DNA of 64,000 nt, from positions 79,263,219-79,327,218 of the forward strand of contig CM055899.1 in assembly GCA_029582155.1 (NCBI GenBank). The letters run 5' to 3'. A program made the translations under genes and the position numbers. The stretch comes from Panopea generosa (lineage: Eukaryota; Mollusca; Bivalvia; Adapedonta; Hiatellidae). Shown in pieces: positions 1 through 64,000 of this stretch. The first letter of the stretch is position 1; every line of letters starts with the position of its first letter. Below the pieces are notes generated by a model. It ran no database searches, was not told where the DNA came from, and saw only the letters and a program-made list of their open reading frames with translations.

Positions 1-2510
1 TGTGCGTGTGTGTGTGTGTGTGTGTGTGTTGGGGGGGAGGGGAGGAGTAGGGGTGAGGGTGTTTGGGTCGGTAACAAAGTATTTGATTTATTGCAAAACA
101 AATTTTAAAAAAAAATGGCGGATATGGGGTGTGTGTTTGGGGGGTAGGGGTGAGGGTCTTTGGTCAGTAGAAATTTGCTGATGGATTTCATCTTCTTCAT
201 TCTTCTTTGGCGACATGTGTAGAAAAAAAGGCGCACACGAGGATTAACAAGAGCACCACAATTGGGTGCAGTCGCTCATTTTTTTCCAAATCTATTATGT
301 AACAAAGTTGAAAAGGGACAGTGTATCTACTTCGATACAGAACAAAATTTTAAGAAAACAATTGGAGGGGGTGGTGGGTCTTGGGGTTGGTAACAAACGG
401 GCAGAATAGTATTAAATTTAAAACAAAACAAAATTTAAAAGAAAGAAAAATGGGGGTAGGGGATGTCTTTGGGGTCAGTAACAAAGTTGAAATGGGGCAA
501 AGTATTTTATTTAAAACAGAACAAAATTAGAGGTGCGTGTCTTTGGGTTCGTAAACAAGTTGAAATGGGGCAGAATATTTGATTTTATACAAAACAATCT
601 TTAAAAAAAATGGGGGTGGGTAGGGGGCGGGGTCTTTGTTCAGTAACAAAGTTAAAATGGAGCAGAGAATTTGATTTAATGCAAAACAAATTTAAACAAA
701 AAATAAATTTAAAAAAAAGGGCGGGGATGAGGTGTGTGTGTTTGGGGGGATAGGGGTGAATTAAAAAAAAAAAAAATGGAAGGACGGGGATGGGGAGGGG
801 TGTTTGTGTGTTTGTGGGGTAGGGGTGATGGTTTTTTTTGGGTCGGTAACAAAGTTGAAATTGATCAGAGTATTTGATTGAATGCAAAACAAATTTTAAA
901 ATTATAAAAAATAAAAAAAGGGCAGAGATGGGGTGTGTGTTTGGGGAGAGGGATGAGGGTCTTTGGGTCGGTAACAAAGATGAAATGGGGCAGAGTATTT
1001 GATTCAATGCAAAATAAATTTTAAAAAAAAATAAAAAAGGGCAGGGATGGGTGTGTGTGTGTGTGTGTGGGGCGGGGGCGGGGGCGGGGGGGGGGGGAGG
1101 GTCTTTGGGTCGGTAACAAAGATGAAATGGGACAGAGTATTTGATTTAATGCAATACAAATTTTTAAAAAAAATAAATAAAAAAAAAAAGGCGGGGATGG
1201 GATGTGTGTGTGTGTGTTTGGGGGAATAGGGGTGAATTTAAAAAAAAATAAATAAATAAAAAAAGAAAAGACAGAGATGGGGTGTGTGTGTGTGTGTTTA
1301 GGGGGTAGGGGTGAGGGTCTTTGGATCGGTAACAAAGTTGAAATTGGGCAGAGTATTTGACTTAATGCAAAACAAATTTAAAAAAAAAAAAAGGGCGGAG
1401 ATGGGGTGTGTGTTTGGGGAGAGGGATGAGGGTCTTTGGGTCGGTAACAAATTTGAAATGGGGCAGAGTACTTGATTTAATGCAAAACAAATTTAAATGA
1501 AAAATAAACAAAAAAGGGAGAGGATGGGGGTAGGGGTGAGGGTCTTTGGGTCGGTAACAAAGATGAAATGGGGCAGAGTATTTGATTTAATGCAAAACAA
1601 AAATAAACAAAAAATAAATAAAAAAAAAAAAGACTGGATGGGGTGTGTGTTCGGGGAGATATGGGTGAATTAAAAAAAAAAAGAAATAAATAAAAGAAAG
1701 GACGTGGATTGGGTTTGGGTGTGTATGTGTGTTTGTGTTTGGGGGGTAGGGGTGAGGGTCTTTGGGTCAGTAACAAAGTTTAAATTGGACAGAGTATTTG
1801 ATTTAATGCAAAACAAATTTAAAAAAAAAAAAAAAAAAAAAACAGGGATGGGGTGTGTGGTGTGGCGGGTGGAGGGGGTAGGGGTGAGGGTCTTTGGGTT
1901 GGTAACAAAGTTGAAATGAGGCAGAGTATTTGATTTAATGTAAAACAAATTTTTAAAAAAAAAGACGCGGAGATGGGGTGTGTGTTTGTGGGGTAGGAGT
2001 GAGGGTCTTTGGGTCGGTAACAAAGTTGAAATGAGACAGAGTATTTGATTTAATGCAAAACAAATTTAAAAAAAAAAAATAAATAAATAAAAAACAGGGC
2101 GGAGATGGGTTGTGTGTTTGGGGAGTAAAGGAGTGGGTATTTGGGTCGGTAACAAAGTTGAAATGGGGCAAAGTGTTTGATTTAATCCAAAAAAAATGTA
2201 AATAAAAAAAAAAAAGGGGAGATGGTGGGGGTAGGGGTGAGGGTCCCTGGGTCGGTTACAAAGTTATAAATAGGGCAGAGTATTTGTTTTAATACAAAAC
2301 AAATGTAAAAAATAATTTAAAAAAAGGGCAGGAATGGAGTAAGTGTGTGTGTTTGGGGGGTAGGGGTGAAGGTCTTTGGGTCGATAACAAAGTTAAAATG
2401 GGGCAGAGTATTTGATCTAATGCAAAACAAATTTAAACAAAAAAGAGGGAAAAAATATGGGCAGCAGGGTGGGGGTCTTGGTTGGGTTTCGGCAGGAAAG
2501 TCCATTAATA
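1..2510. repeat. G-rich degenerate minisatellite
   Basis: About 2.5 kb of head-to-tail degenerate units, mostly 100-215 bp apart. Each has a G-rich part (GGGGTAGGGGTGAGGGTC), a constant core (GGTCGGTAACAAAGTTGAAA, then GGGCAGAGTATTTGATTTAA), an A-rich stretch and a GT-rich stretch. It starts with a (TG)n run. Open frames here, mainly on the - strand, are low-complexity Pro/Thr/Phe translations of the repeat and not genes. The G-run strand could form G-quadruplexes (inference). Confidence 0.9.
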
Positions 2511-2654
2511 GGTCAAGGTCAGTGATGTTAACTTTTTATAGTTGATGGTGATCAGTTTACAGAATTTAAAGTATTACTGAAAAATAAAATTGATTTAAAA
2601 AAAATTAAAAAAAAAATCAAACCCAAGCTAAACAAAAATATTTAACCCAAGGTT

Positions 2655-3078
2655 TTAAAGCCCAAAGTATGGAAATTTATGTAAGTTTCTACAACATAAT
2701 ATAAATATGTTTATGAAGTTTAGTCACCAAAAACATGAGTAGTTTGTTCAGAAACAGAGAAAATGCTGAGCTAAACATAAAACTTTAACCAAACCTGAGA
2801 TAAACAACAAACTTTAACTTAAGAATATAGAGCCCAAAGTATGTAAATTTAGCTATATTCATTGTTTGTATAACATGATATGAATGTGTTTATGAAGTTT
2901 AGTCACCGTAACACGAGTAGTTTGTTCAGAAACAGAGAAAAAGCCGCGTTAAACATAAAACTTTAACCAGCAGATGATGACAACAACGATGACGAAGGCG
3001 ACAACGACGACAGCACCGCCGCTGCCGACACCAGGGTCATGACTATAGGTCTTTGTTTTTTTCAAAAAGATGAGCTAA
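2655..3078 (+). mobile_element. Helitron-like nonautonomous element, 3' part
   Basis: Two direct repeats of about 140 bp (near 2657-2793 and 2830-2972) share blocks such as GAAGTTTAGTCACC and AGTAGTTTGTTCAGAAACAG. They are followed by a GAC/GAT/GCC triplet-rich stretch and the end GATGAGCTAAAAAT. The triplet stretch plus GAGCTAAAA end matches the elements at 24751-25036 and 49431-49710. No open frame of note. The class is inferred from the CTAA end; the 5' boundary is not defined. Confidence 0.45.
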
Positions 3079-4986
3079 AAATAAAAATACAATAGTAATT
3101 AATATAAGAAAGAAAGTTGTACTTACATCTGTGGTGCTGGTGGGCGTCTTCTTTCTTCCCCTGTGGAGCCATCTGCAATCTAAAACATTTCATATTTGGT
3201 TGTATTTTAAGCTTTCTGAGAATATGATAATCCGACATGTACTTCTGTGCTATTTTTAGATGTGTATTGATTTTATTATTATCATTATTATTATTCAGCC
3301 ACTACGCAAAGCACTATGTGATAATATTGAACATTTAATAAAAATGTCACTTTTCGTATCTCGCGGGGTGGGTGGGGGGGGGGGGGGGGGTCATGGCATG
3401 TCAGACGATTCTTCGACTTTAAAATAGCAAATACCAGTCGTGAACCATTTGTCATCATACATGCGTTGTATATTTCAGTTATTTACATACAACGTGCGCT
3501 CTTAACAATACTTTAAACTGATAACACTGTTAAAACACTTCGTAAAACAAGTATATTGCGCGACAACTTTATCAAAAATACCAAAAGCAAATGGCATGAA
3601 TTAGACTTCCGGTTGATATATATAAAGAAAAACCCTACTAAAATTGTTATTGATTATTGTTATCATCACACGTATTTCGAGTTGTATTCAATACTTATTG
3701 TTATAATTTGTAATCCATTGTTGGATAACAAATATAAATGTCAAATTGGAAATTTCAAATATATTGAATAAGATTTTGTAGTTTGTGGAACTCTCCCACT
3801 AAAATTGACGAATGTGATACTCTTAAGACTTTTTCCCAGATTATAGGCCCAGTGACATATCTACATATGTTATTAATTAAATCACTGATAGGCCTAAATC
3901 AGTATTAGGTTATTTGATATGTCAGTGTCATACAGTGCCGTAGATTCCTATAGGCACTGTGGATACGTGTTATTACACTTTTTTTCTGAAAAATCGAAAA
4001 ATGAAAATGCCAAAAAAAATGCAATAAAAATCAGATCCCTGGCAGTCACTTGATAATATAATATCGAATATTGAATACGAGTGGTTTTATCGAAAACGCT
4101 AGAAACCAAATTAAAACACCAATTTGTATTTTTATGAACATTCACGCGTTTTATTTTTAAGTATTACCCTCGTTTTTTTTATATAAACTATGAAGTTTTA
4201 GCCAGTAACATTTGACAAATAGTTACATTTCATGGATTTGATACCTGAACATGAGAAAAAATGAACAGAACTGTTTTTTTCCATAATTTATTAAACCAAT
4301 GACTTGTATAGGACTTCTATATAATTACTTGAATAAATGAAGCTTAAAAATGTATTACTTCACAAAAGTGAATATCCAGGTATGCGCTTGTAACTTAAAT
4401 ATTAGATTGGAGGTATACTGTTTAAGGAATATGAACATCACATATTTCTCTCAACATGTTCATGTAATTAAGTCACTGCTGTGATATGACAAATTTGGAA
4501 TAAAGGAAGAACGAGAGAAGACCAAGAGAAGATATGGTTACACCCATGATAATGTTAAACATGTGTATTATCTGAGAATATCAATATCGCTAAAATAAAA
4601 GTTAATGTGAAACTTGCAGACAATATCATAAATACCTGTGTGTTGGCCGAGTGTCCTGTCCAAAATGATTTTTTCTAACCCCACTTTCCGCGGGTTTTCG
4701 ATGTGAGTGAATATCAAACCTCTCTCATTGGTCAGTTCCATCACGTGCTTGTTCATAACAATAAGTTAATTGTAGTCACTCACCCGTGTCACCCGTATGT
4801 TGTTCTATATAAGCTTATTTTAACCCGTAGGCAAAATATTCTTACAATATACATGTACAACACAGAATTAAATCAAAGTACTCCAAATACTGAAACCTGG
4901 ACAAACAATGGTCAAGCAGAAATGAAGCAATAGAGTGTATGTCAGACGTAGCCCGGACAGTATACAAGAACAAGTACAAACATTTT
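3079..4986. other. Intergenic, no gene seen
   Basis: AT-rich sequence with a 27-base region that is almost all G near 3364-3390 and no recognisable protein, RNA or repeat family. Open frames of 60-76 codons (for example near 3556-3771 and 4703-4933) have no family signature and look like chance. Confidence 0.5.
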
Positions 4987-5139
4987 TGAATGTGGTTTAA
5001 CGCCATTTTCAACACATTTCATGCCATATATGGCATATCCAGTTTCATTGGTGGGGGAAGACCTACCGTCCTTTTGTCACAAGCAAACTTTCTCACATAA
5101 AGTTTTTGGAGCGAGCGGGACTCGAACCCACGACCTTAG
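4987..5139 (-). mobile_element. SINE family A, truncated copy
   Basis: Read on the - strand, a tRNA-derived SINE without most of its tRNA-like head. It keeps the B-box region (GGTCGTGGGTTCGAGTCC), the conserved body word GGCATATATGGCATG and the tail word GGCGTTAAACCACATT. It belongs to the same family as copies at 17160, 39820, 44712, 45325 and 63483. Confidence 0.75.
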
Positions 5140-5879
5140 AAATAATCTATAAGTTACATCTAACTATTGGCACATATATCTCAGCATTATTCATTATATT
5201 TAGAGTCCCCAGTGGCCGAACGTTCAAAGGTGCCGTCTCAAAATCACTCACTTCACTTTTTGATATATTCATAAATCGAAATAGAGATAATTTCAGTCAT
5301 AGTGCGTCTTATCCTTAAATGATTATTAGATAATACATATCTTTTAATGAAAGTATTGATAGTAATAATTAAAAAAACAGTCTCTATGATGATAAAACAA
5401 ATATGCTCTTGTTTATTTAAAGATGCATCACCTATAACGTTCTGCTCAGTAAATGATGGAAAATGTATTGAATAGCAAAGAGGAAGGTCCCATTCAAAGA
5501 CAATGGCTGATTCCGTCCTTGTTGCTGATCTTATTTATAAGAAATTCGTTAATACACAGGTCGGCATTTTCCGTTTAATTCGTCAATGTTTAAGCATAAC
5601 CTAATAATGGCCAATGAGTGACTATCGCGCGATTTAGTATTTGATCAACAAAATTGAAGAACTTTGCACTACAGAGACAAAATACAATATAAATTATAGA
5701 ACAAAATATCCATAACATATTATGTTAGATATAAATGTACACATTTACTGCCATGACCGAAAAAATACCGGCGATATAGGTGAGGCCTCGTTCAAAATAA
5801 AAAATTCAATCTTCAAATTGTAAGCTTAAAAAACAGAAGTAAGAGAAGTCAGTCTGCAAGTTCAATTATGTATTTTGAA
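5140..5879. other. Intergenic, no gene seen
   Basis: AT-rich sequence with no supported gene or repeat family. A 70-codon frame crossing 5106-5318 partly reads the SINE remnant and is not a gene. Confidence 0.5.
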
Positions 5880-6196
5880 AAAGGCCAACTCCAATTTATA
5901 CCATGTATTCCACGGTGGAGAATCAACGTTGCTTTTGCTATGGAAAATCGGAGGAAAAGTGCTCGCTTCAGGCAAAGAATTATAGATACACGTATATTAT
6001 ATAAAGGTTCATTCGCTCGACCGTCTCTGAACATTTCAATAGTGACGGGCATTCGTTTGCCGATGTAATTTTACACTGCATTGATCATGATCCAGACTGG
6101 ACTGACAAGCAAAGCAAAGATCGTGAAACTTATTGGATAAGACGATTCAATATCTTTTATCCATAAGGTATAAACAAGAGCGATGGTTCTGCATAA
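5880..6196 (+). pseudogene. GIY-YIG endonuclease remnant of a retroelement
   Basis: From 6032 the frame reads HFNSDGHSFADVILHCIDHD, then a segment containing DWTDKQSKDRE and YWIRRFNIFYP, a stop at 6164, then GINKSDG in the same frame. The order HFN-x-x-GHS, D-x-D-W, YWI-x-x-(F/L)-N, P-x-GIN resembles the C-terminal part of GIY-YIG nuclease domains carried by Penelope-like and related retroelements. The stop and unclear upstream frame show it is dead. The match is from memory of the family; which element class it came from is uncertain. Confidence 0.5.
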
Positions 6197-6520
6197 TTTG
6201 GCGAGCGCGCCTAGCTACAATGCAAACACAAGATAAGAGATATAATGAATTAATTATTAAAAAAAATAATTAATACACCAAAACAATACTGAATTCTTTT
6301 AAATTCTTTAAAAAAAAAAACTCGAGCGCTTTCGGAATATATATTATTACTTCTTCAGTGGATGAAAATGAAAATATCAATGATGATAATGTTAAGATGT
6401 CAAACGATTACGATGATAAAAACATGGAAGTGTGAAAAAATCACAATAAAAAATAATAAAATTGTGAATACGTTAAATTATGATGTGCGCCTTATATATA
6501 TTTATATACATATATATATA
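6197..6520. other. Intergenic, simple sequence
   Basis: AT-rich sequence with short A runs and a TA-rich tract near 6494-6520. No gene seen. Confidence 0.5.
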
Positions 6521-6603
6521 TCTATGGTTTGCATTGAAGCTAAACGCACTCGCCGTAGTCTGGTCTGTACATTTATGTCTTGGTTATTCACAAATAATTA
6601 TCT

Positions 6604-6660
<57 letters not shown>

Positions 6661-6690
6661 TGCATTGTGAATGAGCATCTGAAAAAGATA
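6521..6690 (+). repeat. Duplicated segment, copy 1, with (TA)n
   Basis: This segment runs TCTATGGTTTGCATTG ... GCACTCGCCGTAGTCTGG ... AATTATCTCC, then a pure (TA)n tract (about 6606-6658), then ATCATGCATTGTGAATGAGC and ATCTGAAAAAGA. The same order occurs again at 6976-7073 plus 8564-8614, where the TA tract is split by a Tc1 element. Confidence 0.85.
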
Positions 6691-6975
6691 AAAAAAAAAT
6701 CGTAAATTCCGTTGTTGTGAATTTAATTCTCTCCCTTTATGAAATTAAATATAGATGAATTCACTGTATTTATATGATCCAACGGGTTTATAAATATGTC
6801 CTTTATACAGCATGTGAGTAGTCATGAATCCTTAACTGGATCCTACTCATTTAAAGCTATCAGTTCATGTATGTAAATGTGTCCACCCTGTTCAGATGTG
6901 TTGCATGTAATTCCATAGTATATAAGTCATGGTCGACACCAAATTTATTGGTTTGGCAGAGGCCTTGATATTGTG

Positions 6976-7073
6976 TCTATGGTTTGCATTGTAGCTAGGC
7001 GCACTCGCCGTAGTCTGGTCTGTACATTTATGTCTTGGTTATTTAAAAATAATTATCTCCATATATATATATA
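6976..7073 (+). repeat. Duplicated segment, copy 2, left half
   Basis: Near-identical to 6521-6616 (TCTATGGTTTGCATTG, GCACTCGCCGTAGTCTGG, AATTATCTCC and the start of the TA tract). It ends at the TA target site of the Tc1 element; the right half resumes at 8564. Confidence 0.85.
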
Positions 7074-8563
7074 CTAGCGGAAAAAAGAAACTGTACATGG
7101 GTATTGTATGTTATAACTAAGGAGATATATAAGAAATCTCAAAAAAAACAACAGGGTTTTATCTGACCTTTATTTAAAACCAGCTCAATTAATTAATATG
7201 GTTATTGCATCAGCAGCGTCTTGGATAGAGAACAGTTTTCTGAGATGTTCTCTAAACAAAGTTCATCTCATCAATACCGTGTATGTCCACCACAGGAATC
7301 GATGCATGCTTGGTAACGACGCCTCATTGATGCGACAAGTGTGCTGAAAATGCCTGGGGAATACCATTCCAGATCCTCGCAAGCGCACGTGACAGGTCAG
7401 GTAACGTCAACGGCTGATTTTGGAGGCGACGTAAGCGACGCTGCATCTCATCCCACACGTGTTCTATAGGCGACATATCCGGTGACATTGCAGGCCAGGG
7501 CAGCACATTCACATTGTTTTGGATCAAGAAGTCGGTGACGACCTGCGCGACGTGCGGGCGAACGTTATCCTGTTGCAGCGTGGCGTTACGTTGCTGCACA
7601 AATGGAAGGACGTGAGGCCGAATGATTTCGTCACGGTATTTGATGCTTGTAAGTGTGCAGTCCACAACCACAATAGCTGTTCTGCCACGGGATGAGATGC
7701 CACCCCTCACCATGACACTACCTCCGCCGAATGGACGTCGTTGGATCACACAACTGTCATGGAAACGTTCACCAACACGAAGGTACACTCTAGAACGACC
7801 GTCGCTGCTGTCGAGATAAAACCTGGACTCATCCGTGAAAAGACCACGTGCCCAGTCCTGTTGCGTGAAGTGTATGTGTCGTCTACACCAGGCAAAACGT
7901 GCTACACGATGACGTTGGCTGGAGATCAGGACGTATGGCTGGATGTCGTGGACGTATGCCTCGTTCAAGCAATCGATTACGTACCGTTCGGGACTAATTC
8001 TTCTAAGGCCAGGAATTCTTCTAGCCGTCAAAGTAGCAGTTCTGAGTCGTTCACTGAGATGAACGATCCGGATGTACGTATCCTGGCGATTAGACGTTAC
8101 GCGTGGACGTCCTGACCGAGGCCGGTCTTAAACTGTTGGTACCGTCTCCACAAGACGTTTACAGTATTTCGGTGCACACCAAATTGTCTGACAACGTCAG
8201 TACGACGTACACCAGCTTTTATCATGCCTTCGGCGCGGCATCTGTCAGTTTCATTCAACCTTGGCATGGCGTATCAAAGACGTTTTTCAAAATTATGCTG
8301 GTTTTGTGTCTTACAGGTATCAACACTATGCTTTTACACAGGTTTAGGCGACAAACGTGTTTGCGATTGACTGCTGGCCGAATAAAAACGTGAAAACGAA
8401 GACGTTGGCCAGACAGACAAACTACCCGTGCAACTCATGCACTGACCAGTGTAAATGACCGAGAGGGATACACAATTTACCTGTGTAAAGTTTCAAGCTT
8501 TAATTTATAAAATTGAGCGATACATGAACATTTTACACATGCACAGTTTCTTTTTTCCGCTAG
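7074..8563 (-). mobile_element. Tc1/mariner transposon, 1490 bp, complete ends
   Basis: The ends are terminal inverted repeats of about 26 bp with one mismatch; both start CTAGCGGAAAAAAGAAACTG reading inward. Each end is flanked by TA, the Tc1/mariner target duplication, inside a TA microsatellite. The single internal gene on the - strand is a broken DD34E transposase, so the element is structurally complete but cannot act alone. Confidence 0.93.
7271..8267 (-). pseudogene. Tc1-type DD34E transposase, frameshifted
   Basis: The N-terminus starts at an ATG at 8267 (MPRLNETDRCRAEGMI) and carries the Tc1 helix-turn-helix (VVRQFGVHRNTV). The frame breaks after TGLGQD, where a short stretch before PRVTSNRQDTY appears lost, and resumes as a long frame to 7324. 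That frame has LFTDESRF, LQQDNVRPH and SPIEHVWDEM, with 34 residues between the second Asp and the Glu. Near the C-terminus a missing T (GCATTTTCAGC) shifts the frame; the other frame gives MRRRYQACIDSCGGHTRY and a stop at 7271. At least two frameshifts make it inactive. Confidence 0.92.
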
Positions 8564-8614
8564 TATATATATATATATGTATATCATGTATTGTGAATGA
8601 GTATCTGAAAAAGA
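8564..8614 (+). repeat. Duplicated segment, copy 2, right half
   Basis: The TA tract continues after the Tc1 element, then ATCATGTATTGTGAATGAGT and ATCTGAAAAAGAG, matching copy 1 at about 6640-6690. This places the transposon inside a previously intact copy. Confidence 0.85.
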
Positions 8615-8908
8615 GTACCGATACTTTAATAAAACGGCATCATGTCGCACTCCCGAACATATTGGCCGCCGAAGATTAATGAGTGCCAGGTATTTAAATG
8701 ATCGTTTTATAGTATCAAAATAAATGTCCATGTGCTTTTAATATGAGCAGTGACTCAATAATGTAGACATGTCACTGGTATGAGGTAATAAGGTGCATTA
8801 TTTCTACATGTATACATTACTTCATTTGATGCGCGCACAAAATTACCTATTTATGTGTCGACGTGCCGTAAAACACCATTCATTAAGTCATGCATTCATT
8901 ACTTCATT

Positions 8909-8983
8909 TGAACCTACGATCTCAGCGGCGAGAGGTGAGTGATGTTCAAACGGTGCCTTGGACCACTCAGCCACGGAGGACCC
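8909..8983 (-). mobile_element. SINE family A, tRNA-like head only
   Basis: On the - strand it reads GGTCCTCCGTGGCTGAGTGG ... CGCCGCTGAGATCGTAGG: a Leu/Ser-like tRNA head with A box (TGGCTGAGTGG) and long variable arm. The body is missing. It is not a functional tRNA gene. Confidence 0.65.
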
Positions 8984-9671
8984 TTTTTCTTAATTAATGC
9001 AGTTCTAAAGACTAATATAATGTTTTGATTCATTTAGTGTTAGTAGTTTATTATGCAGTTTTAATTAAACTGTTCTACAGTGCGAGCCCTATGTCTTGTG
9101 TATTTGGCTTGGTAACATTTTAATAAATGTAAAAAAATATACTATTGTCTATTTTTGTTCAATATGTTTTATAAATGGAATCCTTAAAAAAATTGTTAAA
9201 TCCATATATGGTCCAACTGGTGACATCTTTGGTGACGCTTACCAAACATACACATGCCATACTCGAGATTATTTATAACCTTTAAATGTTGCAAAATAAT
9301 CAAATAATCGTAATGCAAGTGTTTACAAAAATATGACTGATTAATCAATATTAATAGTTTTCGATTCCTAATTTATCACATAAGTTTGTTTAAGCTTGTG
9401 TATGTAACTGATGTAACGTGGACATCATATTCGCAAATGCTGTCCTATTGTATGTAACCGCATTCTACTGCTGAATCAGCGGGTGAGCCGTAAAATAAAC
9501 TTGTCATTATTAAAAAAAGAGAAGCAAGCGTCGCAGATGATCATGACTATTATATGTCAACAAAGTACGGTCAACTGATAAGACACCTGTTCAGGAATTA
9601 ACCGTTTTTACTAAAGTCACAAGGAGAAACGTGATTCTGTTGGTGCTGTCTGATAGTCTAGTATATCTGTA
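8984..9671. other. Upstream region of racemase gene
   Basis: No gene or clear repeat seen. It must contain the 5' untranslated sequence or first promoter elements of the gene starting at 9672, but I see no convincing TATA box or initiator. Confidence 0.4.
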
Positions 9672-9872
9672 ATGCTTCGCAAAATGTCCAAGATATTGCC
9701 AGTAACGTTAAACGACATTTTGAAGGCCCACAGTCGAATTGAACCACATATTCACAGAACATCTGTCATTACAAACACAACGTTTGACAATCAGTTTGGA
9801 AGAAAATTCTTCTTCAAAACAGAGAATTTGCAAAAGACAGGATCATTCAAAGCAAGGGGAGCGCTTAATGCA
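9672..9872 (+). CDS. SRR: Racemase exon 1 (residues 1-67)
   Basis: Starts MLRKMSKILPVTLNDILKAH and ends GSFKARGALNA with the PLP lysine at residue 60. A second in-frame ATG at 9684 gives MSKILP, closer to the usual N-terminus, so either may be used. Donor is GCA|GTGAGT, phase 0. A LINE fragment begins about 11 bp into the following intron. Confidence 0.93.
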
Positions 9873-9883
9873 GTGAGTATTTC

Positions 9884-10440
9884 TTGAAATCTCGACATTT
9901 GTACATTTCCCAAACCCTATCCTGGAATGCCCATGTAGCAGCCACAGTCAAGAAGGCCAATTATTTTCTAGCCTTCTTCAGAAGAAACATAGAAAGTTTT
10001 CCACAGGATATCAAGCCACAGAGTTACCAGACCCTTGTTAGGTCCATTCTTGAGTATGCGAGCACAGGATGGGACCCGTACACCAGCACAAACATCAGCC
10101 AGATTGAGGCCGTCTAGCGAAGAAAAGCGAGATTCATGAAGGCGACTACAAGATAACAAGCAGTATCAGTCAGATGATACATGACCTTGGCTGAAAAACA
10201 ATGCAAGAACGCAGCATCAGCATAAAGCTCTTGATGGTGTACAGAATCATTCATGAGCTCAGATATCCCTTCAACAATCTGACCAGCATCCCTTCCAGAG
10301 CTAATCACCACAGCAGACACCCTAAAGGCATTCAGGATAGGGCTGTTCTCTGCACCATAGAGCGAGGGCATCATTTTTAAATCTTGTACATATGCGTGCC
10401 TAACAATCACCTTGTATCATACACCAAATTGTATGATGAT
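9884..10440 (+). pseudogene. LINE reverse-transcriptase ORF2 fragment
   Basis: The frame SQTLSWNAHVAATVKKANYF, LAFFRRN, YQTLVRSILEYASTGWDP matches the region C-terminal to the reverse transcriptase palm of jockey/CR1-like LINEs. Further frames, each shifted, read ITSSISQMIHDLG, LLMVYRIIHELRYP and SRANHHSRHPKG. Stops and frameshifts show it is dead. It lies in intron 1 of the racemase gene in sense orientation. Confidence 0.85.
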
Positions 10441-13037
10441 GCCAAATAGTGGGATTATGTGCATTTAAAGGGTACCACATGTCAGAATATAAATGGCTAT
10501 TTATCGTTAAATAGACATGTAAATAACACAAACATCAACAAATTTTAATTGATTGAAATTTATCAAATTAGAAAAATGATATTAAATATCATGATTTCAA
10601 GCATTTCCTAAATATTATGGGCGCGCCATTTTATAGCTCTTTTATGTTGGAGGTTTTCGGTGACGTCATAGCAGCACGCTGTTCTAGTTCTCGCGAAAAA
10701 ATCTTTTGCCGTTAGTGACTGCTCTCTACTGAAACTCTTATGTATATACACTAATTCACATAAACAATTGATAGATAGATATACAGTACATTAGTGAACA
10801 TCAAAGGAAGACAATTAAATGCGAAAACGATTTTGAATTGAAGGACTTAAAGCCCCAACATCCGATCAGACTATCGGATGTAAATTAGTTACCCTACAGG
10901 GCATGTTTGATCAACTGGGAGTGTATAATATGGTCTAACAATAGAACAGTGCAGACTGTTATAATAATAGCAGACAGCAAAATGTTTGAAAAACAATGCT
11001 GAAGGTTTACATTGTAACTGATACAGGAATGTTGACTCTGGGGTCAATATCACATCCCACTTTTGCATTAGGTACTACAGGGTCTTTAATTTATCATTAT
11101 CAGGTAATTATTGTTTTATCAACACTATTAAGTGATGTGATAATGTTGTTGATTGATATCAAAGTAATTATGTATATGAACATATGTGCCTATTAATTTT
11201 AAACCACAATTCAAGCATTATAATCAGTCTAACAGATATAAAAAACCCTATATTCAAGTTGGTATAGCCCATTATGAATCATTTAGTACGATTCGGAGGG
11301 AAATTAAAATACATAGATATGTTACATGTTATGTGCTGATATTTTTTAGTGACGGAAAATAAGAACTTGCAATTATATTCATACTTGGATATTATATTAA
11401 TACTGGGATGTTATTGATAAAAAAAGTAATAATCAACACTTTGTTGAATATATTAGGAATTAGACTTGAACTAATGTTGATGTGATTAAAAATTGTAAAA
11501 GGTGTCTTTCTCAACACAATACTTCAAATCATACCTTGGATACAAAGTTGAGTGATAGAGACTGTGCTAATAATAAACTTTAATTAATGTTGGTGTTTTA
11601 TCATGCATGTGTATTAACTGTAAATTATAAATTGTGGTGGTTATGAACAATGTCAAGGCTGCACATATCAAAACCAAATAAAAAGTGAAAAAAATCATTA
11701 AAAAAATTCTTAATGGTTCCTGTTATAACAATGTAATACACGGAGGGAGATAAAGCGCTTCAGCTTCATTAAAGCAGAAATTATGATGAATAAATCAGTT
11801 GTAATTAACAATTTACTGATAATTAATTACGAAAAAGACCAGAATGTTTTTTGATTTGGTAATTTTAGGTCACTTTCAAAAGCTTTCATTTGACAAAAGC
11901 CTTTTATTATGATATTCTTAGTGAAAACACTATCTTTAGTTTGAATCTAAAACTATCATTTCTGTTTCATGTGATATAATACACATGTAAAATGATTCAT
12001 TCATGTGGCACCATAATTTTTTTTAATAAAGAAGAGGAACAATTGTAAAATTCAATTAAATATGGTGATATACAACTGTTGATGATTAAAAAAAGGATAA
12101 TAGAAGGAATCATTTAAAAGTTTGGTAAGTCTTGCATGATTTGTAGTTTGTATTTAACTATTATATCTTAAATACAGCCATGTGAGCTACAGCATGCCAG
12201 TTTGTTTACAAACATTGGTCACATGACAAATATTGAACAGTTTGCTCCTCCCACAAAACTCAATTTTCTCTGTAACTGATTGTCTGTTGAAAGCAATAAG
12301 TAATAAATTATTGCAGATTTTATTCTGAAATTTTCAGGAACTGTGCGTAATATTAAGACTATGTTGCATGACAAATTTTAAATTTTTCAATCCATGAATT
12401 TATTTTAGATTTGAAAATTACTCTCCCAGATCTGAATGTGTTGTGAAAAATAAGGGAAAACACTCCCACCGCCATTACCTCCCTTTTATACCCAGATAAA
12501 CATTGATTTCTTCAGCGGAATAAGTTGGTGGAGTAATGTGATATGTTTTGTGGGCAGCGTAGTTTTTACTTTCCTAATATGTGATTTCACAATGCCTCAG
12601 TGTCAAGCTTCTGGTGACGTCATGCACAAAATGCCTATATACTTTGGGTAGGACCTAAGATTGCAGAATGAAGCATACCAATGCCTTGGCATACCACTAC
12701 CCAAGCATACAATTTCTGATGATTTCAGGATGAAGATGACCATATGCGACATACATATAGACTAAGTGTATATTATCCAGTTCTTAAAAAATGTGCTAAT
12801 AACACTTACAGCTCAACTGATTTCTGAAATTTAATTTGTAATTTTATATACTCTTCCAAAATATTGCAATTGATATAGCAAACTTTCACAATGTTATATC
12901 TGCATGCTGATTTAACAGGTGCCATAATCCAATAAACAATAAAAAGAAGAGGTTAATGCCAAAACATAAGGTGTGAAAACGACATGGTATCTAAAATTTA
13001 TTATGAAAATAGGAATAAAAGCCACTTAATTGTGACA
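10441..13037. other. Racemase intron 1, no gene seen
   Basis: AT-rich intron sequence. CRE-like TGACGTCA words occur near 10662 and 12613, each inside GGTGACGTCAT, but nothing shows they are used. No exon candidate matches the racemase family here. Confidence 0.45.
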
Positions 13038-13330
13038 GGCCCGATTGTTTCAGTCAGTTACGTGACTGACTATCAATCCAGGTGTCGCGAGTTCGAATCC
13101 CCACCCGGCAACAGTCTCTGTGATGATTGACATACAACATTCTGTCTCATTATCATTTGTCTCTCTTCACTGATTCAAATGGGAAAGTTATCAGTTACTT
13201 GCGGGTATGGGGTGTGCTCGTGTACTGGTTCACATTTCAGGAAACAGTGGTTAGGTTAACTGAACATCTGTACATTAAGCCCTCGACGGCAGAAAAAAGA
13301 ACGCTTAATATTCAGTCAACCATTAATTGT
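13038..13330 (+). mobile_element. SINE family B, full-length type
   Basis: A tRNA-like head carries a B box (GAGTTCGAATCCCC), followed by the family body ATGATTGACATACAACATTC, TCAAATGGGAAAGTTATCAG and a tail with GGTTAGGTTAACTGAAC. Related copies lie at 22888, 23930, 27035, 38497, 43437, 54690 and 58965, in both orientations. Confidence 0.82.
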
Positions 13331-13381
13331 TATTAATTTTATAATCAATAGGCAATTTAGTTTATTGATATATGGCTTTTT

Positions 13382-13455
13382 CAGTCAGCTAGGTCATTAT
13401 TCTTGAATAGACATTTCACAGTCAGCTAGGTCATTATTCTTGAATAGACAATTGA
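13382..13455 (+). repeat. 37-bp tandem duplication
   Basis: Two copies in a row of a 37-bp unit starting CAGTCAGCTAGGTCATTATT, differing only near the junction with the SINE that follows. It sits directly upstream of the Meta-type SINE. Confidence 0.9.
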
Positions 13456-13740
13456 GACCGCAGTAATGTCTAGTGGTAGAGCGTCTGCCTCGAATGCGAA
13501 AGGTCTAGGGTTCGATCCTGGCCGGGTCATACCAAAGCTTCCTCGCTTGGTGCTCAGCATTTAGAGGACAGTTCTAGGTCTGGTCGGCCCGGTGTCAGTA
13601 TGATGTGACTGAGTGGGGTATCATACCATGTGTCTGCGGCATGATACTCCAGTGTGACAGCGCTCAGAATACTGTCTCAAGTAGACAACGTCTATATGAC
13701 TGAAAAATTGTTGAAAGCGACGCTAAACACCATACAACAA
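13456..13740 (+). mobile_element. tRNA SINE with MetaSINE-like central domain
   Basis: The head has an A box (CTAGTGGTAGAGCGT) and a B box (GGGTTCGATCCTGG). The central block includes GTGGGGTATCATACCATGTG and GGCATGATACTCCAGTG, then ATATGACTGAAAAATTGTTG and the end GCGACGCTAAACACC. This matches the MetaSINE type of domain known from many marine invertebrates. It is not a working tRNA gene. A second copy is nested at 59455-59685. Confidence 0.85.
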
Positions 13741-15100
13741 GACATTTGAACTACCTCTACTTTGTAATGAAAAAAGATAATTAAAACCTTTGTTCCTTTA
13801 TTGATTCATAAATACATGAAAATGTACATTTATTTTTCTTCTTATGCTTTGCTATTGTATGTTATTCAACAGCAGAGGATTTTTTTACTGTTAAAATAGT
13901 GTTCTGGTATACAATTTGTGAAAAATATACATAAAATCCTATTACATAATATTTTACTTGTATGTTTGCATTGATATTGAACCCCTAATTATTTAAATTA
14001 GTAATAAGGCATTATACTATGTGATATTACATCCTGTCATAAACCCTGGGGTCATAAAACCTGGGGTGATTTATGATAATTAGGGTACAATATGCACACT
14101 GTGGCAGAGTATTTCTCATTACCACATGGTGTGAATGTGGTGTTAGTGAATTATGAAAGCTCAGCAGGGTGCCAGTAGCTGCACAGTAACATACACTTAT
14201 ATGCCTGTAGACATTATATACCATAGGACATTCCTTATAAGGAGAAACATTCATATATGTTCAGGGAACTGGTAGAGTAGATAATCATCATATATGAAAT
14301 TGGGTAGTAACACAATTTGAATAACCAAAAGACAGTGCCAGTTATGTAAAACAACAACAAAAAAACTCATCCGTGCTTCATCTTATTTTACTAAAAAGGG
14401 TATGAAATCAAAATTTTATCAGCCATTTCTCAGTGTGCAACAATGGACGCACCAGCTAAACACGATAAGAAAAGAGATATAATATTATTTCTTATTCTCT
14501 CTTAGACAGGTAAATATATTAACAGACCATTTTCCCTTAAATTCCATTCCTGGTCTAAATAGTGTTTTTTGATAATTTATTGACTGAGTAGCAAACAGTA
14601 TATACTCTGATAGTACAGCATGGATGTGCAGGCTCGCCTGGATCTACATCAACATTGACCGCAACAATTACTTTATGAACAGGAAGCAGACTCGAGTGCA
14701 ATTTGTATAAGCTCTGAACTTACTACGCAATCAAGCCAGAAATAATGAGTATAAACCATCAAGCCTCTCACTGCATATAAGTATTATTGAACACTCCCCC
14801 CACCCAACTAGAAATAATATTACTACCTTGTCTGTCACGCTCGAGAAATGGGAATGAAACAGGAGTAAAGGGATTTAAAGGGTATTTTTACAAAGGAATA
14901 CTATAGGAAAACAGAAAGTTGAGTTTTTCTCATCTTTTTTAGGCATTAGCATTGTTTTGTCATAACAGTTGATACTGGGTCTTTAAAAGGTATTTACTAT
15001 CAACAGATAAATTTGAGAATTGTTCCTATGAGCTAGGGTTTTAAGATTGTTCAAATAAAGGTACTAAGGTCCATTGGGGCCTTGTAAGGGCACTTTAATT
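13741..15100. other. Racemase intron 1, distal part
   Basis: No gene or firm repeat family seen. The 75-codon - strand frame near 14027-14254 has no family signature. Confidence 0.45.
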
Positions 15101-15272
15101 TTTACATGGGGCTGATAAGGAAATGGAATGAGCAAAAATGACCTTTTAAGACAAGTTGTTGCTTAATACAGGTTAATTTGCTCTTAAAGAATAGAAATGA
15201 GAAGCTGCAAATGTGGCTGCTTAAGACAAGTGGCTGCTTAATAGAGGCGAATGCTTACACAGGCTTGCCTGT
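15101..15272. mobile_element. MITE family E, degraded copy
   Basis: Contains the family words CCTTTTAAGACAAGTTGTTG, CTTAATACAGG and GGCTGCTTAAGACAAGTGGC, with a worn right end (ACACAGGCTTGCCTGTA). Compare the intact copy at 37909-38095. Confidence 0.7.
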
Positions 15273-15516
15273 ATGTGTATTGCAATATATCAGTTTACGG
15301 TTCTGAAAGGAGATAATCAGCCCAGCCAAAACCTGGTCACCGATTTTAGTATCATCCTATGCTTTCTTTATTATATATATAAATATATAAAAGACTGCGA
15401 TTTTCCTGAAGACTGCGAAAGCCGAAAATTTGTGAAAAAAAGAGTTTATTATAGACATTGATATATATAAATAGTTTCAAAGATTTTGTAACGTTTGAAC
15501 ATTTCTTTTGTTTCAG

Positions 15517-15561
15517 GTCAGTGTTTTGAAAGAAAGTAATTCAAATTCCATTTCTGGAGTG
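15517..15561 (+). CDS. SRR: Racemase exon 2 (residues 68-82)
   Basis: A 45-bp exon, VSVLKESNSNSISGV, between TTTCAG and GTAAGC, phase 0 at both ends. It fills the variable loop that lies between ALNA and VTHSSGNHGQ in animal serine racemases; low conservation is expected here. Confidence 0.88.
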
Positions 15562-15888
15562 GTAAGCCAATTTTCATTCAACAAAAATATCAGTACCAGT
15601 TCTATATTTTAAACTACACAAGTTCTTAATAATTAAGACATTTTTAGGAATGAAATCTTTTATTTAAAGGAAAAATACAATTATTATCTTAGACAAGCGA
15701 ACAGTCTCTAAGTAAACACTACATTGTATAACATTGTATTTACTTAGACAAACAATGCCACATGGCCTGGGTGGGTGAAGCAATACTGTTATCGTGTCAG
15801 GTCAGTTATTTAAGGACAACTTTCAGTTCAGTCTGTGAGATGGGCTTTTTAAGGGATTGTCTAAGAGCATTATTACACTTTTGTTCAG

Positions 15889-16055
15889 GTGACACATAGT
15901 AGTGGTAACCATGGCCAGGCCCTGGCTTGGGCTGCCAGGAAGTGTGGTATGAATTGTGCCGTAGTAGCCCCCAACAACTCGCCAGTCGTTAAACTGGAGG
16001 CAATCAAGGGCTACGGGGCAGAGGTGGTAGTCTGTGAACCAACACCTACAGACAG
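15889..16055 (+). CDS. SRR: Racemase exon 3 (residues 83-138)
   Basis: VTHSSGNHGQALAWAARKCG carries the serine/asparagine loop that binds the PLP phosphate and the re-face catalytic Ser87, followed by KLEAIKGYGAEVVVCEPT. Acceptor TTCAG, donor GTAAGC, phase 2 (the Arg138 codon is split). Confidence 0.95.
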
Positions 16056-16364
16056 GTAAGCAACTGAATTTAAGAATCAAAACATCGACAAACTGTATCG
16101 TAAAATCACCGTTTTGAATCTGATTTTGGTTTATACTTTCTATTTAGTGACAGTATCGTGTGTTTGTTTTTCGTTGTGGTTAATAAACATATTGTATTTT
16201 TGTTGATTTTATATGAAGTTATCCAGTGTTATCAGTCTGGTTTTGACATGGAAACCAGTCAGTAAATATTTTATATGTTCTGAACCATGTGGAAAGGAGC
16301 GGTACACTGTTTTCCAATCATGGTGAACACTGCACAGTATTTAACCTGATGTCAATATTATGTA

Positions 16365-16534
16365 CATTCAAACCTGTGTAAGTAGTCACCTCTGTTAAGC
16401 AATCACTTGTCTTCAGCAGCTACATTTGCTAATTTCTATGCTTTAAGAGCAAATTAACCTGTATTAAGTAACAACCTGTCTTAAAATGCCACTTTTGCTC
16501 ATTCCATTGACTGGCTGCTTAAGACAGGTTTGAC
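16365..16534. mobile_element. MITE family E copy
   Basis: Flanked by TA; left end CATTCAAACCTGTGTAAG, right end CTTAAGACAGGTTTGACTA. Internal words AGCAAATTAACCTGTATTAA and CAACCTGTCTTAAAATG match the family. Confidence 0.8.
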
Positions 16535-16544
16535 TATATATAGA

Positions 16545-16665
16545 TAGTCTAGCTTAGTCAATATCTCACAGTCACCGAGTCAGTGAAATATTAAGGTCCC
16601 AGGTTCGAGTCTCAGACTGGCTGCATATTTTTCTTGTCCTGTTACATTTAGCACCCAAGGGGAGA
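16545..16665 (+). mobile_element. SINE family C, degraded copy
   Basis: A tRNA-like piece with a B box (CAGGTTCGAGTCTC), then GACTGGCTGCATATTTTTCT and TGTCCTGTTACAT. It shares the 3' words with 16985-17105. The A box is worn. Confidence 0.6.
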
Positions 16666-16679
16666 CTGTGACTTATATA

Positions 16680-16854
16680 GTCTAACCTGTCTTACGCAAT
16701 CAGCCAAGGGAAGGAGAAAAAGTGGCCTTTTAAGACAGGTTGTTGCTTAATAAATGTTCATTTGCTCTGTAGCATAGAAATAGAAAATAGCAAATGTGAT
16801 TGCTTAAGACAAGTTGCTGCTTAAAAGAGGTGACCACAAATACAGGTCTGACTG
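16680..16854. mobile_element. MITE family E copy
   Basis: Ends GTCTAACCTGTCTTACGCAA and ACAGGTCTGACTG, flanked by TA. Same internal words as the other family E copies. Confidence 0.8.
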
Positions 16855-16984
16855 TATATGTAAATATATATAACAGAAAAATTAACATGATTCTTTATTT
16901 TCTCTGGAAGTTCTGGGATGGATTTCAATTTGGTGGGGGGAATACATCAAGGTGTTCCTAACCTATTATGAGAGACATTTATGT

Positions 16985-17105
16985 CAGCAGCCCCAGATAG
17001 CTCAGTTGGTTGAGCATTCCACATGTCAGTGAAAGGTTGTGAGCTTGAGTCCTGGACTGGTTACATATATTTCTTTTCCTGTTACATACATCTATATAAT
17101 AATTG
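16985..17105 (+). mobile_element. SINE family C copy
   Basis: tRNA-like head with a good A box (TAGCTCAGTTGGTTGAGC) and a B-box-like GAGCTTGAGTCCT, then GACTGGTTACATATATTTCT and TCCTGTTACAT. It is a SINE head plus short tail, not a tRNA gene. Confidence 0.7.
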
Positions 17106-17159
17106 ATTAAACAACATCTTGTTTTTTTCTTTTAGACCACTTACCTTTGGAGGAAATTA

Positions 17160-17406
17160 CAATTTGTTTTTAATGAGGTTTAATGCTATTTTCAATACAT
17201 TTAGGTTATATATGGCATATCCAGTTTTATTGGTCGAGGAAGACCTCAGAATGAATCTTAGTAGAACCACCGCCCTTCCACAAGTAACTAGCAAACTTTC
17301 TTGCATAAAGTTTTTATAGCAAGCAGGACTCAAACCTATGACCTTATCGTTGAAAGATAAGTACTCTTGAGACATCACCTTAGACCACTCGACCATGGAG
17401 GACCCC
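17160..17406 (-). mobile_element. SINE family A, near full length
   Basis: On the - strand: tRNA Leu/Ser-like head (GGTCCTCCATGGTCGAGTGG), B-box region (GGTTTGAGTCCTGC), body with AGTTTGCTAGTTACTTGTGG and GGATATGCCATATATAACC, and tail AGCATTAAACCTCATT. It lies in racemase intron 3. Confidence 0.85.
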
Positions 17407-17518
17407 CAGATATTACAAACAATTTATTGGTTCAACAATTGTACATTTTCGCACTTAAAAAACCATACATATTAGTTTAGTTTATACAGTTATAATATTA
17501 ATTGTATGTTAATTCCAG

Positions 17519-17603
17519 ACAAAACACATGTGACAGAGTATCAAGTGAGAGAGGTTACCACTTTGTCCCGCCATATGACCACTACGATGTCATAGCTGGC
17601 CAG
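17519..17603 (+). CDS. SRR: Racemase exon 4 (residues 139-166)
   Basis: QNTCDRVSSERGYHFVPPYD then HYDVIAGQ, between TTCCAG and GTAATA. The PPYDHYD stretch occupies the position where aspartate-active paralogues are reported to carry three serines; here there are none. Confidence 0.94.
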
Positions 17604-17647
17604 GTAATAATGTGTTTAGACTTAATCATGATGATAACATAATTATT

Positions 17648-19388
17648 TTTAGCTCTACTGGCCAAAGGCCAGAAGTGCTCATGCGATGGCGCGTTGTCTG
17701 TTGTCCGACGTCTGTCGTCTGTCGTCTGACGTCTGTCATCTGTCATATGTTGTCTGTTAGCAGCACTTTCTCTGAAACCACTGGGCCAATTAAACTGAAA
17801 CTTCACATTGGTGTTTCTATTGCATAGGAGACTATACAGAAGATTTTTTTTTTCGATCTGAAATTCAAGATGGCCGCCATTACTAAAAATAGTCCAAAAC
17901 TTAAAAAATCTTTTTCTCATGAACGGCCAAACAGATTTTCAAAATGTTTATGTAGTAATGATGACCAACTATAGTTTTGTTAGATTTGTTCAAATGGTGT
18001 CCCTAGGGTTAAATATGGCCCTGCCCCGAGGGTTCAATTAGGGGACACATGTCATTATAATATTTTTTTTTAATTTTTTTTTTAAAATGGAAATGATTTT
18101 GCCTATATGTTCACAGAAGCATTGTTTAGTGAAGGAGGTTCAGATTTGTAAAAATGACTGGGTTCCACTGTCTTAAGGGGTCAGGAAGGGCCCCAAAAGG
18201 GTAAAAATTGGGAATTACTAAATTTGTTTCTTAAGAACCGGTATGTCAGATTTGTTCATATATTGCATAAATTATCCCTATATGTAGGGGTTTGATTGCA
18301 GATAAGAATTTAGGGGCTAAAATTTATAGGGGCCCTGTAAGGGGACTTAGAATTTTATATAGGGATACTATTGGAAAACAGAAAATTCTCTTTTTCTTTC
18401 ATCTGTTCTTAAACCACTAGGCCAATTAGACTGAAACTTTACATGGATGTTTCTATTGCATAGGAGACTATACAGAAGATTTTTTTTTTCGATCTGAAAT
18501 TCAAGATGGTCGTCATTACTAAAAATAGTCCAAAACTTAAAAAATCTTCTTCTCATGAACGGCCCAACAGATTTTCAAAATGTTTATGTAGTAATGATAA
18601 CCAACTTTAGTTCTGTTAGATTTGATCAAATGGTGGCCCTAGGGTAAAAAATTACCCTGCCCCCAGAGTTCAATCAGGGGACACAAGTCAATATAATATT
18701 TTTTTTATTTTTTTTTAAATGGAAATAATTTTGCCTATATCTTCACTAAAGCATTGCTAGGTAAAGGCGGTTAAGATTTGTAAAAATGACTGGGTTCCTA
18801 TGTCTTAAGAGGTCAGGAGGGGCCCCAAAAAGGTACAAATTGGGAATTAGTAAAATTGTTTTCTTAAGAACCGGTATGTCAGATTTGTACATATTTGATA
18901 TAAATTATCCCTAAGTGTAGGGGTTTGATTGCAGAAAAGAATTTAGGGCTTAGGATATATAGGGGCCCTGTAAGGGGACTTAAAATTTTACATAGGGATA
19001 CAATGGGAAAACAGAAAATTCTCTGTTTTTTTCTTCATTTATTATGAAACCACTAGGCCAATTAAACTGAAACTTCACATGGGTGTTTCTATTGCATAGG
19101 AGACTATATAAAAGATTTATTTTTTCTATCTAAAATTCAAGATGGCCACCGTTACTAAAAATAGTCCAAAACTTAAAAAGTATTCTTCTCATGAACGGTC
19201 CAACAGATTTTCAAAATCTTTATGTAGTAATGATGACCAACTATAGTTTTGTTAGATTTGTTCAAATGGTTTCCCTCGAGTTAAAAATGACCCCGCCCGA
19301 TGTTTCTATTGCATAGTAGAATTTCAAAAAGTGTTATGGCCACTATGAGTCAGTAGAGCGTCCTCAGGCCCTCTTGGGCCTCTTGTTT
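17648..19388 (-). mobile_element. Helitron-like nonautonomous element H1
   Basis: Read on the - strand it begins ACAAGAGGCCCAAGAGGGCC and ends GGCCTTTGGCCAGTAGAGCTAAA. Both ends have short hairpins (GGCCCAAGAGGGCC; TGGCCTTTGGCCA) and the 3' end is CTAA. It contains about 2.5 tandem units of roughly 636 bp (phased by the recurring GAAATTCAAGATGG word) and a GTCTGTCGTC-rich microsatellite near one end. No coding capacity. The inverted copy H2 is at 34184-36425. The class is inferred from the ends; pearl-type elements of bivalves look similar. Confidence 0.7.
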
Positions 19389-19528
19389 ATTGTTGCCTGC
19401 AAAGCTTGAGATTTCACTGGACAGGTATGCCCAACATGACATGATTCACTTGTCATTGTTTTCTGTAACACTTTCATTTCAATTTGATAACTTCAGTTTC
19501 CTTTAAGCTATCTTGATGAAACTTTATA

Positions 19529-19689
19529 CAGTTAATTCTATCTTCAGCAACCAGTCAAGGGAAGGAGCAAATGTGACCTTTTAGTACAGGTTGTTGCTTA
19601 ATACAGGTAAATTTGCACTGAAAGCCTAGAATTGGGAAATAGCAAATATGGCTGCTTAATAGAGGTGACTACTAACACAGGTTTGACTG
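19529..19689. mobile_element. MITE family E copy
   Basis: Flanked by TA; ends CAGTTAATTCTATCTTCAGC and ACACAGGTTTGACTG. About 161 bp with the family internal words. Confidence 0.8.
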
Positions 19690-19694
19690 TAGAT

Positions 19695-19845
19695 AGTTCT
19701 TTTTTATGTGAGAAAGTTTGCCAGTTACTTGTGGAAGGATGGTGGTTCTACTCAGATTCATTCTGATGTCTTCCTCCAGTGATAAAAAAAGGATATGCAA
19801 TATATAACCTGAAATGTGTTGAAAATGGCATTAAGCTCAATTAAA
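19695..19845 (+). mobile_element. SINE family A, headless copy
   Basis: Plus-strand body words AGTTTGCCAGTTACTTGTGG, TTCATTCTGATGTCTTCC and GAAATGTGTTGAAAATGGCA. The tRNA head is missing. Confidence 0.75.
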
Positions 19846-19892
19846 AAATACCTGAAAAGGACCCTTGTGACTGCGTATGTTTTTATATTTCA

Positions 19893-20140
19893 ATTATTCT
19901 AATACTTGACACAGACTGTATTTTTCTTCTAATACTTGAGACAGACTGTATTTTTATTATAATACTTGAGACAGACTGTATTTTTATTATAATATTTGAC
20001 ACAGACTGTATTTTTCTTATAATACTTGAGACAGACTGTATTTTTCTTATAATACTTGACACCGACTGTATTTTTATTCTAATACATGACACAGACCGTA
20101 TTTTTCTTCTAATATTTGACGCAGACTGTATTTCTAGAAA
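19893..20140. repeat. 30-bp minisatellite, about 8 copies
   Basis: The unit is AATACTTGACACAGACTGTA plus a T-rich 10-mer; copies vary by GAC/GAG and TTCT/TTAT. The 86-codon - strand frame is the translated repeat (QSVSSI motif) and not a gene. Confidence 0.93.
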
Positions 20141-20149
20141 CAAGGTATG

Positions 20150-21882
20150 TGTGATACTGTTAAATAAAAGTGTTCAGTTCTTTAACATGTACAACTATTG
20201 TTGTGTTCAGGAAAGAATAGGATCACTAACAATCTCTGCTCTTGAAATGGATGCCATGTCCATATTATCATGCTTTGTCTTGTTCACATGTGTGGCTATT
20301 TATCAGTCCATGTGGTTCATTGGTGGTGCTACAGGAGTGATGGCAAGGGAGTATCATAGTGTATTCAGAATTTACTTTTGAATGTGTTGAAACTTGCTTT
20401 TTTGAACTATGAAAATAATACTAAAATAATAGTTACGTGTTGTTTGGGGTAAGCAAAGTCTAGTACAGTAGAGGTAATGAATAAAGTAATGTTGATATTT
20501 AAGTAAATTGTCCCAATTATTTGTCCAAGGCTGTCATATTGGTCAAAGGCTGTAGGTCATGGGTCAGTATAACTGTCTGAGGTACAATAACTGTGCCAAT
20601 ATGAAATTGTTTAATTAGTGACAATTTAAAGAACTTTAAAGCTGACCCAAATTGGGTAAATAACAGCCTCCTTTTTTATATTGACCCAGTTCACTTTGCA
20701 TAATGTTATTAATTTGCTTGATAATTCAAATACAATGGAGGAAATTAAAGCATCATTAAACTTCCGAAATGCACACTTTTTGATAATAACAAAAATGATT
20801 GTAATAAAATGTGTTTATAGTATTGCTAAAACAATTCCTGTATACCCCTTAGTAACTGTTTTTAAAAAAGTGAGAAAATAAATAACTTCGATTGAAATGT
20901 GTATTTCTTACACGAGCGGACCAAATTTTTAACTTTTGTTTACATTTTTGTAATTCTGTAATGACTCTGTTGCTCTCCGACTGTACCTCTGCCAGTGTTA
21001 GGAAGTACACAAAGTGGTAATGTTCTGACTAAGACCGTTAAATAAGGGGTTCATCAACAAGATTAGAAAAGTTATAGCTTCACTTATATTATGTATTGCT
21101 ATTGGGTTTACTTTTTTTTTTAAAATATATTGATATCTGCAATAAAACTGTATCGAACGTAGTATGCATTATTTTATTTACCGGGTATACCCACTGCAAA
21201 ACAATGAGTACGGAATACTAGTTAGGTTTAGTGACTCTTGCTCAGGATCCTCCCATGCATATATGCGTTATAAATACTTTGCACGCTCTATTGCATCAAA
21301 AATCATTTTATCGCAGTCAATATTGAGAGGCTACCAAGGGTGATTTTTTTAAGTACAGTTATTAAAAATGTAATTTTACTTTTAATTTTATATGGAGGTT
21401 GTGTCGCTAACGTGCATTAAATTAGCTCGATGGTTCCAGTTCATTAATACACTGAAGGGAATAAAGGGATGTTCTTAAAAACTATCTAACTGCAAGTGAT
21501 TATTTTATTTTTTACTGCATCCCCTACAGTTCCCCATACTATGTTTCTCTCTGAAGTGAATTGATCATAAATTCTCAGCCGACACGTTTCGAAACAAGCT
21601 TTGCAACTTCCCATTTTCTGTCAAAGGTGTTTATTGGAAAGAGCCGAACATTAACTTGTAAACAAAACCTGTTCTTAATTATGTACTAATAATGTGCTTT
21701 ATATTTTTTTTTTCGTTTTCAAAGTCTCTCGGTGATCAAATAAACATGTATTCTATCATCTCATTCTGTAAGAGTAAAACTGACTTAAATTAAAATGAAA
21801 AACAACTGTTTTGGAAGTTTAATGAGCCTTTGATAAAAATGTGTTTTGTGTAATAAGTTGGATTTTGTTATATATTTGGCAG
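20150..21882. other. Racemase intron 4, distal part
   Basis: AT-rich intron. A frame at 20151-20381 looks hydrophobic and follows a TTCAG, but has no match to the racemase family and would break the reading frame. No gene seen. Confidence 0.45.
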
Positions 21883-22009
21883 GGTACGATTGCAGTAGAG
21901 TTTCTGGAACAGGTACCAGACTTGGATGCTATACTAGTGCCATCTAGTGGTGGTGGAATGGTTTCTGGCATAGCCATAGCAGCAAAAGCCATCAAACCTG
22001 ATATTAAAG
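21883..22009 (+). CDS. SRR: Racemase exon 5 (residues 167-209)
   Basis: GTIAVEFLEQVPDLDAILVP then SSGGGMVSGIAIAAKAIKPD. SSGGGM is the glycine loop that holds the PLP phosphate. The donor is GTTTGC, a weaker consensus; phase 1. Confidence 0.95.
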
Positions 22010-22887
22010 GTTTGCATAGATTGAGAATTTAAAGTAGATTGTAACAATATCTCAGTTTTGCTGTTTCGGAAGTTAAGTGTTTATTATGATAAAAGTGCAA
22101 AACATTTTGCCAGGGCAGCAAGAAAATGAAGGAGTGGTTATTGTATAATAGCTGTTTTCTGTAGATTTTGATTCTAAAAAGACCATAAATCAGCTGCTTC
22201 GAGCCTGCTGAAGGTGTATAAAGACAGATCCATGTTTATATGTTTACAATTTAGAGTGCATGACTTCCCAAGAATTTCATATTTTTGGCAGTTGGAGTTA
22301 ATTCTTTTTTTTTTCAAGCTGCATTATAATTTTTATGACAAATACCTTTTGAAAAAGAAAATTTTGCCAATGTCTCAGAGCCATCTGATGGATTTTATAA
22401 CTGCCTTGTTTGATATTTAACTAGAACTGTTATGCTAGATAAGGCTTACTAGTGTTCTTCCGATAAATTGTTGACAAGAGTCGCTGACATGATCATTGAT
22501 GATAGGTTTTTATTTACAATTGATTTATTCTAGTTATTGTGTAAGAGTTGTCATTCTTTCTTATAAAGAAATTGAAAACTGATTGAAGAAAATTAAGTTT
22601 GGAAACTAATTAAATAACATTTAATAAACTCGCTTACATCAACTTACCAATAACAGTGAAGAAGAACACTAATAAGAAAACTAATAAATCAGATGTCTGG
22701 GACCATTTATGTTTTAAATTATACAAAAAAAACCTTTAATGAATAATCATGATTTTAATTGTTAGTTGATCAGCTCTGCAGGTCTCCATATAGTCAGGTG
22801 TGTGTATCAGCATCAGCAGTATGTACTAGATAACTATGTCTCTCTCTTTCTTGATAAAAAGCAACAAATATATACCATGTAATGAAC

Positions 22888-23100
22888 TTGTTTGGATATT
22901 TAGCAACACTTTTATGCCATCAAGAGCTAACAGATGATCAGTAAACCTAACTACTTATTCCTTGGATCCTGGGAGGTTAACCATTACTCAAAAATACCCA
23001 TCTCCATAAGTAACTGTTAACTTTCCCCACTTGAATCAGTAATGAAAAACACATGACAATGAAACACAATATAGTATATCAATCACAGTACACCATACAA
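22888..23100 (-). mobile_element. SINE family B, headless copy
   Basis: On the - strand it carries TTCAAGTGGGGAAAGTTAAC, GGTTAACCTCCCAGGATCC and a tail GATGGCATAAAAGTGTTGC. It lies in racemase intron 5. Confidence 0.75.
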
Positions 23101-23205
23101 GACTTTGTGTTTCTCATCGTCTATTAGCCCTTGATTGCATAAAAATGATGTTAGTTATCAAACAAAACAACAACACTATAAATTCCACATTGTATCTTGT
23201 TTCAG

Positions 23206-23256
23206 TGTTCATTGTGGAGCCGGAAGGGAAAGACGTAGAGAGGTGTCTAAGGGCAG
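23206..23256 (+). CDS. SRR: Racemase exon 6 (residues 209-226)
   Basis: FIVEPEGKDVERCLRAG between TTTCAG and GTGAGA; phases 1 and 1. Glu214 in VEP matches the first metal ligand of animal serine racemase. The later metal Asp aligns with Val220 or, with a gap, Asp219. Confidence 0.92.
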
Positions 23257-23929
23257 GTGAGAATGCGGGAAAGAGATTGACTGAAAATGTTAGAAATGTG
23301 GACTGATTCTGACATGTATTTTTGGGATGATCAATTCTGCTGCAGATTCAGTTTTCAGTTAATTTGTGATAAAGGCTTCCACATCTCACACCATAATTAC
23401 ATTTCCCATAGGACTCCGTTGTAATATTTATGTCCAAAACTTAGTGAGAAAACAAAATCTGCAGCATATGTCTGGGCTCAAATTCTTCACTGGTTCAAGA
23501 TATGCAATATAAAGGAAAACCGCATACCATGACCAGGTTTGTTTTTTTTAATTCTGTGATTTTGGGATTTTCCAGAGTAATAATAGGCCATATTAACAAT
23601 TCTGAAATGACACAGAATTGCCCAGAAATCTGGTATCAGCATCAAATTTTCAGTGGTGATTTCTAAAATACTGACCATTTAACACATGGTAGGAAAAAAT
23701 AAAGCACTGTGTGACTGTATTACAAAGCACTAAAAATAGAAAAAATGGTAAACTAAAGTTTTATTTCTGACTCCTGGGGGAGTAATCAATCATTTAAGTG
23801 AGGCATATAGTGGGAGGGATGCATTACTGAAAGGATAAAGAAATGCCATTGAATTTCAGATTCAGAGCCACATAATCCAACTATTGTAAGTGATATTTAC
23901 AGTTTTGTGACTGTATTTCATTTTGATTT

Positions 23930-24180
23930 TGTCGATAGGATTATTATTACTGATAACTTTCCCACTTGAATCAGAGGTGACAAATGGAGAACAATGAGAC
24001 GCAAGGTCCTATATCATAATAAATTTGGTAAGATAAATTTAATAACTGTAACTCGAAACTCACTTTTCTTACTTGAAACTCAATACTCGACAAATAGAAA
24101 CCCTCATATCATACATCACAGAGCATGTGACCAGTCAGGGTCCATGGATTGATAGTCAGGCGTGCTACCGACTACGATAA
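23930..24180 (-). mobile_element. SINE family B, diverged copy
   Basis: On the - strand it shows CTGATTCAAGTGGGAAAGTT and the head-like GTAGCACGCCTGACTATCAA. The middle is disrupted. Confidence 0.6.
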
Positions 24181-24297
24181 ATGGGTCCAACAGAGGATCA
24201 AACTCGTGACCCAACAGTCCATGGTTTATAATCATTACATCATGCATTTTATCTCTGTATTTTTGCTCTGTTGATTACATCATTAATGTTTGTATAG

Positions 24298-24425
24298 GTG
24301 AAAGACTATGGCCAAATCCTCCAAGATTTCTGGGAACAATAGCAGATGGCATTCGACTGCAGCAATTGGGTCATATCACGTGGCCCATAATCCTTGGAAT
24401 GGTGGAGAAGGAAGTTTTTACAGTG
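24298..24425 (+). CDS. SRR: Racemase exon 7 (residues 226-268)
   Basis: ERLWPNPPRFLGTIADGIRL then QQLGHITWPIILGMVEKEVF-TV. TIADG and TWPII are conserved in the family. Acceptor is TGTATAG, donor GTATAT. Confidence 0.94.
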
Positions 24426-24750
24426 GTATATATACAGTTTCATTTATAAAATAATTTGAAAGACAATATAATATTGGTTTCTTCTATTTTTTGAAAAGGC
24501 AGTTGAGTATTGTGAAATTTACAAAAATAGGCCTAGCATTAAAAGTATAAATATGCTTTATGGATGCATGAATGTTCAAAAAAATTATTTTGTCACACCA
24601 ATCAAATTGACAAAAACATTATTGTTCCGAAATACATCATGCCATTTTAAGGACATGGCAAAATGAAATAATGAAAATGAGTTTCCTATTTTGGCCTATG
24701 CGCTCTGGTTAAACTAAAATAGATTTCCCACTTAAAATTGGAGTGCTTTT

Positions 24751-25036
24751 TAGCTCGCCAGGACAAATTCCAAAGAGAGCTATTGCCATGACCCCGGCAT
24801 CATCGGCGTTGTCGGCATCGTCATCTGTAGACACCCAGGTTAAACTTTTGCGTTTAAGTTGAAGATATCTATGCAACCACTCATTGGATGCGTATGAAAC
24901 TTTGCATGTATGTTCATCATCAATGGAGCACACAGAGACAAGAACCATAACTCTGGATTGCATTTTGGCACAGTTATGACCCTTTTTGGACTTAGACACC
25001 CAGAGGCGAGCTTTGTTGTCTTCTGACAACTCTTGT
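24751..25036 (-). mobile_element. Helitron-like short element H3
   Basis: On the - strand it starts ACAAGAGTTGTCAGAAGACA (hairpin GTTGTC/GACAAC) and ends GGAATTTGTCCTGGCGAGCT-AAAA. The inverted copy H4 is at 49431-49710. Both copies keep a roughly 90-codon open frame across the whole element (see findings). Confidence 0.7.
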
Positions 25037-25442
25037 TTATGACATGTCATTAGTGAGTTATGAAATTTCATTTTGATCTCAATTTGATCCATAATATTGG
25101 TTACGTATAGTTGAATTGTGTCATCTTAGAGAAGAGTCTGACTAGATGAGGTGAAGGTCGCCAGGCAGCATGTGCATGACATTTATTTTTAGAACAGGAA
25201 TTTCCTTTCAGTTTTACCTCTGATTCCAATATAGTTTTTTGTCATGTTCTTGCAGCTGAAGACAGCTCATCTGAATTTTATTTATAAATGATAATGAGAT
25301 GCATTGTATCCATTTAAAAAATAATTTTATCTTTTAGACATTTATAGTAATTTTAGCTGATATTATGTCAATGACCGAAACTATGTACTATGTTGACTTA
25401 CATGGCAAATACATAATAAATATGTTGTTTTTACCTTCCCAG

Positions 25443-25493
25443 GACAATGATGATATTATAAACGGAATGAAGTTTGCTTTCCAGAGAATGAAG
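25443..25493 (+). CDS. SRR: Racemase exon 8 (residues 269-285)
   Basis: DNDDIINGMKFAFQRMK between CCCAG and GTAATC, phase 0 at both ends. It aligns with the family segment that precedes the C-terminal glycine-rich strand. Confidence 0.93.
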
Positions 25494-27034
25494 GTAATCT
25501 TTTACCAGTTTACATCTTTTTACAAAGCAATGTTTGCAAAATAATTAAAATAGTTTATTATAAGATTTTTATACGAAGAAATCATCAAAAACCATAAATA
25601 TATGTTCAGCTCTCTGTTGTTATTCTCCTATTACACACTATCAATATTATATGAATGTCCATATACATTTAGGTCAATTCTGGTACCCGCGTGAAATACA
25701 CGTAGTACGAGAGCTTATACTTTTTTGGGCGACTTAATATTTATGTTTTTGAGGTGCCAGATTTTCTTGCATCTCCTTAGTATCGAAGGATGTTGGTAGT
25801 TGAAAAAATTCAGCTCATTTCATATGCACCCTCTAACTGCTTAAGAGAAAGTAGTTCTTGATTTTATATGAATCTGTCCGATGAAAGTAACTTCAATGTA
25901 CGTAAAATAAACTAATGACATTAAAACGTGTTTTAATCTTTACTTTTGATATTTGATGTCTGCACATGATTGCTATTGACTACGAAGGCTGAAATGTAGG
26001 AGTGTCCATACTAATTAGCATATCGCGAAGCAGCAATTAAAATAGTCCCTGAAGCAAATGTGATATTACTGGTTTTCTGCCTGTTGTTAATCATGGTTGA
26101 TTTTGAATGGATGTTAGGTTCAGAAATGTTAAACATTATTATAGAAAAGTTCTGTAATATGCTGTAATAGGCCCTACATCGTAAAGATTCAGATCAGTTC
26201 ATTTAAAAGTACGTAGTAAAGTCGTGGAGTAGGCTATCTTGAAGATTGCCTCTTTCGTTGAACTGATTTTAATCGTAGTGTTATTATTGAGGCATTTTAC
26301 ACGTAAACAAAACAATGCAATTGTTAAGGGTTTTCTCAGCATCTAATTTCAACAAATATAGTATAAAATCACCACTTGAAATGGGTTATTTTGTAAAATA
26401 AAATTTAGAATTTGTTTAAAGCAAAAAAAATGAAAATACAGAGGTTGCTACCCTTTGAAAAACCCAGTCTAAAAGTAGGCATCTTCAAAAGTCTGATCCT
26501 AAAAGTCGACGCATAGGTTACTGCAGTCTCATTTATAAGGGATGTTTTAGGTTTTAACTAATAATGTCTACTGTTATGAAATTTATACATGTAGTTATTT
26601 CAAAATACACAGTTACCTAATGAAAATATTCTTCATTACAGAATCAAACAATAAAAATACAAACTTAACATTTGTATTAACTTTGAAATATGACAAGTTG
26701 TCTATTAAAAAAAACCCTTTCCTATATTTTTATGACAACAATATTTTAATATAGAATAGAAACATATACTTGAAATGCACTATTTATGCATCGTTGGATA
26801 CCCCCGGGTGTTAATTTTATACATCGTGATGAATGGAGAGTATCGCAATGGATACCTAGGGATATCCGACAATGCATTAATGAACACAAAACTTAAACTT
26901 TTTTCAACACAAGATGGTGTACCCATCCCACATTCACCCAATTTCATTTCTTTTTACATATATATCAAGGTTTTCATTTGAATTAGCTAAGATTTTCTAC
27001 TGAGAATTGCTTCATAATGGTCAAAACCTGTATT
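25494..27034. other. Racemase intron 8, no gene seen
   Basis: AT-rich intron. A small region near 26796-26875 has paired GGATACC/GGATATCC words but no clear element boundary. Confidence 0.4.
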
Positions 27035-27310
27035 TGCCCCTGTGGCGAGCGTATTACTATCAGTCCTTGGTTCATGAGTTTGAATCCCATCCTTCCACAG
27101 TCTTCGTGATGATTGATATATAACATTACGTCTCATTGTAACGTCTCTCACTGCTTATTCAAGTGGGAAAGTTACTTGCTGAGATGGGTGTATCTAGTAC
27201 TGGTTAACCTTCCAGGATCCCAGGAAAGAGAAATTAGGCTAACTGATCATCTTTTAGTCCTAGATGGCATAGCAATGACTCTAAATATTCAAACAAATGG
27301 CACCTCTCAG
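27035..27310 (+). mobile_element. SINE family B copy
   Basis: B-box-like GAGTTTGAATCCC, then ATGATTGATATATAACATTA, TTCAAGTGGGAAAGTTACTT and GGTTAACCTTCCAGGATCCC. The head is worn. Confidence 0.78.
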
Positions 27311-27462
27311 GACCTTGAGTCCTTTGATCTGTTTTGTTTTCTTTCAAACTAGTTGAAGTATCAAAGTTTATCTCCATGTATAATCTACAATTTCACATTG
27401 GTTTAATAAAAAAAGATGCATTTTGTAAGAATTTATGTGCAATTTTTTTTATCTAAAATTAG

Positions 27463-27615
27463 GTTGTGATAGAAGCAGCCTCGGGTGCAGGTGTGGCAGC
27501 GGCTATGTCAGACAGGATGAGGGGTATGGACCCAAACATGAAGAATGTGGGCGTGATCCTGTGTGGAGGAAATGTGGATATTGACCAGTTACCCTGGTAT
27601 ACTAGTAGTTCATGA
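27463..27615 (+). CDS. SRR: Racemase exon 9 (residues 286-335, stop)
   Basis: VVIEAASGAGVAAAMSDRMR then GMDPNMKNVGVILCGGNVDI and a short tail ending at TGA. The Cys319-Gly-Gly-Asn motif replaces the SGGN that is usual in animal serine racemase; Ser313 of the human enzyme contacts the PLP ring nitrogen, and here a Cys appears. Both Ser and Cys occur in this fold type. Confidence 0.95.
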   Translation, partial: VVIEAASGAGVAAAMSDRMRGMDPNMKNVGVILCGGNVDIDQLPWYTSSS

Positions 27616-28527
27616 GTGCAAAATGCTTGAGTTTAAGTTTTTGGCATCCATTGATGATTGATCCATATTTAATTTAAATTGTCAGTTGAAAATTCTATAC
27701 TTATTAATTGTACCTATATAATATGATACTATACAAGCTGTTGACTGGGTCTCGGTCAATAGTTTCCTGCTTTGGGTCAATAGTAATTTTCCTTGGATAA
27801 ATAATTTAACCATTGACCACTAAAAAGGTAGAAAGTTGTATAATATTTTAATTGACATGTATTATATATTGGAACCATTACATGTCACTGAATATACATG
27901 TACATTTTTGTACATCTATTTTTTGTAGTATTGATAAACATAATTAAGCTTTAATAGAATGTACATGTATAAATTACTATTTTCTATACATAAAATATTT
28001 GGTGAAAAAATGTAACATGTATCTTCCTATATACAGATGACGTACAGTGTAATTAGAGCTCGCGATTCATATAAGCTCTGAGTTCTCAATCAAGCCAAAA
28101 TGAATTAAGATTTAAAAAGAAATTAAAAGAAAGTCACCTTAACAGGATAACTAGAAGCAGCTGACAATACAATTCCATAACAAATGAATTTTGCCATATA
28201 CAGACAAGACTCAGGGACATGTACAGAAGATATTTGTTAAGAGTTGTTTTATTTGCTCAATTTGTGTTTTATAAAATGCTACTGCATGGGTAGGAAAGTA
28301 AGGGATATGATTGTTAGAAATCCATATATCTGATACTTTATAAAAAAATTTTTTTCAAAATATGTGTTCAAGTGTGCTTAATATTACAAGTGATTATTGT
28401 TATTGATGTTACAGAATTTGGTTGTTTTTAACTTATATGTAAAGCTAAATAATGTTATAATAATCCAGTACTTTTATCTTTCTTCTGAAAATCTTTATCT
28501 TTAATAGTTGATTTATCAAAATTGATT
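27616..28527. other. Racemase 3' flank
   Basis: Presumed 3' untranslated region and downstream sequence. No canonical AATAAA found in the first few hundred bases; an ATTAAA variant lies near 28122. No other gene seen. Confidence 0.4.
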
Positions 28528-31500
28528 CTTAACTCTACGGACCAAGCTGCAGAGGACTTATGTGATGGTAATTTTACTGTCCTTCATATTACTTAACTCT
28601 ACTGACCACGCACCAGAGGACTTATGTGATGGTAATTTTACTGTTCTTCATATTACTTAACTCTACCAACCAAGCACCAGAGGACTTATGTGATGGTAAT
28701 TTGACCTTTGTTCATCTTACTTAACTCTACTGACCAAGCACCAGAGGACTTATGTCATGGTAATTTTACTGTACTTCATCTTACTTAACTCTACCAACCA
28801 AGCATCAGAGGACTTATGTGATGGTAATTTTACTGTCCTCCATCTTACTTAACTTTACGGACCACGCACCAGAGGACTTATGTGATGGTAATTTTACTGT
28901 CCTTCATATTACTTAACTCTACCGACCAAGCATCAGAGGACTTATGTGATGGTAATTTTACTGTCCTCCATCTTACTTAACTTTACGGACCACGCACCAG
29001 AGGACTTATGTGATGGTAATTTTACCATCCTTCATCTTACTTAACTTTACTAACCAAGCACCAGAGGACTTATGTGATGGTAATTTTACTGTCCTTCATC
29101 TTACTTAACTTTACTGACCACTCACCAGAGGACTTATGTAATGGTAATTTTACCATCCTTCATCTTACTTAACTCTACCGACCAAGCACCAGAGGACTTA
29201 TGTGATGGTAATTTTACTGTCCTTTAACTTACTTAACTCTACTGACCACGCACCAGAGGACTTATGTGATGGTAATTTTACTGTCCTTCATCTTACTTAA
29301 CTCTACTGACCACGCACCAGAGGACTTATGTGATGGTAATTTTACTGTCTTTCATCTTACTTAACTCTACCGATAATGCACCAGAGGACTTATTTGGTGG
29401 TAATTATACCGTCCTTCATCTTACTTAACTCTACTGACCAAGCACCAGAGGACTTATGTGATGGTAATTTTACTGTCCTTCATCTTACTAAACTCTACCA
29501 ACCAAGCACCAGGGGACTTATGTGATGGTAATTTTACTGTCTTTCATCTTACTTAACTCTACCGACCACGCACCAGAGGACTTATGTGATGGTAATTTTA
29601 CTGTCCTTCATCTTACTTAACTCTACTGACCACGCACCAGAGGACTTATGTGATGGTAATTTTACTGTCCTTCATCTCACTTAACACTACTGACCAAGCA
29701 CCAGAGGACTTATGTGATGGTAATTTTACTGTCCTTCATCTTACTTAACTCTACTGACCATGCACCAGAGGACTTATGTGATGGTAATTTTACTGTCCTT
29801 CATCTTACTTAACTCTACTGACCATGCACCAGAGGACTTATGTGATGGTAATTTTACTGTCCTTCAACTTACTTAACTCTACTGATCAAGCACCAGAGGA
29901 CTTATGTGATGGTAATTTTACTGTCCTTCATCTTACTTAACTATACCGACCAAGCACCAGAGGACTTATGTGATGGTAATTTTACTGTCCTTCATCTTAC
30001 TTAACTATACCGACCAAGCACCAGAGGACTCATGTGATGGTAATTTTACTGTCCTTCATCTTACTTAACTCTGCCGACCAAGCACCAGAGGACTTATGTG
30101 ATGGTAATTTTACTGTCCTTCATCTTACTTAACTCTACTGACCACTCACCAGATGATTTATGTGATGGTAATTTTACTGTCCTTCATCTTACTTAACACT
30201 ACTGACCAAGCACCAGAGGACTTATGTGATGGTAATTTTACTGTCCTTCATTTTACTTAACTCTACTGACCAAGCACCAGAGGACTTATGTGAGGGTAAT
30301 TTTACTGTCCTTCATCTTACTTAACTCTACTGACCAAGCACCAGAGGACTTATGTCATGGTAATTTTACTGTCCTTCATCTTACTTAACTCTACCGACCA
30401 AGCACCAGAGGACTTATGTGATGGTAATTTTACTGTCCTTCATATTACTCAACTCTACCAACCAAGCACCAGAGGACTTATGTGATGGTAATTTACTGTC
30501 CTTCATCTTACTTAACTCCACTGATCAAGCACCAGAGGATTTATGTCATGGTAATTTTACTGTCCTTCATCTTACTTAACTCTACTGACCACTCACCAGA
30601 GGACTTATGTGATGGTAATTTTACCGTCCTTCATCTAACTTAACTCTACTGATCAAGCACCAGAGGACTTATGTAATGGTAATTTTACTGTCCTCCATCT
30701 TACTTAACTCTACCGACCAAGCACCAGAGGACTTATGTGATGATAATTTTACTGTACTTCATCTTACTTAACTCTACCGAACAAGCACCAGAGGACTTAT
30801 GTGATGGTAATTTTACCGTCCTTCATCTTACTTAACTCTACCGATCAAGCACCAGAGGACTTATGTGAGGGTAATTTTACTGTCCTTCATCTTACTTAAC
30901 TCTACTGACCATGCACCAGAGGACTTATGTGATGGTAATTTTACTGTCCTTCATCTTACTTAACTCTACTGACCAAGCACCAGAGGACTTATGTCATGGT
31001 AATTTTACCGTCCTTCATCTTACTTAACTCTACCGACCAAGAACCAGAGGACTCATGTGATGGTAATTTTACTGTCCTTCATCTTACTTAACTCTACCGA
31101 CCAAGCACCAGAGGACTTATGTGATGGTAATTTTACTGTCCTTCATCTTACTTAACTCTACCGACCAAGCACCAGAGGACTTATGTCATGGTAATTTTAC
31201 TGTCTTTCATCTTACTTAACTCTACTGACCACCCACCAGAGGACTTATGTGATGGTAATTTTACTGTCTTTCATCTTACTTAACTCTACCGACAATGCAC
31301 CAGAAGACTTATGTGATGGTAATTTTACTGTCCTTCATCTTACTTAACTCTACCGACCAAGCACCAGAGGACTTATGTGATGGTATTTTTACTGTCCTTC
31401 ATCTTACTTAACTCTACCAACCAAGCACCAGAGGACTTATGTGATGGTAATTTTATCGTCTTTCATCTTACTTAACTCTACTGACCACGCACCAGAGGAC

Positions 31501-31725
31501 TTATGTGATGGTAATTTTACCGTCCTTCATCTTATTTAACTATACTGACCACGCACCAGAGGACTTATGTGATGGTAATTTTACTGTCCTTCATCTTAAC
31601 TCTACTGACCAAGCACCAGAGGACTTATGTGATGGTAATTTTACTGTCCTTCATCTTACTTAACTATACTGACCAAGCACCAGAGGACTTACGTAATGGT
31701 AATTTGACCTTTGTATATTTTACTT
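28528..31725. repeat. 64-bp satellite array, about 50 copies
   Basis: The unit runs AACTCTACTGACCAAGCACC, AGAGGACTTATGTGATGGTA, ATTTTACTGTCCTTCATCTT and ACTT. Units differ at few positions (ACCAAGC/ACCACGC/ACCATGC; TACCG/TACTG). Each unit carries CACCAG|AGG and GATG|GTAATT, which resemble acceptor and donor sites 15 bases apart. The array lies between the 3' ends of the two genes. No gene. Confidence 0.96.
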
Positions 31726-34183
31726 CTACCTGTTTATCATCCATCCGTTTACTTTGCTTGTAAACAGTGTAGTCCTTTCAGTTTTCATCTGATTTTGACC
31801 AAACTTGGTCAGAATGTTTAAGTACACGAAAGCTTGAATGAATTTTATTAAACCAGCCAAAGCTGTCCAGAGACAATGGCATTGACACTTGAATTATTAG
31901 AAAGTTTTTTTCTTGCTCTCATCTTGTTACAGATTGCCAAACTTTCTTAGAATGTAAATAAGCCTAAAAGCTCGGACAAGTTGGAACTGGCCAGCTCGGA
32001 CTATAATTGACTGATGTGTGCCTTCATTGCCAAATACAGATTTTTGCCATGTGAACATTGTAGCACTTTAGTTTCTTGGTCAGAGTGTTATTGACCATAA
32101 AAGCTCAGATGAGTTCTTGAACTGGCCATACTGGACAAGAATGGATAGAGTTATGACCCTTGATGGTTTTGAAAATGCTGATATTTGCCTTGTTACTTTA
32201 GTTTTTATTGGATCATCACCAAACTTAGAGTGTTATTGACAATGCAAGTTTAGATGAGTTATTTATTCAACCCAACCAGGAACAACATAGTTATTGCCCT
32301 TGGATTTAAAAAAGGCTGAGTGATGCCCTTGTCACATCATAGGATCCTCAGTTTTTATCCGATCCTAACCAAACTCGTCAAGGATGTTTGTAATGCTCAT
32401 ATTATTTTTTGAACCAGTCAAACTGGATTAGAATAAACAATATAGTTAGGTGCTATTGGACCTTTTGTTTGTTCAGACGCCTGTGTTCAGTAACATATTA
32501 TTTTTTTCTGTTTAAGACTAATCTTAGCTGACTTTATATATTATAGAGAGCAACATAATGATGAAATATCTTCTTTTTACATCAAGCAAGTATATTTCTA
32601 TTCCTAATATTTTTAATAAAATTAAAAAAATATTGGTGTTAGTTTTGTCAGTCATTTATTAAAATAAAATATCTCATGTTTACTTGCCAAATTATACTAT
32701 ATGCCAGTTTTATTTTACAGGTACAGTTTTGATTAACATATATTTTAGTGTGTTAGCGATTATGTAAAGAGGTGAGCATGTACCTGTATATTTACCCAGA
32801 AGGTTTTTCTTACAAGTTATACACATAGCTTCTGTTTCACGACATATTTTAAGATTTTTAAGTATATATATATCTGTCTGTTAAAGTTTTTATTTAGCCT
32901 AGCACTTTGAACTAGTAATTTTGGCAGGCATATATTTATCTACTTAATACTTCTTGATGATCATGATCTGAGAAGGGTTCTACTACATTTTCGTGTAGTT
33001 TAATCAACACTGATTACATATTCTGAAGTAACCAGTAAAATATGGGTAATAAGTTTTAAGGTCATATGTTTTTTAAGCAACATTTAAGAAAACTGATGGA
33101 ACAAAAGCAAGTACGCTATGTATATTGTTTTAGGTTAAACTGCCATTTTCTGGCCATTCTACTCGACTTTTACAATGTGATAACCAGAAATAAAATTCAA
33201 ATACAAGTATACGATTGTATACACAATATTTTACTTGTTCAGTATTTATTCAGAAAATTTACAATTGTTGTATTTAATTTACACTATTATACATGTACAT
33301 GTATTTGACTTTGCCAAATAAAATAAATAAAAACAACTTTGAATCTTTTCACATTGTTTTCTATATGCATGCATGATATCACCAAATTTAGCTTCAGAAA
33401 AGAAGTACGATATTTTCCTTTATTATTTTATTAAAATGTTCTAGAAAATGGTCATATATTACCCAGATGTTGTGAATGGATTATGAAATGTAAGGTCTCA
33501 CTTAAGAATTACCTTCCTTATATGACAGTAGCAAGATTCTTACACGCAAGAAATTAAGAGCTTTGTAAATCGGCTGGGCATTATTTTTGTGAAAATGCAT
33601 AAAATTGTTGTATTTCTTTGTACATGAGAATATTGGAACAATTTCATGATTTCAGCCAAGTTTGGGTGAAATTGGGTGATGTTTGATGATGCTGTAACAG
33701 CTAAAGATGCTTAGTGATACACTGCAACAAATGGGCAGAATTGTCAAAAATGAAGGGGTCATAAAACCATCAAAAATGTGGAACGGCAACCTGGTCAACC
33801 CCGTGTATTTTTCTGCATAATTGGACCAACAGGGGACTATCTATGGAAACAAGGCACTTTTATAACCATTGGTAACATGTCCAGTGTTCTAGAAGTGCAT
33901 TTCTCTATATGTAAAACTAAAAAATTAAAGGTTTGTGCATGACAAGAAAGACAGAATGATGACAGACGAAGAACAGATTTTAATACAGTGCGATTTATTG
34001 TGAATTTGAGCTCACTCTGGACTAAAAAATCAAAAACCTTTATAAATACAAATAAATGGTATGATCTGCAGATAATTATATATCTGTAATTTCTATACCA
34101 TGTAACAAGCATTTAAAACACGACATAATACAAATTTACAGTAGTCATTAATTGCAGATTGATGTTGCCCGTCTACAAAATAA
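31726..34183. other. Intergenic, degraded repeats
   Basis: Between about 31770 and 32440 there are three or four loose repeats of a motif like GATTTTGACCAAACTTGGTCAG with AGAATGTTT, typical of old internal units of noncoding elements. The rest is AT-rich with no supported gene; an 80-codon frame at 33066 has no family signature. Confidence 0.5.
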
Positions 34184-36425
34184 ACAAGAGGCCCAAGAGG
34201 GCCTGAGGATGCTCTACTGACTCATAGTGGCCATAGCACTTTTTGAAATTCTACTATGCATAGAAACACCGGGCGGGGTCATTTTTAAATCTAGGGACAC
34301 CATTTGAACAAATCTAACAAAACTATAGTTGGTCATCATTACTACATAAACATTTTGAAAATCTGTTGGACCGTTCATGAGAAGAAGATTTTTTAAGTTT
34401 TGGACTATTTTTAGTATTAGTGGCCATCTTGAATTTTAGACAGAAAAAATAAATCTTTTGTATAGTCTCCTATGCAATAGAAACATCCATGTGAAGTTTC
34501 AGTTTAATTGGCCTAGTGGTTTCAGAATAAATGAAAAAAAAAGAGAATTTTCTGTTTTCCAACAGTATTTCTATGTAAAATTCTAAGTCCCCTTACAGGG
34601 CTCCTACACTTAGGGATAATTTATATCAAATATGTACAAATCTGTCATACCGGTTCATAAGAAAACAATTTTACTAATTCCCAATTTGTACCCTTTTGGG
34701 GCCCCTTCTGACCCATTTAGACATAGGAACCCATTCATTTTTACAAATCTTAACCTCCTTTACCTAACAATGCTTTAGTGAAGATATAGGGAAAATTATT
34801 GCCATTTAAAAAAAAAAAAAAATATATTATATTGACATGTGTCCCCTAATTGAACTCTCGGGGCAGGGTCATTTTTAACCCTAGGGACACCATTTGAACA
34901 AATCTAACAGAACTGTAGTTGGTCATAATTACAACATAAACATTTTGAAAATATGTTGGGCCGTTCATGAGAAGATTTTTAAGTTTTGGACTATTCTTAG
35001 TAACAGCGGCCATCTTTAATTTCAGGTCGAAAAAAAAAAATCTTCTGTATAGTCTCCTATGCAATAGAAACACTCATGTGAAGTTTCAGTTTGAACTGGC
35101 CTAGCGTTTTAAGAACAGATGAAAGAAAAAGAGAATTTTCTGTTTTCCCATAGTATCCCTATGTAAAATTCTAAGTCCCCTTACAGGGCCCCTATAAATT
35201 TTAGCCCCTAAATTCTTATCTGCAATCAAACCCCTACACAAAAGGATAATTTATGCAAAATATGAACAGATCTGACATACTGGTTCTTAAGAAAACGAAT
35301 TTAGTAATTCCCAATTTTTACCCTTTCGGGGCCCCTCCTGACCCCTTTAGACATAGGAACCCAGTCATTTTTACAAATCTGAACCTCCTTCACCAAACAA
35401 TGCTTCTGTGAAGATATAGGCAAAATCATTTCCATTTTAAAAAAAAAATAAAAAAAAAATATTATAATGACACGTGTCCCATAATTGAACCCTCGGGGCG
35501 GGTTCATATTTAACCCTAGGGACACCATTTGAACAAATCTAACAAAACTTTAGTTGGTCATCATTACTACATAAACATTTTGAAAATCTGTTGGGCCGTT
35601 CATGAGAAGAAGATTTTTTAAGTTTTGGACTATTTTTAGTAATGGCGGCCATCTTGAATTTCAGATCGAAAAAAAAAAAATCTTCTGTATAGTCTCCTAT
35701 GCAATAGAAACACCCATGTGAAGTTTCAGTTTAATTGACCTAGCGGTTTAAGAACAGATGAAAGAAAAAGAGAATTTTCTGTTTTCCCATAGTATCCCTA
35801 TGTAGAATTCTAAGTCCCCTTACAGGGCCCCTATAAATTTTAGCCCCCTAAATTTTTATCTGCAATCAAACCCCTACACATAGGGATAATTTATGCAAAA
35901 TATGAACAAATCTGACATACCGGTTGTTAAGAAAACGAATTTAGTAATTCCCAATTTTTACCCTTTCGGGGCCCCTCCTGACCCCTTAAGACATAGGAAC
36001 CCAGTCATTTCTGCAAATCTGAACCTCCTTCACCAAACAATGCTTCTGTGAAGATATAGGCAAAATTATTTCCATTTAAAAAAAAAAATATATATATTAT
36101 AATGACATGTGTCCCCTAATTGAACCCTTGGGGCGGGGTCATATTTAACCCTAGGGACACCATTTGAACAAATCTAACAAAACTTTAGTTGGTCATCATT
36201 ACTACATAAACATTTTGAAAATCTGTTGGACCGTTCATGAGAAGAAGATTTTTTAAGTTTTGGACTATATTTAGTAATGGCGGCCATCTTGAATTTCAGA
36301 TCGAAGTTTCAATTTAATTTGCCTTGTGGTTTCAGAGAAAGTGCTGCTAACAGACGTCAGACGACGGACGACAGACAACGCGCCATCACATAAGCACTTC
36401 TGGCCTTTGGCCATTAGAGCTAAAA
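34184..36425 (+). mobile_element. Helitron-like nonautonomous element H2
   Basis: Starts ACAAGAGGCCCAAGAGGGCC and ends TGGCCTTTGGCCATTAGAGC-TAAAA. It is the inverted counterpart of H1 with about 3.5 internal units of 585-640 bp, marked by AAGTTTTGGACTATTTTTAG recurring near 34395, 34980, 35618 and 36252. A CAGACGTCAGACGACGGACG microsatellite lies before the 3' end. No coding capacity. Confidence 0.72.
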
Positions 36426-37908
36426 ACTCACCTGTGAGTCTTCAGCTTATTTTTAAATTTATTTAAGCGAACTTATAAAAGTCAATAATCAACAATGCAT
36501 GGATGGTAGACACCGGGTAATCACAAAAGCTCATATTTGAGTGAGGAAAATATTTGTTTAGTAACCATGGTTACCTGTAATGAACATTCAGTTGATTACA
36601 TGAATTCCCTGGTATCAATATAGTAAGTATACATGTAAAGCTTCAATGTTTCAATGACTTTGACCTTCTGCCCCAAAAATCCATAAAGGTCAAAATGGTG
36701 TCCCAACTGAACTTCATTAGTGCGACTTGGTGAGGGGTTCCTATGGTGATGAGCAAAGTTATGTGCTATCGGTCAGGGAGCAAACTTACAAAGATAGAAA
36801 TATGCAACTCCAAATATGAAATTTGATTCATTTTACAGAATTATGCATAAAACATAGAATTATTTATAAAACATACAGAATTATTCAACTGACCAGACAC
36901 TAGAATGACTTTCACTCCCCCCACTGGCCACGTGTCTTTTTTTGTCCAAGTCGGTACATGTAGTGTTTACTCAAGACATACATGTAGTTGGCTTGTCTAA
37001 GGAAAATGTCAGTCAGCAACTTGATCAGATTATCAACTTGTTTGATTGACAGCTCGCATCAGGTTAGTTCATAAAGCACAGGAAATTATCCATATAATAA
37101 TTCATAAAACAGGTAGCTATTATCCATAAAATACAGGAATTTATTTTATCCATGAAACAGATAATTATTCATAACACACAGGGAATTGAACAGAATAAGA
37201 GAAACCGGGCATTGTTTTACAGTTTTATTGCAGTTTGATCATTCATATAGAAACAAAATCATAGCAAACTTTTAATACTACAAAGATATCAAAATAAACC
37301 CATTTTTTTATTTTGGTATAAAAGTAAGTAGAGCATTTATAAAAAATGAGAATGAAAATGAACATAAATGCAAGACTTGTGCCTTATTATTACTAAATTG
37401 GGGTCTCTGATTTCAAATCTCTTTTTAATTCATATCAAAACTCACTAAACAAGAATTGACTAAACTCACTTGCAGAATGGCACTTTTAAAAGAAAATATC
37501 CTGAGATCACATTCTTTTCTTTTAAGTTTTACTACATGTATTTATTATTACTTCATAAAATTTAAAGTTTTAAGTCTCAAGTCCGATATTCAGTCTCATG
37601 TGTTTAGGCACTGTTGTCTATCTTGCAAAGTTTTAAAGAGGATATATATATATATATTAAACTTCCATAATCATCAGAAACTAATTTTGTTTTAAGTTAA
37701 ACAAGAAAATAACATAATTATGTCCCTTACACATAAAAATCAATAAGCACTTATTTATGATTCAAATATCGCCCCCATTTAGAGGTAAAATGCCAAGTAT
37801 ATATGATAATAGAAGACACATACAAGTAACACCTTTAACCTCTAAGGGGTTGACTAACACAATTATGATGGTCACATAAAGTACAAATACATGCTTAATG
37901 CCATAATA
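36426..37908. other. Intergenic, no gene seen
   Basis: AT-rich with a small fragment (about 36650-36780) that resembles noncoding repeats (GACCTTCTGCCCCAAAAATC, AGCAAAGTTATG). The 79-codon frame near 37456 is not supported. Confidence 0.45.
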
Positions 37909-38095
37909 CAGTCAAACCTGTCTTAAACAGCCAGTCGAGAGAAGTAGGAGCTAAAATGGTCTTTTAAGTTCAAGACAGGTTGTTGCTTGATACAGGTTAG
38001 TTTGCTTTGAAAGCATAGAAATGGGTAATTGGAATTGTGGCTGCTTGAGACAAGTGGCTGCTAAATGGAGGTGACCAATATAACAGGTTTTACTG
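37909..38095. mobile_element. MITE family E, best copy, 187 bp
   Basis: Flanked by TA on both sides. Ends CAGTCAAACCTGTCTTAA and ACAGGTTTTACTG are inverted repeats; the interior repeats the words CAAGACAGGTTGTTGC and GAGACAAGTGGCTGC. The TA target and CAGT start suit a Tc1/mariner or pogo-driven MITE (inference). Confidence 0.85.
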
Positions 38096-38496
38096 TAATA
38101 ACATTGTCATCATCCATGTTGTGCTGTCATTAAAATATAAGCATTTACATTTTAATTCCTTTTACTATCGTGCATTGCACAGTTATTTATTAAACTAGAT
38201 TTTACTGGAATAAGCAGCAATACAAACTTAAAACATTAAACAAATGAAGACTGTTTGTACAACTGTTGTAGCACTTGTAGTATAAGGAAACTATTACACA
38301 CGAGAGCCACTTACCATCTACACATATATACAGCTACATATAACAAACTATAAATATAAACCGCTTACTTACAATGACCAGATTACACGTATGTGCAGTT
38401 TACATGGTGTGTTTAATGTTTCATGTAGCTGTGTGAAGCTCCAATTTAGATATGAATAACTGTAAAATCATATATTTTTCACAGTGATTATATTTG

Positions 38497-38772
38497 TCTG
38501 ATAGAATATTTAGCAAGATTTTTATGTCATTGAGGACTAACAGATGACCTGATAAATTAACCACTCTTTCCTGAAAGGTTAACCAGTACTCAAACACACC
38601 AATCTCTGCATGTAACTGATACCTCTCCCACTTAAACAGGGGTGCAAGACAGGTGACAATGAGACGCAAAGTGGTACATCAATCATCATGGCGACTGTGG
38701 CCGGGCAGGGAATTGAACTCACGACCCTGGAATGATAGTTGGACGTGCTGCTGAACTAACCGCGACTGGCAA
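38497..38772 (-). mobile_element. SINE family B, near full length
   Basis: On the - strand: head with GTTAGTTCAGCAGCACGTCC, B-box-like GAGTTCAATTCCC, body CACTTTGCGTCTCATTGTCA and tail GATGACATAAAAATCTTGC. Intergenic between the two gene ends. Confidence 0.8.
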
Positions 38773-39819
38773 CTAAAATGCATTGAAATCTTGGATTGTA
38801 TATCTTAAAAAATAAAATTTTATATCGGGTAACTTGCTAAGAAAGTAATACAATGAACTACTGTCAGTTTTTTTCTTTCATAGCAGACTGATTTAATGTT
38901 TCACAACATGTAGGTAATGGTTTATGTCATTAAAAGTCAGATAAGATGAAAACAATATGATGATGACCACTGTTTATTATATAGAATATCATGTCCTTGA
39001 CTTCAATGTAATCTAAAACAACATTATCAATTAAGTTCGGACTTGAGGATTTTCTGATGTAAGACAAAAAATCAGTTTTCAGTGTGCAAAAAGCATCTTA
39101 TATATGAGTAAGGATCCAAGTAGTAATCCAAACTTTCAAGTCACAAAGAAGCAAAAACTGTTTCTGAATTGTATACGCCCTTTTCTAGGACTTGTAATCC
39201 AACCATGTAAAACAAATATGATATAATAAATTATTCGCTATCCACTAACAACAACAAAAATAGAGGTTATATTAACATGTGCCTATGTACAACCATGAGC
39301 CTTTCATTTTAACCTAAAAAAAGAAAATTTGAAAATTTTTGAATGGTTTCATATTTATTTTTAAAGTGAACATAATTTAATAACAATACTTATGCTGGGT
39401 CTACTACCATGTTGATTTGAAATCAACTCTAAATGAGGTAAAGACCTGTCAGTTATCCATATATTATAAAAAAACAAAACAGAAAAACACTTAAATGAAT
39501 ATTGGTGAAAATGAAGCCCAAACTGCTTCTTAATGTTCACAATGTGAACTCGCCAAGCATTTGAACACATCTCTCACATAGTCACAACTATCTACATCAA
39601 ATATCTACACCCATGATCTATTTACAAATGTCTTTTATGATAATGATAGTTTTCTCTGTCACCTGACAGAAATGCATAATGCAACCATGAAATAAAGCTT
39701 ATTAAAAAAAACTTGGTACAGATATGCAATATCTATTATGCACTCATGCAACCATTATTGTTGAGGGTTAACAATCAAAAGTTTCTAGATTTGTAAATGT
39801 CATAATGATATTTTATTTT
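38773..39819. other. Intergenic, no gene seen
   Basis: AT-rich, no supported gene or repeat family. Confidence 0.45.
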
Positions 39820-40064
39820 TTGAATGGGGTTTAACGCCATTTCCAACATCTTTCATGTTACATGTATATATGGCATATCCAGTTTTTTTCGTTGAAGAAG
39901 ACCTCAGAATGAATCTGAGTGGAATCTGCCCTTCCAAAAGCAACTGGCAAACTTTCTCACATAATATTTTTTGGAGCGAACAGGACTTGAACCTACAACC
40001 TTGACAGTGAGAGGTGAAAATGATCTTGAGACGGTGCCTTAGACCACTTGGCCACAGAGGACCT
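39820..40064 (-). mobile_element. SINE family A, near full length
   Basis: On the - strand: head GGTCCTCTGTGGCCAAGTGG, B-box region GGTTCAAGTCCTGT, body AGTTTGCCAGTTGCTTTTGG, GGATATGCCATATATACATG and tail GGCGTTAAACCCCATTC. Confidence 0.85.
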
Positions 40065-40117
40065 TTCATAATGATATAAATTACTTGTAGATCCTGCTGA
40101 GCAGGACATTCACATGG

Positions 40118-40408
40118 TAATGTCATTATTACAGCACTTTATCATACCACTCCATCTCAATTCACAAGTAGATGTCATTACCATATTACTAAATGACTTT
40201 ATCATGCACCTAAATAAGACCTTAATGTCATTACTGTACTTTATCAAGCACCTAATAAGACCGTAATGTCATTATTATACCACTTAATCACGCACCTAGG
40301 TAAGACCTCAATGTCATTACTGTACCACTTCAGCAAGTTAACTTTATCAAATATATGTAAACAAGATTTTAATGTCTTTACTGTACCACTTGATCAAGTG
40401 TGTTTCAA
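40118..40408. repeat. Degenerate tandem repeat, 45-60 bp
   Basis: About five loose units built on AATGTCATTACTGTACCACT followed by TTATCA and AGCACCTA and AAGACC. Just downstream of the SPT6 3' end. Not coding. Confidence 0.7.
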
Positions 40409-40621
40409 TTTCTTATTTCAATACCTTATCTCAGAACTGCTGTGTGGAAACATATACATGTATGTGAATGTTTTGAAAAAACACTCCCGGAATCATCACA
40501 ATGTTTAGAAAGTCAAGCCTTATAAGACCTGCAATGCAAATATTTTGAAAAGTCACGCACTACTTTATTCATAAACACTGAAACTTTTTGTACTTGTGAA
40601 GTTGTTTGAGATTAGCTCAGG

Positions 40622-40627
40622 TTTATT
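40622..40627 (-). promoter_or_regulatory. Candidate SPT6 polyadenylation signal
   Basis: AATAAA on the - strand, about 110 bases past the SPT6 stop codon, a normal distance. A second one lies at 40564-40569. Confidence 0.5.
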
Positions 40628-40736
40628 TTTACATTTGAAAGAGTGAATTTGAAATGTAATGTTCCATTATACATAGTTCAACTGCTTGAACATTTTTTGA
40701 GTTTTTCACACATGAAGCATCTTCGGGAAGAATTTA

Positions 40737-40924
40737 CTATCTCTCATCAAACAGTGGTGTGGCATCCCCTGCAGGTGACTGCTCCATTCTGCCACGAGGC
40801 GACTGTCTCACAGCAGGACTCTGTCCACTGCGTGGGGTACCTGGTGCCATCTTTTTATGTTTAGCCCACATTTCTGCTGCCTTCGCCCAGTCAGTACCGG
40901 CACTGCTCCCAGACTTGGAAGATC
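40737..40924 (-). CDS. SUPT6H: SPT6 last exon (f887-f948, stop)
   Basis: GSSKSGSSAGTDWAKAAEMW, then PRSGQSPAVRQSPRGRMEQS and GDATPLFDER-stop. TDWAKAAEMW matches the IDWGKMAEQW element and GDATPLLDE the terminal motif of animal SPT6. Acceptor TTCTAG. Confidence 0.95.
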
Positions 40925-41681
40925 CTAGAACAGGAAGAAAAATAGAATCTAATTCAAACTGTTGAAACTTCAAACAACTAGTTCACCTGATTTCACTTGT
41001 TTCTTCTTTTTTTTGAATTTTGAATGGACTAAACATTGAAGAACTTGTAGATGAGAAAATGATTTTTGAAAAATTAAAAAAATTCTCCCCATTTGGGACT
41101 TTGCTGACTGTTATGGATACCAAATCAACTATAAAGGACTCAACTTTTATGACTAAACTATACTGCAGATTTCATCATGATTAAAACAATCCCTAAAATA
41201 GATGAGAAAAAGAAAATTTACTGACTTCACATAACTATATTTATACGGAAAAATCAATATGTCCTTAATGAAACCTAGCCCATATATTTGAACAAAATTT
41301 AAAACCCTTATTGATTGGGAACACATACCAAATATGAACGAATCTGAGAAAAGATTTTTGAATATTCATAATTGTATCCCCTTTTTCAGCCCCTGCAGAC
41401 CCCTTATGGATATTAAATCTCCTTTGAATGACTCAGTCTCAACTACTATGACTAAACAATAATTTAAACATCTACATAATTAAAATATTACCTAAATAAA
41501 TTGAAAATTAAAAAGGGTCATAACTTCTGTAATTTCAGTATTTTTGAAACACCTACTCATACGAATCTACACTAAATATGAACAAATTTGGCTGGTAGGT
41601 TCCTAAGGATAAAATTTCACAAGAAAACACAAATAATTTCACCTTTCAATAAAACAGCAAAAGAAAGCAAAACATATTTAC

Positions 41682-41853
41682 CTGATTGAGATTGCCCACT
41701 GCTTCTTGGTGTTCTCCCACTTGGTGTGGCTCCTGGCCATTGTGATCTGGGAGTGGGCTGATAGGATGGTGTTGCTGCTGATGGGGTACCAGACGAGTTC
41801 TGCTTATTGTAAGATGGAGTCATCATGGGTGTGGCCCCGTGTGGATTCTGTGG
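41682..41853 (-). CDS. SUPT6H: SPT6 exon, SP/TP tail (f830-f887)
   Basis: PQNPHGATPMMTPSYNKQNS then TP-rich sequence. ATPMMTPSY matches ATPLMTPSY of vertebrate SPT6. Such TP sites are CDK targets in the family. Acceptor TTCTAG, donor GTAAAT. Confidence 0.93.
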
Positions 41854-42021
41854 CTAGAAAAATAATATAAGGTTATTTGTGTGTTGTGTACAATTCCAGT
41901 TTGAAACGTATCAATGTTTTAATACACTGCCTGTACTTATGTGAGGGACGATCAAAAAGATTCCAAAAAATGTATATATAAAACTATTTTTATTTTAAGT
42001 ATATTTTCTGTAATATTTCCG

Positions 42022-43336
42022 CATAATATTGATACAATACTGCTGTAAACTACATAATATTGATACAATACTGCTGTAAACTATGCAATATTGATAGAAT
42101 ACTGCTGTAAACTAAACAATATTGATACAATACTGCTGTACAACATTGATACAATACTGCTGTAAACTACAAAATATTGATACAATACTGCTGTGAACTA
42201 CATAATATTGATACAATACTGCTGTAAACTATGCAATATTGATAGAATACTGCTGTAAACTAAACAATATTGATACAATACTGCTGTACAACATTGATAC
42301 AATACTGCTGTGAACTACATAACATTGATACAATACTGCTGTGAACTACATAATATTGATACAATACTGCTGTAAACTATGCAATATTGATAGAATACAG
42401 CTGTTAACTAAACAATATTGATACAATACTGCTGTAAACTACACAACATTGATACAATAATGTTGTAAACTCCATAACATTGATACAATACTGCTGTAAA
42501 CTACATAACATTGATACAAAACTGCTGTAAACTACATATCAGTGATACACTATAGCTGTAAACTACATACTATTGATACAATAATATATTACAACTACAT
42601 AACATTGATACAATACTGCTGTAAACTACATAATACTGCTGTAAACTACATAGCATTGATACACTATAGCTGCAAACTACATACTATTGATACAATAATG
42701 CTGTAAACTACATAACATTGGCACAATAATGCTGTAAACTACATAATATTGATATAATATTGCTGTAAACTACATAACATTGATACACTTAAGCTGTAAA
42801 CTACATCTTAATGATACAATAATGTTGTAAACTACATAGCATTGATACAATACTGCTGTAAACTATAGCTGTAAACTACATAACATTGATACAATACTGT
42901 TATAAACTATATAACACTGATACAATACTGCTGTAAACTACATCTTAATGATACAATAATGTTGTTAACTACATAGCATTGATACAATACTGCTGTAAAC
43001 TATAGCTGTAAAGTACATAACATTGATACAATACTGTTATAAACTACATAACATTGATAAAATACTGCTGTAAACTATATAACACTGATACAATAATGTT
43101 GTAAACTACATAGCATTGATACAATACTGCTGTAAACTATAGCTGTAAACTACATAACATTGATACAATACTGTTATAAACTACATAACATTGATAAAAT
43201 ACTGCTGTAAACTATATAACACTGATACAATACTGCTGTAAACTACCTAACATTGATACAATACTGCTGTAAACTACATAACATTGATACAATACTGCTG
43301 TAAACTACATAACATTGATATAATACTGCTGTAAAG
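42022..43336. repeat. 31-bp minisatellite in SPT6 intron
   Basis: Unit AACTACATAACATTGATACA plus ATACTGCTGTA, about 40 copies with 19-20 bp partial units (for example AACTATAGCTGT) that form larger repeating blocks, such as near 42840-43010 and 43085-43170. Confidence 0.94.
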
Positions 43337-43436
43337 TTACCACTTTAATTATTCTGTCAATGTGGGAAGCAAAAATAAATTTATGGAAGCCAAGTATGGG
43401 TATAAGACATGTATGCTTGTCTATTTTTTTTAATAC

Positions 43437-43615
43437 TCATCATCATCTTTATGCCATCAAACGATCAGTTAACCTAACCACTCTTTCCTGGGATCCTGGA
43501 AGGTTAACCAGTACTTGAACACACCTATTTCCGCAAGTAGCTGATCACTTTCCCGCTTGAATTGGCAGTGAGAGTGAATGACAATGAGATGCAATGTCGT
43601 ACATAAATAATCATG
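43437..43615 (-). mobile_element. SINE family B, headless copy
   Basis: On the - strand: TTCAAGCGGGAAAGTGATCA, GTACTGGTTAACCTTCCAGG and GATGGCATAAAGATG. SPT6 intron. Confidence 0.78.
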
Positions 43616-44194
43616 AATGTGTACATGTCAAATCTTTGTCTTAAATATGACCATTCTTTCTCAAGAAAACTACAAAATTTTATTGAAGAGCGCTGCTCCG
43701 TATTATTTTTTGACTGCAACATGGATGTGAAGACACACTTGATGTAACGATACCAACTGACACTATGTACAATATACATTGTCACTGTATTCATGTTTCA
43801 TATATACAGAAATCGTTGGATACCCACATGTGACCCATTTCGATACTCTCTATTTATCACCCATGGGACATTACACTAGTTTTACAGCATTTCTACCAAG
43901 CCACGATGCAACCATATGGTTGGTTCCTTCACAATTTCATAAAGGGAACGTTATCCAATAGCAACACTAGTTTCATGTAAATGCCGTTTTGATAAGACGT
44001 TAATGTTAGCTGTATTTTGTTCTGCTCTGTTCAAATAAAATTATTCAGAGCTAGCGTATTTTCCCACGGGTGATGGATGAAGAGTATTGGAAATATTAGA
44101 ACCTTGATTCTCTAAGGTGGATCTGAGTTTTGTTTTTTTCAATTAAGTTTAGTCTAAGCTTATTTATATTAATTTTATTTTATACAAATCATGC

Positions 44195-44345
44195 TCAAAG
44201 TCTACCTTGGTAGAACCAGTATTAAGCACATGCGGAAAAAGTCTCCGCTCAAGAACAACATACAAGGTCGTGGCGCAGGATCAAACCCACGACTCTCCGA
44301 TCCTAGGTTTGGTGCTCTACAACTTGACCATGCAATTCGCATAAG
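44195..44345 (-). mobile_element. SINE family D copy
   Basis: On the - strand: GTTGTAGAGCACCAAACCTA (A-box-like GTAGAGC), B-box-like GGGTTTGATCCTGC, then CTTGAGCGGAGACTTTTTCC and the tail TACTGGTTCTACCAAGGTAG. Same family as 62840-63003. Confidence 0.7.
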
Positions 44346-44469
44346 TGTATTACTTCAGAAGATATGACACTTCTAGCATTGCACAAAAATTCCCAAACAA
44401 ATCACTAAATGTAACTGCATTAACGAACATGCACTGCTACAACACCTTCGCAATTCTGGCTCTGTGTCT

Positions 44470-44620
44470 CTCAGGTACAATCATCATTAAGCACATGCAG
44501 ATAAAGTGTCTTGTTCTGACAAACACACAATACATGGCTGTGGCTGGCAAGCGAACCTGCAACCCTCCAATCGCAGGTCTAACCCTCAATCACAGGCACA
44601 GGACCACATGCTCTACATCA
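44470..44620 (-). mobile_element. SINE family D, second copy
   Basis: On the - strand it has the tRNA-like portion (CAGGTTCGCTTGCC) and TTTATCTGCATGTGCTTAAT, matching the neighbouring copy. A 172-codon + strand frame runs through here and the next SINE; it is repeat translation, not a gene. Confidence 0.6.
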
Positions 44621-44711
44621 AATATACATGTAGTAATGTTATACATACATTGTTCAAATATATGCTTGCTTGGAAAGTCAACTGATTTTGGTTTACTTGA
44701 AAACTTGGTTG

Positions 44712-44892
44712 ACATTGAATGGGGTTTAACGCCAGGAAGACCTCAGAATGAATCTAAGTACAACCACCATCCTTTCACAAGTAACTGGCAAACTTTCTCA
44801 CAGTTTTTGGAACAAGTGAGACTCGAACCTAAGACCTCAGCGGAGAGAGATAAGTGGTCTTGAGAGGCCACCTTAAATTACTCAACTACATA
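44712..44892 (-). mobile_element. SINE family A, internally deleted copy
   Basis: The tail GGCGTTAAACCCCATTCAAT is joined directly to the GAGGTCTTCC region, missing the GGCATATCCAG segment. The B-box region is present (GGTTCGAGTCTC). It ends about 40 bp from the SPT6 exon at 44932. Confidence 0.8.
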
Positions 44893-44931
44893 AATGTATA
44901 ATGAAATAAGCAGACAAACATGTGAACCTAC

Positions 44932-45161
44932 CCTGTAATTCATGCCACCACTGAAGCCACCAGCAAAATTGCTGCTTGATGTTCCCACAGCTGGGGTATG
45001 AGGTGTGAATCCTGTCCTTGGTGTGTAACCTGGGGTGAAGCCACGTGGGGTTACTCCAGGAGTGACTGCAGCAGGGGTTACACCTGCCACCTGGGCAAGA
45101 GTATTGTAGATATTGCTGGGGAGGCCGGCTGCTGCACGCTGAATGGTTGCAGCATCTACGC
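44932..45161 (-). CDS. SUPT6H: SPT6 exon, tail start (f753-f829)
   Basis: GVDAATIQRAAAGLPSNIYN then TLAQVAGVTPAAVTPGVTPR, with repeated TP motifs and a Gly/Ser end (FAGGFSGGMNYR). It aligns with the vertebrate segment after the tandem SH2 ([20 protein letters not shown]). Donor AGG|GTAGGT, phase 0. Confidence 0.92.
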
Positions 45162-45324
45162 CTGTAGACAGAATATATCATAATTATTTACAAAACATTG
45201 GCTGCAGGTTAATTATCAATTATGTAAGCAGGTGAATATTCTATGTAAAGTATTACACACATATGCTTGAAACATAACTTGTAATACAAATGTATACTTT
45301 ATTGTAAAATCATATCCAATTTTT

Positions 45325-45618
45325 TTAATGGTATTTAATGCAATTTTTTAAACACATTTCAGGTTATTTGTGGCATATCCAGTTTTACTGCTGACGTAAG
45401 ACATCAAAATGAATCTGAGTAGAACCACCGTCCTTCTGCAACTGGCAAACCACCGTCCTTCCGCAACTGGCAAACCACCGTCCTTCTGCAACTGGCAAAC
45501 CACCGTCCTTTTTCACATAAAAGCGTTTGGAGCAAGTGGAACTCCAACCTATGACCTTAGTGGTGAAAGGCAAGTGAGCTTGAGGCGGCGCCTCAGACCA
45601 CTTGGCCACAAAGGACTG
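45325..45618 (-). mobile_element. SINE family A with internal 25-bp expansion
   Basis: A near full-length SINE (head GTGGCCAAGTGGTCTGAGG, tail TTGCATTAAATACC) in which the segment CCACCGTCCTTCTGCAACTG-GCAAA is tandemly repeated four times at about 45424-45510. Confidence 0.88.
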
Positions 45619-45839
45619 CTATCATCCCCAATTAAGTAATCAAAATTAACTCATGCATCGGGATATATGAACACCTTACATGTCATCAGTTACTGATAAT
45701 TGAATAAATAAACAATTTTGCTTAAAACAGCAAAACAAGAGCTGATGGAAAATGATGCACTTGACTTTTCAAAAAGTTTGACGTTGTATAAAAACAATAA
45801 CATAATTATTTGTCTAAGTGAAAAAAAGGAATTGTGTTA

Positions 45840-46110
45840 ATATAGTACCAGGCTTCTGTTTCACCAACGTAGATCATTTTTCAAACAGACTCAAATACTT
45901 AAAAACTTGAATATAAGAAAAATAGGTGATAATGATTTCAGACAGGTTCCAGTAAAACTGCATATGGTTATGATATTGACTTTATAATATATAAATATCC
46001 AGTCAAATTTAAGTAAAGTTTTTAAGTATTTAAGTAAAGACTTATCTTTTATTGATAGAGAAAACTTGTATAAAGTTTCCATCAATTCCATTAAAGGAAT
46101 CTAAAGATAT
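45840..46110. repeat. Dispersed repeat of unknown class
   Basis: Shares CAGGCTTCTGTTTCACCA, ACTTAAAAACTTGAAT, CAGGTTCCAGTAAAACTGCA and AAGTATTTAAGTAAA with 63765-64000. No coding capacity, ends undefined. Confidence 0.55.
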
Positions 46111-46320
46111 CCACAGATGCTAGAATACGTAAGAAACTCTTTGAATACTTAAAATAGTAAATAAAATATTAACAACTGATGGAATGTTTAACTCTGCATT
46201 CTAAAAAAAAGAAACACTACTGTCATGACCCTGGTATCCTTGTTGTCTTTGTTGTTCGGTAAAAGTTTTATGTTTAGCTTAAAAGACATAAAACAAAGAA
46301 TTTATTCTTATCATTCTCAC

Positions 46321-46571
46321 CTTGAAGGTTAAAGCTTGGTGTCTGTCCAACCATTGGTGTTCGAGAGCTGCTTGGTGTGCCTGCTATTGGGTCTCGGAAA
46401 TGTTCCTTAAAGTATCTCATCATAGAATTGAGAGAGTGAAACTTTTTCTGCCTGTATCTGAAGCCCTCGGGTGTTATTGTTACATATTCATTCCTGGGTT
46501 TTGTACGAGGCATGTACGCCAGCATAAATTTGCCTGGGTACTGTTTTGATGCACTCAGGAAATACGGAATT
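46321..46571 (-). CDS. SUPT6H: SPT6 exon, C-terminal SH2 (f669-f753)
   Basis: [20 protein letters not shown] then [20 protein letters not shown] and [12 protein letters not shown], then the first tail residues [22 protein letters not shown] is the vertebrate counterpart. Donor GTGAGA. Confidence 0.97.
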
Positions 46572-47453
46572 CTGCAATCAAGTGATCAATTTAAAAAATT
46601 ATTTGAATTTTCAAATGTCAAAATTGTAGTATCTATTATTATAAGACCATTTTTCAAACAGATTTAAATATATGTACACGTATTTCAGTCACAAGTTTAT
46701 CATATGACTACAACAACAATCATTTGATAAATCTTAAAGAAAATAAATACTTGAGGCCTAAGAAATGAAAACTTACTTGAGATTTGCATTCATTTTCTAT
46801 ATGAAATGCTGAACAAAATTTGATTTTAGGTATGTCCTATTAATAAATGAACTCCAAATAATTTTACAGCAAAACAATGTCATCATCCATACAAATTTTA
46901 ATTCTGAAAATGCAATGGGTCGGCCGTAGCCCAGTCAAAAAATCATTGAACTGCAACACAACTAGTCCCGTCACTGATTCTTCCCTGCTAGTTTCAGCTA
47001 AATCTGTCAGAAGAATAAAAAAAATTAATTCTGAAAATGAAAAGGCCACAACTCTGTCAAACATCAGCAAACCAGAATGCAAAAGGGGAATTGGCAACTA
47101 TATCTTACACACTGATCCTTCCAAGCTGGACTTTGTTAAATCTGACAACAGATGTATAAGGAGTTATCCAGACAAGATTATGTGACAGATGGATGAACAG
47201 ACTTTCCTACGAATGGGTATTTAAGTGGCTTCTTTGTGCCAAGCTTATTACTTTTGCCACACAACAGAAAAAAGCCACATAAAAGCTGTTTATAAGAGTC
47301 TAGGAACAGTCACATAATTATTTTTCAACTGCTTTTTCACCATCCATAAAAATTACTAACCCTAAACCCAAGACACTTAACTACCCATTCATGTGCATGG
47401 ATGGACAGACAGACCGATAAGACAAACTGATGGACTGACAAACAGACAGATGG

Positions 47454-47454
<1 letters not shown>

Positions 47455-47531
<77 letters not shown>

Positions 47532-47548
47532 ACAGACAGACAGACAGT
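47455..47548. repeat. CAGA/CAGG microsatellite
   Basis: A run of CAGA units switches to about ten pure CAGG units and back to CAGA, inside an SPT6 intron some 55 bp from the exon at 47604. Long frames on both strands here (68 and 162 codons) are simple-sequence translations. Confidence 0.95.
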
Positions 47549-47603
47549 GGTTTGGCTATATGGAAGATACTGTATACTACATGGAAGACAGACAAATAGT
47601 TAC

Positions 47604-47764
47604 CTTGAAGGAGCCTTTTTCTTTTCTTCATATAGCATTTTCTCCATGATTTCCTTCTTGCCTCCTTCAGTGTTCCTGAAGTTCTTAAAGTTGAACATGT
47701 CTCGTACAAGAGATGCCATTGGTTGAATATGACGAGCGATGATTTCGTCAAGGTCTTCAAATTC
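47604..47764 (-). CDS. SUPT6H: SPT6 exon, SH2-SH2 region (f616-f669)
   Basis: EFEDLDEIIARHIQPMASLV then RDMFNFKNFRNTEGGKKEIM. EFEDLDEIVARYVQPMA is the vertebrate counterpart. Acceptor ACTAG, donor GTAACT, phase 2. Confidence 0.96.
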
Positions 47765-47997
47765 CTAGTTGTGTGGAAGGAAAACACAAATAACCAATAA
47801 CAAATGTCAGATTTTATACTAAAATGTATTATACACACGTTATTTTCTGCTAAACAATTCAGACATTTATTTTCCAAAGACTTTTTTTATAGGTTTAAAG
47901 TTTAGGTTGTACATTGTTGTTTCAAAACAAAATCACAAAAGTTACTGCAATTTTCTCCTATTTGATTTAAATAAAGCTCATTAATAAGTATACGAAC

Positions 47998-48120
47998 ATC
48001 TCCATTAATAAGCAGGGAGCTGCCCAAACTGAATGCATTCTGTTTGCCTTCCTCCTTCACGTCTATATGCTGCAATATGCCATCTGCCACCTTCCATGTG
48101 ACGGTCAGATGATCGGCTCC
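47998..48120 (-). CDS. SUPT6H: SPT6 exon, N-terminal SH2 (f575-f615)
   Basis: [20 protein letters not shown] then [29 protein letters not shown] is nearly invariant in SPT6. The donor is GAT|GTTCGT, a weak form; frame and the next exon require it. Confidence 0.93.
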
Positions 48121-49252
48121 CTGAAAGTACACAGTCATGTATAATGATAATGATCTAAAATAATCACATAGCACAACGATTCGACTACATCATAACATGT
48201 AAGTACATGTTGAGGCAAAAGGTTGGCAATATTTATAATCAAATCCTGAACAGCCTGAGGGAAGGCTCACTACTTGAACAAATTCATTATATTAAGATTT
48301 GGAAAATTGAAAAACATCAATACATCATGACATAAGCCTCTTTGGAACACAACAGACATGTTTTAACTTCTTATAGATTTACAAGTATATTGGCTATAGG
48401 TATATTCTAGAGTTTTAGTCAATAGAATAAATAAAGGAGTACTGATTAATTTGTAGGAGTACGGTGTCCCTTTGATCAGTGGTTTTGCCGACAAAATATA
48501 TCTAACCACCCAGACAGTGAATATAAAACATCCTGCATAAACAACATTATTTAAATCTTCAGCATAAAATATTAGTCAACTATGACCATACCCAAACAGA
48601 TTGACTAGAATGGAACAAAAAAGCAATAAATCTTGACGACTAAGCATGGAAATCGGGCACTGTCTAATGTTCACTGTGAAATGACGGGACTTATTTCATA
48701 TGTCACAAAATATGTTACGATTTTAATCAGGAAATCTACTTTAGTCTAACCCAGGCATGTAGCCCAAATTAGGAAATCCCTTTTCAATATATTATTTAGC
48801 TCTGTTTAAATAGATATCCTTTTGGCAATAAGAGTCAGTGAGTATAATATACTATAATATATATATATATTATATAGGTATGATATATTGGAAAAAAATG
48901 TTTTCAGCCAATTTTTTAAAAAAAAATTATAAATTTTATTTTTAATAGTTTTAATGGGATTCTTTTCTTACATTTAAATAGGGATAATAAACATAAGTTT
49001 TGGTGAAGGGAAAATGGCCAACCTTCAGTTTCAAAAAGGAGAAAATAATAAAAAACTGAAGAGACCATACAAATATATTTTTACTTGTTTATTATGTATC
49101 AAATAAATCTGTAAACCTACTAAAGAAACAATATCATCTTGACAATCCCTTTACACTACATGTATTTAAAATTAATATATTTTTTTTTTGTAAAACTGGT
49201 GGTTTTGAACCTATATGTATTTCAAAATATAATACAGGCACCTTTCAAAACA

Positions 49253-49428
49253 CAGGCAAACCTGTGTAAGCAGTCACCTCTATTAAGCTGCCACTTGTCC
49301 TTAGCAGTCATTTGCTATTTCCCATTTCTATGCTTTCAGAGCAAATTAACTTTAATATATTAAGCAACAATCTGTCTTACAAAGTCACTTATGCTCCTTC
49401 CCTCGACTGTTTGCTTAAGACAGGTTTG
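49253..49428. mobile_element. MITE family E copy
   Basis: Ends CAGGCAAACCTGTGTAAGCA and CTTAAGACAGGTTTG with TA on the right. Immediately followed by the helitron-like element H4. Confidence 0.8.
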
Positions 49429-49430
49429 TA

Positions 49431-49710
49431 ACAAGAGTTGCCAGAAGACCAACAAAGCTCTCCTCTGGGTGTCTAAGTCCAAAAAGGGTCATAACTGTGT
49501 CAAAATCCAATCCACAGTTATGAGTCTTGTCTGTGTGTGTTCCATTGATGATGGTGAACACACATGCAAAGTTTCATTTACATCCAATGAATGGCTGCAT
49601 AGATATCTTAAACTTAAACGCAAAAGTTTAACCTGGGTGTCTACAGACGCCGCTGCCGCCGCCGGGGTTATGGCAATAGCTCTCCTTGGACTTTGTCCCG
49701 GCGAGTTAAA
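49431..49710 (+). mobile_element. Helitron-like short element H4
   Basis: Starts ACAAGAGTTGCCAGAAGACC, ends GGACTTTGTCCCGGCGAGTT-AAA; GGAC-TTT-GTCC is a perfect small hairpin near the 3' end. Inverted relative to H3 (24751-25036). A GCC triplet run sits where H3 has GAC/GAT/GCC triplets. Confidence 0.7.
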
Positions 49711-49804
49711 GCAAAGGTGTGTAAGCATGGGGATAACCAACTACAGTGATATTTTGTTTCCGGAACAGTTTTGAAGGATAATATACATTGTCAAATGTGC
49801 ATAC

Positions 49805-49920
49805 CTTGCTACTTGGTCTAATAATACACTCTCCTTGGTCCATGGGATCCAAAATCTTCTCACATTCCTTGTAGCCAACATTGTGGAAAGATGGATGGGC
49901 TATAACTCTCTTGATGTATG
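49805..49920 (-). CDS. SUPT6H: SPT6 exon, N-terminal SH2 (f536-f574)
   Basis: [20 protein letters not shown] then [25 protein letters not shown] carries the phosphate-binding arginine of the canonical SH2 pocket. Acceptor TTCCAG, donor GTATGC. Confidence 0.97.
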
Positions 49921-50861
49921 CTGGAATGAAGACAGAATCAACATGCTTGAGTTCACTTTCATGTTGCAGAAACAACAAGATATAGGTGGAACAGGTGGAT
50001 GCTCCCCGACCTGTGCTTGGTGGAGTAGTAGCTACATTGTTTGTAAAGGGAAAATTCATAGGAAATATTTTTAGTTCTTCACTCTGCACTTCCACACACT
50101 GACCCCTCTATTCATAAATGTTCCTAGTACCGTTGAATTGAGTTCCAAAATATAACCGAAAATAATGTACAAAAGGGGAGTTAATTAATTCTGTTATCCT
50201 TCAAGACAGAATTATATTTTTTCTGCTCTGCATTTCCACACATTGCTCTTTATCAATGTTGTGAGTCAAATTGGATTCCATTCCATATTTTTTTAAAATA
50301 TGCTCACGATAAACAAAATGATATAAAATAAAGTAAAATAGGGGAGCTAATTCTGTCATTTTATAAGATAAAAATTTTTTTTCGCTCTGCACTATCACAC
50401 ATTTGGAATGAGCTGGGCATGAATGCCATGTGATGTTCAGTAATTGTAGATTCTGTATCAATATTGCAGGAAAGTAATGAAAAAGTCTAAAAATCATATT
50501 TCGTAAACAATAAATGAAAGTACAAAGTTATAGAGAAAATCAAAGTAATCCGATTGATATCATTGTAGCGTTTGGTTTATTTTATGCAACATATTTTTTT
50601 AAAAATGACATAATACAATGTCTGCAATATATTATTATTGTTTGATTACATGTAGTTCTGCTTGCTTACATGTATATTAAATACATGAAAAATGAAATTC
50701 GAGGAATAAAAAGAAGTCACATATTACATGTATCATTTTGGCAGTGTTCAACAATACAAAGCTTGATCATGACGATGTAAGCAGGGCTATGCCATTTACA
50801 TAAAGCCCGGCTAAAAATGAATTTAAAATTAAAATAAGACAACATTCAAGCTCTGTCTTAC

Positions 50862-50950
50862 ACTGCCTAGCCTGTATTTTTTTCTTCTCATCTTCCTTTT
50901 CTGTTTCCCTCACTTCTCTGTCTGCGTCATAATAAATGTCCTTTGCTGGC
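50862..50950 (-). CDS. SUPT6H: SPT6 exon, charged linker (f506-f536)
   Basis: PAKDIYYDADREVRETEKED then EKKKIQARQ, the charged helix before the tandem SH2 (DTYYD in vertebrates). The donor is set at GCAGT|GTAAGA so that the next exon reads [10 protein letters not shown]. Confidence 0.92.
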
Positions 50951-51471
50951 CTGTAAAACCAAACAAACAATTATCAACAATGTCCTCGGACACCTCTCTC
51001 CCTCTGCATCATTCAAATAACACCAACAAATTTTATATGTACATCGATTTTGAATCAGGCATAGATGACAATAGCCCAGGTCATAAGGTATAAGAATTGT
51101 TCAAACATACTTCCATTGTATTTCAGGTAAAGCATATCATGTGATCATCTCTTATAAATCAATATGAAGTGTACAACATATCACATTTTACATATTCACA
51201 TAACCAACAATTTTCGCAGCTACAAAGAAACTTTAGCGAACATAATTCATAAATTTGATTGTCTCTTTTAGTATACTGAATGGAACAGTTAACCCGCCAC
51301 TTTTGTATTTCTATTATCTTCATCAAAATATCAAGTAACATTATAGAAACTGGTATACGACAATTACTGTCAAATTTAATGGCACAGACTTGGTCATCGT
51401 TATTCTAAATGTTCTTTCTTATTCAAGTCCAAATTTCACAGAAATTGCTTTGATTCTTATTGAGAAAATAC

Positions 51472-51912
51472 ACAAGATGACAGATGGCAGGTTAGATACA
51501 CAAGATGACACATGGCAGGTTAGATACACAAGATGACAGATGGCAGGTTAGATACACAAGATGACACATGGCAGGTTAGATACACAAGATGACAGATGGC
51601 AGGTTAGATACACAAGATGACACATGGCAGGTTAGATACACAAGATGACAGATGGCAGGTTAGATACACAAGATGATAGATGGCAGGTTAGATACACAAG
51701 ATGATAGATGGCAGGTTAGATACACAAGATGATAGATGGCAGGTTAGATACACAAGATGACACATGGCAGGTTAGATACACAAGATGACAGATGGCAGGT
51801 TAGATACACAAGATGATAGATGGCAGGTTAGATACACAAGATGATAGATGGCAGGTTAGATACACAAGATGACAGATGGCAGGTTAGATACATAAAATTT
51901 CACGTGGCAGGT
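51472..51912. repeat. 28-bp minisatellite in SPT6 intron
   Basis: Unit ACACAAGATGACAGATGGCA plus GGTTAGAT, about 15 copies. Variants GACAG, GACAC and GATAG alternate in blocks. It ends about 60 bp from the exon at 51970. Confidence 0.96.
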
Positions 51913-51969
51913 TAGCTGCTCCGTTCAGTATATTTACATATCTGGCAAACAGTAAAAATTGCAACATAC

Positions 51970-52076
51970 TTCCACTGGCTTTCCTTATCCAGAAGGTCTG
52001 AAGTTTTGGTAGTGAGATCCACTTGAAATCTGTCTATGTCTATCTTCATGATCCTTGCATGGACCGTCATCCCGAC
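51970..52076 (-). CDS. SUPT6H: SPT6 exon, end of S1 domain (f471-f506)
   Basis: [20 protein letters not shown] then [36 protein letters not shown] is the vertebrate form. Acceptor ATGCAG, donor GTATGT, phase 2. Confidence 0.96.
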
Positions 52077-53022
52077 CTGCATATACATATACACATACAT
52101 CTATTACCATTATTTATTACATAATTTACTGTGCAGTGTAACAAACCCATCACATATATTTGATATTAACTGAGTGTAATATCACTTCCTATTCATCGCT
52201 CTACGTTTTCCGTATAACTTTGTTCTCGTTCATAAAATACTGAACAATATTCCGACTTGCTCAAACATATAAATAACATAGATTTGTCATGATCAAATGA
52301 CACTATTTTGAGACTTTAAGTCATACGGTAATTTACAGAAATTAATATGCCCGATTTATTCTACTTGGTTTAAACATATTTATCCATTCAAATTTACATA
52401 CATAAAAATGAGTACAAGTATAAATATGGATTAGAAGGGAAGATAAATATTATAGAGTTCTTCTCCATACTACATGTACTTACTCATACAGGTGGCATGT
52501 TAACTAAATGAGATACGTGATAAAAATAATCTTGTATTTGTGGGCATTTATTATTAAATCTGTTAAACTTGTTGGCAAAAAGGATATAATGCTTGGCCAA
52601 TTGGTAGAGGCTCCCATAATATATTTTTACGAACTTGTTTAATCAATTCAATAATAAATCAGCACTAAATAAGATTCTATATTGATTTATAACATACAAG
52701 CATTTAACAGTATCATAATTATACTACAGAGATGAAATATAATCCAGATCGAGACAGTTTCTGTACCAATTCACACCAACCTAGAAGTTATAAAACATAT
52801 TTTACAATCGATGTTAAATACAATGGTTAAAAATAAGTTGTGGAACCTGTGCAGTTTCACATCAGATCATCCACATGAACAGTTGGTTTAAACATCACTT
52901 TGTTTCTATCAACAGTTACTGTCTGACTTAAATTCAAATTCACAAATGACAGACATCATCAATATCAACTCATAGAATGGTGATTCAATCTATTCAAAAC
53001 GTCAATTCCGGTTTCACATTAC

Positions 53023-53163
53023 CTTCACTCTTTCCATTGGGTCGGTGACCTTTTTATCACTGAGATTTTTTGTATGTATAAAACCGGAGCATCCATTGTC
53101 TAGCCGACATCGTACACCAATCGCCGACCCAGGACAGCTTCCTGCATCAAAATGACTCCACAC
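53023..53163 (-). CDS. SUPT6H: SPT6 exon, S1 domain (f424-f470)
   Basis: [20 protein letters not shown] then [20 protein letters not shown]. The GxCxGFI-xxxxLSD pattern is the OB-fold of the S1 domain. Donor GTAATG. Confidence 0.96.
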
Positions 53164-53431
53164 CTGTATGGGAATATAAAGGGGAAGCTTAACATCATAA
53201 TCAACACGACAACAGTGAAGTCAAATCTAACCAATTTTATAAGTAAATGAATTTTTTATTAAAATATTCCTCAAAACATTTACTATTTATATAGGATTTA
53301 ATTAAGGGGGTGGTGGGGTTGGGGGGTTGTACAGTGGATATAGTGTTGGCTGCTCACTCTCGAGGTTGCGGCACAATGGCTTCTAAAAACATTTCTCAGA
53401 CATACATGTATATTGCAATCCAATAACTGAC

Positions 53432-53580
53432 CTCACTGAGCTCTGGGAAGTCATTCTTGTTACAGAAGGGACACCGCCACAGTCCTGTCTCCTCATTCCT
53501 GACTGGATCCGCCTGATCCAACTGTTCTCCACGTGGCTTGCGATGGGCCACTCCATTAACCCTTGCCATCAGTAGCTTGC
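53432..53580 (-). CDS. SUPT6H: SPT6 exon, start of S1 region (f374-f423)
   Basis: [20 protein letters not shown] then [20 protein letters not shown]. The metazoan CPFC insert is present. Acceptor TTTCAG, donor GTCAGT. Confidence 0.96.
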
Positions 53581-53820
53581 CTGAAAATACAAACATTTGT
53601 CTAGACAAATATTCATTGATGGGCTGAGCGAAAAAAAATTAAGACAATTTTATAACATTCAAACATGAATTAAGTCTAATGTTTATGGTCTAACTTAAAA
53701 CATCATGAACAATTGTGTTTTTGGGGAGAAAAAAAATATTTAAATGTTCCTAAAGTTTCTACACACATAATATTTGAAGTGCCTGCAACTCTAGTATATG
53801 CGAAAAAAAGCGATATATAC

Positions 53821-53968
53821 CTATAAAGAAGGTATCAGGGGTCTCCTTGGAGATCATGTTGAACCTTTCCTCATTGGTTGCCGATCTGTAGGGGGTACGA
53901 AGGTCCTTGTACCGATGATTCAACTCGGCTCTGATATCATACAGAGTAATGTGTTTGTCGCCGTAACC
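53821..53968 (-). CDS. SUPT6H: SPT6 exon, death-like domain end (f325-f374)
   Basis: [20 protein letters not shown] then [20 protein letters not shown]. Nearly identical to vertebrate SPT6. Donor GTATAT, phase 1. Confidence 0.97.
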
Positions 53969-54030
53969 CTGTAAAGTGCACACACAATTGAAATGACGTG
54001 TTATACTCGTAACAATTATTATTGTACCTA

Positions 54031-54150
54031 GGTTGAATGGTGTTTAATGTCACCTTCAATAAATTACAGATTATACATTGTATATGGCATCTCCAGTTTT
54101 ACTTCTCCCATAAAGTGTTTAAATCGAACTGGGCACTAAACTCTAAACTT
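54031..54150 (-). mobile_element. SINE family A, diverged copy
   Basis: Tail-like GACATTAAACACCATTCAAC and body ACTGGAGATGCCATATACAA on the - strand; head almost gone. Confidence 0.55.
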
Positions 54151-54438
54151 CATTTCAATAATCAAATTTCATATCGGTACACTTTTTTTTCAAATTCTTC
54201 TTTTTTATAAATATAACAGTGTGACAGATAATACAGTAAGCCATTTTAATAGGCTCGCATAATGACCCAATTTGGTCATGAAAGATAAATCTAGAACATT
54301 ACAATTTGTCAGAATCATACAAAAATCCAAACAGTCAATGGTTATTTAATACATAGTTCTGAATGTGATAAATTCTTAAGTCAATGCCTGTGAACATCCA
54401 CATTTTTCAGTGTTAAACTTGTAAAATAAAACATTTTA

Positions 54439-54850
<412 letters not shown>

Positions 54851-55010
54851 TAATACAGATTCTTTGTATGACCATAACATGAACTACAGCTAAATAAGAC
54901 TCTCCATATTGCAAAAAAGATGACATCACCCATGACATCATACTTTATCTCTTCTCATTAATCAGCAGCAAGACAGACAAGTCCTAGAATAATCCTATTT
55001 ATAACAATCT

Positions 55011-56068
55011 CTTGATAAAGAAGCTGCTGGTACTAATCCACAACTGTCATCATGTGATGCTGGCCCTGGTTTCACAAAAATACTTAAGTCTCTTATTTTA
55101 CTTAAATTCGATAGTGTGCTCAATTTTATACTTAAATTGACCACACTATTTGAGTTTAAGTAAAATAGCAGACTTAAGTATTTTCGAGAAACCGGGCCCA
55201 GGGCTTGATAAGGAAGCTGCTGGTACTAATCCACAACTGTCATCATGTGACACAGGGCTTGATAAGGAAGCTGCTGGTACTAATCCACAACTGTCATCAT
55301 GTGACGCAGTGCTTGATAAGGAAGCTGCTGGTACTAATCCACAACCGTCATCATGTGACGCAGGGCTTGATAAGGAAGCTGCTGGTACTAATCCACAACT
55401 GCCATCATGTGACACAGGGCTTGATAAGGAAGCTGCTGGTACTAATCCACAACCGTCATCATGTGAAGCCGGGCTTGATAAGGAAGCTGCTGGTACTAAT
55501 CCACAACCGTCATCATGTGATGCAGGGCTTGATAAGGAAGCTGCTGGTACTAATCCACAACCGTCATCATGTGACACAGGGCTTGATAAGGAAGCTGCTG
55601 GTACTAATCCACAACCGTCATCATGTGACGCAGGGCTTGATAAGGAAGCTGCTGGTACTAATCCACAACCGTCATCATGTGATGCAGGGCTTGATAAGGA
55701 AGCTGCTGGTACTAATCCACAACCGTCATCATGTGACGCAGGGCTTGATAAGGAAGCTGCTGGTACTAATCCACAACCGTCATCATGTGACGCAGGGCTT
55801 GATAAGGAAGCTGCTGGTACTAATCCACAACCGTCATCATGTGACGCAGGGCTTGATAAGGAAGCTGCTGGTACTAATCCACAACCGTCATCATGTGACG
55901 CAGGGCTTGATAAGGAAGCTGCTGGTACTAATCCACATCTGTCATCATGTGATGCAGGGCTTGATAAGGAAGCTGCTGGTACTAATCCGAAACCGTCATC
56001 CTGTGACGCAGGGCTTGATAAGGAAGCTGCTGGTACTTATCCACAACCATCATCATGTGACGCAGGGC
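55011..56068. repeat. 54-bp satellite in SPT6 intron, about 17 copies
   Basis: Unit GGGCTTGATAAGGAAGCTGC, TGGTACTAATCCACAACCGT and CATCATGTGACGCA. Because 54 is a multiple of 3 the array stays open in several frames: a 328-codon + strand frame gives an 18-residue repeat (GLDKEAAGTNPQPSSCDA), with a 296-codon frame and a 143-codon - strand frame overlapping. I regard it as noncoding satellite in an intron of SPT6. A foldback MITE splits the first unit from the rest. Confidence 0.95.
55062..55199. mobile_element. Foldback MITE inside the satellite
   Basis: Almost all of its 138 bp is an inverted repeat: GGCCCTGGTTTCACAAAAAT on the left and GGGCCCGGTTTCTCGAAAAT on the complementary right end, continuing with ACTTAAGTCT and TTTTACTTAAA. 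Inserted between the first and second satellite units. Confidence 0.88.
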
Positions 56069-56466
56069 CTTACCACTGCTGCATTGAATCTGTAGCAGTT
56101 CTAGAGCAGATAGACAATGTTATGCACATGTGGTGATACAAGAACTTCCATGTATTCAACAACAAAAAAAAATCCACACGATAGTATTGTAATGCAGAAA
56201 TATCTTATAAATGTATGTATCATTGAAATGATGATGAACATTATACTCAAACATTTAACACAATTTTTCTAATTCCAAAGCTTCTTTTATAAATCTTATA
56301 ATGTTATAGAATATGGTCTTATTTTGTGAATTGACTAACTCTAAAAACTGTAATGCAGGGGATCTTTTGTAGTAATACTTTTTCAAATACTTTTTTCATA
56401 TTAGACAGACAAGCTTCAGACTTATCAGAGACTATAAAAGAAATTTGGAAAAGTAGACATCTCTAC

Positions 56467-56594
56467 CTGTCTCCCAGAGAGTTTGTGTCGATCTTGATGA
56501 AGCCAGCACAGTTAATAAACACTTTGGGACCCATCCTGCACAGTGTGACCAACTGAGTCCTATTCTCCAGTCTACTACTTGTCTGACGCAGAAC
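56467..56594 (-). CDS. SUPT6H: SPT6 exon, HhH region (f213-f255)
   Basis: [20 protein letters not shown] then [36 protein letters not shown] is the vertebrate counterpart. Acceptor TTGCAG, donor GTAGAG, phase 2. Confidence 0.97.
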
Positions 56595-56632
56595 CTGCAA
56601 ATACCAAACATTCAGTTATCAGGGCAGTACTA

Positions 56633-57652
56633 CAGTAGAACTTCGATCACTCAAACTCGACGGGACTGGACAAAATAGTTTGAGTCAGCGGTAGTTCGAG
56701 TCAAGCCTGGTACACCAATCATCATACATGTACATGGTGTACAAGTACGTTAATGAGCGTGTTATTGAATCCCATGTGTACGCTTTGAACAGGTGCAATA
56801 GATGTAAAAAAAACATTATACCAGAAAAGATAATTTCCAAATATAATTAATTGTATTAAACTATAATTACTTAATTTACCTTTTATCATCATAATCTTAT
56901 ATATTCATGTATAAATAGTTATATTTAGCTTTCGGTGTGCGTGAGAATGTAAATGACATGATAATCACACTCCGGTTTTACCGAGTTCTTCACCAAGTTG
57001 CTCGGCTGACTTAGTTATCCCCCCCCCCCCCCCCCCCCCCGGTTACTGGGTCCATCACTTAGTTGCTCAGCCGTTTCTTCTTCAGGTAAATGTGTTGTTA
57101 AATGCGACATTGTACAATGAGACTGAACTTTCCATGTCTAAGATTTATAGGGTATAATTGTATGTGACACTCTTTACTTTTCAATGTTTGCAATATAAAT
57201 TGGTTTTATTTTGATTTTAAATTACCAGTAAACTTCAAATTAGGAATCAAATTTACTTAATTAATGCAACATGCGGTATACAATTAAAGCAAACGTGTAA
57301 CCAATTATAAACACACTCGCCAAATTATCATAACAAACTTTTCGCTCTTTTAGACAGTGGGAATATTATGATGTGTAGAAATTACTTCACAACTTTGAAT
57401 TTGTGAACAAACATGGCAAACTTCTCCAATTTTCTTTATCTTTGATCAACTATTCGACCGAAAGGTGCAAAAAACACAGGTAAGTGTGTTGGCGGGACCT
57501 TATTTCTAGTTCCACTGTTCCACCTATCAGTGTTCTAGCCATTGATGGTAGAACAATAGGAATTAAATAGGAATTTGGCGGGGACCGGGTTAGTTGTTCG
57601 AGCGATCGGTGGTGTTCCAGCCAACCGAGTTCGAGCTATGGAAGTTCTACTG
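56633..57652. mobile_element. pogo/Tigger-like MITE, 1020 bp
   Basis: TA flanks both ends. Ends read inward CAGTAGAACTTCGATCACTC and CAGTAGAACTTCCATAGCTC, the start typical of pogo/Tigger transposons. No transposase frame. Contains a poly-C tract near 57019-57040. Lies within an SPT6 intron. Confidence 0.85.
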
Positions 57653-58052
57653 TATCTTCATGATGATCTACTGTGGTCAAGCAGTTACTGATCAACTTTC
57701 ACCATCTTGTACTCCACTCTTAGCTGCTACCAATAATTGTAAATGAAATAATTGCCAATTACATGTGGAATGGCCTTGACTGAACTCAAAATGTATATGA
57801 GGAAAAAATATGCAGTGAATCTTTTCGATGGCAAGAACTGTACTTCAAAATAGAGCAAGCTTTCAACTTTATTTTCTTTTACAATTTCTTTACGAGATAA
57901 TAAACATGTTCATCACATATATTTTAGGGTGCAGAAGTGTAATAAACCCATTACAAATTTTTTATATTAACTAATTCACAGAAATTATAAAACTCGTTTA
58001 ATAAATTCAAAAATAACCGAGCACTCATCAATGTAAGATTCTTTATATTTAC

Positions 58053-58220
58053 CTTCAGTAAAGCTGCTCCTTTCCTGGGTCCCAGACCACATATGAACTG
58101 TACAAGTGAGGCTGTATGGGGGCAGGCTATAGCCCGGTTGACATCAACCCCCACTTCATTGACTCGGTTGACAAACTCCAGGTACAAGGCATTCAACAGA
58201 TCCTCCTTGGCAAGTGAATC
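58053..58220 (-). CDS. SUPT6H: SPT6 exon, helix-hairpin-helix (f157-f212)
   Basis: [20 protein letters not shown] then [20 protein letters not shown] and [13 protein letters not shown], the HhH hairpin. Acceptor ATACAG, donor GTAAAT, phase 0. Confidence 0.97.
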
Positions 58221-58766
58221 CTGTATAATAAATACAAATTAGCATTACTTGCCCCAGTTTTACTAAACATCTCAACTTGAAATTTCCTCAACTCAAATCT
58301 TTGTAAGGTTATAACTTCATTTTCTAATGATCATTTTGCAATTTAACCTTTACTAATGTGTAATTTGCTGAAACTACATTAACATTACACCCCTTGTTTT
58401 TGGAGCTTTTCATTGTCAAGAAGCATTTATGCATTAATAAGTATTATCTGACTTGGAACCAAAAAATGTAGACCTTGATAAGACTTGAAATTACTTGCAG
58501 GCTAATCTGGATCTTGGATCATGCTTACATACATGTACTTACTCTCACATACATGTACATGAAGACAGCTTTGCAGTTTAGCACAGCATGTCCTTTCATA
58601 GTTAACTCATTATTATTGTAATTTGCAACAAACATAAGTTACTTATGCCGATAAAAAATTTAACACCAAAGAGAACCTTGTGTTGTTTTACAGGTATCTC
58701 AGGTGTGAACTACGGTCATTACAGGTTTTCTAGGTATGACTAAATGCTTCCTGAAATCCAACTCAC

Positions 58767-58904
58767 CTGCATTGGATGATATTTGAGACAGAGAATGTCC
58801 TCGTCCTGGTTACATAGTTGGGCAAACTCTATAAGAGGATCCTGCAATCTCCTGGCTATACACACGGCATGTCTTAGTACTGGCGGGTACTCCCGGAACT
58901 CCTC
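58767..58904 (-). CDS. SUPT6H: SPT6 exon, YqgF end (f111-f156)
   Basis: [20 protein letters not shown] then [20 protein letters not shown] and KYHPMQ. Acceptor ACCAG, donor GTGAGT. Confidence 0.97.
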
Positions 58905-58964
58905 CTGGTGTCAAGAAATTAACAGGGTTAAATATGCTGTTTTACAAATAATTATTGATTGACT

Positions 58965-59247
58965 GAATATTTAACATCATTTTAATGCCATCAAAGGCTT
59001 ACAGACGATCAGTTAACCTCACCATTGTTTCCTGTGATCCTGAAATATTAACCAGTACTAGAGCACACCCCTTCTCTGCAAGTAACTGGTAACTTTCCCA
59101 CTTGAATCGGCGGTGAGAGACGAATGATAACGAGACACAATGTTGTATATCTATCATAATGGAGACTGTTGCCAGGCGGGGATTCAAACTCATTGCCCCT
59201 TGATTGATAGTCAGACGTGTAACCAACTGAGCTAATTGGGCCTGGCA
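58965..59247 (-). mobile_element. SINE family B, full-length copy
   Basis: On the - strand: A box TTAGCTCAGTTGGTTACACG, B box GAGTTTGAATCCCC, body ATGATAGATATACAACATTG, TTCAAGTGGGAAAGTTACCA, tail GATGGCATTAAAATGATG. The best head in this family. Confidence 0.87.
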
Positions 59248-59409
59248 TGTTACAAATAACAATAGCGTTAACACATGGATGACTTCCTATATTTTTCATA
59301 CGGCTGAATTCATTTCATAAAGCATTAAATTAAACTTTGCCTTATGATTTTAAACTAAGAATGTTATAAGGGCATTTAATTTTAATACAGATTTTATGTA
59401 CATAACAGT

Positions 59410-59775
59410 TATATGTAACATAAAGTTTTATTGGTGGAGAAAGACCATAGAATGAATGAATATGTTAAAGAGTCACTTTCAATAATTTTTTCAGCCTTAT
59501 TGCGATGTTGTCTACTTGAAAGTATTCCGAGTGCTGCCTCACTGGTGTCATGTCCCAACACATGGTATGATACCCCACATTATACACATAATAAGGAATC
59601 GCACCCCGAACTTTCGCAGGTGAGGCAGACACTCTACAACAAGACCAGCTGCATTTTATCCGCTTATTTATATATAATTATATAGAACCAGCAAGAAAAA
59701 TAACTGGCAAACTATCTTTTTCAAAGTATTTGGAGTAACTATAACCTCAATGTTGAGAAGTGACATTGAGTCATC
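59410..59775. mobile_element. SINE family A copy split by a Meta-type SINE
   Basis: Outer copy: AAAGTTTTATTGGTGGAGAA ... GAATGAAT on the left, AGAACCAGC ... AACTGGCAAACTATC on the right. The normal junction is GAATGAATCTGAGTAGAACC, so the inner piece (about 59455-59685) was inserted there. Confidence 0.8.
59455..59685 (-). mobile_element. Meta-type SINE nested in a family A SINE
   Basis: On the - strand: head GTAGAGTGTCTGCCTCACCT, B-box-like GGGGTGCGATTCC, central block GTGGGGTATCATACCATGTG and GAGGCAGCACTC, then CTGAAAAAATTATTGAAAG. Confidence 0.8.
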
Positions 59776-59935
59776 AACATATTGGCCACCAAGGAAACTC
59801 AACAGTTTTGGAATGAGATGTACATGTTTCCCTTTATCTCAAAATTATTTCTTTAAAAAAAATACTATCTCTTTATATCTAAAATTTGATAACAAATGAC
59901 TTCATTTAAAATAGTTTAAATAACTATGTGATCAC

Positions 59936-60071
59936 CTCTGCCCTACTGCTGTTTGCATAGACCATGGCCAGCTCATTGTCCACCAATTCTACGTTGATTG
60001 GGGGCATCTGTTGTTCCTGTTCCAGCTCTGCTATCACTTTCTTAATGTCGTCAATGATCATCAGGGCATCA
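59936..60071 (-). CDS. SUPT6H: SPT6 exon, YqgF/RNase H-like (f65-f110)
   Basis: YDALMIIDDIKKVIAELEQE then QQMPPINVELVDNELAMVYA. VELVDNELAxxY is the strongly conserved strand of this domain. Acceptor TTACAG, donor GTGATC. Confidence 0.97.
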
Positions 60072-60559
60072 CTGTAACAGAAAACATAATAAGTCATGTA
60101 CATGTAAATAGAATAGTACAAAATATCTTGTGTATAATAAATATTATCAAATAATTATATTGATACTGCAATGAACTATTGCTTCTTCACAGGCCATTTA
60201 AGCACAGGGGCACCCAAGCACTTGACTATCAGAAATGGTATTCCTCTAGCGTTGAATTTTTAAGAAAATTTTGAAAAAGCTCACTTTCTTCTTAATCATT
60301 GTTTTTCTTTGCATGTCTTTACTCATTTGAATGCCTAAAATGAAACATACAAAATATGATGACTTTTTCTGATTAATACAAGTTTTACGAGTGAAATATA
60401 TTTTCAATGAGTACCTTACACAGTGCTTGAAAGTGTTTATGTGCTCTTACCCCAGCGCTTGCATTCCTTCCTGTGGAGAACCCTGACATTTTTTTAATGT
60501 GTGATATTTTGTAAATTCTGTTTGAACACTCACAAAAATAAACTAGAAACGTGTCTGTC

Positions 60560-60830
60560 AACATGAATCCCCTCGCTATTGATCAGAAGCCTAATCTTTT
60601 AACTAGAAATTAAGTGTAAAGGGGCCATAACTCCTGCAAAACTTGACCAACTCTATTTAATAATTACACTGGTACACATGAAATATTGGTTTAATACATA
60701 GACCTTGTCAGAGGTTATTGATTAGAAACTAGTTTTTTACAGAATGCACAGACGGACGGACGGACAGACAGAAATAATATTCAATACCCCTTCACCATTC
60801 CTCGAATGACAAAACTGAACTAAAACAGCC
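60560..60830. repeat. Dispersed noncoding repeat with ACGG microsatellite
   Basis: GGGGCCATAACTCCTGCAAA, a microsatellite-like GACGGACGGACGGACAGACA and TACCCCTTCACCATTC resemble parts of noncoding dispersed repeats seen in bivalves. Boundaries not defined; SPT6 intron. Confidence 0.5.
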
Positions 60831-61124
60831 TTTTTAAGGTAAAAATAATGTGCTAAAATTTAATATTAGTTTGTGATAAACAGATTATACAGCATACTGT
60901 TAAAAGTGTCGGCATCAGCAACATTTTTTTACTGTTTATGTATTTACAGTGTATAGTGCCATTGGCGAAATTGAGAGCATCTACGGCTTTTAACTGCCAG
61001 CTAGAACGTTCCCAGTTATTTTTTTAATGTTGTATCAACAATGCATGCAGTCCGGTTATTATTGGATACGAAAAAGCATAAAAATGTATATTAAACAAGG
61101 TTTGCTTGATTCGATGTCTCTCAC

Positions 61125-62015
61125 AAAACAACATTCAGCACTGGTTCTACCCATGAAGCAGACAATATTCAGTACTGGTTCTACCCAGGAAGCAAACAAC
61201 ATTCAGCACTGGTTCTACCCAGGAAGCAGACAACATTCAGTACTGGTTCTACCCAGGAAGCAGACAACACTCAGCACTGGTTCTACCCAGGAAGCAAACA
61301 ACTCAGTACTGGTTCTACCCAGGAAGCAAACAACACTCAGTACTGGTTCTACCCAAGAAGCAAACAACATTCAGCACTGGTTCTACCAAGGAAGCAGACA
61401 ACACTCAGTACTGGTTCTACTCAGGAAGCAAACAACACTCAGTACTGGTTCTACCCAGGAAGCAAACAACACTCAGTACTGGTTCTACCCAGGAAGCAGA
61501 CAACATTCAGTACTGGTTCTACTCAGGAAGCAAACAACACTCAGTACTGGTTCTACCCAGGAAGCAGACAACACTCAGTACTGGTTCTACCCAGGAAGCA
61601 GACAACATTCAGTACTGGTTCTACCCAGGAAGCAAACAACACTCAGGACTGGTTCTACCCAGGAAGCAGACAACACTCAGTACTGGTTCTACCCAGGAAG
61701 CAAACAACACTCAGGACTGGTTCTACCCAGGAAGCAGACAACACTAAGTACTGGTTCTACCCAGGAAGCAAACAACACTCAGCACTGGTTCTACCCATGA
61801 AGCAGACAACACTCAGGACTGGTTCTACCCAGGAAGCAAACAACACTCAGTACTGGTTCTACCCAGAAGGCAAACAACACTCAGTACTGGTTCTACCCAG
61901 GAAGCAAACAACATTCAGCACTGGTTCTACCCAGGAAGCAAACAACACTCAGTAATGGTTCTACCCAGGAAGCAGACAACACTCAGTACTGGTTCTACCC
62001 AGGAAGCAGACTCAA
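61125..62015. repeat. 34-bp satellite in SPT6 intron, about 26 copies
   Basis: Unit CACTCAGTACTGGTTCTACC plus CAGGAAGCAAACAA. Variants: AGACAA for AAACAA, ATTC for ACTC, and one unit shortened by 4 bp. The core AGTACTGGTTCTACCCAGG is also the tail of SINE family D. A 257-codon frame is the translated repeat. Confidence 0.95.
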
Positions 62016-62078
62016 GAGTGGTTCATATAAACTTCAAGCTTTCTTTGCAATCAAACTTATACTAATTAAAAATCTTAC

Positions 62079-62155
62079 TAATTTTCTGCAGTGACTGCTA
62101 TCACATGTGGCTTTTTGGTTTCAATGAAATCCTTCAATTTATCCATGTCTTTCTC
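62079..62155 (-). CDS. SUPT6H: SPT6 exon, YqgF/RNase H-like (f40-f65)
   Basis: EKDMDKLKDFIETKKPHVIA then VTAEN. Matches the KPHVVTVAGEN strand of vertebrate SPT6. It begins only about 64 bp from the 34-bp satellite. Donor TA|GTAAGA, phase 2. Confidence 0.94.
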
Positions 62156-62224
62156 CTGTGAATATATTTAAACAATACATGAACGTACAAACTAATGAGA
62201 AAACATTTATTCAAATAGAATTTA

Positions 62225-62475
62225 TTTGTTTGCTTGTTTGTGTGAGGCTTAATGCTATTTTCAAAAATGTTTACATTAGATAACAGTGTTCAGTGTGCAC
62301 CTAATCATGTTCTTGTGATTGGTTAGGCAGTTAACCAGTACTATTCATGGTTTATGGTAACAGAACAAAGTTCATGACCAATCATCACAGAGATTAGCCG
62401 GCTGGCAATTCAAACTCAGGATACCTGGACTGTCAGTCAGATGCTTTACCAATTGAGCTTCCTGAACCCTGCATA
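62225..62475 (-). mobile_element. tRNA-derived SINE, family B-like
   Basis: On the - strand a head with AAGCTCAATTGGTAAAGCAT, GACTGACAGTCCAGG and GAGTTTGAATTGCC; the body is diverged and includes AGTACTGGTTAACTGCC. Tail TAGCATTAAGCCTC is family A-like. Confidence 0.6.
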
Positions 62476-62839
62476 ATTAATTTGAATCCCATTGACATCG
62501 AACATGAACTTGTATTTCAACAGATTGCAGCACATATTACATAACTATATATATTGCAATTATTTCAGTTGATCTGAATTAGCAAAATGCATTAGAGAGA
62601 AGGTTAAAGCATCCCTTTCTGTTGTCAGTACTGTGCACCATGTATTACACATTTCTCTTTGATAACAACATAATTTGACATATTAACATAAAGTGGAGAA
62701 TCTTTAACTTGTTATATACAAGACGTAATGAATGGATGAGTCTCCAGATCCAAATATCTGTATGTAAACTGGTTCTGATAATGTGTTATAGTTCAAACTT
62801 ATTTATTTTCCTACGATTGTGAAACAAGTTATTACAAAT

Positions 62840-63003
62840 TAAACAAATCATGCTTGAAGTCTACCTGGGTAGAACCAGTACTAAGCATATGGGGAAAAGC
62901 GTCTTGCTCAATGAAACCTCACACAGCCACGGGGGAGGATCGGACCCCAACCCTCTGATCTTGGGTTCGATGCTCTACCACTAGAACACATGCTCCACAA
63001 TGT
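62840..63003 (-). mobile_element. SINE family D, best copy
   Basis: On the - strand: A box TAGTGGTAGAGCATCGAACC, B-box-like GGGTCCGATCCTCC, then GAGCAAGACGCTTTTCCCC and tail TTAGTACTGGTTCTACCCAG-GTAGACTTC. Ends about 20 bp from the SPT6 exon at 63020. Confidence 0.78.
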
Positions 63004-63019
63004 ATTAAATGTGTCAAAC

Positions 63020-63137
63020 CTTTTCTTCTCTCTCTCCAGGTCTATTGGAGCGGATACGTTTTGTGAGATTTTGCAGACGTAGAAAATCTGTGACTTCTCC
63101 ATCTCCGTTGACTAGAGCTCCAAATGATGTTATATCT
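63020..63137 (-). CDS. SUPT6H: SPT6 exon, YqgF (f1-f39); first in window
   Basis: [20 protein letters not shown] then [19 protein letters not shown]. Matches [16 protein letters not shown] of vertebrate SPT6. The first base completes a codon begun in an exon beyond the window. Acceptor CTCACAG, donor GTTTGA. Confidence 0.95.
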
Positions 63138-63482
63138 CTGTGAGAAAGAAGATAATTATTATGTTTTTGTTGATGAATCATTAAAATAAAGCCCTACAAA
63201 ACAGCATTTATTTTTTCTTCAAATTACCTTGCCTACTCAACCAGTGTTTATAAAGTCTACACTATATAAGGATACTCTTTAATAAACTTAATTTTTTGGG
63301 ACAACAAAAATTGAGCATAATGTTTTTATCAGCAACTTCTCTTATGTTGTAAAAATTTAATGAAAACTGGAAATGTAATAGAAAACAAACATGGACATAA
63401 ACAGCACCTTGCTCTCTGAAATGAATCATTTTCCAAATAAAAATTAACAATGAAAAGCTGTTTTCTTCTTCTAAAGTATTTT
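63138..63482 (-). other. SPT6 intron, no exon seen
   Basis: No sequence matching the preceding SPT6 residues was found; the next upstream exon must lie past the window edge. Confidence 0.5.
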
Positions 63483-63723
63483 TTTAATGGGGTTTAATGC
63501 CATTTCAACACATTTCATGTTATATCTGGCATATCCAGTTTTACTGGTTAAGGAAGATCTCAGACTGAGTCAGACTGAGTAGAACCATCATCCTTCCACA
63601 AATGACAGGCAAACTTACTCACATAAAGATTTTGGAGTGAGCAGGACTCGAACTTACAACCTTAACGGTGAGAGGTAAGTGACCTTGAGATGGCACCTTA
63701 GACCACTCTGCCATGGAGGACCC
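63483..63723 (-). mobile_element. SINE family A, full-length copy
   Basis: On the - strand: head GGTCCTCCATGGCAGAGTGG (A box) with GGTTGTAAGTTCGAGTCCTG (B box), body CATTTGTGGAAGGATGATGG, GGATATGCCAGATATAACAT and tail GGCATTAAACCCCATT then A-rich. A good reference copy. Confidence 0.88.
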
Positions 63724-63764
63724 TCTTTTAAAGTAAATCTTATCTTATTATTTAGGAAACATCA

Positions 63765-64000
63765 TATTTGTCCTGGCTTCTGTTTTACCATCATATACTT
63801 AAAAACTTAAATCTAAAAAAAGCAGCCAGGTGATCATGGTTTTAGACTGGTTCCAGTATAGCTGCATTTTGTTTCAATGATAGTTATTATATGAAAGAAA
63901 AATAACCTGTCAAAACTTATTTAAGTTTTGAAATATTTAAGTAAAATGTATGCACTCAAGCTCAAGTTTCATTTTCAGTTAACATTTTTATTCCTCAAAG
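63765..64000. repeat. Dispersed repeat of unknown class, second copy
   Basis: Shares CTGGCTTCTGTTTTACCA, ATACTTAAAAACTTAAAT, CTGGTTCCAGTATAGCTGCA and TATTTAAGTAAAATG with 45840-46110. Continues past the window edge. Confidence 0.55.

Follow-up and report, generated by a model that had tools for sequence, protein, structure and literature searches.

The window, which is the whole 64-kb stretch of DNA analysed here, lies at C6:79263219-79327218 in a host genome of 1.474 Gb and 39 contigs. It contains a 34-bp tandem array flanked by the pieces of a SINE of family X, two copies of a second SINE, family D, and several other repeats (Table 1). The unit consensus of the array is AAACAACACTC-AGTACTGGTTCTACCCAGG-AAGC, and the 34-bp units have a mean identity of 0.955 to it. 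A search of the window with the 19-base word AGTACTGGTTCTACCCAGG, allowing up to three mismatches, gave 28 matches, of which 26 make up the array on the forward strand, all of them with two mismatches or fewer. The other two are on the reverse strand, one exact (62864-62882) and one with two mismatches (44205-44223), both in SINE D copies, while none was obtained in each of 100 shuffled versions of the window. These counts bear out the first-pass annotation, which had reported a word shared by the array and the SINE D copy at 62840-63003. It had also noted that the variant CTACCAAGG is common to one unit (61373-61391) and to the D copy at 44205-44223; this was confirmed, but the same variant is present in the units printed for 11 other array loci (L103, L115, L116, L118, L132, L134, L135, L139, L143, L148, and L149) and is therefore no evidence of a link to that copy. 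With 26 units and 0.88 kb, the window array falls short of the long arrays of many kilobases of classical satellites; the 54 arrays that we examined have 2 to 57 cores each, and those of contig C23 have up to at least 72.

Table 1. Repeats of the window, with their positions and the evidence for them
Feature	Positions	Strand	Evidence
34-bp tandem array	61126..62008	+	TRF (26 copies, 92% matches); core positions; unit consensus
Left flank with the end of the host X head, GCTTGATTCGATGTCTCTCACAAAACAACATTC	61104..61136	+	Local alignment to the X head consensus
Right flank with the tail of this X copy, AAGCAGACTCAAGAGTGGTTCATATAAACTTCAAGC...	62004..62068	+	Alignment to the X tail
SINE D copy with one exact core at 62864-62882; relative, not source	62840..63010	-	Word search and alignment
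Another SINE D copy (75.5% identity with the one above); its core has 2 mismatches	44181..44330	-	Word search and alignment
SINE-like copy of another family with an internal 25-bp array (45423-45510, 3.5 copies)	45308..45616		TRF, alignment

Siblings of the SINE-like copy with the 25-bp array are found at 63480, 39814, 17167, 19703, and 44734, with one unit each, and its array is a parallel case within the same 64 kb, separate from the 34-bp array. Two long inverted copies (17646-19391 and 34179-36426), which are 86-91% identical over about 1.6 kb and have internal repeats each, are possibly a transposon with terminal repeats. A 64-bp tandem array of about 50 copies occupies positions 28528-31705; its unit has a similarity of 70% to 36363-36423 and of 76% to 17649-17689, so that it may derive from the end of the inverted-repeat element. 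ARAGORN found no tRNA gene in the 64-kb window, and the viral contigs gave no match to a 22-base word.

Comparison of the array with the two SINE families showed that, after suitable rotation, the unit consensus agrees with the X core region at 34 of 34 bases, as against at most 26 of 34 for D and at most 21 for 200 shuffled X sequences. Outside the core, 15 of 15 unit bases are those of X and seven of 15 those of D. The left flank aligned to the X head with 27 identical bases out of 33 and a score of 21 (maximum of 2000 shuffles, 15), whereas its score with the D head was 9 (p 0.49); these last 33 bases are the only part of the host head that aligns to X. The right flank aligned to the X tail over 65 columns with a score of 35 (maximum of 2000 shuffles, 18), compared with 16 for the D tail. 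The unit is collinear with a segment of a dispersed SINE and the remaining parts of that SINE are joined to both ends of the array, as in SINE-derived satellites. Since the end of an X head is on the left of the array and an X tail on the right, the 26 cores lie inside one X copy, 61104-62068. Very probably, therefore, the window array is a tandem expansion from the X core that grew between the halves of this X copy; we are less sure of its birthplace, the first duplication having occurred either in this X copy or in its source. No function is indicated and the array is most simply regarded as a neutral minisatellite.

The word AGTACTGGTTCTACCCAGG is present in 28,963 copies in the genome at one mismatch or fewer, array units included, while the reversed control gave none; a stricter core pattern gave 11,553 matches, again with array units included. 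We classified 68 loci of contig C1 that carry the exact word, taken from the first 100 places listed with the 18 between C1:18,427,982 and 22,218,125 left out. When judged by the 12 bases before the core, 34 of them belong to X and 22 to D, while eight were left unassigned, the four array loci being set aside and L069, which seemingly has a partial second unit, being counted as single. The sequence around the core reads ...GATGCCTCTCATAAAACAACACTC-core-AAGCGGACTCGAGAGCGGTTCATATAAGC... in X and ...TTGAGCAAGACACCTTTTCCGCATATGCTT-core-AAGACTTCGAGCGTGATTTGTC... in D. The word had been taken for a SINE tail; in D, it is followed by about 70 more bases, and these alignments place it as a central core in both families. 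Beyond the core, the tails of X and D are alignable (score of 25, best of 2000 shuffles 15) while their heads are barely above chance (18, shuffle maximum 17). Both families consist of thousands of short dispersed copies, some of them 5'-truncated, and there are copies, such as L051 and L082, without visible head. The stretches TAGTCTAATGGATAGAG and GGTTCGATCC of the X consensus are candidates for the A and B boxes of a tRNA-like head.

Family D does carry the word, as its proposed kinship with the array supposed: 22 of the 64 single-core loci are D, all of these having been sampled via the word, and D copies fetched by whole-SINE similarity also keep the core. In 35 alignments of the latter kind, which include the window copy and are the best matches to one query, the core was 0.920 identical to the consensus, compared with 0.870-0.894 in the head, middle, and tail. 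This difference is mild and strong selection on the core was rejected as an explanation. A variant core, AGTACTGGTTAATCCCAGGAA, was seen by eye in positions 58-170 of locus L099, which also has, again by eye, a 3' stretch (GATGGCATA..AATG..TAAATATTCAA) similar to the right flank of L111; these are perhaps members of a third core-bearing SINE family.

We then searched the genome for arrays with an exact pattern that joins one core to the next at a period of 21-37, which gave 1,795 matches as opposed to one for the control. The first 100 of these matches correspond to 19 places, namely 18 arrays and one lone match (L099). The most common spacing is 34 bp in eight of the 18 arrays, 30 bp in seven, and 28, 31, and 37 bp in one each; spacings are mixed in L108 (30 and 34) and in L112 (47 and 34). 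The 37-bp array (L110, C2:4398563) is built from family D. A D-specific join pattern gave 35 matches, which comprise this same array, 42-43-bp junctions on C8, C9, and C16, and one junction on C7; the 42-43-bp junctions are repeated at all but one of their places, as read, apart from C2:4398563, from the match lines only. A two-unit X query added 35 array loci (L114-L132 and L134-L149), among which L115, L124, L125, L130, L136, and L144 are two-unit copies and L114, L117, L118, and L119 are copies of one locus. The loci L114-L149 are biased towards having flanks because the query contained flank pieces.

In the set of 18 arrays found blind to the flanks, 14 are readable at both ends and ten of these have a SINE head on the left and a SINE tail on the right, while each of the other four (L052, L100, L111, and L113) matches on a single side. 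Four arrays have an unreadable end; at the end that could be tested, three of them match whereas L112 does not. When all 54 arrays, including that of the window, are considered (500 shuffles each), both SINE flanks are present in 43 of the 47 that are readable at both ends, and the remaining four have no recognisable SINE flank on one side. Extrapolation from the 13 arrays of C1 gives about 190 in the genome. The core is a recurrent birth site of arrays across the genome; both SINE families are involved and the breakpoints vary.

The frequency of arrays was compared between the core and other parts of the SINE. In C1:1-18.97 Mb, the 100 listed core matches represent 92 outside arrays and four arrays (eight matches). 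The join test on an X tail segment gave 57 matches in three places, two of which are arrays (C5:71537104 and C2:5246446), with three matches for the control and 2,560 intact segments. The join test on an X head segment gave no match, with one for the control, among 1,835 intact segments. Arrays per locus were 4 of 96 for the core, as against 2 of 2,560 for the X tail (Fisher p 2e-5) and 0 of 1,835 for the X head (p 6e-6), in a comparison in which the core test covers X and D and the tail and head controls X only, and which uses exact 8-letter ends and one stretch of C1, a single locus being one outside arrays, with part of these loci read. The X-tail array on C5 (C5:71537104-71542821, L150 and L133) has a period of 32 bp, extends over about 5.7 kb from the first to the last match, and begins after one X core and AAGTGGAC.

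A hairpin was rejected as the cause of the hotspot: 34-base windows over the core fold ordinarily (z about -0.6 to +0.5), and some non-core segments along X and D fold better than the core as DNA. The bases shared at the junctions number two in the 34-bp X arrays, two in the 30-bp X arrays, five in the 43-bp D junctions, one in the 37-bp D array, two in the C7 junction of D (one match), and three in the X-tail array. For comparison, the segments of 25-50 bp that could be taken around the core share a mean of 0.56 bases in X and 0.70 in D, with 12-17% of them reaching two. Such sharing points to slippage or microhomology-mediated repair; the data are few and only suggestive. We tentatively propose, as a possible but doubtful reading, that the 19-bp core acts as a duplication-prone seed in two SINE families and starts arrays tens of times more often per copy than the head or tail does; the cause would be a property such as a site for a protein of replication or recombination, or the manner in which these loci are repaired. 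If this is true, a SINE family spreads satellite nurseries through the genome.

The first-pass annotation had predicted that SINE loci with few monomers would be found, and copies with two to three units do exist. Three of them belong to a larger repeat that contains the X core and tail and is present at seven places, with right flanks 98-99% identical to a 195-base query and with 2, 3, 3, about 32, about 67, at least 66, and at least 72 cores. The copies with 2, 3, and 3 cores, on C12, C16, and C18, have an intact left flank and are 96-98% identical to each other over both flanks, while the four others are on C23. Direct comparison of the locus L114 with the C23 copies L117 and L118 gave 95% identity over 325-342 columns, running rightwards from the last units. 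Copies with right flanks a few per cent apart thus vary in array length by more than a factor of ten. In none of the four C23 copies did the stretch read show the left flank that the short copies have, and since the long C23 arrays differ from the short ones on this side, their length need not be due to simple growth; a rearrangement on the left side may have contributed to it. These four copies of one repeat with long arrays lie within C23 3.04-3.26 Mb (L117, L118, and L152-L155), on a contig of 5 Mb, and some property of this contig may favour growth.

The letters that follow AA in X copies with an exact core region were tallied by hand for the first 100 of 1,190 and are GCGG in 63, GCAG in 16, GTGG in 14 (one of which is the last unit of array L107), GCTG in five, and GCCG in two. 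In an analysis that took in 46 of the 54 arrays, GTGG was the unit consensus of 24 of 37 34-bp arrays, compared with 14 of the 100 single copies (p 2e-8), and of four of seven in the flank-blind set (p 0.015). The arrays with GTGG units include hosts whose flank reads GCGG. On the other hand, units are nearer to the flanks of their own hosts than to those of other hosts, with mean distances of 2.11 and 2.34, respectively (p 0.016), for 37 of the 43 34-bp arrays (L112, L113, L114, L118, L119, and L138 omitted, and L117 entered with only five left-flank letters). The host's own variants CACTT and GCAGAC are present in all units of L104. On a poorly resolved tree of 39 of the 54 arrays and 34 single copies, the array hosts are partly clustered, with 16-18 changes compared with about 24.5 when shuffled. 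The GTGG excess implies that not all 34-bp arrays were independently born, while the different breakpoints and the use of both families led us to reject a single array lineage. We read these data as several independent births together with the spread of at least one GTGG founder, which would have occurred via two-core retroposition or exchange between loci; many of the arrays may go back to such a founder.

The explanation that we prefer for the window array has three steps. A SINE X with a tRNA-like head would have retroposed at the site, as its structure suggests. About 34 bp surrounding the 19-bp core would then have been duplicated between very short direct repeats, as the junctions suggest, by replication slippage or microhomology-mediated repair. 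Unequal exchange or slippage would have enlarged the array to 26 units and separated the X head remnant from the X tail, a step based on the flanks seen at the window array and on the growth seen in copies of another locus. Two alternatives overlap with the duplication step. The source gene could have been a two-core SINE, the array being inserted ready-made with several cores and lengthened later; X copies with two cores and a GTGG first unit are common among the loci sampled (the two-unit loci L115, L124, L125, L130, L136, and L144), but the window consensus is without GTGG, the breakpoints vary among loci, and no supported clade of array-bearing copies is present on the poorly resolved tree, and we regard this origin as unlikely. 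We also judge it quite improbable that the units came from a different 34-bp array, whether through gene conversion or through recombination of a circular DNA into the X core. The presence of GTGG in arrays of diverse hosts suggests some sharing between loci or a common founder; however, the window units read GCAAAC or GCAGAC, which is like or close to the GCAGAC of their own flank, several of them carry the CATTC of the host, and their consensus is not GTGG.

A satellite that existed first and was captured by SINEs, giving X and D their core, would explain why two families with barely alignable heads have this core in common. It is nevertheless most implausible, as X and D also align beyond the core via the tail, most arrays are bounded by SINE halves, breakpoints differ between arrays, and single-core SINE copies number 56 as opposed to four arrays among the 68 loci. 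Hardly credible either is the original proposal, in which the tail of a SINE D copy like the one at 62840-63003 seeded the window array. The 19-bp core is indeed shared, the unit matches the D consensus over 25 columns with one mismatch, and a D core seeded the 37-bp array at C2:4398563 and probably the 42-43-bp ones on C8, C9, and C16; however, the non-core bases of the window units and both flanks of the array are those of X, and the D copy lies about 850 bp away in the opposite orientation. We regard this copy, from its alignments, as a bystander which has only the core in common with the array. What stands of the proposal is the derivation from a SINE, with the X core and not the D tail as the source.

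A single genome thus presents a series that runs from single-core SINEs through copies of two to three units to arrays of dozens of units, many of them inside the parent SINE. This makes satellite birth countable, in terms of the rate per SINE copy, the breakpoints, the microhomology, and the speed of growth. A hotspot at one short core, for which the remaining parts of the element serve as internal control, also gives a testable question.

SINE-derived satellites are of a known kind, and SINE-derived tandem repeats are listed in the portion of a review that we draw on (PMC9659126); the present case is new as far as the literature searched shows. None of four 13-letter pieces of the core region was found in that literature, and the cited part of a paper on bivalve transposons (PMC10294476) names MetaSINE, V-SINE, and Deu-SINE types without domain sequence. 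In the portion used here of the work on the PcH-sat of Patella caerulea (PMC11121367), that satellite is likewise given a SINE origin, proposed to be from Nin-SINE, but it has a 179-bp monomer, makes up about 10% of the genome, and is mainly pericentromeric, whereas the arrays described here are short and dispersed. Tandem repeats derived from transposable elements have been catalogued in human, 2,663 of them from Alu, according to the cited passages of PMC3389668, in which Jurka and Gentles (2006) are quoted for Alu minisatellites that arose by duplication of a SINE piece with short direct repeats on its flanks. The arrays described here resemble these minisatellites in that duplication of a SINE piece would have been followed by further growth in place. 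Going by the same passages, Alu repeats may arise from any region of the element, AluS having two favoured regions while AluJ and AluY have none, whereas here the X head gave no array and the X tail two.

A likeness is also seen to the sSats of squamates. Vassetzky et al. (2023; PMC10702118) described them in 56 genomes, and the sections of that paper used here state that SINE ends border the arrays and that most origins were independent. As in the present genome, those arrays consist of portions of SINEs of several families and their terminal units run into SINE ends; some squamate genomes have short variable sSat loci and others long homogeneous ones. In the same sections, sSat units measure 67 to 215 nt and come from various parts of the SINE, an extended SINE end being mostly confined to one side, whereas here the units measure 28-47 bp and surround a single 19-bp core, and most of the arrays tested retain the two SINE ends. 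In comparison with these systems, as far as the cited portions describe them, the present case has smaller units and a sharper hotspot.
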